Of a stretch of 50,428 nucleotides of DNA, positions 1 to 50,428 are shown piece after piece. The translations under genes and the position numbers were made by a program. Numbering within the stretch: position 1 is the first letter of the stretch; each line of letters begins with the position of its first letter. The stretch comes from Planctomycetota bacterium (GTDB lineage Bacteria > Planctomycetota > Phycisphaerae > Phycisphaerales > SM1A02), in NCBI GenBank assembly GCA_003671025.1, contig QWPW01000024.1, forward strand, positions 1 to 50,428, read 5' to 3'. The notes under the pieces are model-generated. The model was given only the letters and a program-made list of their open reading frames with translations, was not told the DNA's origin and ran no database searches.

Positions 1-1
1 T

Positions 2-136
2 TGGGCCGAGGTGGCTCAACGCAACGATTGGAAACTTGCTCGCTTTGACGATCCATTGTTTGGTGGCGCGCGCTTGAACCAATCACAACTCCTCGCACGG
101 AACTCGTCTCATCAACACAGCGAAAAAAACTCTTGA
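2..136 (+). CDS. 3' end of an unidentified CDS (cut by window start)
   Basis: A reading frame open from the first bases of the window ends at TGA 134-136. About 44 C-terminal residues are visible, including FDDPLFGGARLNQSQ and a hydrophilic, Ser/His/Lys-rich tail. No domain can be recognised in so short a piece. The next gene starts 10 nt after the stop, on the same strand, so the two are probably co-transcribed. I assign no function. Confidence 0.5.
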   Translation, partial: WAEVAQRNDWKLARFDDPLFGGARLNQSQLLARNSSHQHSEKNS

Positions 137-146
137 GGACCCAATA

Positions 147-1160
147 GTGGCACCAGTCGACTCTCGCGACAACACTGTGATCGAAATCTCTGTTGTCGCT
201 CCGATGTACAACGAAGAACTCTGCGTCACCGAGTTCGTGCGCCGGACGGTCGCGGCAATGCGTGCCTTAGGGCGACCATTTGAAGTCGTGGCTGTTTCCG
301 ACGGATCGACCGATGCGACTGATACGCTTCTTCGTCACGCAGCGCTTGAGTATCCCGAGTTGTGCGCGGTGTTTCTCTCGCGCAATGTCGGTCAATGCAG
401 CGCGCTCTATGCGGGAATCCAAGCGTCGCGTGGACGCGTTGTCGTGGTCACCGACGGAGATCTACAACATCGCCCCGAAGACATTCATCTGTTGGTGACG
501 CGACTCAGCGAGGGATTCGTGTTGGTTTCAGGCGCGCGGATGGGGCGCAGCGAATCGCTGTGGACCAAGCGTATTCCCAGTCGAATTGCCAATTGGCTTC
601 TTCGCCGCATGACCGGATGCGAAGTGCGCGACATGGGGGGATTCAAAGCGCTCGACGGAACCGTCGCGCGATCACTGCGACTTCGGCCGGGCTATCACCG
701 CCTCTTGCCCGCGCTCGTTCACATGCGTGGTGGTGCGACTTCAGAACTCGCCATCGAAGCACAACCCCGATTCGCCGGACAAAGTCATTACGGATTGTCG
801 CGTTCCATCGATGTGATCTTCGACATTCTCATGCTCGGCTTCCAGTCAAGCTTCAAAGCGCGACCGCTCTATCTCTTCGGCCGCATTGGCATCGTCTTAC
901 TAATCATCGATGTCGTGGTGATGTCATGGTTGTTGTGGGAGAAGTTTGTCCATGACGTCGACATGGGGACTCGTCCTCCATTTCTTGTCGCGATCATGTT
1001 CTTCATCACAGCATTGTTCACCCTTGCGATAGGGTTTGTCCTTGAGTTGCTCAGTGACGCGAACAACGCGATCAACGACACGAAGCCCTACATTGTGCGC
1101 GATCAAATTAGTGGTGATCGGTCATCATCAATCTCGCCGAGCGCACAGACGAACACTTGA
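147..1160 (+). CDS. GT2 family glycosyltransferase, polyprenyl-phosphate sugar transferase type
   Basis: This is a 337-residue membrane glycosyltransferase of the DPM1/GtrB/ArnC type, which moves a sugar from a nucleotide donor to polyprenyl phosphate on the inner face of the membrane. The GT-A fold starts with ISVVAPMYNEE (about residue 14), followed by SDGSTDAT (51-58) and the metal-binding D103-G-D105 in VVTDGDLQHRP. The family pattern RDMGGFKALD follows. Two hydrophobic helices near 240-262 and 272-297 anchor the C-terminus. The start is GTG 147, supported by GAGGA at 135-139 with 7 nt spacing. The sugar and acceptor cannot be read from sequence. It is probably co-transcribed with the partial gene upstream. 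Confidence 0.85.
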   Translation: MAPVDSRDNTVIEISVVAPMYNEELCVTEFVRRTVAAMRALGRPFEVVAVSDGSTDATDTLLRHAALEYPELCAVFLSRNVGQCSALYAGIQASRGRVVVVTDGDLQHRPEDIHLLVTRLSEGFVLVSGARMGRSESLWTKRIPSRIANWLLRRMTGCEVRDMGGFKALDGTVARSLRLRPGYHRLLPALVHMRGGATSELAIEAQPRFAGQSHYGLSRSIDVIFDILMLGFQSSFKARPLYLFGRIGIVLLIIDVVVMSWLLWEKFVHDVDMGTRPPFLVAIMFFITALFTLAIGFVLELLSDANNAINDTKPYIVRDQISGDRSSSISPSAQTNT

Positions 1161-1181
1161 ACCTCTCTTGATAGCCCGAAC

Positions 1182-2741
1182 ATGTTGACACTCACACTCG
1201 TTGGATGCATCGCCTCAAGCACGATGTCGATGATCGATGACGACATTCAATCGGCGCTCGCCGAAATCGAGAAGTTGCGCACACAGAACGAGCAAATTGT
1301 TGCGGCAAATGCGGCACTTGCGGCCAAAGTGGATCAACTCGAACAACGCGTGGTCAACGACGGCGACTGGCTCACTGAGCAGCGCTCCGAGGAGATTCGC
1401 GCGATCGTGTCGGATGTGCTCAGCGATAGTTCGACCCGCGATTCGCTCGCCGCTGATGGCGCGGTCGCGGGTTGGGATAAGACCAAAGGCTTCTTTCTCG
1501 CGAGCAGTGATGGGAACTACTTGCTCCGCTTCAGAGGCGATGCGCAGCTTCGCTGGGAGTACAACGCACGTGACATTGGCGCGGCATCCGCGGCGAGTGG
1601 TTCACCCTCCAACTCGACGGAACCAAAAGAGTGGGGCTTCGAGAATCGCCGTGTGAATATTGTGTTTGAGGGCAATGTGATTGACCCTTCGTGGCAGTAC
1701 CAAATCTCGCTTGTGGCGGGGCGCTTTGCGGTTGATGGAAACAATGTCGCCCTCAATGACTGCTTCATCGAGAAGGATCTCGGCTCTGGATTCAAACTGC
1801 GCGCGGGTCAATTCAAAGGTCCATTTCTGCGCGAAGAAAGTGTGAGTCACACGGCGCAACTGGCCATTGACGCATCACTCATGTCGGAGTTCTTCGGCAT
1901 CGTTCGCAACCAAGGACTGCAGCTGACGTGGAGCGACGAAAAGTTTCGTGTTCATGCTTTTTACGGTGATGAACTGCGAGCCCGCGGCGTCGATGTGTAT
2001 TCGCGCAACTCTGACGGCGACCTTGTTCCATTCAACGCCGGCCCCGCGGGCACCGTTCCGACTGCGCAAAACACTACGTTTACCCAGGATCAGAGCGACT
2101 ATGCGTTTTCTGGTCGCATGGAATGGATGCCTTCGGGCCAGTGGAAGCAGTTCAAGGATTTCTCGAGTTACCGCGGCGAAAGCGTTGGCGTGTTGTTTGG
2201 TGTCGGCGCCTACGCGCAGCAACTTGACGCGGTGTCCAACACCGACGGCGCGACGCCCAACACCATGTGGTCTGCTACGGCGGATGTGTCGTTTGAATTT
2301 GGTGGCGCGACACTCTTCGCCGCAGGAATCGTGCGCGAAGTCGACTTGCAAGAAGCGCAACCAACTCGTGACGGCGGCAGCGCGGAATCACTGAGTCAAT
2401 GGGGCACGGTAATTCAGGGAAGTGTGTTTGTGTCCGACGATGTCGAGGTGTACACCCGCTACGAGCTAGGCAACAGCGACACGGATCGGTATCGCGTCTC
2501 TGCGAATTCACTCCTCGCTAACGGCGAGGACATTAATCTGCTGACTCTTGGTCTCAACTGGTGGCCCAATGGACCAAGCAATCAGCAAATTAAGATCACC
2601 ACTGACGTCGGGTACTCGTTCGATCCTCTGATCGACTTCGCTGCGCTAGGCGCGGGCTACTTGGTCGACTACACCGAGGCGGACGGAACCTCCAGTAATG
2701 GACAGTGGGTCATCCGCTCACAGTTACAGTTTTTGTTTTGA
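1182..2741 (+). CDS. OprP/OprO-like outer-membrane porin
   Basis: This 519-residue protein resembles phosphate-selective porin O/P. A short hydrophobic start is followed by a coiled coil (about residues 20-75, rich in Glu, Gln, Leu and Ala), a common trimerising stalk in planctomycete porins. Then comes the entry strand GFFLASSDGNYLLRFRGDAQ, typical of the family. The remainder is alternating beta-strand sequence ending in the aromatic strand WVIRSQLQFLF, whose terminal Phe is the usual outer-membrane sorting signal. The N-terminus contains LVGC, which looks like a lipobox, but it lies only 8 residues from the start and has no positive charge before it. An upstream in-frame stop at 1158-1160 rules out a longer start. 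The substrate is unknown. It converges on the next gene with a 4-nt gap. Confidence 0.8.
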   Translation: MLTLTLVGCIASSTMSMIDDDIQSALAEIEKLRTQNEQIVAANAALAAKVDQLEQRVVNDGDWLTEQRSEEIRAIVSDVLSDSSTRDSLAADGAVAGWDKTKGFFLASSDGNYLLRFRGDAQLRWEYNARDIGAASAASGSPSNSTEPKEWGFENRRVNIVFEGNVIDPSWQYQISLVAGRFAVDGNNVALNDCFIEKDLGSGFKLRAGQFKGPFLREESVSHTAQLAIDASLMSEFFGIVRNQGLQLTWSDEKFRVHAFYGDELRARGVDVYSRNSDGDLVPFNAGPAGTVPTAQNTTFTQDQSDYAFSGRMEWMPSGQWKQFKDFSSYRGESVGVLFGVGAYAQQLDAVSNTDGATPNTMWSATADVSFEFGGATLFAAGIVREVDLQEAQPTRDGGSAESLSQWGTVIQGSVFVSDDVEVYTRYELGNSDTDRYRVSANSLLANGEDINLLTLGLNWWPNGPSNQQIKITTDVGYSFDPLIDFAALGAGYLVDYTEADGTSSNGQWVIRSQLQFLF

Positions 2742-2745
2742 CGTG

Positions 2746-3300
2746 TCATGGTTGCGCATTGGTCGAAGCGGTCATCAACGTCAACGCTTGCACACGCTCG
2801 GCGCAATAGCCCTCATCACACGCGTAGATGATGCGGCCATCCGCAGCGATGACCACGACGTGGGCAAACTGCGCACGCCCCATCCCTGTTTGTGTTGCGA
2901 GTCGATCCGCACTTTCACCCGTGAGTGGAAGAATCATCGCGTGCTCTGAGAGCGCGAACTTCTGCGCCAAATCATGTGTGAGCACCGGCGAAAGCAATAC
3001 GCCAAATGTGCTGGGAATCGCGTGCACCAGCAGAACGCGACACTTCACTCCCAGCTCATCGAGTCCCAGTCGCCATCGATCCGCGTCGAACTGGGCATCG
3101 CGTTGGTAGGCGATGAGCAAGATGGTTGGTGCCGAGCTTGGCTTGTTGGCATCACTCAGATCGCGCGGAATATCGATGCGCGTTCCATCCAACGTCGTTC
3201 CAGTGATGACCACGATCGGCTCACTGGTGGGATTGCGCGAAGGGATGATGTTGCAACTGGCGAGCATGCATGCGACGAGCAAAGGCACAGTGCGATTCAT
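2746..3300 (-). CDS. Thioredoxin-fold-like lipoprotein, hypothetical
   Basis: This 184-residue protein has a lipoprotein signal ending in LASC, so Cys16 would carry the lipid. After it comes a region reminiscent of the redoxin/thioredoxin fold: a hydrophobic strand with PTILLIAYQRDAQFDADRW, a second core strand VKCRVLLVHAIPS, and the C-terminal FAHVVVIAADGRIIYACDEG, which matches the strand that follows the cis-Pro in thioredoxin-like proteins. No CxxC pair is present, so a redox role is doubtful. Its ATG overlaps the stop of the upstream phosphodiesterase by 4 nt, so the two are translated from one message. A scaffold or thiol-independent role is a guess. Confidence 0.6.
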   Translation of the reverse strand: MNRTVPLLVACMLASCNIIPSRNPTSEPIVVITGTTLDGTRIDIPRDLSDANKPSSAPTILLIAYQRDAQFDADRWRLGLDELGVKCRVLLVHAIPSTFGVLLSPVLTHDLAQKFALSEHAMILPLTGESADRLATQTGMGRAQFAHVVVIAADGRIIYACDEGYCAERVQALTLMTASTNAQP

Positions 3301-4850
3301 GGCGTGACTCCTGGAATTGGCTTTGATAGCGCATGCAGCACCAATGAGATTTCATCGGCGTATCCATCGCACACGCCTTCGCTCCGCTCGAAGCGCAAAG
3401 TGAGTGTGGCCGCGCGAGACAGCGCAGGTACAGCGCCATTTACAGATCGTTCAATAAACATCGTGACGGCATCACCGCCCGTGGCGGCCGTGCGATCTTC
3501 GAGGGTGACGGCGCGAAGCTCTGCGCGACCCACGACGCCGTCATGTTCATCAAGCCACTCCAGTTCGATCCACGCAAGATCACGTTGTTGAGCGAATCCA
3601 CCGAGCCATCCGCGCAGGTCGAACGAAACATGATCCGCATCAATCTCATGCGCCAACGTCGCGAGGTCGATGCGTTGTTCAATGCGCGATTCACCAGCTT
3701 CGCCACCAAACATGAAACTCGCTCCGCGCGAGGGCGCACCAATCGTTTGCGCCGTAGGAAAATCAGCATGCGCGCCATAGGCCAGCGTTGACACCGCACC
3801 AATGTCACGCCAACCCGCCACGCCACGATTGCCCGCGGGCTCGGCGGCAGGCGAGGAGAGTTCCGCGTCACCGTTGCACACGAGGTTGCGCTCAAGCATC
3901 ATCGCGCGCCCCGAATCCGCAGCCAATCCCACTGCGTGCGAATCAAGATCCCACGCGCGCAACTGCTCGATGTTGAGATGTGTGAGCGCCGTGGCAGCGA
4001 CATCGACTTGGTTGACGGTTCCAACTATTCGTCCCTTCGCGGCGGCGGCGCCAGAGACGATGAAGGGAATCATGCGGTGCTCGACGATGTCGCGTCCATG
4101 TGAGAGATCAATCGTTCCACCGTGATCAGTCACAACGATGATCAGCCAATCTTCACTCAGATACGTCGCGCGCGCTTTCACCGCCTCGATGACCCGTGCC
4201 ACCAACGCGTCGGCACTCTCAATGGCCGCGATGTACCCAGGGACCGCGCGATGAAACCCGAGTGCGTGACCAACTTCATCGACGTTGCCGATGTAATAGA
4301 ACACCAAGTCGATCAGTGGATCATGCGCGAGGGTCTCAACACACGCGACGGTCTGTGGCTCATCGTTCTTCGTGTCTTGCAGTGAAACTCTGTGGTCGAT
4401 GGAATCAAGCGCAAGAATGCGTTCTCCAATGGGTCCCCAGTTCGCAAACAGCGCCGTGCGTATCTGAGGACGCGCGCGCTTTGCGAGCGTGAATATCGAG
4501 GGATATCGCTGGTAATCCGTGATCAGAAAACGGTTGTCGACCGAGCGATGTTTGTCGGGCCAGACTCCGCACAGCACATTCGACCATCCTGGTCCCGACA
4601 CCGTTTCCGCGGCGGCGCTTGCCTCAAGTGTGATGCAACCGTTGGCGATGAGCGCGTCGATCGCCGGCGTCTGCGCCGCCATCAACGCATCAGGCCGCAG
4701 TCCATCAATGCCAATGATCAGCACCTTCGGCGTCATCGTCGTCGAAGTGGTTGTGGCCGTCTCAACAGCCATCGGTTCGCTCGACTCATCACATCCGACG
4801 ATTGCAAGCGCACAGAGCAACATCACAGATGTGGAGAGAACACTAAACAT
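3297..4850 (-). CDS. Alkaline-phosphatase-superfamily type I phosphodiesterase/nucleotide pyrophosphatase lipoprotein
   Basis: This 517-residue lipoprotein (lipobox AIVGC, Cys20) belongs to the type I phosphodiesterase family (NPP-like). Seen motifs are VLIIGIDGLRPDAL (metal-binding Asp49), AAETVSGPGWSNVLCG (probable nucleophile Thr83 or Ser85), NVDEVGHALG, VVTDHGGTIDLSHG and a later IVEHR, which together supply the Asp/His ligands of a two-zinc site. The last ~180 residues look like a beta-sandwich module (HVSFDLRGWLGGF). Lipidation suggests periplasmic or outer-membrane hydrolysis of a phosphodiester or nucleotide. Its start codon shares bases with an ATG of the divergent strand at 4849, but the start chosen for that neighbour lies 49 nt further on. 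The downstream lipoprotein gene overlaps by 4 nt. Confidence 0.82.
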   Translation of the reverse strand: MFSVLSTSVMLLCALAIVGCDESSEPMAVETATTTSTTMTPKVLIIGIDGLRPDALMAAQTPAIDALIANGCITLEASAAAETVSGPGWSNVLCGVWPDKHRSVDNRFLITDYQRYPSIFTLAKRARPQIRTALFANWGPIGERILALDSIDHRVSLQDTKNDEPQTVACVETLAHDPLIDLVFYYIGNVDEVGHALGFHRAVPGYIAAIESADALVARVIEAVKARATYLSEDWLIIVVTDHGGTIDLSHGRDIVEHRMIPFIVSGAAAAKGRIVGTVNQVDVAATALTHLNIEQLRAWDLDSHAVGLAADSGRAMMLERNLVCNGDAELSSPAAEPAGNRGVAGWRDIGAVSTLAYGAHADFPTAQTIGAPSRGASFMFGGEAGESRIEQRIDLATLAHEIDADHVSFDLRGWLGGFAQQRDLAWIELEWLDEHDGVVGRAELRAVTLEDRTAATGGDAVTMFIERSVNGAVPALSRAATLTLRFERSEGVCDGYADEISLVLHALSKPIPGVTP

Positions 4851-4899
4851 GGGCGGAAGCGTACTTCGCGCGCTTCGTGACGGTCTTTACACTCTCACG

Positions 4900-7512
4900 A
4901 TGCACGCTCCAAGTTCCCACGATGGTCTTGTCGCCTCACTCATGGTCACGGCGCTGACCGCATCGGTCATGGCGCAGAATGGTGATCGCGCGGGCGAAAC
5001 ACAGCTCAACATTCCGCTCGAGTGGCAAGTGAAGGACGCGCCCATTCGCAGTGCTGCCGAAGAAGCGAAGACCTTCGACATCGTCGATGGTTACGCGATT
5101 CAACTCGTCGCCGCAGAGCCGCTGGTTGAGGCGCCGATTGCGTTTGAGTTTGGTCCTGATGGACGCATGTGGGTTGTTGAGATGCGCGGATACATGCGCG
5201 ATGCCAATGGTGGCGGCGAGTTGGAACCGATCGGGCGCATCAAAGTTCTCACCGATAGCAATGGCGATGGCCAGATGGACAAGGCGCAAGTGTTCCTCGA
5301 TGGACTGGTGATGCCGCGCGCTCTCGCGCCTTGGCGCGACGGTGTGTTGATCGTTGAGCCTCCGTATCTGTTGTTCTGTCGCGATACCAACGGAGATGGC
5401 GTGAGCGATGAGTCGCGCGTCGTCGCCAGCGGATTTGCCGGTAAAGAAAATCCCGAACACGCGGGAAACGGCTTGATTTTCAGCCTCGACAACACATTTA
5501 CTTGCTCACAACATCCGTTTCGATTTGCGCTCGACGGCGACGCTCTGCGCGCAGAGCGCGTGCCGCCGCATGGACAGTGGGGCGTTGCAGAAGATGCGCA
5601 AGGGCGACTTTACTACTCGCCCAACTCAGATCCTCTGTTAGTTGATCTCGTGCCGAAGACCTATGCCGCGCGCAATCCTGCACAGATGAGTTTTGAAGGA
5701 AGCCCTTCGCGCGCGCCTTCCGACATGCGCGTCTATCCCTCGCACCTCACGCCTGGAGTTAATCGTGGGTATCAGAGTGGCGTGCTCAAGGATGGCAAGT
5801 TGGCCAACTTCACTGGTGCGTGCAGTCCTTACATCCAAGAGGGCGCCGCGATGGGCAGCGATATGCAGGGCTGCGCCTTGGTGTGCGAGGTCGCAGGCAA
5901 TTTGGTGCATCGCTATCGACTCACGGAGGACGACGGCGCAGTGGTGGCAACTCCCGCAGACGGCGCACGGTCGTTCTGGACTTCAACCGATGAACGCTTT
6001 CGTCCCGTGTTTTGTCGCGGTGGACCCGATGGCGCGATCTATGTCGCCGACATGTATCGCGGCATCATCCAGCATCGCGATTTCATGACCACGTTTCTCC
6101 GCACTCAAGTTGATGCGCGTGGACTCGCAGCACCGCTTGACGCTGGTCGCATTTGGCGCATCGTGCCGACGAGCTCGGCGCCAGCGGGATCAAGCACTGG
6201 AGCACTGTGCACAACTCAAGATCTCAGCAAGCTCGACGTCGCCGCGTTGGCGCAGCAACTTGCGCACGCAGAAAAACCCGTGCGCACCACAGCGCGACGA
6301 CTCTTCATCGAACGCTATGACAACGAGCGGGACCAGGTTGTGATCGATGCGATGCGGGCGAAGCTGCGCAGCGACATTGCCGTGACCACCACCGCGAACG
6401 TGCATCTCATCTTGGAACCACTGTGGACACTGAGCGCGTGTGATGCCGTGGACAACGCATTGCTGATTGCGCTGTTTGCCAGTGATTCGCCCATCATTCG
6501 CACGCACACACTGCGCGTCGCCGAGAAAACGCTCGCCAGCCATCAGCTGATCACGTTGCTTGAGCGAGCACTTCTCGACACCAACCCACAAGTGCGCCTG
6601 CAAGCAGTGCTCAGCGCAGGAGTACTCGATGCACCACTGCGTTTGGGTATTCTCGAACACGCGCTAGCCAACGACGTTGACTCCAAGATCATGCGTAGCG
6701 CGTTGATCTCATCGCTGAGCGGCGCGGAAGAGGACATGCTCGCGAGCATCGTTCAAGGTCACGCACTGACGACAGACTCTGTATCCGCACGCGCGTTCGC
6801 GACGGAGTTTTTCGACACGCTTCTCGATGATGACTCGGGTCGACCGCAGAATTCCATGCTCACCAACATGCTGATGACCGCGGCCGCCGTGGCGCAGGAT
6901 CGTCCATGGCTTGCGGAGACATTGCTCCATCGCATCGCAGCCAAGCAACGACTCAACGCGAAAGAACCAATCCAACTCGTCGCCTCAATGGAGCCAGTCG
7001 GTTGGATCGACATGTTGCAGCAGCACGGGAACGCGCTCACACTTGCAACACCGATTGATCGCAATGTGTTCTGGCCTGGCCGCGAGGCTGTTTCCTTTGT
7101 CGCTCCCAAAATCGCAAGGAGCGCGCAGATGTCTGTCGCCGAGTTTGGCAAGCGCCTCTTCTCCAACTGCATGAGTTGTCATCAAGCGAATGGTCGCGGG
7201 CTTCCGCCGGTGTATCCACCGCTGCGTGGAAGCGACATCGTGCACGGTGATCCAACCACGCTCGTGTGCATCTTGCTGTACGGACTCGAGGGACGCATCG
7301 AAGTGGCGGGACAAATCTACAGCCAAGTGATGCCCGCTGCGTCCGTGAAGTCCGATGATGAGATTGCCGCCGTGTTGACCTATGTGCGCAGCGCGTGGGG
7401 CAACTCTGCGGAGCCGATTGATTCCGCCTTCGTTGCGAAAGTGCGCGAGGAAACCAAAGGTCGTCAGCGGTCTTTCACCGCGAAAGAACTGGGAATCGAA
7501 GCCACGCGCTAA
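4900..7512 (+). CDS. PVC-type membrane-bound dehydrogenase with HEAT-like repeats and C-terminal cytochrome c
   Basis: This 870-residue protein is an exported PVC-type dehydrogenase. A signal peptide (LVASLMVTALTASVMA) is followed by a beta-propeller of the putative membrane-bound dehydrogenase type (IQLVAAEPLVEAPIAFEFGP, MWVVEMRGYM, VADMYRGIIQHRDF). A helical repeat region spans about residues 440-720. A class I cytochrome c ends the protein, with heme motif C757-M-S-C760-H761 and probable axial ligand Met811 in SQVMPAA. Members are widespread in planctomycetes and are thought to oxidise sugars or alcohols in the periplasm, but the substrate is unknown. The same frame is open from 4519; ATG 4900 is chosen because it gives a clean signal peptide and avoids overlap with the divergent gene. 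No clear Shine-Dalgarno is seen. Confidence 0.85.
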   Translation: MHAPSSHDGLVASLMVTALTASVMAQNGDRAGETQLNIPLEWQVKDAPIRSAAEEAKTFDIVDGYAIQLVAAEPLVEAPIAFEFGPDGRMWVVEMRGYMRDANGGGELEPIGRIKVLTDSNGDGQMDKAQVFLDGLVMPRALAPWRDGVLIVEPPYLLFCRDTNGDGVSDESRVVASGFAGKENPEHAGNGLIFSLDNTFTCSQHPFRFALDGDALRAERVPPHGQWGVAEDAQGRLYYSPNSDPLLVDLVPKTYAARNPAQMSFEGSPSRAPSDMRVYPSHLTPGVNRGYQSGVLKDGKLANFTGACSPYIQEGAAMGSDMQGCALVCEVAGNLVHRYRLTEDDGAVVATPADGARSFWTSTDERFRPVFCRGGPDGAIYVADMYRGIIQHRDFMTTFLRTQVDARGLAAPLDAGRIWRIVPTSSAPAGSSTGALCTTQDLSKLDVAALAQQLAHAEKPVRTTARRLFIERYDNERDQVVIDAMRAKLRSDIAVTTTANVHLILEPLWTLSACDAVDNALLIALFASDSPIIRTHTLRVAEKTLASHQLITLLERALLDTNPQVRLQAVLSAGVLDAPLRLGILEHALANDVDSKIMRSALISSLSGAEEDMLASIVQGHALTTDSVSARAFATEFFDTLLDDDSGRPQNSMLTNMLMTAAAVAQDRPWLAETLLHRIAAKQRLNAKEPIQLVASMEPVGWIDMLQQHGNALTLATPIDRNVFWPGREAVSFVAPKIARSAQMSVAEFGKRLFSNCMSCHQANGRGLPPVYPPLRGSDIVHGDPTTLVCILLYGLEGRIEVAGQIYSQVMPAASVKSDDEIAAVLTYVRSAWGNSAEPIDSAFVAKVREETKGRQRSFTAKELGIEATR

Positions 7513-7560
7513 CGGTCAATGGAGATGTTCACGACAGACACAACTGGGTGTTGTGGTGCT

Positions 7561-8040
7561 TCACCTTTGACCGCGGTCGAGTTCGACAAGTTCGATGTGC
7601 GACTCCGCGAGCAGCATTCGACTCTTCTCGAAACTCTCTTGCCAATGCTCGTCACCACTGCCACTGCGGTAGGTGACGACACGCACGATGCCTGATTGAA
7701 TGATGGACAACGTGCAATGGATGCAGGGGCAGAAACTGGTGTAGATCGTCGCGCCTTGTGGCGACACACCGTTGCGCGCGCATTGAATGATCGAGTTCAT
7801 CTCCGCATGGCAGATGAGTTCGTACTTCGCGGGACGCTCGAGGCGCTCCGGTCGATCTTCGATTCCCCGAGGTAATCCATTGAAGCCTGTGGCAATGATT
7901 TGTTGCGCTGGACTCACGATCACCGCGCCCACTCCGCGCGAAGGATCTTTGCTCCACCGCGCAATCGTGTCAGTGAGTTCGAGGAAGCGAAGGTCCCACT
8001 TGAGTGATGGCGTCGGGTCATCCATGCGCTGAATGTACAC
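7561..8040 (-). CDS. dCMP deaminase family protein (ComEB-like)
   Basis: This 159-residue zinc deaminase carries both family signatures: ICHAEMNSI, with zinc ligand His78 and proton-shuttling Glu80, and CPCIHC, where Cys106 and Cys109 complete the zinc site. The size and the long insert between GFNGLPRGIEDRPERLERP and the HAE motif are as in dCMP deaminases, which make dUMP for dTMP synthesis; ComEB proteins look the same. The start could be ATG 8040 or the internal ATG at 8025 (MDDPTPS). It converges on the dehydrogenase gene. The subtilase gene upstream on the same strand ends only 19 nt before it, so it may be the last gene of the sigma/CHAT operon. Confidence 0.85.
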   Translation of the reverse strand: MYIQRMDDPTPSLKWDLRFLELTDTIARWSKDPSRGVGAVIVSPAQQIIATGFNGLPRGIEDRPERLERPAKYELICHAEMNSIIQCARNGVSPQGATIYTSFCPCIHCTLSIIQSGIVRVVTYRSGSGDEHWQESFEKSRMLLAESHIELVELDRGQR

Positions 8041-8059
8041 AGTCGCTTAGGCGGGTTGC

Positions 8060-9535
8060 TCACCAGTTGGAGAGCAAGGTCACGATGTCCGCGGCGTTGA
8101 CGATGCCGTCTGCATTGAGATCGCTGCGCAACGACGGCTCGCACACGCCCCATTGTGAAAGCTGAATGGTGAGATCCGCAGCGTTGACCACGCCGTCAAA
8201 ATTGACGTCACCAACGCGCGGTGCGATGGGCAGCGCCGCAGTCACACCACTGGGCGAAATGCGCGCGCGTCCGAGCATTCCCGCGAACTGAGGATTGAGC
8301 TCATCGATGGACACACCATTCACATCGATGAGGTCCATGACGCGATTGAAAATGCTTGCGTTGGGCGTCTGTGCGTCAGGCCACTGAGGATTCTGGCTGC
8401 GCACCAACGCGACAGTTCCACTCGCAAACGCAGTTGCCATCGAAGTGCCTTGCCAGACCGCGAATCCGCCAGATGGAATCGGGCCGACGACACACTGCGC
8501 AAGATCGGGCACACCATTGATGATGCGTGAAACACCAGGCGCCGCGAGATCCATGTCTATCTCAAAATTGGTGAAGCTCGCCTTGTAATCAGTGCTGTCG
8601 AGTGCAGTGACTCCGCAAGCGTTGGAATCATTCGCGGGATACTCACGCGGATCTTCCACGTCGAAGTTGCCCGCTGCGGCCACGATGATGATGCCGCGCT
8701 GAAGTGCTTCTTGCGCAAGATCCTCAAGCGCGTTGGAGTGATAGGTCTCGCCGAGGCTCATGTTCACCACATGGGCTCCACGATCAATCGACCACGCGAG
8801 CGCCTGCGCGACTTGGAAGTTTCCTGCGCGGCCATCGCTGTCAAGAACACGAACCGGCAAGATCATCGCGTCAGGTGCCACGAGGTGAATGAGTCCCGCG
8901 ATGAAGGTTCCGTGACCGACCTGCTCATCGAAGAAACCATCTCCATCGTTGTCGAGTCCATCGCCGATGTCGGAAAAGCTCGGCGAATTCGCGATGAAAC
9001 TCGCGCCAAGCGGTGAGATCGAGTTTTCAAACACAGGATGCGTTGCATCGATCCCCGTGTCGATCACCGACACCACGACGCCCGCTCCACGCGAACGCCT
9101 ATGCGCAGACTTGAGACCGAGCAAAGGAACTGCGTACTGCGAGTCGTATGCATTCGCATTGATGCCGAGGCCAGACAACCACAAACTGTCGGTCTTTCCT
9201 TCAGCCGTTTGACCTTCGTAATTCAACTCGGCCCACGTGAGCGTGCCTTGTGTCACCAACGCGCCCAACGCGAGATCAAACTGATGTGTGGTTTGCTTGG
9301 GCGCCAATTCGTACGAGAGCAGGTAGATGGGACGATTGGGAATCTGCAGCGCGACCGAGACCGCAGGAAACTGCACGCTCAACGCAGCAATCGTCTGCGC
9401 GAGTGCCGCTGGTGTCGATGCGTTCACAATCGCTTGACCAGCCACGATCGGATCAGGAGGCACGACGCTGCCCGCGCGAGCGGTTGAGAGCATTGCATTC
9501 GCGAGCACGATGGAAATGAAAAAAGTTGCACGCAT
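8060..9535 (-). CDS. Secreted S8 (subtilisin) serine peptidase with dockerin-like C-terminus
   Basis: This 491-residue subtilase has a signal peptide ending near STARA (residue 21) and a propeptide-like segment to about 150. The catalytic residues are Asp159 (VSVIDTGID), His208 (GHGTFIAG), oxyanion Asn290 (AAAGN) and Ser365 (GTSMATA). An acidic DGLDNDGDGFFDE loop at about 192-204 looks like a calcium site. The last ~50 residues carry two D-x-N-x-D-G-x-x-N-x-x-D repeats, the dockerin-like module common in Phycisphaerae exoproteins. The start is ATG 9535, one base overlapping the CHAT stop (TGATG), with AGGAA 7 nt upstream (revcomp of 9543-9547); a longer start at 9571 would lie inside the CHAT gene. 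It should act outside the cytoplasm, unlike its CHAT neighbour. Confidence 0.88.
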   Translation of the reverse strand: MRATFFISIVLANAMLSTARAGSVVPPDPIVAGQAIVNASTPAALAQTIAALSVQFPAVSVALQIPNRPIYLLSYELAPKQTTHQFDLALGALVTQGTLTWAELNYEGQTAEGKTDSLWLSGLGINANAYDSQYAVPLLGLKSAHRRSRGAGVVVSVIDTGIDATHPVFENSISPLGASFIANSPSFSDIGDGLDNDGDGFFDEQVGHGTFIAGLIHLVAPDAMILPVRVLDSDGRAGNFQVAQALAWSIDRGAHVVNMSLGETYHSNALEDLAQEALQRGIIIVAAAGNFDVEDPREYPANDSNACGVTALDSTDYKASFTNFEIDMDLAAPGVSRIINGVPDLAQCVVGPIPSGGFAVWQGTSMATAFASGTVALVRSQNPQWPDAQTPNASIFNRVMDLIDVNGVSIDELNPQFAGMLGRARISPSGVTAALPIAPRVGDVNFDGVVNAADLTIQLSQWGVCEPSLRSDLNADGIVNAADIVTLLSNW

Positions 9536-12117
9536 CAAAGGGTTCCTAACACCACAAACGGCGCCCACCATGCAGGATGCACCGTGTTTTGCCTCGCGGC
9601 AAGCATTGCTTCACGAAGTGCTGCAGATGGTCGCTGCTTGGTCAATAAGCGACGATGAAAATCAGTGGCGATATCGATGGCCACCGCATCGCGCACCGGC
9701 CAGAGCGTTGTGACTACACAGCGTGCTCCTGCGGCGAGAAACGCGCGCGCGATACCAGTGAGTTCTTCTCCTGCATCCACCGCGTGTCGCCCTGTCTCAC
9801 AGCCAGTGAGCACCACAAGATCGGCGTCGAGTTCAAGCTCAAGCAAATCACGCACAGGCATCCACGCGTCCGCGAGTTTGAGTCCAGAGGCCATCGGGAG
9901 TGATGCGATGAACCGACCGTGACACGCGAGATGAATACAACGTCTTGCACGCACCGCACCGCGAACAGAAGCGATCGTGGCCTGCGCGCCCTCAAGCACA
10001 TCGCAGGGCAAGAGTGCTGCAATCTGTTTGATCTCGCGAGAAATCAACGGAGCGTGTTGATCCGCAACTCCGATCACTAACGCGCGGTCAAGAAGCTTTC
10101 GCGCCGAAGTTGGGCGAGGGCGACATGCGATGGAGGCGCTCGGCGCCGTATGAATTTCGAAGCGCTCGATGAGGAAGCGCGTGCCATCAAACAAGGCAGC
10201 GAACGGAAGCGCATGGAGCGTGCCAAACGGAACGACGACGAGGCGCGAAGCCAACGCCACATCGATTCGACTACGCATGATCGGATCGATGACGACGTCG
10301 TACAGCGCACGCGACAGCACTTGAGTTGCACGAGTGTTTCGTGGTGTGGCACCGTCGCGCGCCGTGCTGCGCAACTGAAAGAGGAACTTTTCGATCAGTG
10401 GCGCGAGGTCAGAAGTGTGCGCAATCGCACGCACACACGAGAGCGTGCCGTCATGCGCCACAAACGCAAAGAGTTCATCCCCCGCGGAGAAGTACGCGAG
10501 CAGGGCATCGCCTGATTCGAGCGCATCCACGATGGATTCAGTATCTAGAGGTTGCGCGAACATCGATTGCACACCGCGCGCGTTCTCGTCGCGGGCGACG
10601 AGCAGATCAAGAGACCGCTCATGCTCGCGCATCAACTCAAGCATTTGCGCATGAGTGTGGCGAACACTTTCACGGCGAAGGTCGTTGCTTGGTGAGCCAG
10701 GTTCTGGCTGAGTTGGCGCCTCACGAGCGGCGGATGCGTGCAAAGCCGAGAGTCGAGCACGCAGTCGAGCCAACTCACCATCATCGACCGTGGTGGCGCA
10801 GGTGCGGTCGATCGAGCGAAGCACGGTGTCAAGCAACACACGACTGCGCGCGCGCTCGACGGTGGCGAAGGCCAGCCCAAGACTCGTCGCATCGCCTCGC
10901 GCGAGGAGATCAAGCGCAAGGTTTTCGTAGGGCCGCAAGCATGCCGAGGCGAACGCGCTTCGATGTCGTTGCGCCGCGAGTGTGCCGCGAATGTCTTCTG
11001 CGAGTGACACCGCGTGCGTCAATGACTCGATGCAGTGATCGATGCGACCGAGTGCACGTTCGCAATCCGCTTGCGCGACCGCCGCGTCGATTTCGACAAT
11101 CCGCACACCCAGCGCCTCTGCAGTCGAGCGAGCTGAACGCGCCCGATGAAGCGCGTTCTCTGGATTGTTCATCGCGAGCTGCGCATGTGCCGCGTAAATA
11201 TCAGCACGGGCAATGTCAAGCTCCGAGTCGCCTTCACGCGCGATTGCCGCGTGGAGCAACGCTTGAGATGGGTTTCCTTCGAAGAGCGCAAGTTCGCACG
11301 CGACAAGCGCGGCGGCACGGATGCCGCGTGCGTCGCAACTTTCACGCGCGAGTGTGAGTGCTCGCGCAGCTTCGGGCGTTGCTTCAGCGGCGCGCCCAGC
11401 GGCGATCAATGCACGGGCGCGCACGAGGCATCCACGCACAAGTTCCGCATGCAAGCCCTTGGCGCTCGCGGTGGAGAGCGCCGCATCGGTGGCGACGAGT
11501 GCGTCGGCATGCGCTCCCAACAACAGCAGTGTCTCTGCCTCTTCAAGAAGCAAGCGCGCGTGATGACCCGGGGCGGTAGCGGAGACCAACGACTGTGCTC
11601 GAGCAAACTCGCGCAACGCATCACCGAAGCGACCTTCGCGCGAGAACAGGTCGGCACGATTGCCGATGACCACTGCGTGCGCCAGCGGCAACGGGCGCAG
11701 TAGTTCCTCCGCTCGATCAAACGCAGCCGCGGCGAGTGCCAACGAATCAAGTTGCAACAGTGTTTCACCGAGCGTGTTTTCGATGGTGCCACGCGCGGAA
11801 CTCTCTGACTCCGGGACACCAAGCAACGCGTGATTGAGGCAAGCGATCGCCTCGCGGTGTTCACCGCGCATCTTGTAGACATTGGCCAAATTGAGTTCGG
11901 CGCGCGCGGAGAGATCATCGCGCGAGCGAGCCCGCAAGACATCGCGCGCAGATACTCCACGCAGGATGGCGTCATGAGTGCGTCCAAGTTTCGCTAGCGC
12001 GTGCATTGACGCGATGCCGCTGCGTGCGTGCTCGATCACATCTTGCGCCAGTGTCGCCGCGTTCATTGCATCGTCGGCGCGCGCGAGCGATTCGTTGAGT
12101 CGCCCTTGATATGCCAA
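9535..12117 (-). CDS. TPR-CHAT cysteine peptidase, main part of a gene split by an in-frame TAG
   Basis: About 860 codons encode helical repeats of the TPR type (for example ARAELNLANVYKMRGEHREA) over roughly the first 400 residues, a helical linker, and a C-terminal CHAT domain. CHAT is a caspase/separase-like clan CD cysteine peptidase fold. Both catalytic residues are present: His733 in IHLACHGRF and Cys773 in VVLTGCETG, numbered from codon 12117. It ends in the family-typical WWAPFVVLG. No signal peptide is seen, so it is cytosolic. The frame is open up to a TAG at 12152-12154; the first possible start after it is TTG 12117, which has no Shine-Dalgarno. The missing N-terminus is encoded at 12151-12408. 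If expressed at all, this part would need reinitiation or readthrough. Confidence 0.8.
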   Translation of the reverse strand: MAYQGRLNESLARADDAMNAATLAQDVIEHARSGIASMHALAKLGRTHDAILRGVSARDVLRARSRDDLSARAELNLANVYKMRGEHREAIACLNHALLGVPESESSARGTIENTLGETLLQLDSLALAAAAFDRAEELLRPLPLAHAVVIGNRADLFSREGRFGDALREFARAQSLVSATAPGHHARLLLEEAETLLLLGAHADALVATDAALSTASAKGLHAELVRGCLVRARALIAAGRAAEATPEAARALTLARESCDARGIRAAALVACELALFEGNPSQALLHAAIAREGDSELDIARADIYAAHAQLAMNNPENALHRARSARSTAEALGVRIVEIDAAVAQADCERALGRIDHCIESLTHAVSLAEDIRGTLAAQRHRSAFASACLRPYENLALDLLARGDATSLGLAFATVERARSRVLLDTVLRSIDRTCATTVDDGELARLRARLSALHASAAREAPTQPEPGSPSNDLRRESVRHTHAQMLELMREHERSLDLLVARDENARGVQSMFAQPLDTESIVDALESGDALLAYFSAGDELFAFVAHDGTLSCVRAIAHTSDLAPLIEKFLFQLRSTARDGATPRNTRATQVLSRALYDVVIDPIMRSRIDVALASRLVVVPFGTLHALPFAALFDGTRFLIERFEIHTAPSASIACRPRPTSARKLLDRALVIGVADQHAPLISREIKQIAALLPCDVLEGAQATIASVRGAVRARRCIHLACHGRFIASLPMASGLKLADAWMPVRDLLELELDADLVVLTGCETGRHAVDAGEELTGIARAFLAAGARCVVTTLWPVRDAVAIDIATDFHRRLLTKQRPSAALREAMLAARQNTVHPAWWAPFVVLGTL

Positions 12118-12193
12118 CGCGGGAACAGTCGCACGCAGCGCGCGCGCGAACTAGGCCAACGCGGGAACAGTCGCACGCAGCGCGCGCGCGAAC
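12113..12193. repeat. 39-bp direct duplication inside the CHAT gene
   Basis: Two identical 39-nt copies lie at 12113-12151 and 12155-12193, separated by 3 nt (tag on the plus strand, cta on the minus strand). The offset of 42 nt keeps the reading frame, but the junction reads GCC TAG TTC on the coding strand and so creates a stop. Confidence 0.93.
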
Positions 12194-12408
12194 GCAATCG
12201 GTTCATCAAGCGATGTTGCGGTCTCCGCGATCAGGTCACCAAGCAGTAACGCGCGTGCTGGTTCTCCAGCAGCGAGCCGCTCACAGGCATCACCGAGCGC
12301 AATCAATGTGGCAAGACAGCCACGAGAGTCCTGACGAACTGACGCCACACGATCTTTCGGCGAGTGAGTTTCAAACGTCGCAAGATCGAGCGAAGCATCC
12401 GAGCTCAT
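12151..12408 (-). pseudogene. 5' fragment of the TPR-CHAT gene, ended by TAG
   Basis: This 85-codon fragment begins at ATG 12408, overlapping by 4 nt the stop of the upstream 242-codon gene, which is the normal coupling expected for the true start of the CHAT protein. It encodes TPR-like helices (LIALGDACERLAAGEPARAL) and ends FARALRATVPALA-stop. Immediately after the TAG the same frame repeats FARALRATVPALA and runs on as YQGRLNESLARADD into the main part. With one repeat copy removed, a single protein of about 943 residues results. I read this as a recent disruption or a sequence error, not a separate gene. Confidence 0.7.
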
Positions 12409-13133
12409 CGCGACTCTCGCGCGCGGTCCGGAGGAAGTTCACGCGGAGCGAGTGGCAACACAACCGGAGTGAACGCGCTTCCGTTCACGTCGTATGCGGC
12501 GAACACGACTTCACGAGCGTCATGCGTGAGCGCAATCGCGAACATCCCGAGCGCGTCCGTGTGCGTCCACTGCGCCGAACAGCCTCGCGCGTCGAGCAAC
12601 ATGATGCGTGCGCGCAGTGGGGTGTCATCGCGCGCAACGAGTTCACCCACGAGCCGCGTGATGCCATCCATCGCTGGCGTGCGTTCACAGCGAATGACAA
12701 ATCCCGCCGCATCAGCGGAGACCTCGAGCAGATCAGCGCCGCGGTCGTCACGCAATCCGGCGAACGCGGGTGTGCCATCGGGGCGGAGCCAATCAAGCAC
12801 GATCGCCGCAGCTCGATCGAACAATGTTTCGACAAACGTTGGTAACACCACGCGGTCGCGGTGATCAGCTCGCGCACGCCGCGCGTGTAGTTGCGCACCG
12901 AGCGCCTTCGCCGCCACTAATGCGTTTATCGATGGTTCGTTCAGGTTGTCGCCGCGCATCTCGTCCACGATGCGACTGAACATCGCGAGTTGCCCTGCGA
13001 CGAGCGTGCTTGCGCGCGCAGCGTCGTGCACGCGAGTGATCAACGCTTTGTCGCCATCGCCCGCCGCGACCGCGATGAGATCAACGGTCGTCACGGGGTT
13101 GCGGTCGGGTGGAAGATCAGAAGAGTTGGACAT
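12405..13133 (-). CDS. Conserved-looking hypothetical with C-terminal carboxypeptidase-regulatory-like domain
   Basis: This 242-residue protein lies between the ECF sigma factor and the TPR-CHAT gene. Its first ~125 residues are predicted helical (LITRVHDAARASTLVAGQL, INALVAAKALGAQLHARR) without a transmembrane segment or zinc motif. The last ~80 residues look like a small beta-sandwich of the carboxypeptidase regulatory type: GELVARDDTPLRARIMLLD, then TDALGMFAIAL. The position directly after the sigma gene and the helical start fit an anti-sigma factor or an adaptor for the CHAT protein, but that is inference. Its stop overlaps the CHAT ATG by 4 nt. Confidence 0.65.
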   Translation of the reverse strand: MSNSSDLPPDRNPVTTVDLIAVAAGDGDKALITRVHDAARASTLVAGQLAMFSRIVDEMRGDNLNEPSINALVAAKALGAQLHARRARADHRDRVVLPTFVETLFDRAAAIVLDWLRPDGTPAFAGLRDDRGADLLEVSADAAGFVIRCERTPAMDGITRLVGELVARDDTPLRARIMLLDARGCSAQWTHTDALGMFAIALTHDAREVVFAAYDVNGSAFTPVVLPLAPRELPPDRARESR

Positions 13134-13258
13134 GACGGATGTGTCGCGCGAAACAGGTGGCGTGTCGTGACGCCTTCGGAGGAAGCAGAGGGATCTTCAA
13201 GGGTCGCAGATACAACAATCTCAAGTCATAGGTCGAATGCGCGATCCAGCGCGCAGAC

Positions 13259-13930
13259 TCACTCGGGGTCGCTCGCATCAAACGGCGCGTCACGGTCCGC
13301 AAAGCGCGCTTGCGCCTCGGCCGGCAAGCTTGGGCCGAATCCGAGGCGACGTAATTGGAGTGCAAGTTTTTCAAGGCAGCGTGCGCGAGTTGGACCGATA
13401 GATCCGACGCGAATGTCCAATCGTTGCGAGATGAGCGCATAGTTTGGATCGCTTCCTGCACCAAACAACGCCTCGAGCAGCGCGCGACACTTGCCACCGA
13501 GTCGCTCGAGGCCGAGTCGAACCAATTGCCGCTCGAGCAACTGTTCAGTTTCCGCACTCTCCGCGTCGCCATGACTGGCGTGTTGATCAACGTGTTCGGT
13601 CGCGCGAGGGTCATCGCTGATTCGTGAGTCAAGCGAGTGCATGTTGCGCTCGTCGCGGCGAAGTCGAGCGGTGGCGCGCCAACACGCACGCTTGGTGGTC
13701 ACTACCAACCAACTCGCAAGTCCATCCTCATCGCGGATTGAATCAATGTGCTCAATTAGCGCTGTAAATACCTGCTGAAAGACATCCTCAGCGTCTCCGT
13801 CGCGCATCCGTTGCTTGAGAATCACCGACCAAACGAGACGTCGATAGCGATCAACCAGCGTGTCCCACGCCGCGCTGTCACCAGCGCGACATCGCTCAAA
13901 GAGACGAAGATCACCATCATTCGAAGCCAT
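13259..13930 (-). CDS. ECF-type RNA polymerase sigma factor (CHAT operon)
   Basis: This sigma-70 family factor of the extracytoplasmic-function class is 223 residues long from ATG 13930. Region 2 reads AWDTLVDRYRRLVWSVIL and EDVFQQVFTALIEH, and region 4 ends with the helix-turn-helix VGSIGPTRARCLEKL. It should direct transcription of its own operon: a 242-codon hypothetical, the TPR-CHAT gene and the subtilase. The acidic linker with several His residues between the two regions is longer than usual. The frame is open to TTG 14005, but that would leave only 9 nt to the divergent sulfotransferase; ATG 13930 leaves 84 nt for promoters. The VGSIGPTR helix is, from memory, seen in sigma factors beside CHAT and protease genes in other phyla. 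Confidence 0.82.
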   Translation of the reverse strand: MASNDGDLRLFERCRAGDSAAWDTLVDRYRRLVWSVILKQRMRDGDAEDVFQQVFTALIEHIDSIRDEDGLASWLVVTTKRACWRATARLRRDERNMHSLDSRISDDPRATEHVDQHASHGDAESAETEQLLERQLVRLGLERLGGKCRALLEALFGAGSDPNYALISQRLDIRVGSIGPTRARCLEKLALQLRRLGFGPSLPAEAQARFADRDAPFDASDPE

Positions 13931-14014
13931 CGCGAGCGCAGTGTACGCAGGCAATCTCCACGGACCAACAGGCAACACACGCGAACCAGACTCATCGGAT
14001 ATCAATGATCAACG

Positions 14015-14764
14015 ATGGCCTCGCTCCCCGACTTCATCATTCTCGGCGCGCAGAAAGCAGGCACGACTTCACTCGCCTCATGGCTGCACGGCCATCCTCA
14101 AACATGGATCGCGCCCGAGAAGGAAGTGCACTACTTCGATTTGCAGTACCAGCGCGGTATTGATTGGTATCGCTCACGATTCAGCGCCGCGCCGAACAGC
14201 GTGAAGTGTGGCGAAGCAACGCCCTATTACCTGTTTCATCCTGACTGCGCGCAGCGCATGGCTGAGAGTTTGCCGACCACAAAGTTCATTGCGATTTTGC
14301 GCGATCCCGTGGAACGCGCGTTTTCGGGCTATTTCCACGCAAAGCGCGCCGCGATGGAGCCGCTCGAATTAGAGGCCGCGCTCGACGCCGAGCCCGCACG
14401 CATGGCGAGCGACCATGCGTTGCTGGCACGCGACCCATCGGCATATGCCGAGCATCAGCAGTGGCGTTCGTATCTCTCGCGCGGCCTCTACGCGATGCAG
14501 CTGCAACGCTACTTCGCACATTTCCCTCGCGAGCGGATCCATGTCATGTTCTTCGAGGAACTCATCTCGTCTCCTGACGCAGTGCTGAATCAGTTGAGCG
14601 CATTTCTCGAAGTGGCTTCGCATCAAACGCCATTGCTCCGCGCCAATGCAGGACGCGACGAGTCCGCGTTGATCAGTCCCGGAATCCGCGATCGCGCGGG
14701 CGAGCACTTTCGCGAAGCTAACCAAGAGTTGTCATCGCTCTTGGGGCGAACGTTGCCGTGGTGA
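14015..14764 (+). CDS. Sulfotransferase family protein (heparan N-sulfotransferase-like)
   Basis: This 249-residue enzyme of the PAPS-dependent sulfotransferase family should transfer sulfate to a glycan or other acceptor. The 5'-phosphosulfate loop is IILGAQKAGTTSLASWL (Lys14), and the 3'-phosphate site is AILRDPVERAFSGY. KCGEATPYYLF between them matches carbohydrate sulfotransferases of the NDST type. The domain is complete at its short length. It lies between two ECF sigma operons and is divergent from the first. The acceptor cannot be inferred. Confidence 0.85.
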   Translation: MASLPDFIILGAQKAGTTSLASWLHGHPQTWIAPEKEVHYFDLQYQRGIDWYRSRFSAAPNSVKCGEATPYYLFHPDCAQRMAESLPTTKFIAILRDPVERAFSGYFHAKRAAMEPLELEAALDAEPARMASDHALLARDPSAYAEHQQWRSYLSRGLYAMQLQRYFAHFPRERIHVMFFEELISSPDAVLNQLSAFLEVASHQTPLLRANAGRDESALISPGIRDRAGEHFREANQELSSLLGRTLPW

Positions 14765-14870
14765 GCGTGCAGCCGATGTGGTCAGCGGGGAGCAAGCATG
14801 CTCACGCGACGCACACACCGTGTTCGCGATATCTCACAGACTCCAAAGTTTTGCGAGACTCGCCACAATC

Positions 14871-15506
14871 ATGGACATGAGCGATCGCTTGAACGACGAC
14901 TGTTCCGATCTCGCAGCGCTTGACGCGAACGACCAGGATGCAGGCAGACGGCTCTATGACCGACACGCCGCCGTGATCTTCGCGCTTTGCCGCGAAGAAA
15001 CTGGCTTGCGCGCTCGGCAAGACGCAGAGGACGCGGTGCAGGAATCATTCCTACGCGCGTTCCGCATGCGAGACCGTTTGACCGATTGCACCGGGTTTCG
15101 CCCGTGGCTCTATGCGATCGCTCGGCTCGTGTGCAAAGAGCGCCGCACTTCTCGCGGACGAGAACGCCGCGACATCGCCTACGGACTCGACGCCTCTCGC
15201 GAGGCTTCACGTGCAGGAACTCCACGCATGCCTCCACAAATGGCTCAAGAAATGATCGCGAAACAAAGCGATGCCGCACCATCGGCGCCCTTGGAACATC
15301 GCGAAAACATGACACGACTGGGATGCGCCATCGACGCGCTACCCGAAGACGTGCGACTCGCCCTCCACATTTTTTACATCGAACAAGACCCCGTGACGGT
15401 CGCGAAACGCGTGCTGGGAATTTCCCGCGCGCAGTTCTATCGACTGGTCACGCAAGCACGCGAACTCATTGCAGCGCAACTCAAGCGCGAGGACTTTCAA
15501 CTATGA
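14871..15506 (+). CDS. ECF-type RNA polymerase sigma factor (VIT/VWA operon)
   Basis: This second ECF sigma factor is 211 residues long. Region 2 reads AGRRLYDRHAAVIFALC and QDAEDAVQESFLRAFRM, and region 4 reads LPEDVRLALHIFYIEQDPV with a recognition helix in LGISRAQFYRLVTQARE. ATG 14871 is chosen over an upstream in-frame ATG at 14778, because family similarity starts after it; ATG 14877 is also possible. Its TGA overlaps the ATG of the VIT/VWA gene (ATGA at 15503-15506), which implies coupled translation and suggests that the membrane protein downstream acts on this sigma factor. Confidence 0.85.
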   Translation: MDMSDRLNDDCSDLAALDANDQDAGRRLYDRHAAVIFALCREETGLRARQDAEDAVQESFLRAFRMRDRLTDCTGFRPWLYAIARLVCKERRTSRGRERRDIAYGLDASREASRAGTPRMPPQMAQEMIAKQSDAAPSAPLEHRENMTRLGCAIDALPEDVRLALHIFYIEQDPVTVAKRVLGISRAQFYRLVTQARELIAAQLKREDFQL

Positions 15507-18500
15507 CCGACTCCAATCACACCAACCACTCTGATGATGGAAAGCCCGTGACGGGCGATCGCCTCGACGGACTGTTGCGCAGTTGGCATGACGAAAACAA
15601 AGTCGCGGCGCACGAGAGTCAGGGCGGCGTGCTCCGCGCCGCTGAGCGCGAGGCGTTGCTGGGAACGGCAGACGAATCAAACACTGGTCTGCAGAACATC
15701 GTGGCGCGCATCGGCTTCTTGCGTCTCGCTTCGATGGCGGCGCTCTTGGTGTGTGCATTCACGCTCATCGCGTTGTTCATGAAAAACACCGAGAAAAAGG
15801 CTTTCGCAGAAGGCGGAATGGTGCAAGTGGCCGAAGGCGGAGCGCTCGACGCGCTCGACGACGACGGCAACACACTTGGTCCGTGCCCACTGCAACACAC
15901 TGATGTGAAGGTCGAGATCAGCGGACTCTTCGCGCGCACAGTCGTCGAGCAAACCTACGCCAACCCGTATCCGCGCACGATCGAAGCGGTCTACACCTTT
16001 CCACTTTCCAATCGCGCCGCTGTTGATCGCATGACCATGATTGTCCGCAGCGGCAGCGGCGAGAAGGTGATCGAAGGCGAAGTGAAAGAACGCGCCTTGG
16101 CGCGCGCGATGTACGAAGAAGCACGCGAGTCGGGATACGTCGCGAGTCTGCTCGAGCAAGAGCGGCCCAACATCTTCACGCAATCCGTGGCCAACATCGA
16201 GCCCGGCGCCACTGTGAAAGTTCGCATCGCCACCATCGAGTTGGCGACACGCAAGAACGGCTTGGCGACGTATGCCTTCCCCATGGTGGTTGGTCCGCGC
16301 TACATCCCCGGCGCACCCGCTTCGATGCCGACGCTTCCCGAAGGTTGGGAAGTTCGTCAGGGTGTAGTGTTGCGCGCGCCGGCTGGAGTTGAGCTCGCGA
16401 CAGAAGCAGTGTTCTCTGCGACGCGCATGACTGATCTCTTGGAGCGTGCAACACCAGTGCGCGCTGCGAAGAACGAGACCATCGATCAGGTGCTCTCGAT
16501 GGGCGAGGGAATTTCCTTCACTGCGAATTACGGCAACGGAAGCGCCGAGCGCGGCGTGTATTTTGCGGCGGTTGGAATCGGCCAGTTGAACGGCCGATTT
16601 TTCTTTTCCCCATTGGGCAAAGATCAAGGCACGGGTTTTTCGGGTGACACCACCCAAGTCCCCGATGCTTCACGCATCACACCGATGCCCACCAAACCTA
16701 GCGAACGCGCGGGCCACGACATCTCGCTCACAGTCACAATCGATAGTGGTGGACCTTCCATCACCGGCATCATCAGTTCCTTGCACGACGTCAACATCGA
16801 TGAGACATCACGAACGACGCGCGTGATCACACTCAGCGACATGAAGACGATTCCAAATCGCGACTTCATCGTGCACTGGTCTGTGGGACAGAACGACATC
16901 GAGCCCGCGTTCTTCGCGCACGTGAATGACTCGGCAGATGCTTCCGTCAAAGGTGGTTACTTCGCGCTGCTCGTCGAACCGCCTACGCGGGTTGCTCCCA
17001 CCGCGATTCGTCCGCGCGAACTCATCTTCGTGCTCGACGTCTCCGGCTCGATGGATGGTTTCCCCATCGAGAAGTCGAAAGCGTTGGCGCGCAAGGCCAT
17101 CGCGGCGATGCGCGCGACCGACACCTTTAACTTCATCACCTTTGCCGGCGCGACCAGTGTGTTGTGGAGTGAACCACGCATGGCGAGCGACGAGAATCGC
17201 AAGCTCGCGGATGACTTCGTCAACGGCGCGTACGGCGCTGGTGGCACAGAGATGATGACCGCGATCAATGCGGCGCTGATTCAAGATGGTCGCAGCGGAC
17301 TCGCGCCTGCGAAGTTGCTTGATCTCCCAGCCGATGGTCGTCAGGTGCGCGTGGCTGTGCCTCACAACGCGTTGGTTGCGGCGACGAGTGGTTCTTCGAT
17401 GGTCATGAATGCAGGCGTGGGCAGCGATGGCGTTGCGCGGGTGATTCCGGTTGACCTCGCCGTTGCGATTCCCGCGAATCCAAAAGGTCTCGCGCTCTTG
17501 GTCGATGGCACGTGGGAGACGCGTGACGGAAACCGCATCTTTGCGGCCAAATCAGCGAAGTTTGAAGAGGCTGACGCACGCACGCGATTTGTGTTGTTCT
17601 TGACCGACGGCTACATCGGGAATGACCAAGCGGTTGTGCAAGCGGTGCGCGACAACGCGCGCGCGAGTCGAGTGATGAGCTTCGGCATCGGCAACTCAGT
17701 GAATCGTTTCTTGCTCGAAGAGATGGCGCGCGCTGGTCGCGGCACCTGTGAAGTGGTGACGCTGAGCGAAGACGCCGATGCTGTGATCGATCGTTTAGTG
17801 CGTCACATCGATTCGCCCGTGCTCACCGATATCGAATTGGATATTCCAGATGGACTGGGCATGCGCGCACTGCTTCCTGCGGGCGATCACTTGCCCGACC
17901 TCTTCGATCAAGAGCCCATCGTGTTGCTCGGTCGATTTGATCGCGCCAACAGCGGAGTGATCACTGTGCGTGGACGCACCGGCGCGGGCGCGTGGGAGAG
18001 AGAAATTCGCGTCGATCTTCCTGCGCAAGAAAGCAAACACGATGTCGTGCCCACACTGTGGGCGCGTGCGCAAGTAGATGAATTGTTGTTGCCCAAGTTG
18101 GCAGCGGTGGAGTCAGAGACGCTCGATCTTCCCACCAAGCGCGCAGTGATTCGTCTCGGTGAGTCCTTCCACATTGCGACGCCATACACCAGCTTCATTG
18201 CAGTCGAGAAGAGTCGCGTCACCGTCGGTGGCAAGGCGATGTTGGTGAGCGTGCCGGTTGAACTTCCCGATGGAACGAACTGGGCGTGCTTCTTCGGCGA
18301 GGGCGTGCGGCCGTATGACGCGATCATCGCGGAGTCGCGTCGCAGTGGCGCGCGTGACATCACGCGAGCAGAGTCCAGCGAAGCGCTGCGCAGTTACGCA
18401 GAGTCCTTCGTTGTCGAAGCGGTGAAGTTTGGCGTTGTGGACTTAGACGTTGAGCAAGGTGAAGCAGAGAATCTCGGCGAGACGTTTGAACTCAGCGACT

Positions 18501-19585
18501 ACCGCACGCGGCAACCAATCGTGCAGTCGGGGAGCAACGTTGCAGTCGCGCCAAGTGCGGGCACTTCGACTGCGCTTCCACCAACGAGTTCACCACCACC
18601 GATTGCATCAGCCCCACCAGGCGCGTTGGCACCACCCAATGCGGCCAGTGCAAGCGTCAACGAAGCAGGAAAACGCACGCAAACACAAGGACGGCGAGAA
18701 GATTCGCAACTGCAGCCACCAGGCCGTGGCGCGCGCCGCGAGACCATTGATTCCGGCAGTGGCATCGCGCTCGGTGGTGGTGGAGGCGGCGGGTTCGCGA
18801 AGGGTCCTGCACCAACGCCCCCCGCGAATAGTCCCGCGGGCGTCATCGGAGATTTCTCTACAGCAGCGCGACCAGGTGGCGGCCTCGGTGGAAGCGGTGG
18901 GGCGATCGGTCCAGGAGGTGGCGCCAACAATCGCGGCCTCGATCGTGGCAAGATTGGTGAGAGTGCCGAGAAAGCAGCGACATTCTATGGACGCGCTAGT
19001 GGTCTCGGCGGCGGCACTTCCGCAGGTGAAACAGGGGGCAAGAAACAGGACGCGAAAGAAGGGTTGGACAAGTCGAAGTTAAGTTCCGGCGACGAAGCAC
19101 GCGATAGCGCGCGCGAACCATCAGCGCGTCAAGGCGAAACCATCGTCGATCAGTTGGGCACGACGGGCGCGAACGACGGTGCGATTGAAGTCACAGCAGC
19201 CTCGACAACCAAACCCGCGCTCACCGCAGGAAATCGTGATCGACTGGTGCGTGTAGTCGAGCGTCGATTGGTGTTGGTCGCACTCGCCGCGCTCATGGGA
19301 AATCAAGCGGTTATCCCGAGTTTGATCGAGGAATTTGCACTGCCTGCGCAGGGAAGCGGCGCGACGATTTCGGTGCGCGTGGCCATCAAAGTGACCACGG
19401 ATGCCAATGGCGCGATCGACGTGAAGTTGCTCGATTCGTTGCGCGCACTCGGCGTCACCATTGATGGCGAAGACGCCTCGCGTGGCCTCGTGGTGGCGAA
19501 CATGCCGCCGCAAGCAATCATCCGCAGCGCACTTCTTGCGGGAGTTTCCCGCATCGAACCGCTGGCCGGCTCGATCGCCGAATAG
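15503..19585 (+). CDS. Single-pass membrane protein with VIT and VWA domains
   Basis: This 1360-residue protein has about 70 cytoplasmic residues, one transmembrane helix (about 74-93, LASMAALLVCAFTLIALFM), a VIT domain (about 126-265; VEQTYANPYPRTIEAVYTFP) and a VWA domain. The MIDAS motif is D512-V-S-G-S. The strand FVLFLTDGYIG and the late motif TPYTSFIAVEKS place it with inter-alpha-trypsin-inhibitor-like bacterial proteins. About 95 residues (17290-17580) interrupt the VWA core. After residue ~1010 comes a low-complexity Pro/Gly/Ala/Ser region, then a folded-looking C-terminal ~110 residues. GAGGA at 15489-15493 supports ATG 15503. The short cytoplasmic N-terminus next to an overlapping sigma gene suggests, by inference, a fused anti-sigma and sensor. 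Binding partners are unknown. Confidence 0.83.
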   Translation: MTDSNHTNHSDDGKPVTGDRLDGLLRSWHDENKVAAHESQGGVLRAAEREALLGTADESNTGLQNIVARIGFLRLASMAALLVCAFTLIALFMKNTEKKAFAEGGMVQVAEGGALDALDDDGNTLGPCPLQHTDVKVEISGLFARTVVEQTYANPYPRTIEAVYTFPLSNRAAVDRMTMIVRSGSGEKVIEGEVKERALARAMYEEARESGYVASLLEQERPNIFTQSVANIEPGATVKVRIATIELATRKNGLATYAFPMVVGPRYIPGAPASMPTLPEGWEVRQGVVLRAPAGVELATEAVFSATRMTDLLERATPVRAAKNETIDQVLSMGEGISFTANYGNGSAERGVYFAAVGIGQLNGRFFFSPLGKDQGTGFSGDTTQVPDASRITPMPTKPSERAGHDISLTVTIDSGGPSITGIISSLHDVNIDETSRTTRVITLSDMKTIPNRDFIVHWSVGQNDIEPAFFAHVNDSADASVKGGYFALLVEPPTRVAPTAIRPRELIFVLDVSGSMDGFPIEKSKALARKAIAAMRATDTFNFITFAGATSVLWSEPRMASDENRKLADDFVNGAYGAGGTEMMTAINAALIQDGRSGLAPAKLLDLPADGRQVRVAVPHNALVAATSGSSMVMNAGVGSDGVARVIPVDLAVAIPANPKGLALLVDGTWETRDGNRIFAAKSAKFEEADARTRFVLFLTDGYIGNDQAVVQAVRDNARASRVMSFGIGNSVNRFLLEEMARAGRGTCEVVTLSEDADAVIDRLVRHIDSPVLTDIELDIPDGLGMRALLPAGDHLPDLFDQEPIVLLGRFDRANSGVITVRGRTGAGAWEREIRVDLPAQESKHDVVPTLWARAQVDELLLPKLAAVESETLDLPTKRAVIRLGESFHIATPYTSFIAVEKSRVTVGGKAMLVSVPVELPDGTNWACFFGEGVRPYDAIIAESRRSGARDITRAESSEALRSYAESFVVEAVKFGVVDLDVEQGEAENLGETFELSDYRTRQPIVQSGSNVAVAPSAGTSTALPPTSSPPPIASAPPGALAPPNAASASVNEAGKRTQTQGRREDSQLQPPGRGARRETIDSGSGIALGGGGGGGFAKGPAPTPPANSPAGVIGDFSTAARPGGGLGGSGGAIGPGGGANNRGLDRGKIGESAEKAATFYGRASGLGGGTSAGETGGKKQDAKEGLDKSKLSSGDEARDSAREPSARQGETIVDQLGTTGANDGAIEVTAASTTKPALTAGNRDRLVRVVERRLVLVALAALMGNQAVIPSLIEEFALPAQGSGATISVRVAIKVTTDANGAIDVKLLDSLRALGVTIDGEDASRGLVVANMPPQAIIRSALLAGVSRIEPLAGSIAE

Positions 19586-19647
19586 GGATGAATCCCCGCA
19601 ACGCACAGAGGTGCGCGTGACAAGTTCCCCCGCAAGCCCCATAGAAA

Positions 19648-19686
19648 CGAACAGGCGACGCTCACACGTCGCCTGTTCGCATTTTG
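19648..19686 (+). terminator. Rho-independent-like terminator after the VIT/VWA gene
   Basis: A perfect 13-bp inverted repeat (19648-19660 with 19667-19679) encloses a 6-nt loop and is followed by CATTTTG. It begins 62 nt after the VIT/VWA stop and ends before the next gene, so it should end the sigma-VIT/VWA transcript. The T-run is short (four). Confidence 0.8.
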
Positions 19687-19741
19687 TCGAGCCCTCCGCG
19701 AAATGCGCGGGTTTCCCAGTGATTTACGCCGATATCTCACT

Positions 19742-20059
19742 ATGTCCGCGTTCGGTCCATCCCCGATTCAACCTCTGATGCCCAGCGTGGTGCAGTCGTC
19801 ACTCATCGCGCAACAAGCGAGCAACGTCAAGGCGCGCGCCAAAAACAAACTGCAAGACGCGGATCCGAAGCGTCCGTTGATTCACGATGAGTTTCGACTC
19901 ACCGATCCGATGCGCGCAGAAGAAGTGGATTTCAAACCCGACGCCGTTGAAGAGTGGAAGCATCGTCGTCATCACACAGGGCATGTCGATCCACGCTTCG
20001 TTGTGGCGAACACGCCGGATGCGCCCGACGAAACAAGTCATCTCGATGTGAAGGGCTGA
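19742..20059 (+). CDS. Small hypothetical protein
   Basis: This 105-residue soluble protein starts at ATG 19742 (MSAFGPSPIQPLMPS), 55 nt after the hairpin terminator. The middle is basic and helical (QQASNVKARAKNKL) and the rest is acidic and charged. No signal peptide, membrane segment or known domain is seen. It converges on metF with 58 nt between the stops. Coding is likely because the frame is open with codon use like its neighbours, but the function is unknown. An earlier in-frame start at 19703 would overlap nothing but adds a less protein-like leader. Confidence 0.55.
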   Translation: MSAFGPSPIQPLMPSVVQSSLIAQQASNVKARAKNKLQDADPKRPLIHDEFRLTDPMRAEEVDFKPDAVEEWKHRRHHTGHVDPRFVVANTPDAPDETSHLDVKG

Positions 20060-20117
20060 GCGAAGCGCGCGACGTCAAGTCCGCGACTTTCCACCAACGA
20101 CACTTCAACAACTCAAG

Positions 20118-21017
20118 TTACGGCGACGGACGCACGCCAAGCGTGCGATAGATGCGCTTGGTCGCATCACTCTTGTTGAGCGTGTAGAAGTGAATCCCGC
20201 GCACATCGAGATCAAGCAGATCGCGGCATTGCTCTGTGGCCCAGTGAATTCCAGCGTTTTCGATGGCCTCGGCGTTGCCCTTGCATCGATCAATCGCCTT
20301 GAGCAGCGACGCGGGAAACCGCGTGCCGCCCGCGAGCTCAGCCATGCGCTTGAGTCCGCTCACCGAAGTGATGGGCATGATTCCCGCAATGATCGGCGTG
20401 CGAATTCCTGCGAGTTCGCAGCGCGCACGCCAATCATGAAACGCGCTGTTGTCGAAGAAGAGCTGCGTGACGATGTAGTTCGCACCCGCGTCGACTTTCG
20501 CTTTGAGATGTTCGATTTGCAACAACGTGTTCGGCGTTTCCGAGTGGCCTTCGGGAAAGCCCGCAACACCGATGCCAAAGCCGCGACCGCCGTTGACGCC
20601 AAGGCGCTCACCTTCACGTTTGAGAAAGCGCACCAAATCCGCCGCGTTCGGAAAGTCTCCCGGAGGCAAGAAGCGCGCGCCGGTCGGTGGATCACCGCGC
20701 AACGCCAAGATGTTGCTCACACCAGCAACCGCGTATCCCTCGAGAATGATGCGGATGTCATCTTTGGTGTGACCAAAGCACGTGAGATGCGGGACGGCTT
20801 CGATGGTGGTTTCGCGGCGCAATCGCGTCACTAATCGATGGGTGTTGTCGCGCGTCGAACCACCCGCGCCATAGGTCACCGACACGAAGCTTGGCGCCAA
20901 CGGTTCGAACTCGGCGATGGTGCGAAACAATCCATCCCAACCCGCGTCACTCTTGGGCGGGAAGAACTCGAAGCTCAGCGTGAGAGTGTCGCGCGCGAGA
21001 ATGTCCGCGAGGTGCAT
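20118..21017 (-). CDS. metF: Methylenetetrahydrofolate reductase
   Basis: This 299-residue FAD enzyme reduces 5,10-methylenetetrahydrofolate to 5-methyltetrahydrofolate, the methyl donor for methionine synthesis. The start LTLSFEFFPPKSDAGWDGL contains the family motif SFEFFPPK with the catalytic Glu. SVTYGAGGSTRDNT, HLTCFGHTKDDI, ILALRGDPP, FGIGVAGFPEGH and IVTQLFFDN follow in the usual order, and the length is normal. ATG 21017 is chosen because the family begins there; the frame is open further upstream into the divergent rex gene. Only 21 bp separate it from rex, so the two promoters must overlap each other's 5' regions. Confidence 0.93.
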   Translation of the reverse strand: MHLADILARDTLTLSFEFFPPKSDAGWDGLFRTIAEFEPLAPSFVSVTYGAGGSTRDNTHRLVTRLRRETTIEAVPHLTCFGHTKDDIRIILEGYAVAGVSNILALRGDPPTGARFLPPGDFPNAADLVRFLKREGERLGVNGGRGFGIGVAGFPEGHSETPNTLLQIEHLKAKVDAGANYIVTQLFFDNSAFHDWRARCELAGIRTPIIAGIMPITSVSGLKRMAELAGGTRFPASLLKAIDRCKGNAEAIENAGIHWATEQCRDLLDLDVRGIHFYTLNKSDATKRIYRTLGVRPSP

Positions 21018-21038
21018 GGGGGCGAAGGGTAGCGATGC

Positions 21039-21764
21039 ATGGAGCGGTTGGCGCGAGCGGTTCGTACCATGCAACGCGTGCCCGTTCGCAAGAGCATTCC
21101 CCGTCCAACCGCGCGACGATTGAGTTTGTACTTGCGTGAGTTGACCAGTCGACTTGAGCAAGGCGAGCTCACGGTGAACTCCAAAGCGCTCGGACGCACA
21201 CTGGGATTGACCGATGCGCAAGTGCGTAAAGACCTGGCGATTTTCGGGCAATTCGGCCATCCCGGACGCGGTTACACCATCGCGCAACTCATCGAATCAT
21301 TGCGACGCATCATGGGTCGCGATCGCAATTGGCGTGTGTGCGTGATCGGCGCGGGAAACATCGGTCGCGCGTTAGCGAGCTACGAACGATTCACCAGTGA
21401 GGGCTTCACCATCGCGGCGATCTTCGACAACGACGGTTCGTTGGGAACACGCGAAGTCGGCGGATTGACCGTGCTTCCGATGAGCAAACTCGCAAAGACC
21501 ATCGCGAGCGAGCGCATTCGCCTGGGCATCATCGCGGTCCCGCGCGAGTCAGCGCAACAGGTCGCCGATGCGTTGGTTGCGGCGGGCGTTGAAGGGATTC
21601 TCAACTTCGCGCCGCGACGGATCGAAGTGCGCGAAGGCATCGGCATCGTGAGCGTTGACTTCACAGTCGCGCTGGAGCAACTCACATTTCAGATTGCCAC
21701 AGGCGAGATAGTTGAGGACGGGAAGCATGCGTTGCCGCATGGCGATGCGTCGACGCAATCGTGA
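21039..21764 (+). CDS. rex: Redox-sensing transcriptional repressor Rex
   Basis: This 241-residue regulator binds DNA when NAD+ is high and is released by NADH. An N-terminal winged helix carries the Rex hallmark VRKDLAIFGQFGHPGRGY (about residues 62-79). The Rossmann domain follows with VIGAGNIGRAL (glycine loop about 104-109), AAIFDNDGSLG, GIIAVPRESAQQVAD and ILNFAPRRI. The length is slightly above the usual ~210 because of basic residues before position 21; ATG 21069 is an alternative start. It is divergent from metF. I did not find a convincing TTGTGA-type Rex operator nearby. Confidence 0.92.
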   Translation: MERLARAVRTMQRVPVRKSIPRPTARRLSLYLRELTSRLEQGELTVNSKALGRTLGLTDAQVRKDLAIFGQFGHPGRGYTIAQLIESLRRIMGRDRNWRVCVIGAGNIGRALASYERFTSEGFTIAAIFDNDGSLGTREVGGLTVLPMSKLAKTIASERIRLGIIAVPRESAQQVADALVAAGVEGILNFAPRRIEVREGIGIVSVDFTVALEQLTFQIATGEIVEDGKHALPHGDASTQS

Positions 21765-21856
21765 TCTTCTCGCGCCGACAAAGAGCGACACGCGCGCGAA
21801 TCCTCAACCACACGCCAACGCTCGGATCACTCACAACGGGTACAAACACTCCATCG

Positions 21857-22537
21857 ATGCATCTGCGCACGGCCACCATCTTTCCCGCCCTCCTCGTGAC
21901 TTCGATGCTCGGCTCATGCAGCGCCAAGATTCTTGGTCCCACTGACGGTGACACGTTGCGTGAACAACTCGCGAAGGTCACCACCCAGCGCGATGAAGCG
22001 ATGCTGCGGGAGAGCGAATTGCAGACACGCCTCGCAACGCTCGAGCGGGAGCGCAACGGCGCGATTGATCCACAAGCGCTCGCCGCGGTGGCGACTCTCG
22101 CGCGGGTAGGGATTTCTGGGCTGACGATGGTGCGCGAGACCTCGGCGGACACCGCGACTTTGGCGCTAGTCATCGTTCCCGAAGATGGGCTCGGCCGATT
22201 CCTGCAAGCAGCGGGGACACTTCAGGTTTCCGTCGCCGCACTCGCGCCAGGACACGCACCGACCGCCGCGGGAACACTCACGGTGACGCCGCTGGCGCTG
22301 CGCGACTGCTATCGCGCGGGGCTGATGGGCACGCATTACACCGTGGAAATCCCACTGAAATGGAGCGGCGACGACGCGCAAACTCGTGGAACCGTGCGCG
22401 CGGTTTCGGTGGCGATCGACTTCACCGATGCGCTCTCTGGCCGCAGCTTTCCAGCCGCGGCGACGATTCCACTCTTGCCTCCACGAACTCCGATTGCGCC
22501 GAATATTGAGAAGCCGCAGTCGTCTGTGCAAGAGTGA
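21857..22537 (+). CDS. Hypothetical lipoprotein with coiled coil
   Basis: This 226-residue lipoprotein starts at ATG 21857: TIFPALLVTSMLGSC ends in a lipobox, so Cys20 is lipidated. A coiled coil follows (LREQLAKVTTQRDEAMLRE and on to about residue 60), then a beta-rich domain with LALVIVPEDGLGRFLQAAG and TVEIPLKWSGDDAQ. No named family is recognised. The same frame is open back to 21761, overlapping the end of rex, but only the 21857 start gives a signal peptide. It probably belongs to a unit with the next small lipoprotein. Confidence 0.65.
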   Translation: MHLRTATIFPALLVTSMLGSCSAKILGPTDGDTLREQLAKVTTQRDEAMLRESELQTRLATLERERNGAIDPQALAAVATLARVGISGLTMVRETSADTATLALVIVPEDGLGRFLQAAGTLQVSVAALAPGHAPTAAGTLTVTPLALRDCYRAGLMGTHYTVEIPLKWSGDDAQTRGTVRAVSVAIDFTDALSGRSFPAAATIPLLPPRTPIAPNIEKPQSSVQE

Positions 22538-22601
22538 ACGCGACATCAACGCGTTAGCATGGGCTCACAACAGTGTCGAAGATGTTGGGTCCTCGAAGAA
22601 G

Positions 22602-22850
22602 ATGATGGTCACGATGCACACGCGCGCTTCAAACTCTCACTCATCGTCCGTCGCGCTGCGCGCAACCGTGATGAGTGCACTGCTCTTGCTCGCGAGCGGA
22701 TGCCAGCGCGAACTCTTCCCGTCAGATCTGCCGCGCACGCAGTTCGAGACCTACGACACCATGCGTCAGCGCTATGTTCCGCTTGAAGAACCCGACGTCT
22801 TCGGCACACCACAGCCCGCGTTGCGCGCGCGGCTTTCCCAGCAAAACTAA
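22602..22850 (+). CDS. Small hypothetical lipoprotein
   Basis: A frame of 82 codons has a clear lipoprotein signal: TVMSALLLLASGC ends in a lipobox. The mature part is only about 46 residues, polar, with TYDTMRQRYVPLEEPDVFG. Starts at 22602, 22605 and 22614 are all possible; a purine-rich GAAGAAG just precedes the first two. It is 64 nt downstream of the previous lipoprotein gene. Function unknown. Confidence 0.6.
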   Translation: MMVTMHTRASNSHSSSVALRATVMSALLLLASGCQRELFPSDLPRTQFETYDTMRQRYVPLEEPDVFGTPQPALRARLSQQN

Positions 22851-23120
22851 GCTCTTTCGTACGATGCTCGTGCTGAGCGTGCGCGATCCGTGCGCGATCA
22901 ATGTGTGACGTGGGGCATCGCACAACTCGCGTGTTCTTGCGTGCGACGCGCACTCAACTTTGACGCGCGAGCGGTTCTCGACCTCGCTCTCCCAACACAA
23001 CTGATCCGAGTGAACGCACCGATGGACCATGCGTTCGAGTCGTCACTTTTTACAACTTGAGCAATTCCTGCAGACACTCGTGCGTCGTGGTCGATTTCCG
23101 ATATTGTTCGCACCCCATTG

Positions 23121-23125
23121 AAGGA
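23121..23125 (+). promoter_or_regulatory. Ribosome binding site deciding a TTG start
   Basis: AAGGA lies 7 nt before TTG 23133. It makes that TTG the best start for the amidase gene, in preference to the TTG at 23118, which has no such site. The 282 nt between the previous stop (22850) and this start contain no other gene I can support. Confidence 0.6.
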
Positions 23126-23132
23126 ACAGCAC

Positions 23133-23813
23133 TTGGCAAGGAAGTCGCCGAAGCACTCGAACAGCGGATCGCACACGAACACCGGCAGCCGGAAGCGTCG
23201 TGCCGTGCATCCCAAGCGCACTGGAATTGTGTGGGGAGTCCTTGTCGGCGCGCTCACACTCGCGGGTGGTGCACTCGTCCTTGCTGACGGTTGGCGCGGC
23301 ATGCCCGCGGTCGCCGTTGCTGGCGTTTCTCAGGCAAATACAGCCATTCCCGTCACTTCGGGCAAGTGGCAAGCGATCGTCATTCATCACTCAGGATCGG
23401 CGGCGGGTACGGTCAGTGACCTCGCGCGGCAGCACGCGGCGTGGAACCTTCCTTCGCTGGGCTACCACTTCGTCATCGGCAATGGCAACGGCGAGACCGA
23501 CGGTTCGGTGAACTACGGACCACGTTGGATCGGGCAGGAATCTGGCGCCCATGTCGCTGATCGCGTCGCCGGCGCAACGCCTGATGCCGCCTGGTTCAAC
23601 GAACACTCCATCGGCATCTGCCTCATCGGAAACGGTGAGCGTCGTGAGTTCACCGAAGCGCAGATCGCAGCACTGGTTGATCTCGTGAGCAAACTGCAGC
23701 GTGAGTGCGGCATTCCTGACAGCAACGTTGTGCTGCACTCAGATCTCGCGGAAGTTGCGAGCCCCGGTCGATGGTTTCCGCGCGCACGATTCGCGATGCA
23801 CATCAGTGGTTGA
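23133..23813 (+). CDS. N-acetylmuramoyl-L-alanine amidase (Amidase_2/PGRP-like), membrane-anchored
   Basis: This 226-residue protein has a basic cytoplasmic start, an N-terminal anchor or signal helix (GIVWGVLVGALTLAGGALVL) and an amidase_2 domain. AIVIHHSGS supplies the first zinc His, LGYHFVIGNGNGETDGS is the substrate-groove motif, and VVLHSDLAEV supplies the second His. The third zinc ligand, normally Cys or Asp directly before Pro-Gly, is Ser here (VASPGRWFP), so activity is uncertain. It should act on the cell wall; planctomycetes do make peptidoglycan. The start is TTG 23133. The next gene's GTG overlaps its 3' end. Confidence 0.8.
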   Translation: MARKSPKHSNSGSHTNTGSRKRRAVHPKRTGIVWGVLVGALTLAGGALVLADGWRGMPAVAVAGVSQANTAIPVTSGKWQAIVIHHSGSAAGTVSDLARQHAAWNLPSLGYHFVIGNGNGETDGSVNYGPRWIGQESGAHVADRVAGATPDAAWFNEHSIGICLIGNGERREFTEAQIAALVDLVSKLQRECGIPDSNVVLHSDLAEVASPGRWFPRARFAMHISG

Positions 23814-24657
23814 CGCGTCGCAGCGAATCGACGGCGTCGTTCCAACTAGCGTCGCTCCAACCAGCATCGGTCCAACCGGCATCGTTCCAACCAGCATCGG
23901 TCCAACATGGGCGAGTGCACTGGATCGACTGCGCGCATGGCCTGCGCCGCAAGCGTTGCTCTTTGATCTTGACGGCACGCTCGTCGACTCAGTCGAAGAT
24001 ATTTTCGTGTCGACCAACGCGCTCATGAGCGAACTCGCTCTGCCGCCACGTACTCGCGACGAGGTGTCCATCTGGATCGGCAATGGCGCGCGCATGTTGG
24101 TCGAGCGCGCGATCGCGGGGCGCTTCGAAGGTTTCGCAGACGACATCAACGCCGCCACGCAGCATGCACGCGCCGATGCCGCGATGGCGCGCTTTCGCGC
24201 GATCTATCAAGAGGCATGCGTTCGTCACACCGTTCCGCTGCGAGGCGCGCATGACTGTCTCGCCCATGCACACGCGCGCGGACTCGGCATCGCCATCGTG
24301 ACCAACAAACCACTGGCGCCAACCCAACGCATCATCGATGCCCTCGGTTGGCGCGCGTTTGTGAGTGCGGTGGTGGCCGGCGATTCGCTGAGCGTGCGCA
24401 AGCCCGATCCAGCTCCGCTCGTTGAAGCGCTGCGGCAACTTGATGCCACGCACGCTTGGATGATTGGTGATTCCGCCAACGATGTCGGTGCGGCGCGCGC
24501 GGCGGGCATGCCTAGCGTGGTGGTGCGCGGCGGCTACAACCACGGAAACCCCGTGGAATCACTGCATCCCGCGCCTGAGGTGATTCTCGATTCGCTCGAG
24601 TCGTTGCCCGCGCTTGTCGACGGGATCACGGTTGCGAGTTCGCAACACCGTGACTGA
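23806..24657 (+). CDS. HAD-superfamily hydrolase, phosphoglycolate-phosphatase-like
   Basis: This 283-residue HAD phosphatase is of the Gph type. Motif I is LLFDLDGTLVDS (Asp54, Asp56), motif II is AIVTNKP, the lysine motif is RKPDPAPLVEAL, and motif III is MIGDSANDVGAARAAG. A helical cap (MSELALPPRTRDE and on) sits between motifs I and II. The likely substrate is 2-phosphoglycolate, but family members vary. No ATG exists before motif I, so GTG 23806 is proposed; it overlaps the amidase stop by 8 nt and the first 35 residues are then a PTSIG-type pentapeptide repeat unlike any HAD family. The gph name is not certain. Confidence 0.83.
   Translation: MVDASQRIDGVVPTSVAPTSIGPTGIVPTSIGPTWASALDRLRAWPAPQALLFDLDGTLVDSVEDIFVSTNALMSELALPPRTRDEVSIWIGNGARMLVERAIAGRFEGFADDINAATQHARADAAMARFRAIYQEACVRHTVPLRGAHDCLAHAHARGLGIAIVTNKPLAPTQRIIDALGWRAFVSAVVAGDSLSVRKPDPAPLVEALRQLDATHAWMIGDSANDVGAARAAGMPSVVVRGGYNHGNPVESLHPAPEVILDSLESLPALVDGITVASSQHRD
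23842..23909 (+). repeat. 15-bp tandem repeat, about 4.5 copies
   Basis: Units of 15 nt at 23842, 23857, 23872 and 23887 (type CCAACCAGCATCGGT), plus a partial unit at 23902, encode PTSVA-PTSIG-PTGIV-PTSIG-PTW in the HAD frame. The units differ by one to four bases, and the second and fourth are identical. Confidence 0.9.
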
Positions 24658-24670
24658 TGGCGTGACTGAT

Positions 24671-24697
24671 GACACGAACTCGTGTTCAGTTCGTGTC
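24671..24697. terminator. Hairpin between convergent genes
   Basis: A perfect 10-bp inverted repeat (24671-24680 with 24688-24697) with a 7-nt loop sits between the HAD stop (24657) and the stop of the oppositely oriented adaptor gene (24686-24688). It includes the last codons of the adaptor. It has no T-run on either side, so a role as a two-way terminator is likely but not certain. Confidence 0.55.
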
Positions 24698-26419
24698 GCG
24701 CTTACCGCGATCACCCGTCGACGCTTCGCCACTTGCGGGCGTGCTGTTTCTCGATCCGCCACCACCACCACCGCTACGAGGTCCGCGCGGTGGACCCTTC
24801 GGCGCAGAGTTCGCGTCGTCGCCTCGCGGTGATTCACTCGGAGTTGCGCTGGTCGATCGCGGCGTTCCATTACTTGCACCAAACGACGGCGGCGTGGCGT
24901 TGGTCGCTTCGAACAGACTTGCGTCAAGCTTCGACACCACTTCGAATGCTTTCGGTTCACGCAACAAGACCTGATCGCCCGCACTCACGCCCTTGGTGAC
25001 TTCGATTTGCAATTCACTCGAGCGGCCGAGTTCAACTTGTTTCTGCTCGAATCCACCCGAGGCCACGACATAGACAAACGCCACTGGCCCCTGGCGAAAA
25101 ATTGCTTGCACCGGAACGTTGATGGTGTCTTCCACGCGACCCAACAAGATCTCTGCTTTGCAACGCATCGCAGGCTTGAGTCCCAGCGCGGGATCCGCTT
25201 CGAGGCCTGATTTCACCGTGTATTCACGACGATTTGGATCACGCCAACCACCCGACGCCGCCAACACACTCACGCTTGTGACCGAACCGATGATCGGTTG
25301 ATTGGGCATCGCATCGCTAAACACCGTGACACGTTGACCCGATTTGATACGGCCCGACAACGCCTCGCTCACCTTGAGATTGGCCACCATGTTCGAGGTG
25401 TCTGGAAGCAAGATCACTAATTCGTTGGGCTTGAGTTCCGTGCCGACTTGCGGTGGCTGCGCATCGCCGCCGCCGCGACCACCGTTGGAACTATCGATGC
25501 TGGTGGCGTAGACCACGAGTCCATCGATCGGTGAAGTCAGGGTGGTGTTGACCACCTGCGTCTCGAGACTGAGCAAACGATCCTTCGCACTTTGAAGTTG
25601 GAAGCTCGCGCTTTCGAGATCTGCTTTCGCCTTCACCAGTTCGGCGTTGAACTTCTCTTCGACGCGACTGCGTTCAGCGCGCGCTTGTTCGAGATCCGAG
25701 TTCTTCTTCGCCTCATCTTGGAAGTACTGGTACTTCTCGTACACCTCTTGGTCGAGAGCGGCTTGCTTGACCTTGGCGTCAGCCTCGATCATGGCAATGC
25801 GATCTTTCTCGAATTCATCCTTTGCGATGTAGCCCTTCTCCACCAGCTTGGCGCTCTCTTCGAAGCGTCCGTTGAGTCGATCAAGATTGATGCCCGCAGT
25901 CTCCTTGCCCAGTTGCAACTGCTGTCGTTTGTTCACGACTTCGCCGCGCATCCAGCCTTCTAACGCGAGCGCTGCGATCTTGACCGTCACATCAGCCTTG
26001 TCGAGTTCGCTCTGCTTTTCGCCTTGCTTGATTGCCAGCGCTTGCTCTGCAGCAACCGCAGCGCTGTTGGCGGTGTTGACTTTGTCCTTGGCGTCCTTGA
26101 CCTTCTCGGTGATTTCCTCTTGCGCTAACCGCACCACCACTTCGCCCTTGGTGACGCGCGTTCCCTCTAAAACGATTTCAGTGATCACTGCGCGCGTCTC
26201 GAGCTTGTTGCGAATCTCCACTTGCTTCTGAGCTGCGAGTTCACCGCTCACAGGAAGCACCATGTCAAACGATGATTTCTCCACCGTGTGCATGTCGCGC
26301 GCCGTGAGCGACGATGGTTCCGCGTTGCCGCTGCAACCAAAGGGAAGTGCGGCGAGCGTGATAATGGAACTCGACGCGAGGAGGTGAGAGGAGATGAAGG
26401 TGAAGGTGAAGCGGGGCAT
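24686..26419 (-). CDS. Periplasmic adaptor of a tripartite efflux system (HlyD/MacA-like)
   Basis: This 577-residue exported protein is a membrane fusion protein. After a signal ending near PFGC, which may be lipidated, comes a barrel-sandwich half (VSGELAAQKQVEIRNKLETR) and a long coiled-coil hairpin (about residues 110-300, for example EEITEKVKDAKDKVNTAN). TLTSPIDGLVVYATSID returns to the lipoyl-like domain, and a beta-barrel follows (LKSGQRV-type sequence IKSGQRVTVFSDA, VPVQAIFRQ). The hairpin is long compared with MacA. The C-terminal ~60 residues are a low-complexity Gly/Pro/Ser tail with six Gly in a row. The TolC-like gene ends 40 nt upstream. No transporter lies next to them in the window. 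Confidence 0.82.
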   Translation of the reverse strand: MPRFTFTFISSHLLASSSIITLAALPFGCSGNAEPSSLTARDMHTVEKSSFDMVLPVSGELAAQKQVEIRNKLETRAVITEIVLEGTRVTKGEVVVRLAQEEITEKVKDAKDKVNTANSAAVAAEQALAIKQGEKQSELDKADVTVKIAALALEGWMRGEVVNKRQQLQLGKETAGINLDRLNGRFEESAKLVEKGYIAKDEFEKDRIAMIEADAKVKQAALDQEVYEKYQYFQDEAKKNSDLEQARAERSRVEEKFNAELVKAKADLESASFQLQSAKDRLLSLETQVVNTTLTSPIDGLVVYATSIDSSNGGRGGGDAQPPQVGTELKPNELVILLPDTSNMVANLKVSEALSGRIKSGQRVTVFSDAMPNQPIIGSVTSVSVLAASGGWRDPNRREYTVKSGLEADPALGLKPAMRCKAEILLGRVEDTINVPVQAIFRQGPVAFVYVVASGGFEQKQVELGRSSELQIEVTKGVSAGDQVLLREPKAFEVVSKLDASLFEATNATPPSFGASNGTPRSTSATPSESPRGDDANSAPKGPPRGPRSGGGGGGSRNSTPASGEASTGDRGKRDTN

Positions 26420-26459
26420 AGGTTGACTCAGGGCAAGAGTTACGCGAAGCGAGCCAAGA

Positions 26460-28304
26460 TCACGGTGAAGTGTCGATCAAGCCAGGGCCCGTCACTTCTT
26501 CATCGCTCATGCCCGGAATAGGAATGAGTTTTCCGTCGCGCGCAACGCGCATTTGTCCAGTGTTGTTGATGTAGCGCAGGATCGCGAGTTGCAAATCCTT
26601 CTTGGCGTTGTCGAGCGAGTCTTGTGCGCGACGCAGTGCATCGAGTGCTTCGGTGCGATCACGCGCCGTCGCGCGATCAGGCGCCGCATCAATCGCTGCC
26701 TGTCGATTCATCGACGCGGCAACGTTTTTTTCTTGCACCACCATGCTGAACTGCGCACGCTCGATGCCGCGCGCAGATTGGCGAACTCCAACCGCAGCAT
26801 CGTCACGCGCTTGGAAATATTCACGCTTCACCTGCTCGAGAAGAATTTGCGACTGACGCAACTGAAGATCTTCGTTCACGCGGTCAAGCGGCATGGAGAA
26901 CACCAACGCCGCGCCGAAATTGTCGTAATCAGGCGAGAAATCCAGGCCTGATTGCGAGCGGTCGGGATTGGTGGGCAGGTTGTTATTCAGGATGAGATCG
27001 AAGTCGGCCAACATCGCATTACGCGCGACGTCGACTTTGCGCTCGAAGTCATCGACGAGATCGCGGCGCGTTTGCAAGTCCAAGCGAAAGCGAAAGGCCA
27101 ACGCAAGCGCTTCGTCGGGATGGACCTGGGGCACAGGAAACTTGAACAACGTCGGTTCGATGGCGATGGGATTTTCCACCGCCATGCCGATGCGCGCCTT
27201 GAAGCGATCGAGCGTCAAGCGATACAACTCGCGCTGCGAGCTCAAACGGTCCAGTGCGAAAAGCGTGTTCTGCGTGGCAAGATCAGCTTGAAATTGTTCT
27301 GTGCGACCGCTGGTCACCAACGCCTTGGTGCGCTCTTCGACCGCGGCGCTGCGTTCCACTTGGCGCTCACCGTTGGCGATGCCTTGAAGTTGCACCACCA
27401 ACTGCAAGTAGTCGGCGGAGATGTCGAGATAGAAGTCGCGACGAAACTGCTCGAAGGCGCGCGCGGCGTAGACCAAATTGCGCCGCGCTTGGATGAGGGG
27501 CTCCTGCGCGACATCACCGAATCCGCGCAGAAGCGGGATGCTCGCCTCCAACACAATTCTCGCGGATTGGGTGTCGTTCGACTGGAGATACTCATCGAGT
27601 TCTTGTGTGGCTGACACAAGGAAGGCTGCGCCGATTTGCCCACCGAAGGGAAGTCGTTGATCAACACCAAGCGCGTTCACGAGACCGACCGCGTTGTTGA
27701 AGCGACCGCCTTGACCATCGGTGGAAAAACTCGCGGTGGAAATGTTTGAGGGCAGCGGCGTCCAACGGTGCTCTTCGACGAGCAGTCGAATCGCCACTAA
27801 GAGATACGCCTCCTCCGCAGAGAGGTATTCCTCCGCGTTCTCGAGCGAGTACGCGACCGACTCATCGAAGGTGAAGATCACCGAGTTGGGGTCGCCCGCG
27901 GCCATCCTTTCGAAGCGCGCCGCGATGCTGGCGGCGTCTTCCTGCGTTGGCGGAATCGCCTCGAATTGCAGCGCGTCGGCGTGAGGGTTGAGAGTGGCGG
28001 GGCGGTCCACGTCGTCAGGGAAGTCGGGAAAGTAGGAGCCAGCTTCGTATCGCTTCTCGTCGATTTCTGGGTAAACCGCGCCGCCACCGAGTTGCTCAGC
28101 ACTCGCGCGCAAAGTTTCGTTGGTCTTGCGATCGAGCGTCTGCAGGCCGCTTTCGCAGCCAAGTAGTGGCAGCAACACAAGTAGCGTCACGGCGCAAGTG
28201 CGCGATGGGCGCGCGCTCAAAGACCAACTTCTATGTCGGCTGCTGCAAAAAAAAACGCGAGCGCGCGGAGGGAGAGAGTTGGCGAAGACCACGCGGAAGT
28301 CCAT
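26460..28304 (-). CDS. TolC-family outer-membrane efflux lipoprotein
   Basis: This ~614-residue protein has a lipoprotein signal (TLLVLLPLLGC) and the alternating helix/strand pattern of TolC-type outer-membrane factors: LEASIPLLRGFGDVAQEPL and ARRNLVYAARAFEQFRRDF, later YFQARDDAAVGVRQSARGIE and LQLAILRYINNTGQM. It should form the exit duct for the adaptor encoded just downstream. The start is uncertain. ATG 28304 gives an unusually long ~50-residue leader crossing a run of nine A (28247-28255); TTG 28223 would give a normal signal peptide. Upstream of 28304 the frame stays open into the divergent gene, with no protein-like sequence. Confidence 0.82.
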   Translation of the reverse strand: MDFRVVFANSLPPRARVFFCSSRHRSWSLSARPSRTCAVTLLVLLPLLGCESGLQTLDRKTNETLRASAEQLGGGAVYPEIDEKRYEAGSYFPDFPDDVDRPATLNPHADALQFEAIPPTQEDAASIAARFERMAAGDPNSVIFTFDESVAYSLENAEEYLSAEEAYLLVAIRLLVEEHRWTPLPSNISTASFSTDGQGGRFNNAVGLVNALGVDQRLPFGGQIGAAFLVSATQELDEYLQSNDTQSARIVLEASIPLLRGFGDVAQEPLIQARRNLVYAARAFEQFRRDFYLDISADYLQLVVQLQGIANGERQVERSAAVEERTKALVTSGRTEQFQADLATQNTLFALDRLSSQRELYRLTLDRFKARIGMAVENPIAIEPTLFKFPVPQVHPDEALALAFRFRLDLQTRRDLVDDFERKVDVARNAMLADFDLILNNNLPTNPDRSQSGLDFSPDYDNFGAALVFSMPLDRVNEDLQLRQSQILLEQVKREYFQARDDAAVGVRQSARGIERAQFSMVVQEKNVAASMNRQAAIDAAPDRATARDRTEALDALRRAQDSLDNAKKDLQLAILRYINNTGQMRVARDGKLIPIPGMSDEEVTGPGLIDTSP

Positions 28305-28529
28305 AGTTGGCGTTGTACCGCAGTGAGCAGTGCCCCGCTGCACATCGGTTGCATCGATGAGAAGCCAACCGGTGCAATCGATGAAACTGTGCCTATCGGC
28401 CACACACCGCGCGACGCTGAGATCCGAAAAATGTCGGCGTGACAACGTGTCGACCTCATTTGCTGCGACACTCACGCTGACGCAAGGTGACTTGACGCGC
28501 GCATCGCTCGTTCGTCGTTGCGACTCGAC

Positions 28530-31247
28530 ATGCGAACAGTTTCTTACGACTCTCAATCGATCATTGTCCACGGTCAGCGCGTGATGTTGGCGGCCGCGGG
28601 ATATGACTCGGTGCTCATTGATCCCGCGCGATGGCCGGGTGATCTTGCGGCGTTGCGCGCGATTGGCTTCAACACGATCGCTGTGCGCGTGCCGTGGTTG
28701 ATGCATGAGCCTTGGCCAGATCACTTTGATTTCACGGGAAGCCGCGACATCGCGCGTCTGGTGCAACTCGCGCGCGACGCGGGACTGATGGTGCTGTTGC
28801 GCGCTGGACCAGTGGTTGGCGAAAATTTTTCGCTCGGAGGAATCCCTGCGTGGATGACGGAACTGCCGGGAGTTCGCCTACGCGAAGCGAACGCGGTGTT
28901 TCTTGATCGCGTCAATCGATTCTGGATGGAACTCTTCGCGCGCGTGGAATCACGGTGCGCCACCAATGAACGCGGCGGAGCGATTGTTGCCGTGAGTCTC
29001 GAGGATGACTGGCGTTGCCTTGACGCTGATCTCGGCGAGGCGTACTTCACCGCGCTCGTGCGTGCGGCGCGCGAGAAAAACATTCGCGTGCCACTGCTCT
29101 CGTGCAACAACTGTTGGTTCATGCATAACGCGGTGATCGATTGCTGGCGTCAACAATCGAGCGTCTACACGGCTGGGCTGGAATTGGCGCAGGTGCAAGT
29201 CGATGCGCCGCGCGTGCTTTCAATCGCTCCAAATACTTCGGATCACATTGCGTTGGCACGCACGATTGCCGCGGCGGTGGCCGCGCGTGCGAGCTTCATC
29301 GTCGAAGATGCCGTCGCCGTCGCGCATGCTCAGTCGACGTATGCACGCGACGCTGCGCAACAGGACGGCGTCGTACTCGATGCACGCGGTTGCTTACACG
29401 AGGGCGTGAACGCGCTGCGCCGTGTGTTGGCATTCGCCAACACGATCAGTCCTTCGTTGTCGATGCTTACTCCACAGAGCGCGAGTGCGAGCGATCCCGA
29501 GTCTGCGAGTGCTCCCTGTGTTTGCGTGCTTGAAGGAGCGCAGGGCGCGCGCGTGAGCGTGGCGTTCATGCCGAGAGCGCTTACTGCGTCTACTCAAAAA
29601 CCAGCGAATTCCCGCAGCAAAAAAGGCAAGTCTCCGGTGGTGACGCATATGTGCGCCGACGGATCGTCGTTTGTGACGCCCGTTGTGAGCGTTACAGGCG
29701 TGGAGTTCTATGCCAGCGATCTCGTGTTGCGAAGCGATGTGTTTGCTCATGGCATTGCGTTGACTCGTTGCACCGGCTCACTGGTCGCGTTGGTGCAAGC
29801 ACTACTCGTGATCGCTGGTGAGGCGGGATCAATCATTGACCTCGTCCTCGATGGCAACGCGTCGAAGTTCACTGTTCCTCCAGCGGGCGCCGCCCCTTTG
29901 GTGATGAAGATGCGCGCGCTCCATGTCGTCGTCGTAGCGAGCGCCCTCGCAGACACCATCGAATGCGGCACGGACTTCGTCAGGTTTACCGCAGCGAAGG
30001 AAACCGTTTTTCAAGTGACGAGTGACGGCCAAGTCACAACGCAGGCGCCGAACACAACGACGCTGATGAGAAACGCGAAACTCCGTGCGATCATCATGAG
30101 CGCACCACGCGTGTTGCGACAGACAGCGATGCTCGACGGAAGTGACGCGCGCTTTGCAAGCGTCACCATGGCGAGTTCATTGGCCGCGATGGGAGTGCGC
30201 GAAGGATTGGGCTTCTACCGCGCCACATGGAAAGAAGCGCGCAAGAGCAAACCTGTCACGCGAACCCTTGCGTTGGCGCAGTCGCGCGGTGTGATCGCCT
30301 TGAGCATCGATGGAGTCGTCGAATCAACCACGGCGCAAACTGCGACGCGCACCGTTGCGCTTCCAGCAGGAATGCACACACTTGTCGCGGCGATCGAAGA
30401 GATTCGTCCGCACGGCAGCACGGGGCATGAGCATGCGCGAGCGGGAGTGTTCGGCCCATTGCTTGATCTCGAGCCACTTGTGGGAGTCACTCTCGCGCGC
30501 AGCGAAGTTCCCGCGTTCGACGCGACGCAACTGGGCGCGTTCGTTCACGGCTACGACATGCGCGGTGGTGCGGCGACATTGAAGTGGTCGTTCGCGCCGC
30601 GCACTGACGCGATCGTGATCGACCTTCCTCTCAATGTGCGCGGGGCGTTGCGATTGAACGGCGAGTTGATTGCGTCCCTTGATGAAGCGGCAACTCCGAG
30701 CCAGTTGTTCGTCGATGGCGCGAAGCTTTCGCCTATGCGCGTCGAAGCGACAGCGAAGGGCGAGCAACGAGCCAAGAAGAAAGACGCGAAGCTCGTCGCG
30801 GGGCCGAATGAACTACTGCTCGATCTCGAGACAGAGCTTGACGCTGCAACACGTTTGGCCGTCGCGTCGCGTGTGAAGCTGTACGAAGTTCGCGCAGTGA
30901 TCGACGCGCAGTGGGCCTTCGCGCGCGTGATGCCACCGGCGAGCTGGGTGTTGGCGAAGCCGTATGTCGCCGAGGTTTCATCGCACCCTGCATTGTCGAC
31001 CGTGCGCGCAAGTGCTTGGTTTCAGCAGACTTTTACGCTTACGCATGCGGAAGCGTTGCACATCAAAGTCACTGAAACGTCGGCGGCGCTGCGCATCTTC
31101 GTCAACGGCGAAGCTGTGATGAGCATCGACAGCGGACGCGACAGCACGCATTGGGCGAACATCGCGCAGCACACACTTCGCGCGGGCGAAAACGAACTCG
31201 TGGTGTTTGCTGGCGACGGAGTCTTGCCCGTGATCACGTTGCGGTAG
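28530..31247 (+). CDS. Glycoside hydrolase family 35-like protein, active site apparently lost
   Basis: This 905-residue protein follows the beta-galactosidase (GH35) barrel at its N-terminus: GFNTIAVRVPWLMHEPW, then RAGPVVGENFSLGGIPAWM, then RLREANAVFLDRVNRFWMEL. In GH35 the acid/base is the second Glu of an E-N-E-Y-G motif; here the place reads AVSLEDDWR, with Asp160 in that position. I cannot find the nucleophile motif (E-F/Y-x-x-G-W) in the following region. C-terminal beta domains of the jelly-roll type are present (ASAWFQQTFTL, LRIFVNGEAVM). No signal peptide is seen. It may be a binding protein or a very altered hydrolase. It converges on the aldehyde dehydrogenase pair. Confidence 0.68.
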   Translation: MRTVSYDSQSIIVHGQRVMLAAAGYDSVLIDPARWPGDLAALRAIGFNTIAVRVPWLMHEPWPDHFDFTGSRDIARLVQLARDAGLMVLLRAGPVVGENFSLGGIPAWMTELPGVRLREANAVFLDRVNRFWMELFARVESRCATNERGGAIVAVSLEDDWRCLDADLGEAYFTALVRAAREKNIRVPLLSCNNCWFMHNAVIDCWRQQSSVYTAGLELAQVQVDAPRVLSIAPNTSDHIALARTIAAAVAARASFIVEDAVAVAHAQSTYARDAAQQDGVVLDARGCLHEGVNALRRVLAFANTISPSLSMLTPQSASASDPESASAPCVCVLEGAQGARVSVAFMPRALTASTQKPANSRSKKGKSPVVTHMCADGSSFVTPVVSVTGVEFYASDLVLRSDVFAHGIALTRCTGSLVALVQALLVIAGEAGSIIDLVLDGNASKFTVPPAGAAPLVMKMRALHVVVVASALADTIECGTDFVRFTAAKETVFQVTSDGQVTTQAPNTTTLMRNAKLRAIIMSAPRVLRQTAMLDGSDARFASVTMASSLAAMGVREGLGFYRATWKEARKSKPVTRTLALAQSRGVIALSIDGVVESTTAQTATRTVALPAGMHTLVAAIEEIRPHGSTGHEHARAGVFGPLLDLEPLVGVTLARSEVPAFDATQLGAFVHGYDMRGGAATLKWSFAPRTDAIVIDLPLNVRGALRLNGELIASLDEAATPSQLFVDGAKLSPMRVEATAKGEQRAKKKDAKLVAGPNELLLDLETELDAATRLAVASRVKLYEVRAVIDAQWAFARVMPPASWVLAKPYVAEVSSHPALSTVRASAWFQQTFTLTHAEALHIKVTETSAALRIFVNGEAVMSIDSGRDSTHWANIAQHTLRAGENELVVFAGDGVLPVITLR

Positions 31248-31267
31248 CTCGCCGCATGCGCGGTGAT

Positions 31268-32143
31268 TCACAACGCCGACGGATGCCACACAGTCTTGAG
31301 CTCGATGAATGGCGTCATCACAAACGGTGAATGCCAAAACGCGTCGTCCTCAAACGCGGGCGCGTCACGGAAGATCTGCACACGCTTGAGGTTCTCCGCA
31401 CAACCGAGCTCGAGCGCCATCGCGTCTTTCTCCGACAAGAACGCACCGCTGATCGCCGCAATATCGCGATGCGACGCGATCCACGGCGCGAGTTCCGCGC
31501 GCACTCCGGTGAGGATGTTCACGATCCCCGCAGGAACATCACTGGTCGCGAGCGCTTCACCGAGCGCCGCGGCGAGCGGCGTGTTGCTCATCGGCGCAAT
31601 CACAATCACCGCGTTGCCAGCGGCCAATGCAGGAAGCATGAGCGAGAGCATCGACAACAACGGCGTGCGATCAGGAACCACCACCGCCACCGTGCCTGTT
31701 GCTTCGGGCATGGTGAACACGAAATATGGCCCAGCGACAGGCTGCTTTCCGCCGAGAACTGCAGCGATTTTGTCGGTCCATCCCGCGAAACACACGGCGC
31801 GATCAATCGCGTGATCGACTTCACGCGCAGCGTCGGCACTGCTGCGCCCTTCGATCGATGTGATGAGCGTGATGAACTCGCCGCGACGAGCCTCGAGCAT
31901 TTCCGCCACGCGATACAAAACTTGCCCGCGGTTGTACGCGGTCGCTGCGGCCCACTTGGGTTGCGCTGCGTTGGCGGCTTCGACCGCGTCGCGCAAGTCT
32001 TTGCGACTCGCGTGCGACGCATGGGCGACCACGCGACCCTTCGCATCTTTCACCGCAATAGTGCGACCACTCTCGCTGCGCGGAAACGCTCCATTGATGT
32101 AGAGCTTGAGCGTCTTGGCTACTTCAACGCGCGCCACGGTCAT
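31268..32143 (-). CDS. Truncated aldehyde dehydrogenase family protein
   Basis: This 291-residue protein covers only the N-terminal NAD-binding part of the aldehyde dehydrogenase fold: LKLYINGAFPRSESGRT at the start, WAAATAYNRGQVLYRVAEML, then GTVAVVVPDRTPLLSML and PALAAGNAVIVIAPMSNTP. The catalytic Cys and the oligomerisation region are absent. The frame ends naturally with its own tail, so it looks like an evolved short form. Similar short/long ALDH pairs are known beside deoC in other bacteria. Its ATG overlaps the stop of the full-length ALDH by 4 nt, and the two probably form a heteromer. It may be non-catalytic. Confidence 0.78.
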   Translation of the reverse strand: MTVARVEVAKTLKLYINGAFPRSESGRTIAVKDAKGRVVAHASHASRKDLRDAVEAANAAQPKWAAATAYNRGQVLYRVAEMLEARRGEFITLITSIEGRSSADAAREVDHAIDRAVCFAGWTDKIAAVLGGKQPVAGPYFVFTMPEATGTVAVVVPDRTPLLSMLSLMLPALAAGNAVIVIAPMSNTPLAAALGEALATSDVPAGIVNILTGVRAELAPWIASHRDIAAISGAFLSEKDAMALELGCAENLKRVQIFRDAPAFEDDAFWHSPFVMTPFIELKTVWHPSAL

Positions 32144-33732
32144 CGCTTCGCTCCCTTGTTCTTCGTCGAACGTTTCGCTGTGCTTGCGGACTTCGCGGCA
32201 GTTACAGATTTCGCCGACGTGCTGCGCTTGACTGACTTCACAACGCTCGGTGCCTTCGTGCTTGATGCTGCGCCGTGTCCCAGCGACACATACGAAAGTA
32301 ATCCCTGTCGTCCACCTTCGCGACCAAAGCCAGACTCGCGGTATCCGCCAAACGGCGCGCTGGCATCAAAGCGGTTGAAGGTGTTGAGCCAGACCACGCC
32401 TGCCGAAAGTCGGTTGGCCATCTCCAACGCGCGCGCGCCTTTCTCGGTCCACACGCCGGCGCTGAGTCCATAGGTCGTGTTGTTCGCGCGTTGCACCGCT
32501 TCGTCAGGAGTGCGAAACGTCATCACCGAAAGCACGGGGCCGAAGATCTCTTCGCGCGCGATCGTGTGCGACGGTTGCACGCCAGTAAACATGCGAGGCG
32601 CGCACCAAAATCCTTTCGCGGGTAACGCGCAGGGAACCGTGAAACACTCTGCGCCCTCTGCAGTGCCCGCTTCGATGTAGCGCTCGATGGTTTGCAGTTG
32701 CGCGCGCGAGTTGATCGCGCCGACATCCGTGTTCTTGTCGAGCGGATTGCCCACACGCAGCGTTTTCATGCGGTTTTTGAGCCGTTCGATGAAGTCGTCG
32801 TGAATGGATTCCTCGACGAACAAACGCGAACCCGCGCAACACACTTCACCTTGGTTGAACCAGATTCCACTGACCACGCCTTCGACCGCTTGATCAAGCG
32901 CAGCGTCAGCAAACACGATGTTGGGACTCTTGCCGCCGAGTTCGAGCGTGAGTTTCGTGCCTGTTCCCGCACATGCGCGCGCGATGGCTTTGCCAACTTC
33001 GGTCGAACCAGTGAAGGCAATCTTGTCGATGCCCTTCGATGGCCCCTTGCCCGCGCGCGCAACTAACGCGCGACCCGTGAGTGGTCCACCCGTGAGCACG
33101 TTGACCACGCCGTTTGGCATGCCGCACTCTTGCAGCACTTCGGCCAAGATTAGCGCGGTCATCGGAGTTGTCTCCGCAGGCTTGAGAATGCACGTGTTGC
33201 CGCACGCAAGCGCTGGTGCGAGTTTCCACGCGGCCATCAGCAACGGAAAGTTCCAAGGAATGATTTGCGCGCACACTCCTACCGGTGCTGCGCTCGCGCC
33301 CGCGAAGGCGTACGCGAGTTTGTCGCACCAACCAGCGTGATGGAAGAAGTGCTGCACGACGAGCGGAAGATCTTCGTCACGACTCTCGCGAATCGGCTTG
33401 CCACAATTCATCGACTCGAGCACAGCCAACTCACGGGAGCGTTCTTGCAAGCGACGCGCCACGCGAAAGAGCAACTTCGCACGCTCGGCGGGTTTCGTCT
33501 TACTCCACGCAGGAAGCGCTTTGCGTGCGGCTTCGACGGCACGCGCGACATCCGCTTCTCCGGCATCGGCAACCTGCGCGATGGCTTCTTCGGTCGCGGG
33601 ATTGATGGTGGCGAAGCTCTTGCCCGAACGTGCGGGCACAAATTCACCGCCGATGAACAGTCCATACGAAGGCGCAAGGAGTGGGCGCACGCTTTCGGGA
33701 GCGGGCGCATATTCGAATGGTGCGATAGTCAC
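32140..33732 (-). CDS. NAD(P)-dependent aldehyde dehydrogenase with basic C-terminal tail
   Basis: This 530-residue enzyme oxidises an aldehyde to an acid. The landmarks are IIPWNFPLLMAAWKLAPAL (cofactor and substrate site), KPAETTPMTAL, FTGSTEVGKAI, LELGGKSPN with general base Glu264, and NQGEVCCAGSR with catalytic Cys298. REEIFGPVLSVMTF and VWLNTFNRFDASAPFGGYRESGFGRE complete the fold. The last ~40 residues are a Lys/Ser/Thr/Ala-rich histone-H1-like tail (KRSTSAKSVTAAKSAS) that is not part of the family. The start is GTG 33732. It is coupled to the truncated ALDH downstream and divergent from the ROK kinase. The substrate is unknown; the deoC neighbourhood suggests acetaldehyde or a similar product. 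Confidence 0.88.
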   Translation of the reverse strand: MTIAPFEYAPAPESVRPLLAPSYGLFIGGEFVPARSGKSFATINPATEEAIAQVADAGEADVARAVEAARKALPAWSKTKPAERAKLLFRVARRLQERSRELAVLESMNCGKPIRESRDEDLPLVVQHFFHHAGWCDKLAYAFAGASAAPVGVCAQIIPWNFPLLMAAWKLAPALACGNTCILKPAETTPMTALILAEVLQECGMPNGVVNVLTGGPLTGRALVARAGKGPSKGIDKIAFTGSTEVGKAIARACAGTGTKLTLELGGKSPNIVFADAALDQAVEGVVSGIWFNQGEVCCAGSRLFVEESIHDDFIERLKNRMKTLRVGNPLDKNTDVGAINSRAQLQTIERYIEAGTAEGAECFTVPCALPAKGFWCAPRMFTGVQPSHTIAREEIFGPVLSVMTFRTPDEAVQRANNTTYGLSAGVWTEKGARALEMANRLSAGVVWLNTFNRFDASAPFGGYRESGFGREGGRQGLLSYVSLGHGAASSTKAPSVVKSVKRSTSAKSVTAAKSASTAKRSTKNKGAKR

Positions 33733-33858
33733 GAGGCCGAGTTTACTGCGGTGATTCGCGCAGCGGGAGAATCGATTACCAGTGCTCCGCGCGAAAAATC
33801 ATGCGCACATCGTCACGGTCGCTTCCCTTCGCAGCACCTTTCAGGCCACAATCATCGC

Positions 33859-34602
33859 ATGGCCATTGCTCCAACTCCTGCGTCGACCGCGCCCGCCACG
33901 AAGACCGAACGCATTCTGTGCGCGCTCGATATTGGCGGCACGCACGCCAAGGCCAAGTGTCCTCACTGGGAGAGCAAGCGCGAAGTTGATTCAGGCACGG
34001 CGTACACGCCGCAGCAACTGGTCATCGATCTCACCGCGATGCTTGCAGGCGAGAAGGTCGACGCGATCACCATCGGACTTCCTGCGCCAATCGCCGAAGG
34101 TCGTCCACTTCGCGACCCTGTCAATCTTGGTCCTGGCTGGAAGGACTTCGACTATCGCGCGGCGTTTGGTGTTCCTGTGAAGTTTCTCAATGATGCGGCG
34201 ATGCAGGCCATCGGCAGTCATCGCGCGGCGGGACTCACCACCGAGAAGATGTTGTTTCTCGGATTGGGCACGGGTCTTGGCGCGTGCATGATCGTTGGAC
34301 GCGATGTGTTGCCCATGGAGCTCGCGCATCTTCCGTATCGCAAGGGAAAGTCGTTCGAAGACTTTGTCGGCGTGCGCGGCAAGGAGCGCATGGGCACGCG
34401 CAAGTGGCGCGGTCATGTCGCAGAGTGCGTGAAGATTCTCTCTGCCGCGCTGCTGCCCGATGTGGTGGTGCTCGGTGGCGGCAACTCAAAGGCGCTCAAG
34501 GAACTTCCACCGAAATGCGTTCTCGGCGCCAATTCCAACGCGTTCCTCGGTGGATTCGCAGTGTGGGAGCCTGAATGGTCGAGCGCTGCAACGCAACTGT
34601 GA
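33859..34602 (+). CDS. ROK-family kinase, polyphosphate-glucokinase-like
   Basis: This 247-residue sugar kinase has the ROK/actin-like fold: phosphate loop LCALDIGGTHAKAK, GLPAPIAEG, the substrate motif VKFLNDAAMQAIGSHRAAG, then FLGLGTGLGACMIV and VVLGGGNSKALKEL. The short length and the LND-A-A pattern resemble polyphosphate glucokinases, which phosphorylate glucose with polyphosphate or ATP. The classical ROK zinc motif (CxCGxxGC) is not seen, as is usual for the polyphosphate type. ATG 33859 is chosen because the family starts just after it; the frame is open further upstream over the ALDH promoter region. It converges on a kinase gene. Confidence 0.8.
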   Translation: MAIAPTPASTAPATKTERILCALDIGGTHAKAKCPHWESKREVDSGTAYTPQQLVIDLTAMLAGEKVDAITIGLPAPIAEGRPLRDPVNLGPGWKDFDYRAAFGVPVKFLNDAAMQAIGSHRAAGLTTEKMLFLGLGTGLGACMIVGRDVLPMELAHLPYRKGKSFEDFVGVRGKERMGTRKWRGHVAECVKILSAALLPDVVVLGGGNSKALKELPPKCVLGANSNAFLGGFAVWEPEWSSAATQL

Positions 34603-34622
34603 GTGACACGCGATCCGTCACT
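34602..34622. terminator. Weak hairpin between convergent genes
   Basis: AGTGAC and GTCACT (34602-34607, 34617-34622) form a 6-bp stem with a 9-nt loop between the ROK kinase stop and the first Ser/Thr kinase stop. There is no T-run. It could help end both transcripts, but it may be chance. Confidence 0.3.
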
Positions 34623-34647
34623 TGACGAACGCACACACGCAGTCGCG

Positions 34648-35538
34648 TCAGTTCGCAGCCGCGGTCGGTTGACGATCAAGCGACGCGAGCACACGCGCAA
34701 CCCACGCGAGTTTCTTGCGTCGATGCGGCTGCGCTTCGAGGCAATCCAGCAACAACATTGCCAACGGCTCAGGGATGCTCGGGTCAATGAGATGCAGTGG
34801 ACCCGAAGGCCCCACACGATCAGCCGCAACCGTCGCACCAGGATCTTTGCAACTGTTCACCGCTTGTGGCGCGAGATAGAGCAAACCATCACTGCGTCGG
34901 CCGAGCAGAATCGAATACATCGTGGCTGCGAAGTTGAAGACATCCGTCTGCTCCGTGAGCGGTTGCAGTTCTGCTTGCTCGGGCGCGATGTATCCCGGTG
35001 TTCCTTGGATGCGCTCCTTGGTGAAGCCGATCGGAACCGATTGACCAAGATCGATTACGCGCGTGCGCAGATTGCGCGAGCACAGCAGATTCATCGGCTT
35101 CATGTCCGCGTGGACGAAGCCGGTCTCATGCATGTGTTGTAGTGCTGCAGCCACTTGGCGGAAGATGCAAATGCACGCCCACATCAGCGGACGTTGCACT
35201 TCGGCCAACGATTGCGCGTCGACGAGTTCGAGCACCAGTGCGACATCACGCGAGTTGCGCAAGAACCATCCATCGTGACGGCAATCAATCACAGTGCGAA
35301 TCGCTGGATGATGCAGTCGCGATCCGACTTCCCATTCGGCGCGCGCTTGGTTGACCCAGCGATCTTCTTTGTCGCATGTGGAAATCACATGCTTGAGCGC
35401 ATAGGCGGTCTGCGTCTTGAGATCCTCGACGTGATAGACGCGACTGAACGCGCCGTCGCCGAGAACACTGCGCACGCGATATCCATGCAGGATTTCGCCC
35501 ACTTTCCACGCGCGCTGTTGCGCAGGAACAAGACTCAT
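34648..35538 (-). CDS. Soluble Ser/Thr protein kinase, non-RD type
   Basis: This 296-residue protein is essentially one protein-kinase domain. The Gly loop is LGDGAFSRVYHVED and the ATP-binding Lys lies in AYALKHV. The catalytic loop is HADMKPMNLL (Asp as base, with Ala in place of the usual Arg before it, so a non-RD kinase). The metal site is IDLGQS (DLG in place of DFG), and GTPGYIAPEQAE is the activation/APE region. No transmembrane or sensor domain follows, unlike typical PknB proteins. ATG 35538 (MSLVPAQQ) is preferred over an in-frame start at 35565. A close paralogue lies 406 nt upstream on the same strand. The substrates are unknown. Confidence 0.85.
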   Translation of the reverse strand: MSLVPAQQRAWKVGEILHGYRVRSVLGDGAFSRVYHVEDLKTQTAYALKHVISTCDKEDRWVNQARAEWEVGSRLHHPAIRTVIDCRHDGWFLRNSRDVALVLELVDAQSLAEVQRPLMWACICIFRQVAAALQHMHETGFVHADMKPMNLLCSRNLRTRVIDLGQSVPIGFTKERIQGTPGYIAPEQAELQPLTEQTDVFNFAATMYSILLGRRSDGLLYLAPQAVNSCKDPGATVAADRVGPSGPLHLIDPSIPEPLAMLLLDCLEAQPHRRKKLAWVARVLASLDRQPTAAAN

Positions 35539-35944
35539 CGTTGAGTCCTCACCAAGAGTGCACAACCGCAGATGCGCGAAGATGACCGGGTCGAAACAAC
35601 AGGACAGGCCAACATGGACAAAGCACCTCGTGGACTCAAGCTGCTGACGAGCAACTCATGGGACGCGACTACTTCGGCCACCGAGGGTGATGGAACGAGT
35701 GAGGAGACGCAGCGAGGCTTCGATGCGGCAAATGCCCCGTGAACATTTCGCGCGCCTCCTACAACCGACACGACTATGCGAGATGCGCGCGGGTTTGCGA
35801 CGAGTGCGGACAACGAACGGCGACCGCGCAGGTCTCCTCCGTCATTCGTGGGATGGTCGATGGCATCGCGGCGTTGGTGCACCGACGCAGCGTGCACAAC
35901 AAGTGTTTTAACTCGGTGCGGAGCGCATTTCTATTCGATGTGAA
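35539..35944. other. 406-bp spacer between paralogous kinase genes
   Basis: Short frames occur on both strands (for example 35739-35975 plus, with several Cys), but none has a convincing start, signal or domain. The stretch probably holds the promoter of the 34648-35538 kinase. I see no gene in it. Confidence 0.5.
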
Positions 35945-36026
35945 TCAGCGCGGCGTAGCGCGGGTCATTCTTTAGCGCGGCGTCGCGCGGATCATTCTTT
36001 AGCGCGGCGTCGCGCGGATCATTCCC
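35945..36026 (-). repeat. 27-bp tandem repeat carrying in-frame stops at a kinase 3' end
   Basis: Three copies of a 27-nt unit begin at 35948, 35975 and 36002 (plus-strand order). The first differs by two bases and the third ends in a variant. Read on the minus strand in the kinase frame, the copies give MIRATPR-stop, RMIRATPR-stop and RMTRATPR-stop, with stops TAA, TAA and TGA. Confidence 0.9.
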
Positions 36027-36922
36027 GCCGCAGAGGCACCAGCACTCCGCCGTTCCGCGATGAGTTGCGTGAGCACCTTGAGTACCCATGGCATGCGTTT
36101 ACGTTTGTGCGGCAGTGGATCGAGGCAATCGAGCAGCAGGATCGAAAGCGCCTCGGGAATCGTGGGGTCAACCAAGTGCAGTGCGCCCGAAGGTCCGATG
36201 CGCTCTGGCGGGACGCCTGAAGTCGGCGACGCAGAGTTTGCGGCAGCTTGCGGCGCCAGCAGTTGCTGTCCCGAAGGCTGCACACCTAAGAGAATCGAAT
36301 ACATCGTCGCAGCAAAGTTGAACACATCGGTTTGCGCAGAGAGCAGCTCGCGCTTGGCTTGCTCTGGCGCGATGTAGCCGGGCGTTCCCTGAATGCGCTC
36401 TTTGCGCGTATCGATTTTGACCGCTTGACCGAGGTCAATGACCTTGGTGCGGCGATCATCGGTGTACAAAATATTGAGCGGCTTCATGTCCGCGTGGATG
36501 AATCCGCGTTCATGCATGTGCACGAGCGCCGACGCAACATCGTGGAAAATCGTGAGGCACTCGGTGATCGGCGGGCGCTGCAAATCTGCGAGCGACTCCG
36601 CGTCGATGAGCTCCATGATGAGTCCGACATCACGCGACTTCTTGAGGAACCAGCCCTCGAAGCGACAATCGACGAGCTTGCGAATGGCAGGATGATCGAG
36701 CTTGCGACCGATCTCCCACTCCGCGCGGATCTGATCGACCCAGCGATCTTCCTTGTCGTTCTCGGCGATGACGTGCTTGAGTGCGTATGCCGTGTGGGTG
36801 TCAGAATCTTCGACCAGATAGACGCGGCTGAACGCACCATCGCCCAACGCCTTTCGCACGCGATAGCCGTGCAGCATTTCACCTGGGTTCACCCGCCGTC
36901 GTTGAGCTGGTGCTTCGTTCAT
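35999..36922 (-). CDS. Soluble Ser/Thr protein kinase, non-RD type (paralogue)
   Basis: This 307-residue kinase is closely similar to the neighbouring one through the whole domain: LGDGAFSRVYLVEDSDT, AYALKHVIAENDKEDRW, FIHADMKPLNILY, VIDLGQAVKID and the identical ERIQGTPGYIAPEQA. It also has Ala before the catalytic Asp and DLG for DFG. It has no membrane segment or extra domain. Its C-terminus MIRATPR lies in the first-read copy of a 27-bp repeat. The start is ATG 36922. The pair is a tandem duplication, since divergence is greatest at the ends and in the C-terminal lobe linker. Targets and regulators are not visible. Confidence 0.85.
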   Translation of the reverse strand: MNEAPAQRRRVNPGEMLHGYRVRKALGDGAFSRVYLVEDSDTHTAYALKHVIAENDKEDRWVDQIRAEWEIGRKLDHPAIRKLVDCRFEGWFLKKSRDVGLIMELIDAESLADLQRPPITECLTIFHDVASALVHMHERGFIHADMKPLNILYTDDRRTKVIDLGQAVKIDTRKERIQGTPGYIAPEQAKRELLSAQTDVFNFAATMYSILLGVQPSGQQLLAPQAAANSASPTSGVPPERIGPSGALHLVDPTIPEALSILLLDCLDPLPHKRKRMPWVLKVLTQLIAERRSAGASAAGMIRATPR

Positions 36923-37409
36923 GAGGCCACTCTCCGCATCGATGCGGGAGTGCGCGATTGCGGAACACGCAGCAATCGATGGAGGTATGCAAGAACCAAA
37001 GGGCTACCAGCCAGCATGAGGATCACACCAAGTTGAATGCTCGACGGGGTGCGATCGACGCAAACATACTTGGATGTTTGCGACGGGACGCGTGTCGAGC
37101 GTGCGATGAGTCCGACTCGGCCTCGAAAGATCCGGTTGGTCGCACAGAAATGAAAGTGGCCAAATAAATGCCACGGAATGAGAGCGGCGAAAGATACGCG
37201 AAGAACCGTTCGTTGTGCTGCTCCCCCTCAGAAAGATGCACACGGCTGTTCAACGCCAGCAAGCAGAAGATACGACGAACATCCACGAATCTTGCATGGG
37301 ATTCCCAAACTTTGCGTGTTGGGTTCAGTTGTCTGCGACCGCGAACCAGTGTGCCCGACTGGGGCACGATGCCCATGCGACGTCGACTTCCGCGATGCGC
37401 ACGCGAAAC
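36923..37409. other. 487-bp region without a supported gene
   Basis: Frames up to about 117 codons exist on both strands (such as 37023-37376 minus), but none shows a domain, signal or credible start. The region contains the inverted repeat at 37059-37082. It holds the promoter of the 35999-36922 kinase and the 3' side of deoC. Confidence 0.5.
37059..37082. promoter_or_regulatory. Perfect 9-bp inverted repeat, possible operator
   Basis: CGCAAACAT (37059-37067) and ATGTTTGCG (37074-37082) are separated by 6 nt. There is no T-run, and it lies 137 nt upstream of the kinase start at 36922 and about 330 nt past the deoC stop. It could be an operator or an RNA hairpin. Confidence 0.4.
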
Positions 37410-38408
37410 TCACGCTTCAGCGAAATCGTCGCGTGCGACATAGACGCCGCGCTGCAATCGTGCGATTTGGCGCAGTAAATCGTTGAGTAGCGTTGACGCG
37501 CCAAATCGAAACAGGTGGGGATGAAGCCAATCTGGTCCGAGAGTTTCGTTGACCATCACCAACTGGGTAATCGCGGCTTTGGCGCTGCGAATTCCGCCTG
37601 CGGGCTTCATTCCAATTCGGACGCCGGTTTCGCGGAACGCGTCGCGAATCGCTTCAAGCATGACGAGCACGACGGGCATGGTTGCCGCAGGCGTGACCTT
37701 GCCTGTCGACGTCTTGATGAACACTTCGCCATCGGCAATCGGTCCTGCCGCGAAGGCGGCGCAGATCGCCAAATCGCTCGCATGCCGCACTGCATCGAGG
37801 GTTTCGAGCTCGCCCGTCTCCAGAATAATTTTGAGGTGGGCGGCGCCGCACGCTCGACGGACTTGCGTGATTTCGTCGGCGACGCGCGCGTATTCGCCGG
37901 CGAGAAACGCGCCGCGACTGATCACCATGTCGATCTCATCCGCGCCTTCGCCCACAGCACGGCGCACATCATCGAGTCGAACTTCCAAGGGAAATTGTCC
38001 GCTGGGAAAGCCTGTTGCCACTGACGCAATCTTGACGCTCGAACCCGCGAGCGCCTCGCGCGCCGTGGCGACGAGATTGGGATACACGCAGATCGCGGCG
38101 ACGCTGGGAATCGGCGCGCATCCGTTGGCGCGGAGCACACGGTCGAGTGCGGGCGCGGGCGCAATCGCCTTCTGACACAGCGATCGCACCTTCTCCGGTG
38201 AGTCTTTGCCCTCGAGCGTGGTGAGGTCGGTCATCGAGATCGCAAGACGCAGCGCAAACTCTTTCGACGACGCTTTGATGGAACGTTTGCCGAAACTTTC
38301 CGCGCGGCGCGTGGCCATGATCGCATCGACTCCGCGGCGCGGCGGCAGCGCGTAGATCAATGGCATCTCAAGTTGCAGTTCAGTTCCCGAGGGCGTGCGC
38401 GCGTTCAT
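37410..38408 (-). CDS. deoC: Deoxyribose-phosphate aldolase
   Basis: This 332-residue class I aldolase cleaves 2-deoxyribose-5-phosphate into glyceraldehyde-3-phosphate and acetaldehyde. VFIKTSTGK holds the Schiff-base Lys and GMKPAGGIR the second active-site Lys. VATGFPSGQFPLEVR, EIDMVISRGAFL and LKIILETGEL are family landmarks. The ~60-residue N-terminal extension (MNARTPSGTELQ through RSIKASS) is as in the longer DeoC subfamily found beside aldehyde dehydrogenases. The small protein gene upstream ends 3 nt before it, so it is in an operon with that gene. The short/long ALDH pair 3.7 kb away on the same strand is a possible functional partner. Confidence 0.92.
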   Translation of the reverse strand: MNARTPSGTELQLEMPLIYALPPRRGVDAIMATRRAESFGKRSIKASSKEFALRLAISMTDLTTLEGKDSPEKVRSLCQKAIAPAPALDRVLRANGCAPIPSVAAICVYPNLVATAREALAGSSVKIASVATGFPSGQFPLEVRLDDVRRAVGEGADEIDMVISRGAFLAGEYARVADEITQVRRACGAAHLKIILETGELETLDAVRHASDLAICAAFAAGPIADGEVFIKTSTGKVTPAATMPVVLVMLEAIRDAFRETGVRIGMKPAGGIRSAKAAITQLVMVNETLGPDWLHPHLFRFGASTLLNDLLRQIARLQRGVYVARDDFAEA

Positions 38409-38411
38409 GCA

Positions 38412-38720
38412 TCAACCTCCGCGCGCGGCGCGAAACAGCGCAGGCAAACTCGCGCCACCGCGCAACACCAAGCGGCGATCAGTCGGGCTGTCGATGCCGT
38501 ACACGTAAATCATCTCGCCGCGATTGTCGAGGATGTACAGCGTTTCATAGGGCGCTTCGTCGGGCCCTTGTCCCACCGATGATGTGATCGCGGTGAAGCC
38601 GCCGAGTCCCGTGGCCGCAGTCGCCGCGAACGCCGCGGGTTGCAAACGGCCCGCCTCGACAATCGCCAACGCCGTGATGGCGATCGCGCTGGTGGTGAGG
38701 ATGGTGGCGGGAAGTCGCAT
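38412..38720 (-). CDS. Small signal-peptide protein, paralogue of next gene
   Basis: This 102-residue protein has an N-terminal hydrophobic segment (ILTTSAIAITALAIVEAG) that acts as signal or anchor, then a short folded part with ETLYILDNRGEMIYVYGID. The pattern LY-x-x-D-x-x-x-x-x-x-x-Y resembles ALYVVDETTQELIAVQWD in the gene just upstream, so the two are distant paralogues. It lies 3 nt before deoC. No function is known. Confidence 0.6.
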   Translation of the reverse strand: MRLPATILTTSAIAITALAIVEAGRLQPAAFAATAATGLGGFTAITSSVGQGPDEAPYETLYILDNRGEMIYVYGIDSPTDRRLVLRGGASLPALFRAARGG

Positions 38721-38789
38721 GCAGTTGATGTCGCGATTGTGCGGAAAGTGCTATTTATCTAGGGAAATCGTCGCGTGGTGAGTTCAGAC

Positions 38790-39092
38790 TCAGTTGCCAC
38801 GTGGGCGCATGACATCGCCCATGTCCGCCGCAAGATTTCGATATCCCAATCCTTGCAATTGCTTGGCGCGTGGATCCCACTGCACCGCGATGAGTTCTTG
38901 CGTCGTCTCATCGACGACGTACAGCGCGAAGGTTTCTGTTCCAGGAATGCGACCCGTCGCGGCGGTGTAGGTGCCGCGTGTTCGGCCAGCCTGTGCGCCC
39001 GCAGGTGGGGTGAGTTCCACAAACGCCAACAAACACAGCGCGGCACAATTGACCGCGACAAGGATTTGCATGGAGTTCGGTTTGTGCTTCAT
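38790..39092 (-). CDS. Small signal-peptide protein
   Basis: This 100-residue protein has an N-terminal hydrophobic segment (ILVAVNCAALCLLAFVEL) and a short extracytoplasmic part containing GTETFALYVVDETTQELIAV and GLGYRNLAADMGD. It is related in layout to the gene at 38412-38720. No catalytic motif is visible. It probably belongs to the deoC operon. Confidence 0.6.
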   Translation of the reverse strand: MKHKPNSMQILVAVNCAALCLLAFVELTPPAGAQAGRTRGTYTAATGRIPGTETFALYVVDETTQELIAVQWDPRAKQLQGLGYRNLAADMGDVMRPRGN

Positions 39093-39132
39093 CAGTGCGT
39101 CATCAAAGAGGGGGCGAGATTGCCCCGCGCGA

Positions 39133-39336
39133 TCACAGATCCAAGTGCGAACGCTTCGAAGGCATCAGCGAGACGGCGATGATGATTCCAAAGAGCACAG
39201 CGATAACGAGGTAGCCGATGATTGGACTGGTTTGTGGCGTGAAGCCGGGCTCTGGTGGCTTCTCCGCTTGCGCGAGCGCGACGCCTGCGAACAGCAGTGG
39301 AGCAGTGAAAACGGAAAGCGTGCGGATGATGCGCAT
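39133..39336 (-). CDS. Small membrane protein with signal peptide and one transmembrane helix
   Basis: This 67-residue protein begins with a signal peptide (LSVFTAPLLFAGVALAQ), a short proline-rich linker (EKPPEPGFTPQTS), then a membrane helix (IIGYLVIAVLFGIIIAVSL) and a short basic tail MPSKRSHLDL. The layout would put the tail in the cytoplasm. It is the first gene of the deoC-side cluster, 40 nt from the next. Function unknown. Confidence 0.6.
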   Translation of the reverse strand: MRIIRTLSVFTAPLLFAGVALAQAEKPPEPGFTPQTSPIIGYLVIAVLFGIIIAVSLMPSKRSHLDL

Positions 39337-39575
39337 CGCCGCAGGATACGAACTCAGCGCAGTCTGTGCGCGTCGTCGGTTCTGTGAACGCGCGAGTGTG
39401 TGAGACCCTCGCGAGACGCTCGGCGCTGCGTGATCGCACTCACGCGCATGTGCGTTTGGACGGCTTGTCTCGGTGCCTATGCATGGTCTGCATAATCACG
39501 ATGAAGCACGCTGGCGATCTTGAACCACGCATCGCTCGCGCGCAAAACTGCTGATTTCCCCGCGAAATAGCGGTG

Positions 39576-39603
39576 GTTGCGCAGTGGTCGATGACTGCGC
39601 AAC
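39576..39603 (-). terminator. Hairpin after the chagasin-like gene
   Basis: A perfect 10-bp inverted repeat (39576-39585 with 39594-39603) with an 8-nt loop starts 3 nt past the chagasin stop (39607) on the minus strand. No T-run follows. It likely ends that transcript; the 230 nt beyond it to 39337 hold no gene I can support. Confidence 0.6.
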
Positions 39604-39606
39604 AGC

Positions 39607-40011
39607 TCACTTCACGGTGACAGTCATCGTGTGCGTTTGCGCCGCGGCGGCGCCCTTCTCCCAAGGCCGCGACAATTCGAACACGATTTCGCACGTCCCC
39701 GGCGCGACGCAAGCGAAGTTCATCGTTTGCAAGTTGGGCGCGCCGACGCGGCCGCCGTAGTCAATCGACTGCACCGGCGAAGGTGCATTTTCGAGCGAGA
39801 CCACGGCACCGTCAAAGCGCGTCGCAGTCCACACGTAGCCCGTGCCTGCGTTGAGGGGAAGCTTGACCTCGAACTCGTCGCCCGCTTGAAAGCTGTGCGT
39901 GCGCGTCGCTTTTTCGCCCGCCGTAAAAATCACTTGGTTGCGCGGCGTCGAGGAGCATGCGATGAGCGACATTAGTGACGCGGCGGCGACGATTCGAACG
40001 AATGCGTGCAT
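39607..40011 (-). CDS. Chagasin-like (I42) cysteine-peptidase inhibitor, lipoprotein
   Basis: This 134-residue lipoprotein (AAASLMSLIAC lipobox) shows all three binding loops of chagasin/ICP: NAGTGYVW (the N-x-T-G-Y-x-W loop), GGRVGAPNLQTMNF (the G-G-x-G loop) and RPW (in ELSRPWEKG). Family members are tight inhibitors of papain-type (clan CA) cysteine peptidases; bacterial forms are often outer-membrane lipoproteins. ATG 40011 is preferred to the earlier in-frame start at 40026 because GGAGGAG lies 6 nt upstream of it (revcomp of 40018-40024). The 2-oxoacid dehydrogenase E2 gene ends 34 nt upstream, on the same strand. Confidence 0.87.
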   Translation of the reverse strand: MHAFVRIVAAASLMSLIACSSTPRNQVIFTAGEKATRTHSFQAGDEFEVKLPLNAGTGYVWTATRFDGAVVSLENAPSPVQSIDYGGRVGAPNLQTMNFACVAPGTCEIVFELSRPWEKGAAAAQTHTMTVTVK

Positions 40012-40045
40012 GAGATTCTCCTCCAAGGTGTGAACCGATTCTTGC

Positions 40046-41425
40046 TCAGCCCAGCAAGGAATCAGGGTTTTCCAGCAGTTTCACGACGGTATTGAGGAAT
40101 CGCGCACCCTCGGCGCCATCGACAACTCGGTGATCGCACGAAAGCGAAAGCGGAAGCACGAGGCCCGCGTAGAACTTTCCATCTTGCGTGCACACGCGCT
40201 CTTTCGCGCGTCCCGCCGCGAGAATGGCGACCTCGGGATAGTTGATGATCGGCGTGGCAAACATGCCGCCGTAACTTCCGACGTTGGAGATCGTGAACGT
40301 TCCACCAAGCGAATCTTCGCGCGCGATGGTTCGATCCTTGCACTTGCTCGCGAGAGTCTTGGTCGCGTTGGCCAGTTGCACGGGTGACTTCGATCCTGCA
40401 TCGCGAATGACTGGGACCATGAGGCCCGCATCGGTGTCAACCGCGCAACCGAGATGGATCGCGCTCTTGAGAATGATCTCACTCTTGGCGTCATCAACGA
40501 TGGCGTTGAGCGAGGGATGCTTCTTGAGCGCGCGACACACCGCCGCCATGATGAAGGGAAGCATGGACAGCTTTTCGCCCATGATTTTGCTGTATTCGCG
40601 ACGCTTGGCATCGAGCGCGGTGACATCGGCTTCGTCGACCACTGTGAAGTGGACCGCGGTCTGCACGCTGCGCGTGAGCGCCTCGGCGATCTTGCGCCGC
40701 ACGCCGCGAAATGCGATGCGCTGGGCAACATCGTTTTGATCGATGTACACCGATCCAGGAGCGATGCTCGTCGTGCGCGCGCTGGCGTTGGCGCCCGCGG
40801 CACTCGCACTTGCGCTTACGCTCGGCGGCGCTTCTGTCGTTCCACTTTCCGCAAACGCTGCAACATCACTCGCAGTGATGCGTCCGCCGCGACCACTCGC
40901 GGGAACACGTTGAATGTCGATTCCAAACTTGCGCGCGAGACCGCGGACCGCGGGAGTCGCGAGCGCCTTGCCATCGCGCACAGCTTCAACCGCTTCAGGC
41001 GTGCGACGCGCGAAGCGATCACTCACCGTGAGCGTGCCTGACATGGTTCCCACCACTGTGCCTTGATCTGCCTCAACACCCGCAGCAACTTGGCTCGAAG
41101 TGCACGAATTTCCGCTGTTTGCAGTGGTTTTTGCGCTCACCACTGCCGCCGCGGCCACTGGCTTGAGTGCGCTGTAACGCACCAACACCGAAGCGACTTT
41201 GATGATGTCGCCCGCCTTGCCGCACAACTCCGAAACGGTTCCCGCCCACGGCGAAGGCACTTCGACGAGCGCCTTGTCGGTTTGCATTTCGGCGAGCGTC
41301 TGCGACTCCTTCACGGTGTCGCCCGCCTTGACCTTCCACTCGATGAGCTCGGCCTCGACGAGGCCTTCGCCCAAGTCAGGCAGGAGGAAGTGACTTCTAT
41401 CGGAGGGTTGCTTGATTCCAGCCAT
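40046..41425 (-). CDS. Dihydrolipoamide acyltransferase E2 of a 2-oxoacid dehydrogenase
   Basis: This 459-residue E2 has one lipoyl domain (LLPDLGEGLVEAELIEW; lipoylated Lys51 in MQTDKALVEV), a Ser/Ala-rich linker, an E1/E3-binding domain (ATPAVRGLARKFGIDIQRV and GRGGRITASDV) and the catalytic acyltransferase domain ending with LSLSCDHRVVDGAEGARFL, where His and Asp are catalytic. It should accept the acyl group from the E1 encoded at 46245-48506. ATG 41425 is supported by GAAGGA 6 nt upstream. Pyruvate and branched-chain 2-oxoacids are both possible substrates. It lies on the opposite strand to the E1 genes; E3 is not in the window. Confidence 0.9.
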   Translation of the reverse strand: MAGIKQPSDRSHFLLPDLGEGLVEAELIEWKVKAGDTVKESQTLAEMQTDKALVEVPSPWAGTVSELCGKAGDIIKVASVLVRYSALKPVAAAAVVSAKTTANSGNSCTSSQVAAGVEADQGTVVGTMSGTLTVSDRFARRTPEAVEAVRDGKALATPAVRGLARKFGIDIQRVPASGRGGRITASDVAAFAESGTTEAPPSVSASASAAGANASARTTSIAPGSVYIDQNDVAQRIAFRGVRRKIAEALTRSVQTAVHFTVVDEADVTALDAKRREYSKIMGEKLSMLPFIMAAVCRALKKHPSLNAIVDDAKSEIILKSAIHLGCAVDTDAGLMVPVIRDAGSKSPVQLANATKTLASKCKDRTIAREDSLGGTFTISNVGSYGGMFATPIINYPEVAILAAGRAKERVCTQDGKFYAGLVLPLSLSCDHRVVDGAEGARFLNTVVKLLENPDSLLG

Positions 41426-41559
41426 CGTGCATCCTTCATTGATTGCGGCGTGTGCAGCGATTGCTGCGGCGGCGAGTTGTACCACACCGCATTGCATTCT
41501 CGCCGCCCACTCTCGTCGCGCTGAGCGTGCAACAGACGTGGAGCCGCGTGTTCTCTGAG

Positions 41560-42156
41560 TTATCTCCGCGCGAGCTTCAGACACGCGCCATGGCGCGGGC
41601 AACTGAGCAGATGCTCGTTGTACATCCCGACCGCTTGCATGAAGGCGTACACGATGACCGGTCCGCAGAAGGTGAATCCGCGCTTTTTCAGGGTCTTGGT
41701 CAACGCAATGCTGCCTTCGCTGAATGCACAAATCTCTTCGCTGCGTTTTAGTTTCACGTCAATCGTTCGATGACCCACCGCGTCCCACAGCAAGTCGCGA
41801 AATGCACCGTCGCCTTTCTCCATCACCTCAAGCCACGCGCGCGCATTCTTGATGGCGCCCTCGATCTTCAAACGCGAACGAATGATTCCTTCGTTCTCGA
41901 GCAGCTTCGCAACGTCCTTCTCGGTGAAGCGCGCGACCTTGTGCGGATCGAATCCTTTGAACGCCTTGCGAAACGCATCGCGCTTCTTCAACACCGTGAT
42001 CCACGAGAGACCCGCTTGAAATCCATCGAGCACAAGCTTCTCGTACAGCGCACGATCGTCGAGTTCGGGCACGCCCCACTCCGTGTCGTGATAGGCGACG
42101 TACACGGGGTCACTGCCGCACCACGCGCATCGTCGAGCTTGGGATTTCGCGGGCAT
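41560..42156 (-). CDS. tag: DNA-3-methyladenine glycosylase I
   Basis: This 198-residue base-excision repair enzyme removes 3-methyladenine from DNA. RCAWCGSDPVYVAYHDTEWG is the family N-terminus with the first zinc Cys and His and catalytic-site Glu. SWITVLKKRDAFRKAFKGF and GFTFCGPVIVYAFMQAVGM are the helix-hairpin-helix neighbourhood, and the C-terminal H-x-x-x-C pair EHLLSC completes the zinc site. The length is normal. It is divergent from the gamma-glutamyltransferase with 108 bp between starts. Confidence 0.92.
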   Translation of the reverse strand: MPAKSQARRCAWCGSDPVYVAYHDTEWGVPELDDRALYEKLVLDGFQAGLSWITVLKKRDAFRKAFKGFDPHKVARFTEKDVAKLLENEGIIRSRLKIEGAIKNARAWLEVMEKGDGAFRDLLWDAVGHRTIDVKLKRSEEICAFSEGSIALTKTLKKRGFTFCGPVIVYAFMQAVGMYNEHLLSCPRHGACLKLARR

Positions 42157-42264
42157 TGCTGCAGGTTACGCCTTCGTGCTTTGGCTGCGATTGCGTTCAT
42201 CCATGCTCGCACCTTCGGGAGCAACATCGATCATGCGTCGATCATTCAGCGGTACTGTGAAGTG

Positions 42265-43902
42265 ATGGATGCACACACCGCAGCGAGCACTCACATCGAT
42301 TGGGAACTTCCATACGACGCGCGTCGGCCAGCGGTGTGTGGCTCGATGGCGGTTGCGACCAGTCAGCCTCTCGCCGCACAAGCGGGTCTTGAAATGTTGC
42401 GTCGTGGAGGAACCGCCGCCGATGCCGCGGTGGCGACTGCGGCGGCGATGACCGTGCTTGAACCAACCACCAACGGCATCGGTGGCGATGCATTCGCGTT
42501 GGGGATTTTTCAGGGTGAAGTGATTGGACTTAACGCATCAGGATGCGCTCCGAGCGCGCAGTTGCGCAGCGCGTTTGCTGACGAAGTCGCGATGCCGCGT
42601 CGAGGTTGGGGACCAGTGACAGTTCCTGGCGCGGTGAGTGGTTGGGTCGCGTTATGGAAGCGTCACGGACGACTTGCGTTTGCAGATTTGTTGCAGCCCG
42701 CGATCGCCTACGCGCGTGATGGATTTCTTGTCGCACCGCGCACGGCGCAATTGTGGGCGCGCGCATATCCGCGGCTCGCTGAGTTTGCCGAGTGGAAGCG
42801 CGTCTTCGCGCCCAATGGACGCGCGCCGTTTGCTGCGGAGTTGTTTCGTATGCCCGATCACGCGCGCACACTCGAACTCATTGCGCAAAGTGAGGGCGAA
42901 GCGTTTTATCGCGGCGCGCTGGCGCAACAGATCGTCGATCACGCAGCGCACTCGGGCGGCTTCATGTCAATGAGTGATCTCGCGAAGCACAACGCGCAGT
43001 GGGTGACGCCGCTTGAGTCACCGTTTGGTTCGTCCACCATGTTGCAGATTCCACCCAACGGCCAAGGAATCGCCGCATCGATTGCGCGCGGAATACTCGA
43101 GGAATCTGCGGTGAATCCACGCTATTGCGAACTCTCGCCCGACTGCGCCGACTCGATCCATCTCGCCGCCGAAGCGATGAAACTCGCGTTTCGCACGGTG
43201 CATCGCGAGGTTGGTGATCCGTCAGCGATGCGCGTGTCGAGCGCAGACATGCTCTCGCGCGAAACACTGCGTGGGTTGGCGAAAGAGATCGATCCCGCCA
43301 AAGCGCAGGACTTCAATCATGGTCCACCAAAGTCTGGCGGCACGATTCTGTTGTGCGCTGCGGATCGTGAGGGCAACATGGTGTCGCTCATCCAATCGAA
43401 CTACGAAGGGTGGGGCAGTGGCATCGTGATTCCCAACACAGGAATCGCCATGCAAAATCGCGGCGCGTGCTTCACGCTCGAGGCCGGTCATGTGAATGAA
43501 TATGCACCCGATAAGCGGCCGTATCACACGATCATTCCGGGAATGCTCATCAAGCGCACTGCAACTGGCGCGGCGCAACCACACATCGCGTTTGGCGTGA
43601 TGGGCGGATACATGCAGCCGCAAGGGCAATTGCAAGTCGCTTCACGCATTGAGGATCACTCCGCGAATCCGCAAGCGGCACTCGACGCGCCGCGTTGGCA
43701 AGTGAGCGAAGGACTCGCGTTGGCGATGGAGCCAGGCTTCTCGCAAGCGTGCATCGATGAACTCAAACGCCGCGGTCATCGCGTGACAGTGGCCAGCGAA
43801 AAGTCGATTACGTTTGGCCGCGGACAATGCATCGAACGCGTTGAAAACGGCTACATCGCGGCAAGCGATATGCGTGGCGATGGGCAAGCGGTGGTCGCAT
43901 GA
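42265..43902 (+). CDS. Gamma-glutamyltransferase family protein (YwrD-like)
   Basis: This 545-residue Ntn-hydrolase matures by self-cleavage before a Thr; here the site is Thr360 in PPKSGGTILLCAADREGN. Other landmarks are SMAVATSQPLAAQAGLEMLR, the TTNGIGGDAFAL stretch for the glutamate carboxylate, and PYHTIIPGMLIKR. Family members hydrolyse or transfer gamma-glutamyl groups of glutathione and its conjugates. No signal peptide is seen, so this is the cytosolic YwrD type. ATG 42265 is chosen because the family starts soon after it; the frame is open upstream over tag but without similarity. It is followed by a DUF1080 gene after 100 nt. Confidence 0.86.
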   Translation: MDAHTAASTHIDWELPYDARRPAVCGSMAVATSQPLAAQAGLEMLRRGGTAADAAVATAAAMTVLEPTTNGIGGDAFALGIFQGEVIGLNASGCAPSAQLRSAFADEVAMPRRGWGPVTVPGAVSGWVALWKRHGRLAFADLLQPAIAYARDGFLVAPRTAQLWARAYPRLAEFAEWKRVFAPNGRAPFAAELFRMPDHARTLELIAQSEGEAFYRGALAQQIVDHAAHSGGFMSMSDLAKHNAQWVTPLESPFGSSTMLQIPPNGQGIAASIARGILEESAVNPRYCELSPDCADSIHLAAEAMKLAFRTVHREVGDPSAMRVSSADMLSRETLRGLAKEIDPAKAQDFNHGPPKSGGTILLCAADREGNMVSLIQSNYEGWGSGIVIPNTGIAMQNRGACFTLEAGHVNEYAPDKRPYHTIIPGMLIKRTATGAAQPHIAFGVMGGYMQPQGQLQVASRIEDHSANPQAALDAPRWQVSEGLALAMEPGFSQACIDELKRRGHRVTVASEKSITFGRGQCIERVENGYIAASDMRGDGQAVVA

Positions 43903-44002
43903 ACCCGTGCGATTGTTGTGGTGCGTTTGAGCAACGCATGTTGTCACCGCTGTCGAATGTCTCGCCTCGCATGATGCCTGTACAGTGCGCTCGGAGCTCC
44001 AT

Positions 44003-44785
44003 ATGAACACGACACTCAGCGTTTTCACCACTTCGCTAGCCCTGGCTTGCACACCGTTTCTTGTCGCGTCGCAAAGCGCGCCCGGCAATCAAGTCGGCGG
44101 CGATCAAAGCAAGTCTGCGCCACCGACCGCCGCGAAACCGAGTGCGGTCACCGGTCAGTTCATGTCTGACGCGACACCGATCAAGGTGGGCGACAAGATT
44201 GCATTGTTCAACGGTAAAGATCTGAGTGGTTGGAAGGGCTTCGTGCCCGACCTCATCAAAGCAGGCAAGGAATCACTGTCGGTGTGGAGTGTGGCCAAAG
44301 ATGGCACGGACAGCACGCTGCAATGTGCGGGAAATCCCATCGGTTACATCGAAACTGAGGCGCTGTACGACAACTTCGTTCTCGAACTCGATTGGCGCTT
44401 TGATGCCGCGAAGGGGCCAGGAAACTCAGGCGTTCTGCTGCGCACAACCGGCGAAGACAAAGTCTGGCCCAAGTCGATGGAAGCGCAACTCGAGTCCAAG
44501 AGCGCGGGCGATTTTTGGAACATCGATAATGTGAAAGCAACCGTCGCCGCGAAACGCACTGACGGTCGTCACACCACCAAACTGCGTGAAACAAATGAAT
44601 ATCCACTCGGTCAATGGAACCACTATCGCATCGTGGTCAACCAAGGCACGATCGAATTGTGGGTCAACGGCTTGATGCAGAATGTCGCGACTGATGTCGA
44701 AGTCGTGCGCGGCCGCATCGCATTGCAAAGCGAAGGCGCGTACATCGAGTTCAAGAACATCAACCTCTTCCCAATCGTGAAGTGA
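44003..44785 (+). CDS. DUF1080 / 3-keto-disaccharide-hydrolase-like secreted protein
   Basis: This 260-residue exported protein begins with a signal peptide (LSVFTTSLALACTPFLVA) and a DUF1080 domain of concanavalin-like fold: ALFNGKDLSGWKG, FVLELDWRFDAAKGPGNSG, GQWNHYRIVVNQGTIELWVN and IALQSEGAYIEFKNINLFPI. DUF1080 proteins are abundant in planctomycetes; some cleave 3-keto-glycosides. ATG 44003 has CGGAG 7 nt upstream. It lies between the gamma-glutamyltransferase and the cystathionine beta-lyase on the same strand, with 12 nt to the latter. Confidence 0.85.
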   Translation: MNTTLSVFTTSLALACTPFLVASQSAPGNQVGGDQSKSAPPTAAKPSAVTGQFMSDATPIKVGDKIALFNGKDLSGWKGFVPDLIKAGKESLSVWSVAKDGTDSTLQCAGNPIGYIETEALYDNFVLELDWRFDAAKGPGNSGVLLRTTGEDKVWPKSMEAQLESKSAGDFWNIDNVKATVAAKRTDGRHTTKLRETNEYPLGQWNHYRIVVNQGTIELWVNGLMQNVATDVEVVRGRIALQSEGAYIEFKNINLFPIVK

Positions 44786-44797
44786 GATCGAAGAGCG

Positions 44798-46075
44798 ATG
44801 AGCGACACACACACTTCTTGTATTACGACGCCGTGCAACGACACGCCGAGCAACGCGGCCGCCACGACCGTTAACGGTGCCGCGTCCACGCTGGGATTGG
44901 GGACGCGATTAGCGCACCTCGGACGGCGTCCACATGAGCATCACGGATTCGTAAACACGCCGATTCACCGCGGTTCCACCGTGCTTTTCAAGACGTTCGA
45001 TGAGCTTGAAGCAGCGTATCGCGTTGACTCGCGCACCGGTCGATTCATCTACGGCCTCATGGGAAATCCCAACTCGCGCGACCTCGAAGTCACGCTGGCG
45101 CAACTCGATAGCGGCGTGGGCGCGGTGGCGGTTGGCAGTGGACTCGCGGCGGTGTCGATTCCGATGTTGGCGTTTCTCTCGTGCGGCGATCACTTGTTGA
45201 TGACCGACTCGTGCTACGGACCGACGCGGCATCTCGCATCGACCATTCTCGCGCGCATGGGCGTCGAGGTCACGTACTACGACCCACGCATCGGCGCCGA
45301 GATCGACGCGCTGATTCGCCCCAACACGCGCGTCGTGTTCATGGAGTCGCCTGGCTCGCTCACCTTTGAGATTCAGAATGTGCCTGCGATTGCGCGCGTG
45401 TGCCGTGCGCGCGGCGTCACTTCAATCATCGACAACACGTGGGCCACACCGCTGTACTTTCGACCGATCGAACACGGCGTCGATGTGGTGGTTCACGCGC
45501 TCACCAAATATCAGAGTGGCAACGGCGACATCTTGCTCGGCGGCATCGTCGCTCGCGATGAAATCTCGTGGAAGCGTGTCAAAGACACCGCCGAAGCGCA
45601 CGGTCACTACGCGCATCCCGATGATTGCATGCAGTGTTTGCGCGGATTGCGCTCACTCGAAGTGCGCATGGCTCGGCACAGCGCGAGTGCGCTGGAGATT
45701 GCCCGTTGGCTTGAGGCGAGACCAGAAGTTGCGCGCGTGCTTCATCCCGCGTTGCCTTCGCATCCCGATCATCAATTGTGGAAGCGCGACTTCACGGGAG
45801 CAAGCGGCGTGTTCGGCTGCACGCTCAAACCGCACGCGAGCGGGCGCGCGCATGTGAAGACGTTTCTCGAGAGCCTGCAATTCTTCGGTATGGGATTCTC
45901 TTGGGGCGGTTTCGAAAGTCTCGTGGTCGCCAGTGATGTGCGTTCGATGCGCGTGGCCGCGCCGTGGAATGACCCCAATCCGCTGCTGCGCTTTCAGATC
46001 GGACTCGAAGAGCCGCGCGATCTCATGGCCGACATGGCGCAAGCGTTCGCGCTGGCCAACGCGGTCGAGCGTTGA
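44798..46075 (+). CDS. metC: Cystathionine beta-lyase
   Basis: This 425-residue PLP enzyme of the Cys/Met family cleaves cystathionine to homocysteine, ammonia and pyruvate. Landmarks are GFVNTPIHRGSTVLF, RFIYGLMGNPNSRDLE, VVFMESPGSLTFEIQ, the aldimine Lys237 in HALTKYQSGNGDI, and FSWGGFESL near the end, the pattern of proteobacterial-type MetC. An N-terminal ~30-residue polar extension is unusual. Its product feeds methionine synthesis, which also needs the metF product encoded 24 kb away. Gamma-lyase activity cannot be excluded. Confidence 0.87.
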   Translation: MSDTHTSCITTPCNDTPSNAAATTVNGAASTLGLGTRLAHLGRRPHEHHGFVNTPIHRGSTVLFKTFDELEAAYRVDSRTGRFIYGLMGNPNSRDLEVTLAQLDSGVGAVAVGSGLAAVSIPMLAFLSCGDHLLMTDSCYGPTRHLASTILARMGVEVTYYDPRIGAEIDALIRPNTRVVFMESPGSLTFEIQNVPAIARVCRARGVTSIIDNTWATPLYFRPIEHGVDVVVHALTKYQSGNGDILLGGIVARDEISWKRVKDTAEAHGHYAHPDDCMQCLRGLRSLEVRMARHSASALEIARWLEARPEVARVLHPALPSHPDHQLWKRDFTGASGVFGCTLKPHASGRAHVKTFLESLQFFGMGFSWGGFESLVVASDVRSMRVAAPWNDPNPLLRFQIGLEEPRDLMADMAQAFALANAVER

Positions 46076-46244
46076 TGATCGTGTCTTGATCGCGGCGTGC
46101 TCACTCGAATGACACTCTCAGCATTCGCGGACCTTTCATCGAGTTTCATTGCGCGTCTCAGCGCGCGCTTCAAGCAATAGCCGAGAAGAGTCGCTTGCTA
46201 CACTCGCGCCCTTTCCCGTGACGGGCGCCATTTGCGAGTTCTCT

Positions 46245-47402
46245 ATGCCAATTACTACTGCCTTCGAAACCAAGATCGAGCACATCTCGATTCTCGACCA
46301 GCACGGAAACTTCGATGAAAAGCTCGGAAAAGGGCTGATCCCCGATGCTGATCTCGTCAAGCTTTACGAGGCGATGGTGGGATGCCGGCATCTCGATGAA
46401 GTGGCGTTTCGCATGCAACGCTCCGGCCGCTTGGGCACGTATCCGCAGAACATGGGACAGGAAGCGACCAGCCTCGGCGCGGCGTATGTGTTGCGTCAAG
46501 ATGATTGGCTGGTCACGTGTTACCGCGAGAACTGCGGACTGTTTTGGCGCGGCGTTCCCAAGGAAGCGATTCTCTTGCATTGGATGGGCGACGAGCGCGG
46601 CAACGCGATGCCTCGTCCGCACTTCGCGACTCCGATTGCCGTTCCGCTGGGAACACAGATGTTGCACGCGGCCGGACTCACGCTCGCCGCGCGCTATCGC
46701 GGACAAGACAAGATCGCTTGCACCTTCTTCGGCGACGGCGCTTCGAGCGAAGGTGACTTTCACGAGGCGTGCAATTTCGCTTCAAACCTCGAGATCCCTG
46801 TGGTTTTCGTGTGCCAGAACAACTTCTGGGCCATCTCGACACCATCCAAGATCAACAGCGCCGCGCCGACATTTGCACAGCGTGGCATTGCCTACGGAAT
46901 GCCGTGTTTGCAAGTGGATGGCAATGATTTGTTCGCCACCGTGTACGCGACCAAACTCGCGAGCGAATACGCGCGCAAGAACAGCAAGCCATACTTCATC
47001 GAGATGGTGACGTATCGCCTCGCCGATCACACCACCGCGGACGATGCCAAGCGATATCGCGATCAAGCGGAAGTCGATATGTGGAAGGCTCGCGATCCGA
47101 TCACGCGCATCAAGAACTACATGATCGCGCGCAAGATGTGGAGTGAAGCGCAAGACGTTGCGCTGCTCGAGCGCGTGGCGCAAGACAACGCTGATGCTGT
47201 GGCGCGAGCTGAAGGCATTGCCGCGCCGCATCGCAACGACTTCTTCAACTCGATGTACAGCGATGTTCCAGCGGATCTTGCGCGGCAACGCGACACGATG
47301 CACACGCACTCGCTGGGACAAGATCCCTCGCAATTGCCGCAGGAAGCGCAAGAACGCGCCGCCGAAATGGACTCGCAAACCGAAGCTGCGCACGGTCACT
47401 GA
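46245..47402 (+). CDS. 2-oxoacid dehydrogenase E1 component, alpha subunit (pyruvate dehydrogenase type)
   Basis: This 385-residue subunit binds thiamine diphosphate through FFGDGASSEGDFHEACNFAS and VFVCQNN, the GDG-to-NN motif. LVKLYEAMVGCRHLDEVAFR and GQEATSLGAAYVL are typical starts, and the phosphorylation-loop region reads YRLADHTTADDAKRY. Its active form is a tetramer with the beta subunit encoded 135 nt downstream; it decarboxylates pyruvate or a branched-chain 2-oxoacid. ATG 46245 is chosen from homology; upstream in-frame starts give no similarity. The last ~30 residues are polar and acidic. The E2 partner is on the other strand 5 kb away. Confidence 0.88.
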   Translation: MPITTAFETKIEHISILDQHGNFDEKLGKGLIPDADLVKLYEAMVGCRHLDEVAFRMQRSGRLGTYPQNMGQEATSLGAAYVLRQDDWLVTCYRENCGLFWRGVPKEAILLHWMGDERGNAMPRPHFATPIAVPLGTQMLHAAGLTLAARYRGQDKIACTFFGDGASSEGDFHEACNFASNLEIPVVFVCQNNFWAISTPSKINSAAPTFAQRGIAYGMPCLQVDGNDLFATVYATKLASEYARKNSKPYFIEMVTYRLADHTTADDAKRYRDQAEVDMWKARDPITRIKNYMIARKMWSEAQDVALLERVAQDNADAVARAEGIAAPHRNDFFNSMYSDVPADLARQRDTMHTHSLGQDPSQLPQEAQERAAEMDSQTEAAHGH

Positions 47403-47537
47403 CCGATACGCGTCGCCCACGGTTTTCGATCACTCAACAATCACGCGCGCAATCACACGCGCAGTCACGTCAGAGCGAACGGCATCAATGCCGATCGATA
47501 CGCAGCCGACACTTTCGGCCAGTCATAGGAACGAATC

Positions 47538-48506
47538 ATGGCGAATCTCAATCTTGTTCAAGCGATCAACCTCGCGCTCATTCAGGAGATGGAGAAGAAC
47601 GACTCGATCGTTCTCCTCGGCGAGGACATCGGCGTGAACGGCGGCGTGTTTCGCGTCACCGAGAATTTGCAGAAGCGCTTCGGCGGCGCGCGTGTGTTCG
47701 ACACTCCACTCGCCGAGAGCGGCATCATCGGTCTCTCCATCGGCATGGCCATGGGTGGATTGCATCCCGTGCCCGAGATTCAATTCGAAGGATTCCTCGG
47801 TCCCGCGTATGACCAGATTGTCTCGCACGCCGCGCGCATGCGCACGCGCACCCGTGGCGCGTACACCGTGCCCATGACCATTCGTGTTCCGGTGGGCGGC
47901 GGCATTCACGCGCCCGAACTGCACAGCGATTCGCCCGAAGCGATTTACGCGCATACGCCTGGACTCAAGGTGGTCATGCCGAGCTCGCCCTATGACGCGA
48001 AGGGACTGCTGGTGTCGTGCTTGCGCGAAGAGGATCCGGTGATTTTCTTTGAGCCAAAGCGCATCTATCGCGCGATTCGCGAAGAGGTTCCCGAAGACGA
48101 ATACACGCTGCCGCTGGGCAAAGCGCGCGTTGTGTGCGAAGGCACCGATCTCACCATCGTCAGTTGGGGCGCGAGCGTGGTGCAGTGCATGCAGGCGATT
48201 GAGCAGAGTGATCGCTCGATTGAGTTGATTGATCTGCGCACCATCTATCCATTCGATGTTGATGCCGTCGCGGCGAGTGTGGCCAAGACAGGTCGCTGCG
48301 TCGTTGTGCACGAAGCTCCGCTCACCTGCGGCTTCGGTGCGGAGATCGCGGCGCGCATCATGGAGCGCTGCTTCCTGCAACTCGAAGCGCCCGTGCAACG
48401 CGTCGCCGGCTTTGACGCGACGATGCCCTACTACAAATTGGAACTCGACTACTTGCCCGATGCCAAACGCGTGTCGCGCGCGATTCACGATTGCCTCGCG
48501 TACTGA
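47538..48506 (+). CDS. 2-oxoacid dehydrogenase E1 component, beta subunit
   Basis: This 322-residue transketolase-type subunit pairs with the alpha subunit. Landmarks are VLLGEDIGVNGGVFRVTENL, PLAESGIIGLSIGMAMGG, RVPVGGGIHAPELHS, DPVIFFEPKRIYRA and the C-terminal ELIDLRTIYPFDVDAV and GRCVVVHEAPLTCGFGAEI. A complete length is present. ATG 47538 has AGGA 7 nt upstream. The 135 nt before it, after the alpha gene, have repeated CGCGCAATCAC-like pieces and no gene. The next 298 nt downstream have none either. Confidence 0.9.
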   Translation: MANLNLVQAINLALIQEMEKNDSIVLLGEDIGVNGGVFRVTENLQKRFGGARVFDTPLAESGIIGLSIGMAMGGLHPVPEIQFEGFLGPAYDQIVSHAARMRTRTRGAYTVPMTIRVPVGGGIHAPELHSDSPEAIYAHTPGLKVVMPSSPYDAKGLLVSCLREEDPVIFFEPKRIYRAIREEVPEDEYTLPLGKARVVCEGTDLTIVSWGASVVQCMQAIEQSDRSIELIDLRTIYPFDVDAVAASVAKTGRCVVVHEAPLTCGFGAEIAARIMERCFLQLEAPVQRVAGFDATMPYYKLELDYLPDAKRVSRAIHDCLAY

Positions 48507-48804
48507 GCGCCCCAAGTCTGGATGTGGGTTCGAAATCCCTCAACGCCGCGTGATGATTCGATGCGTCGCGCACAAGTGAATCGCGCCTAAGTTTCTATGG
48601 AACGAATAGTTGCGCGGAGGTTTGGCGCCGCGCGCGATTGATGACAGGATCAGCGCCTCGCGCTCGATTTGTGTCACGCCCACCACAGTTTGCCGCGCCC
48701 CGTCGAAACCGTCACGCGCGACACGACCAGCGCTTCGCCTGCACTGATGTCAATTACGGAACCTGCTACTTGCTCATTCGTAGCCGCGCGCCACGCTGCG
48801 CTTG

Positions 48805-50130
48805 ATGTCCCCCAACGAGTTCGCACAACGTCTGCACTTGGATCTCGCGCAATTCATCGCGCGCACGCGGGGCGTCTTCGAACTTCTCGCGTGGGGCTCG
48901 GATGTTTCGCGCAATGCCACCGCGCGGCGGATGGGACACGACCTGCGTTCGTTCGATTTGATGCGGGAGGCACCGAGCATGATGTTGCTCGTCGATCTCG
49001 CCCGCGCCTGCGGTTGGAGTGCCAGTGCGATCTTCCGTATCGCGTCGAGTGCATCACCCACACCATGCGCCTCACTCGAAACAGGCCGCACGACGCACGA
49101 CGCCCGTGACCAACGCCTGGCCGCAATCACGCGCGCCGATCTGCTGGACGATCCACATGCGTTCACGCGGTTGGCAGAAGAAACAGCGAAATTCAGCGGT
49201 GCACACACCGATTTTGCCATGTCGTGTTTGCTCCATGCGCGAGCACTCTGTGCCACCGGCCGCGTGGATGAAGCGGCGCGACTCGCCGACCTCGCGAGTC
49301 AAATTGGATTCGCGCCGCGCGAGTTGACACTTGCGAACACTCTCCTGGGTTGCGTGCGCGGTGAACACATCTTGGGTGTGCCGTGGCAACGCCCTTCGTT
49401 TGCGAGTCCTCACGAGCAGGCGGCGGTGTCGAGTGACTTGACGCGCGCCTTGTCGGCCGTCGCGAGCACCACGCCATCACTCGCAAGCAACGACGCCGTG
49501 GCCGCGCGTGAACGATGCCACACGTTGGCCGAGAGTTTGTGCACCTCTCATCCACCAACAAACGCGATTTCTTCCAACTCTTTCTCAACAAAACTTTGTT
49601 CGCTCAACCGTGAAGTAAATGACGCAATTCGAGCACTCGAAGTTGCGTCCTGTGGCGTCGCTTCGGCGCGCGCTCACACGCGTCTCGCCTGGTGCTGCTC
49701 GATCGCCGCGGTGACCGCGCTGCGGCTGTTGGCGCAACGGCTCGAACCGGAAGCAGAGGCTCAAGTGCTGCGCGTGTTGGTGTTGGCGCAATTCGCGCTA
49801 GAAGAACAAGTTGCATTCAATGACCACGACGTTCATTTCATGATTCAACGGCGTCGCGCGCGATTGATTCTGTGCGAGTGGGACGCCCGTGGCATCACCG
49901 AGGAACTCGACGGAGCGCTCATCGATGAAGCGGAGGTGAGGGCGCTCTGTGCCTCGGTGGTTTGCTTCCCCAAAGCACTTGAGTCGGTGGTGGTCATACG
50001 ACTGCTCGATTTTGTGCAATGGGGCGATTTCCGTAGAAATTCAAAATTTGCGCTTGACGCGTTGTCAAGCGACGGTTGGATGTGTGAATTCAAAGGCTTG
50101 CATGTGGTGGGTGGCCACAGCAATTCCTAG
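48805..50130 (+). CDS. Hypothetical protein with degenerate HTH-like N-terminus and helical repeats
   Basis: This 441-residue soluble protein is almost all helical. Residues 15-80 resemble an XRE-type helix-turn-helix (LARACGWSASAIFRI, MGHDLRSFDLMREAP), which is also recognisable in the gene that follows. Helical repeats like TPRs fill about 105-200 (CLLHARALCATGRVDEAARL) and the C-terminus (AQVLRVLVLAQFALEEQV). No catalytic motif is seen. ATG 48805 is preferred to the in-frame TTG at 48802. It may be a regulator that senses through its helical domain; this is inference. The stop is TAG at 50128-50130. Confidence 0.6.
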   Translation: MSPNEFAQRLHLDLAQFIARTRGVFELLAWGSDVSRNATARRMGHDLRSFDLMREAPSMMLLVDLARACGWSASAIFRIASSASPTPCASLETGRTTHDARDQRLAAITRADLLDDPHAFTRLAEETAKFSGAHTDFAMSCLLHARALCATGRVDEAARLADLASQIGFAPRELTLANTLLGCVRGEHILGVPWQRPSFASPHEQAAVSSDLTRALSAVASTTPSLASNDAVAARERCHTLAESLCTSHPPTNAISSNSFSTKLCSLNREVNDAIRALEVASCGVASARAHTRLAWCCSIAAVTALRLLAQRLEPEAEAQVLRVLVLAQFALEEQVAFNDHDVHFMIQRRRARLILCEWDARGITEELDGALIDEAEVRALCASVVCFPKALESVVVIRLLDFVQWGDFRRNSKFALDALSSDGWMCEFKGLHVVGGHSNS

Positions 50131-50143
50131 ATTTGGAGGATCT

Positions 50144-50428
50144 ATGTTGACTGAGGATCTCATTGGCGTGGAAGCGGCGCGTGAAGCGGTCGCTCGTGAA
50201 CGGCTCGAGGAATTGCAGGCGCTGGCCCGCACCTACCGCAACTGGTCGGTGAAGGAACTCGCGCTTGCGCTTGGCAGGCAACCCGGACGGCTCGTACCCG
50301 AGAGTGGGATGCCCAAGATTGATCTGGTGGTGGGACTCGCGAAATCACTCGATTGGCCGGTGGAAGCAGTGGTCGATCACCTGATGAAGCCAGGAGACAG
50401 TGGCAAGCGCATGACTGCGGGGCGTGAC
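50144..50428 (+). CDS. 5' part of a second HTH-like gene (cut by window end)
   Basis: 95 codons from ATG 50144 are open to the window end. GGAGGA at 50135-50140 precedes the ATG by only 3 nt, which is close for a Shine-Dalgarno, but it is the best start. The sequence ELQALARTYRNWSVKELALALGRQ and MPKIDLVVGLAKSLDW has the periodicity of an XRE-type helix-turn-helix and matches the start of the preceding gene (LAQFIARTR, MMLLVDLARACGW). The two are probably tandem paralogues in one operon, 13 nt apart. Confidence 0.6.
   Translation, partial: MLTEDLIGVEAAREAVARERLEELQALARTYRNWSVKELALALGRQPGRLVPESGMPKIDLVVGLAKSLDWPVEAVVDHLMKPGDSGKRMTAGRD

Follow-up and report, generated by a model that had tools for sequence, protein, structure and literature searches.

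A conserved cassette of ECF-type sigma factor, anti-sigma-like protein, TPR-CHAT protease and subtilase in three bacterial phyla, probably a protease-operated gene switch

The window, i.e. the whole stretch of 50,428 nucleotides analysed here, comes from a bacterium of the Planctomycetota and carries on its minus strand four adjacent genes. The first codes for an ECF-type sigma factor of 223 residues (13259-13930) that passes the ECF/sigma-70 profile (TIGR02937, 71.5 bits against a cut-off of 42.9, E 6e-20) and matches Sigma70_r2 (E 1.7e-10). The second codes for a 242-residue, anti-sigma-like protein (12405-13133) that AF2 models and homologues divide into a helical N-terminal domain, a linker and a C-terminal beta-sandwich. 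The third gene codes for a TPR-CHAT protein and is found in two parts, an N-terminal part of 85 codons that can be aligned to the N-terminal sequences of genus relatives and ends with an in-frame TAG (12151-12408), and a remainder of 860 codons (9535-12117) whose CHAT domain exceeds the gathering score (PF12770, 194.1 bits against 24, E 4.5e-57). The last gene codes for an S8 subtilase of 491 residues (8060-9535; PF00082, E 4.2e-42) with a hydrophobic, signal-like N-terminus and a C-terminal dockerin-type repeat (8075-8212; PF00404, 24.8 bits against a cut-off of 22.9). The GC-type dockerin model NF041540 gives 17.5 bits on the same C-terminus, below its cut-off of 29. The catalytic residues listed in a preliminary description of this DNA were confirmed, Asp159, His208, Asn290 and Ser365 of the subtilase exactly as given, and His733 and Cys773 of the CHAT domain on the 860-residue frame opening at TTG 12117, so that the latter numbering starts past the stop. 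The overlapping junctions said to tie the last three genes together are both there, one of 4 nt (ATGA, 12405-12408) and one of 1 nt (TGATG, 9535), but the former belongs to the 85-codon frame. An intact operon with a single intact CHAT gene could not be upheld, the CHAT frame being broken by the TAG at 12151-12153.

The word TACACT (13940-13945, minus strand) lies 9 nt before the ATG at 13930 and is found again near the gene start in genus relatives. This upstream conservation supports ATG 13930 as the start of the sigma gene. Counts of k-mers upstream of 61 sigma genes returned GC-rich words together with TACACT. It was present before 13 of the 150 genes tested, a count that is not independent since these 13 come from two families only (8 sigma genes and 5 copies of a gene of about 860 residues). 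Of 292 gene starts in 400 kb of the same genome, 48 are preceded at 4-12 nt by the form TAnnnT, against 6, 14 and 12 in three shifted intervals, TACACT being the most frequent of its variants (9 starts against 0, 1 and 2). Because of this enrichment before gene starts, the -10-like element looks like a promoter of the general leaderless type, from which the operon may be transcribed. A word proper to ECF promoters before the sigma gene was considered and rejected, TACACT being a general element in this genome.

The frame that overlaps the stop of the 242-residue gene reopens 11 codons after the TAG. A tandem duplication of 42 bp (12113-12193; TRF: 1.9 copies, 100% match) creates this stop, which lies between its two copies; 38 bp of it recur exactly around a minus-strand CTAG. 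This tetramer is rare in the genome, with 163 occurrences in 450 kb for about 1619 expected from base composition. The relatives that were compared across the duplication site have a single copy and no stop, and the comparison of codon positions with three relatives reveals on both sides of the stop the order of selected coding sequence, the second position differing least and the third most. As the relatives are uninterrupted and both halves look selected, the lesion is a recent mutation or an assembly error. Whether the CHAT gene of the window is a pseudogene or mis-assembled, in which case the cassette of the window alone would say nothing on function, is in our view evenly balanced. The stop was produced by a tandem duplication, and other near-tandem repeats are present in the same assembly (in 450 kb, mostly of short period, but including an exact tandem of 44 bp and a few repeats with periods of 113-123), whereas the selected codon pattern on either side and an 860-codon remainder free of further stops argue against such a reading. 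When this remainder was used as a query, no internal stop was found in any match row from 53 genomes.

A lack of conservation of the gene order elsewhere, which the preliminary description had named as an objection to its own proposal, did not materialise: the order extends far beyond close relatives. A search of 181 genomes of the window's family with the CHAT protein gave a match at E <= 0.001 in 53, including 14 of the 16 genomes of the window's genus (window genome counted), and 60 regions were then taken. Upstream sequence of 1.3 kb or more is available for 50 of the 57 family loci with a CHAT match; the small protein is encoded in 49 of these and a same-strand sigma gene in 49 as well. 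Where at least 1.1 kb is available downstream, a subtilase follows in 48 of 52 loci. The order sigma factor, protein of about 210 residues, TPR-CHAT and subtilase is complete in 41 of the 45 family loci with room on both sides; these family counts are partly circular, since the profiles of the small protein, sigma factor and subtilase were trained on neighbours from the family set. In the four incomplete loci the subtilase was not found (L070, L074) or the CHAT is partial or distant (L105, L106). The independent test is provided by Chloroflexota and Acidobacteriota, on which the profiles were not trained. Among their 16 loci, where room permits, small protein and sigma gene occur in 13 of 13, the subtilase in 13 of 14 and all four genes in 10 of 11; the subtilase is absent from locus L147. 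Eight further Planctomycetota loci gave 6 of 7 for the small protein, 6 of 7 for the sigma gene, 6 of 6 for the subtilase and 5 of 5 for the whole set. A scan of named genomes with a 16-row CHAT alignment returned 47 loci, of which 23 are contigs already in the family set and were dropped from the counts of gene order, of helices and zinc motif and of the linker. These contigs were recognised by their equal length, with a difference of 100 bases in one case, and five of them are still among the subtilase rows described below. No relative was obtained when the window CHAT was used as a single-protein query against genome contigs. Gene starts are those of a simple in-house gene caller.

The four genes have also a correlated history. 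Pairwise protein distances correlate in all five gene pairs tested over 40 loci (Mantel r 0.70-0.88, none of 999 permutations as high), the set consisting of loci with all four genes called and chosen by length filters and name. Over the window and a further 400 kb of its genome (450 kb in all), this locus is the only match of the small-protein profile. Three more matches of the sigma profile were obtained there, all weak (30-52 bits), and ten more of the subtilase profile (30-61 bits), some of which are perhaps due to the shared dockerin part. The cassette is thus real and conserved across three phyla, Planctomycetota, Chloroflexota and Acidobacteriota. Separately, the genes that follow the subtilase gene recur in most genus relatives where there is room, namely one of 152-159 residues and then one of about 850-910 residues on the opposite strand.

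Wider searches with CHAT at E <= 1e-60 gave matches in 32 of 251 genomes of an even draw from the phylum of Chloroploca and in 35 of 343 Planctomycetota. The closest of these wider relatives retain the gene set and the more distant ones vary. Loci L221, L222 and L224 consist of a gene of 225-248 residues, a small protein whose zinc motif is intact, the CHAT gene and a gene for a subtilase of 635-649 residues. Their first gene is sigma-like by position, with profile scores that are weak at most, and a Pfam scan of two such proteins returned no match, so that it can only be termed a putative sigma gene; at L223 the sigma gene was not called. In distant Planctomycetota (L193, L194, L197, L198) the subtilase is kept, with neither sigma gene nor small protein detected upstream. 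Larger regions of three loci of this kind (L229, L233, L234) have weak small-protein matches downstream of the subtilase, and at L236 and L239 the subtilase is positioned before the sigma gene. The gene set was absent among the annotated genes of three plasmid CHAT regions from Streptomyces, Caballeronia and Nostoc, and among the in-house gene calls of a Nonomuraea region.

The two proteases are well preserved in their catalytic residues. All 41 aligned sequences, that of the window among them, have the His-Cys dyad of CHAT as well as W806 and D810. The D-H-N-S residues of the subtilase are present in 79 of 85 distinct proteins (84 of 90 rows, with five repeat contigs); of the six remaining, five are truncated and one has D-H-D-S. 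By a simple measure of hydrophobicity, the subtilase N-terminus is hydrophobic in many copies, and the same measure gives no obvious signal at the start of those of L221-L225. The branch to which the window belongs has the signal-like N-terminus, which a Chloroflexota branch lacks. A dockerin-type repeat ends most family subtilases, as judged by eye. The best NCBIfam model for the window's enzyme is the mycosin TIGR03921, whose cut-off of 278.75 bits is not reached (143.7 bits).

The second gene had been described as coding for a beta-sandwich protein. This holds for the C-terminal half; the N-terminal 90 residues or so are helical. The AF2 model built from 38 sequences (mean pLDDT 80.9) places four helices up to residue 89, a helix at 98-114 and eight strands from residue 134, and its C-terminal half matches MG1/Ig-like domains (4zjg, Z 10.7, 79 residues, 1.5 A). 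The window copy itself has no match in Pfam or NCBIfam, anti-sigma families included, and HX3CX2C zinc ligands were looked for in it and are absent. Among its homologues, zf-HC2 scores above its cut-off in two of ten (L145, L146) and in three of five more distant ones (L221, L222, L228). The NCBIfam antisigma model NF052375 reaches E <= 0.001 in six of ten homologues, at best 1e-10 and always below its own cut-off, and weak profile matches to ChrR, RsrA and RsiW were also obtained. The HX3CX2C motif occurs in 4 of 70 near loci (L134, L145, L146 and L147, all outside Planctomycetota) and, among 20 distant loci, in six labelled copies plus one unlabelled neighbour. Some small proteins have a weak similarity to CarboxypepD_reg, in all cases below the cut-off. 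When the N-terminal model was compared with the PDB, six of nine matched chains came from anti-sigma complexes (SigE-ChrR, AlgU-MucA), at E 4-9. The four-helix model reaches at best a weak Z of 4.4, to chain 2z2s_D of the ChrR complex (58 residues, 3.4 A), besides a value of 4.3. The chains of these ChrR and MucA complexes were taken by length as the anti-sigma factors. Judged from its homologues, the 242-residue protein thus reads as anti-sigma-like, having apparently lost the zinc site in the Planctomycetota branch, and the lack of the motif places it outside the zinc-anti-sigma class. Of the sensor, adaptor and anti-sigma roles earlier offered for it, the last is favoured by the zf-HC2 and HX3CX2C homologues, though the window copy has neither the ligands nor a family match.

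The best conserved residue of the small protein after Met1 is Arg128, found in 73 of 74 homologues within a pattern of the type A-x-A-G-hydrophobic-R-G/S/D. It is the last residue of the linker segment 120-128 (12750-12776, minus strand), for which the AF2 model gives a pLDDT below 50. As a conserved residue of a poorly ordered stretch that joins two domains, Arg128 is a candidate cut or docking site. In separase the P1 arginine is read by D2151, which corresponds to K670 in one Craspase (PMC9729208). The position expected for such an Arg-reading pocket in CHAT, W+8 (I814 in an ungapped alignment), is not conserved, and the case for a P1 arginine would therefore be made by linker conservation only.

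Together with the gene order, the correlated history, the catalytic residues and the zinc motif of distant members, this conserved linker suggests that a gene switch operated by a protease is the probable function of the four genes. While the cell is at rest, the protein of about 210 residues would keep the ECF sigma factor bound by means of its anti-sigma-like N-terminal helices, with its beta-sandwich beside, or bound to, the TPR-CHAT protease. Either the TPR repeats or the beta-sandwich would presumably sense a signal that activates CHAT, which would cleave the small protein in the inter-domain linker, possibly just after Arg128. The released sigma factor would then transcribe a putative regulon. 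The subtilase may be a co-produced executor or perform a second processing step. The whole model, from a conserved cassette to CHAT cutting the anti-sigma-like protein and the sigma factor being freed, has in our estimate an equal chance of being right or wrong. Points that count against it are the homologues in which the first helices go unmatched, the lack of zinc ligands and of a family match in the window protein, the low Z values, the unconserved Arg-reading position, the variable cut sites of Craspase, the distant loci that depart from the gene order and the stop in the window's CHAT gene. The narrower proposal of a CRISPR-free switch present in at least Planctomycetota, Chloroflexota and Acidobacteriota, in which TPR-CHAT cuts a soluble anti-sigma-like protein precisely at the conserved linker arginine to free an ECF sigma factor, is put forward tentatively, with somewhat more doubt than belief.

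The helices of the small protein are the point on which two other readings turn. They are matched in 53 of 70 homologues; in the 17 others, three of them in the window's genus, the profile match begins past the first helices, and G087, which was not flagged, is also short by eye. In five of the 17 the open frame extends 25-207 residues upstream, so that their N-terminus has possibly diverged rather than been lost. The beta-sandwich and linker are retained even where the helices go unmatched, which would fit a sensor or adaptor of CHAT that keeps the helices as a remnant, the sigma factor only transcribing the operon or its neighbours. The MG1/Ig-like fold of the C-terminal half and the small-protein-like genes found after the subtilase with no sigma gene seen (L229, L233, L234) point the same way. 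Nevertheless, a sigma gene lies upstream of the 17 shortened versions as well, and most homologues have matched helices, which makes this reading unlikely. The same 17 proteins can be cited for a cassette devoid of any anti-sigma factor, in which CHAT, the subtilase or both degrade the sigma factor directly, as was proposed for ECF54 (PMC8999054). We regard this as distinctly unlikely, because a clear zinc anti-sigma domain is encoded upstream of CHAT in distant members and because many subtilases, with their signal-like N-terminus, would not meet a cytosolic sigma factor. Least probable is a cell-death or anti-phage system whose toxic effectors, CHAT and the subtilase, would be freed by the switch: CHAT proteases do have a part in type III-E CRISPR and a link to gasdermins (PMC10028731, PMC9729208), and PADLOC matched CHAT weakly to BovA and the subtilase to a generic entry (E 3.9e-21), but at E <= 0.1 it had no match for the sigma factor or the small protein, a scan of viral sequences in IMG/VR returned no relative, and the downstream neighbours shared by most genus relatives with room, like the correlated distances of the four genes, are unlike a shuffled defence island.

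The protease-operated switch proposed here has its closest parallels in two known systems. In type III-E CRISPR, the TPR-CHAT protease Csx29 cleaves Csx30, the inhibitor of CASP-sigma (PMC10028731), and a stable Csx30-RpoE complex was reported (PMC9729208). Both systems comprise a TPR-CHAT protease with a homologous CHAT domain, a separate inhibitor of an ECF sigma factor, putative in our case, and an adjacent sigma gene. They differ in several respects. The window CHAT scores 43.5 bits on the Csx29 model, whose cut-off is 300, and Csx30 was not named among the 13 PDB matches (E <= 10) of the small-protein profile. RAMP (PF03787) and Cas1 (PF01867) had no match in the window's genome, which is 95.9% complete, the controls being positive. 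The cassette also adds a subtilase, and its linker arginine is conserved whereas Craspase cut sites are reported not to be (PMC11106740).

By gene context, the cassette resembles ECF54, in which an ECF sigma factor is associated with conserved subtilase and CHAT genes. ECF54 belongs to Actinobacteria and, in PMC8999054, which cites Casas-Pastor 2021 and Huang 2015, its context is given as carboxypeptidase, subtilase and CHAT genes; it is described there without an anti-sigma factor and proteolytic control is proposed. In the cassette, by contrast, a small protein with weak similarity to carboxypeptidase-regulatory-like domains has an anti-sigma-like N-terminus. The ECF54 'carboxypeptidase' may then be the beta-sandwich of this same small protein, in which case the review statement that ECF54 lacks an anti-sigma factor may need to be changed. 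The earlier suggestion of an undescribed system has accordingly to be narrowed: the context is partly known from ECF54, as far as that source goes, while a search of open-licence literature, a corpus outside which the primary ECF54 papers fall, gave nothing on the anti-sigma-like nature of the small protein, on its linker or on the presence of the cassette in these phyla.

The individual proteins also have known counterparts. Like the zinc anti-sigma factors of the zf-HC2 type (ChrR, RsrA, RsiW), the small protein is encoded directly after the sigma gene and has HX3CX2C in several homologues; unlike them, it has no ligands in the window and in nearly all Planctomycetota copies seen, and it carries a C-terminal Ig/MG1-like sandwich. 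The subtilase has D-H-N-S and a signal-like N-terminus in common with S8 subtilases, its own features being the dockerin-type C-terminus and the tie to CHAT. With the cassette, concrete candidates for both substrate and output become available for TPR-CHAT proteases that are not part of CRISPR. If the model is true, it would be a simple, RNA-independent counterpart of Craspase, with a cut site open to a one-residue test. Overall, it would represent a stand-alone form of the protease, anti-sigma and sigma logic of type III-E systems, with the subtilase as a fourth part.

The hexamer TACACT that lies 9 nt upstream of the start codon of the cassette ECF sigma gene (13940-13945) belongs to a pattern recurring across the window's genome. 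In 400 kb of that genome, a TAnnnT element was found 4-12 nt upstream of the start codon of 48 out of 292 genes, compared with 6-14 genes when the search windows were shifted, and TACACT was its commonest form. The element also precedes 30 of the 150 genes considered at the loci of the genus. The pattern is that of a leaderless-type promoter.

On the distal side of the cassette, the gene next after the subtilase (7561-8040) codes for a deaminase (PF00383, E 1.7e-21). Many genus relatives carry a gene for a protein of 152-159 residues in the same position. On the strand opposite to the cassette, a second sigma gene (Sigma70_r2) is directly followed by a gene coding for a 1360-residue VIT/VWA-domain protein (14871-19585 for the pair). 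Farther away, a protein-kinase gene ending in a tandem repeat of 2.9 copies of 27 bp (35947-36024) adjoins another protein-kinase gene.

A diverged second copy of the cassette is present in some genus relatives (loci L062, L063, L064 and L067; genomes G078, G076, G081 and G077), being the sole copy found in G078. Two consecutive subtilase genes occur in L063 and L064. Like the window's CHAT gene, the distant CHAT matches L187 and L210 are each interrupted by a single internal stop in their assemblies. Three cassette-bearing public MAG records (L111, L113, L114) are titled Candidatus Kuenenia or Limnohabitans. These titles appear to be wrong, since the contigs are, judged by their length, the same ones as in genomes of the window's genus.
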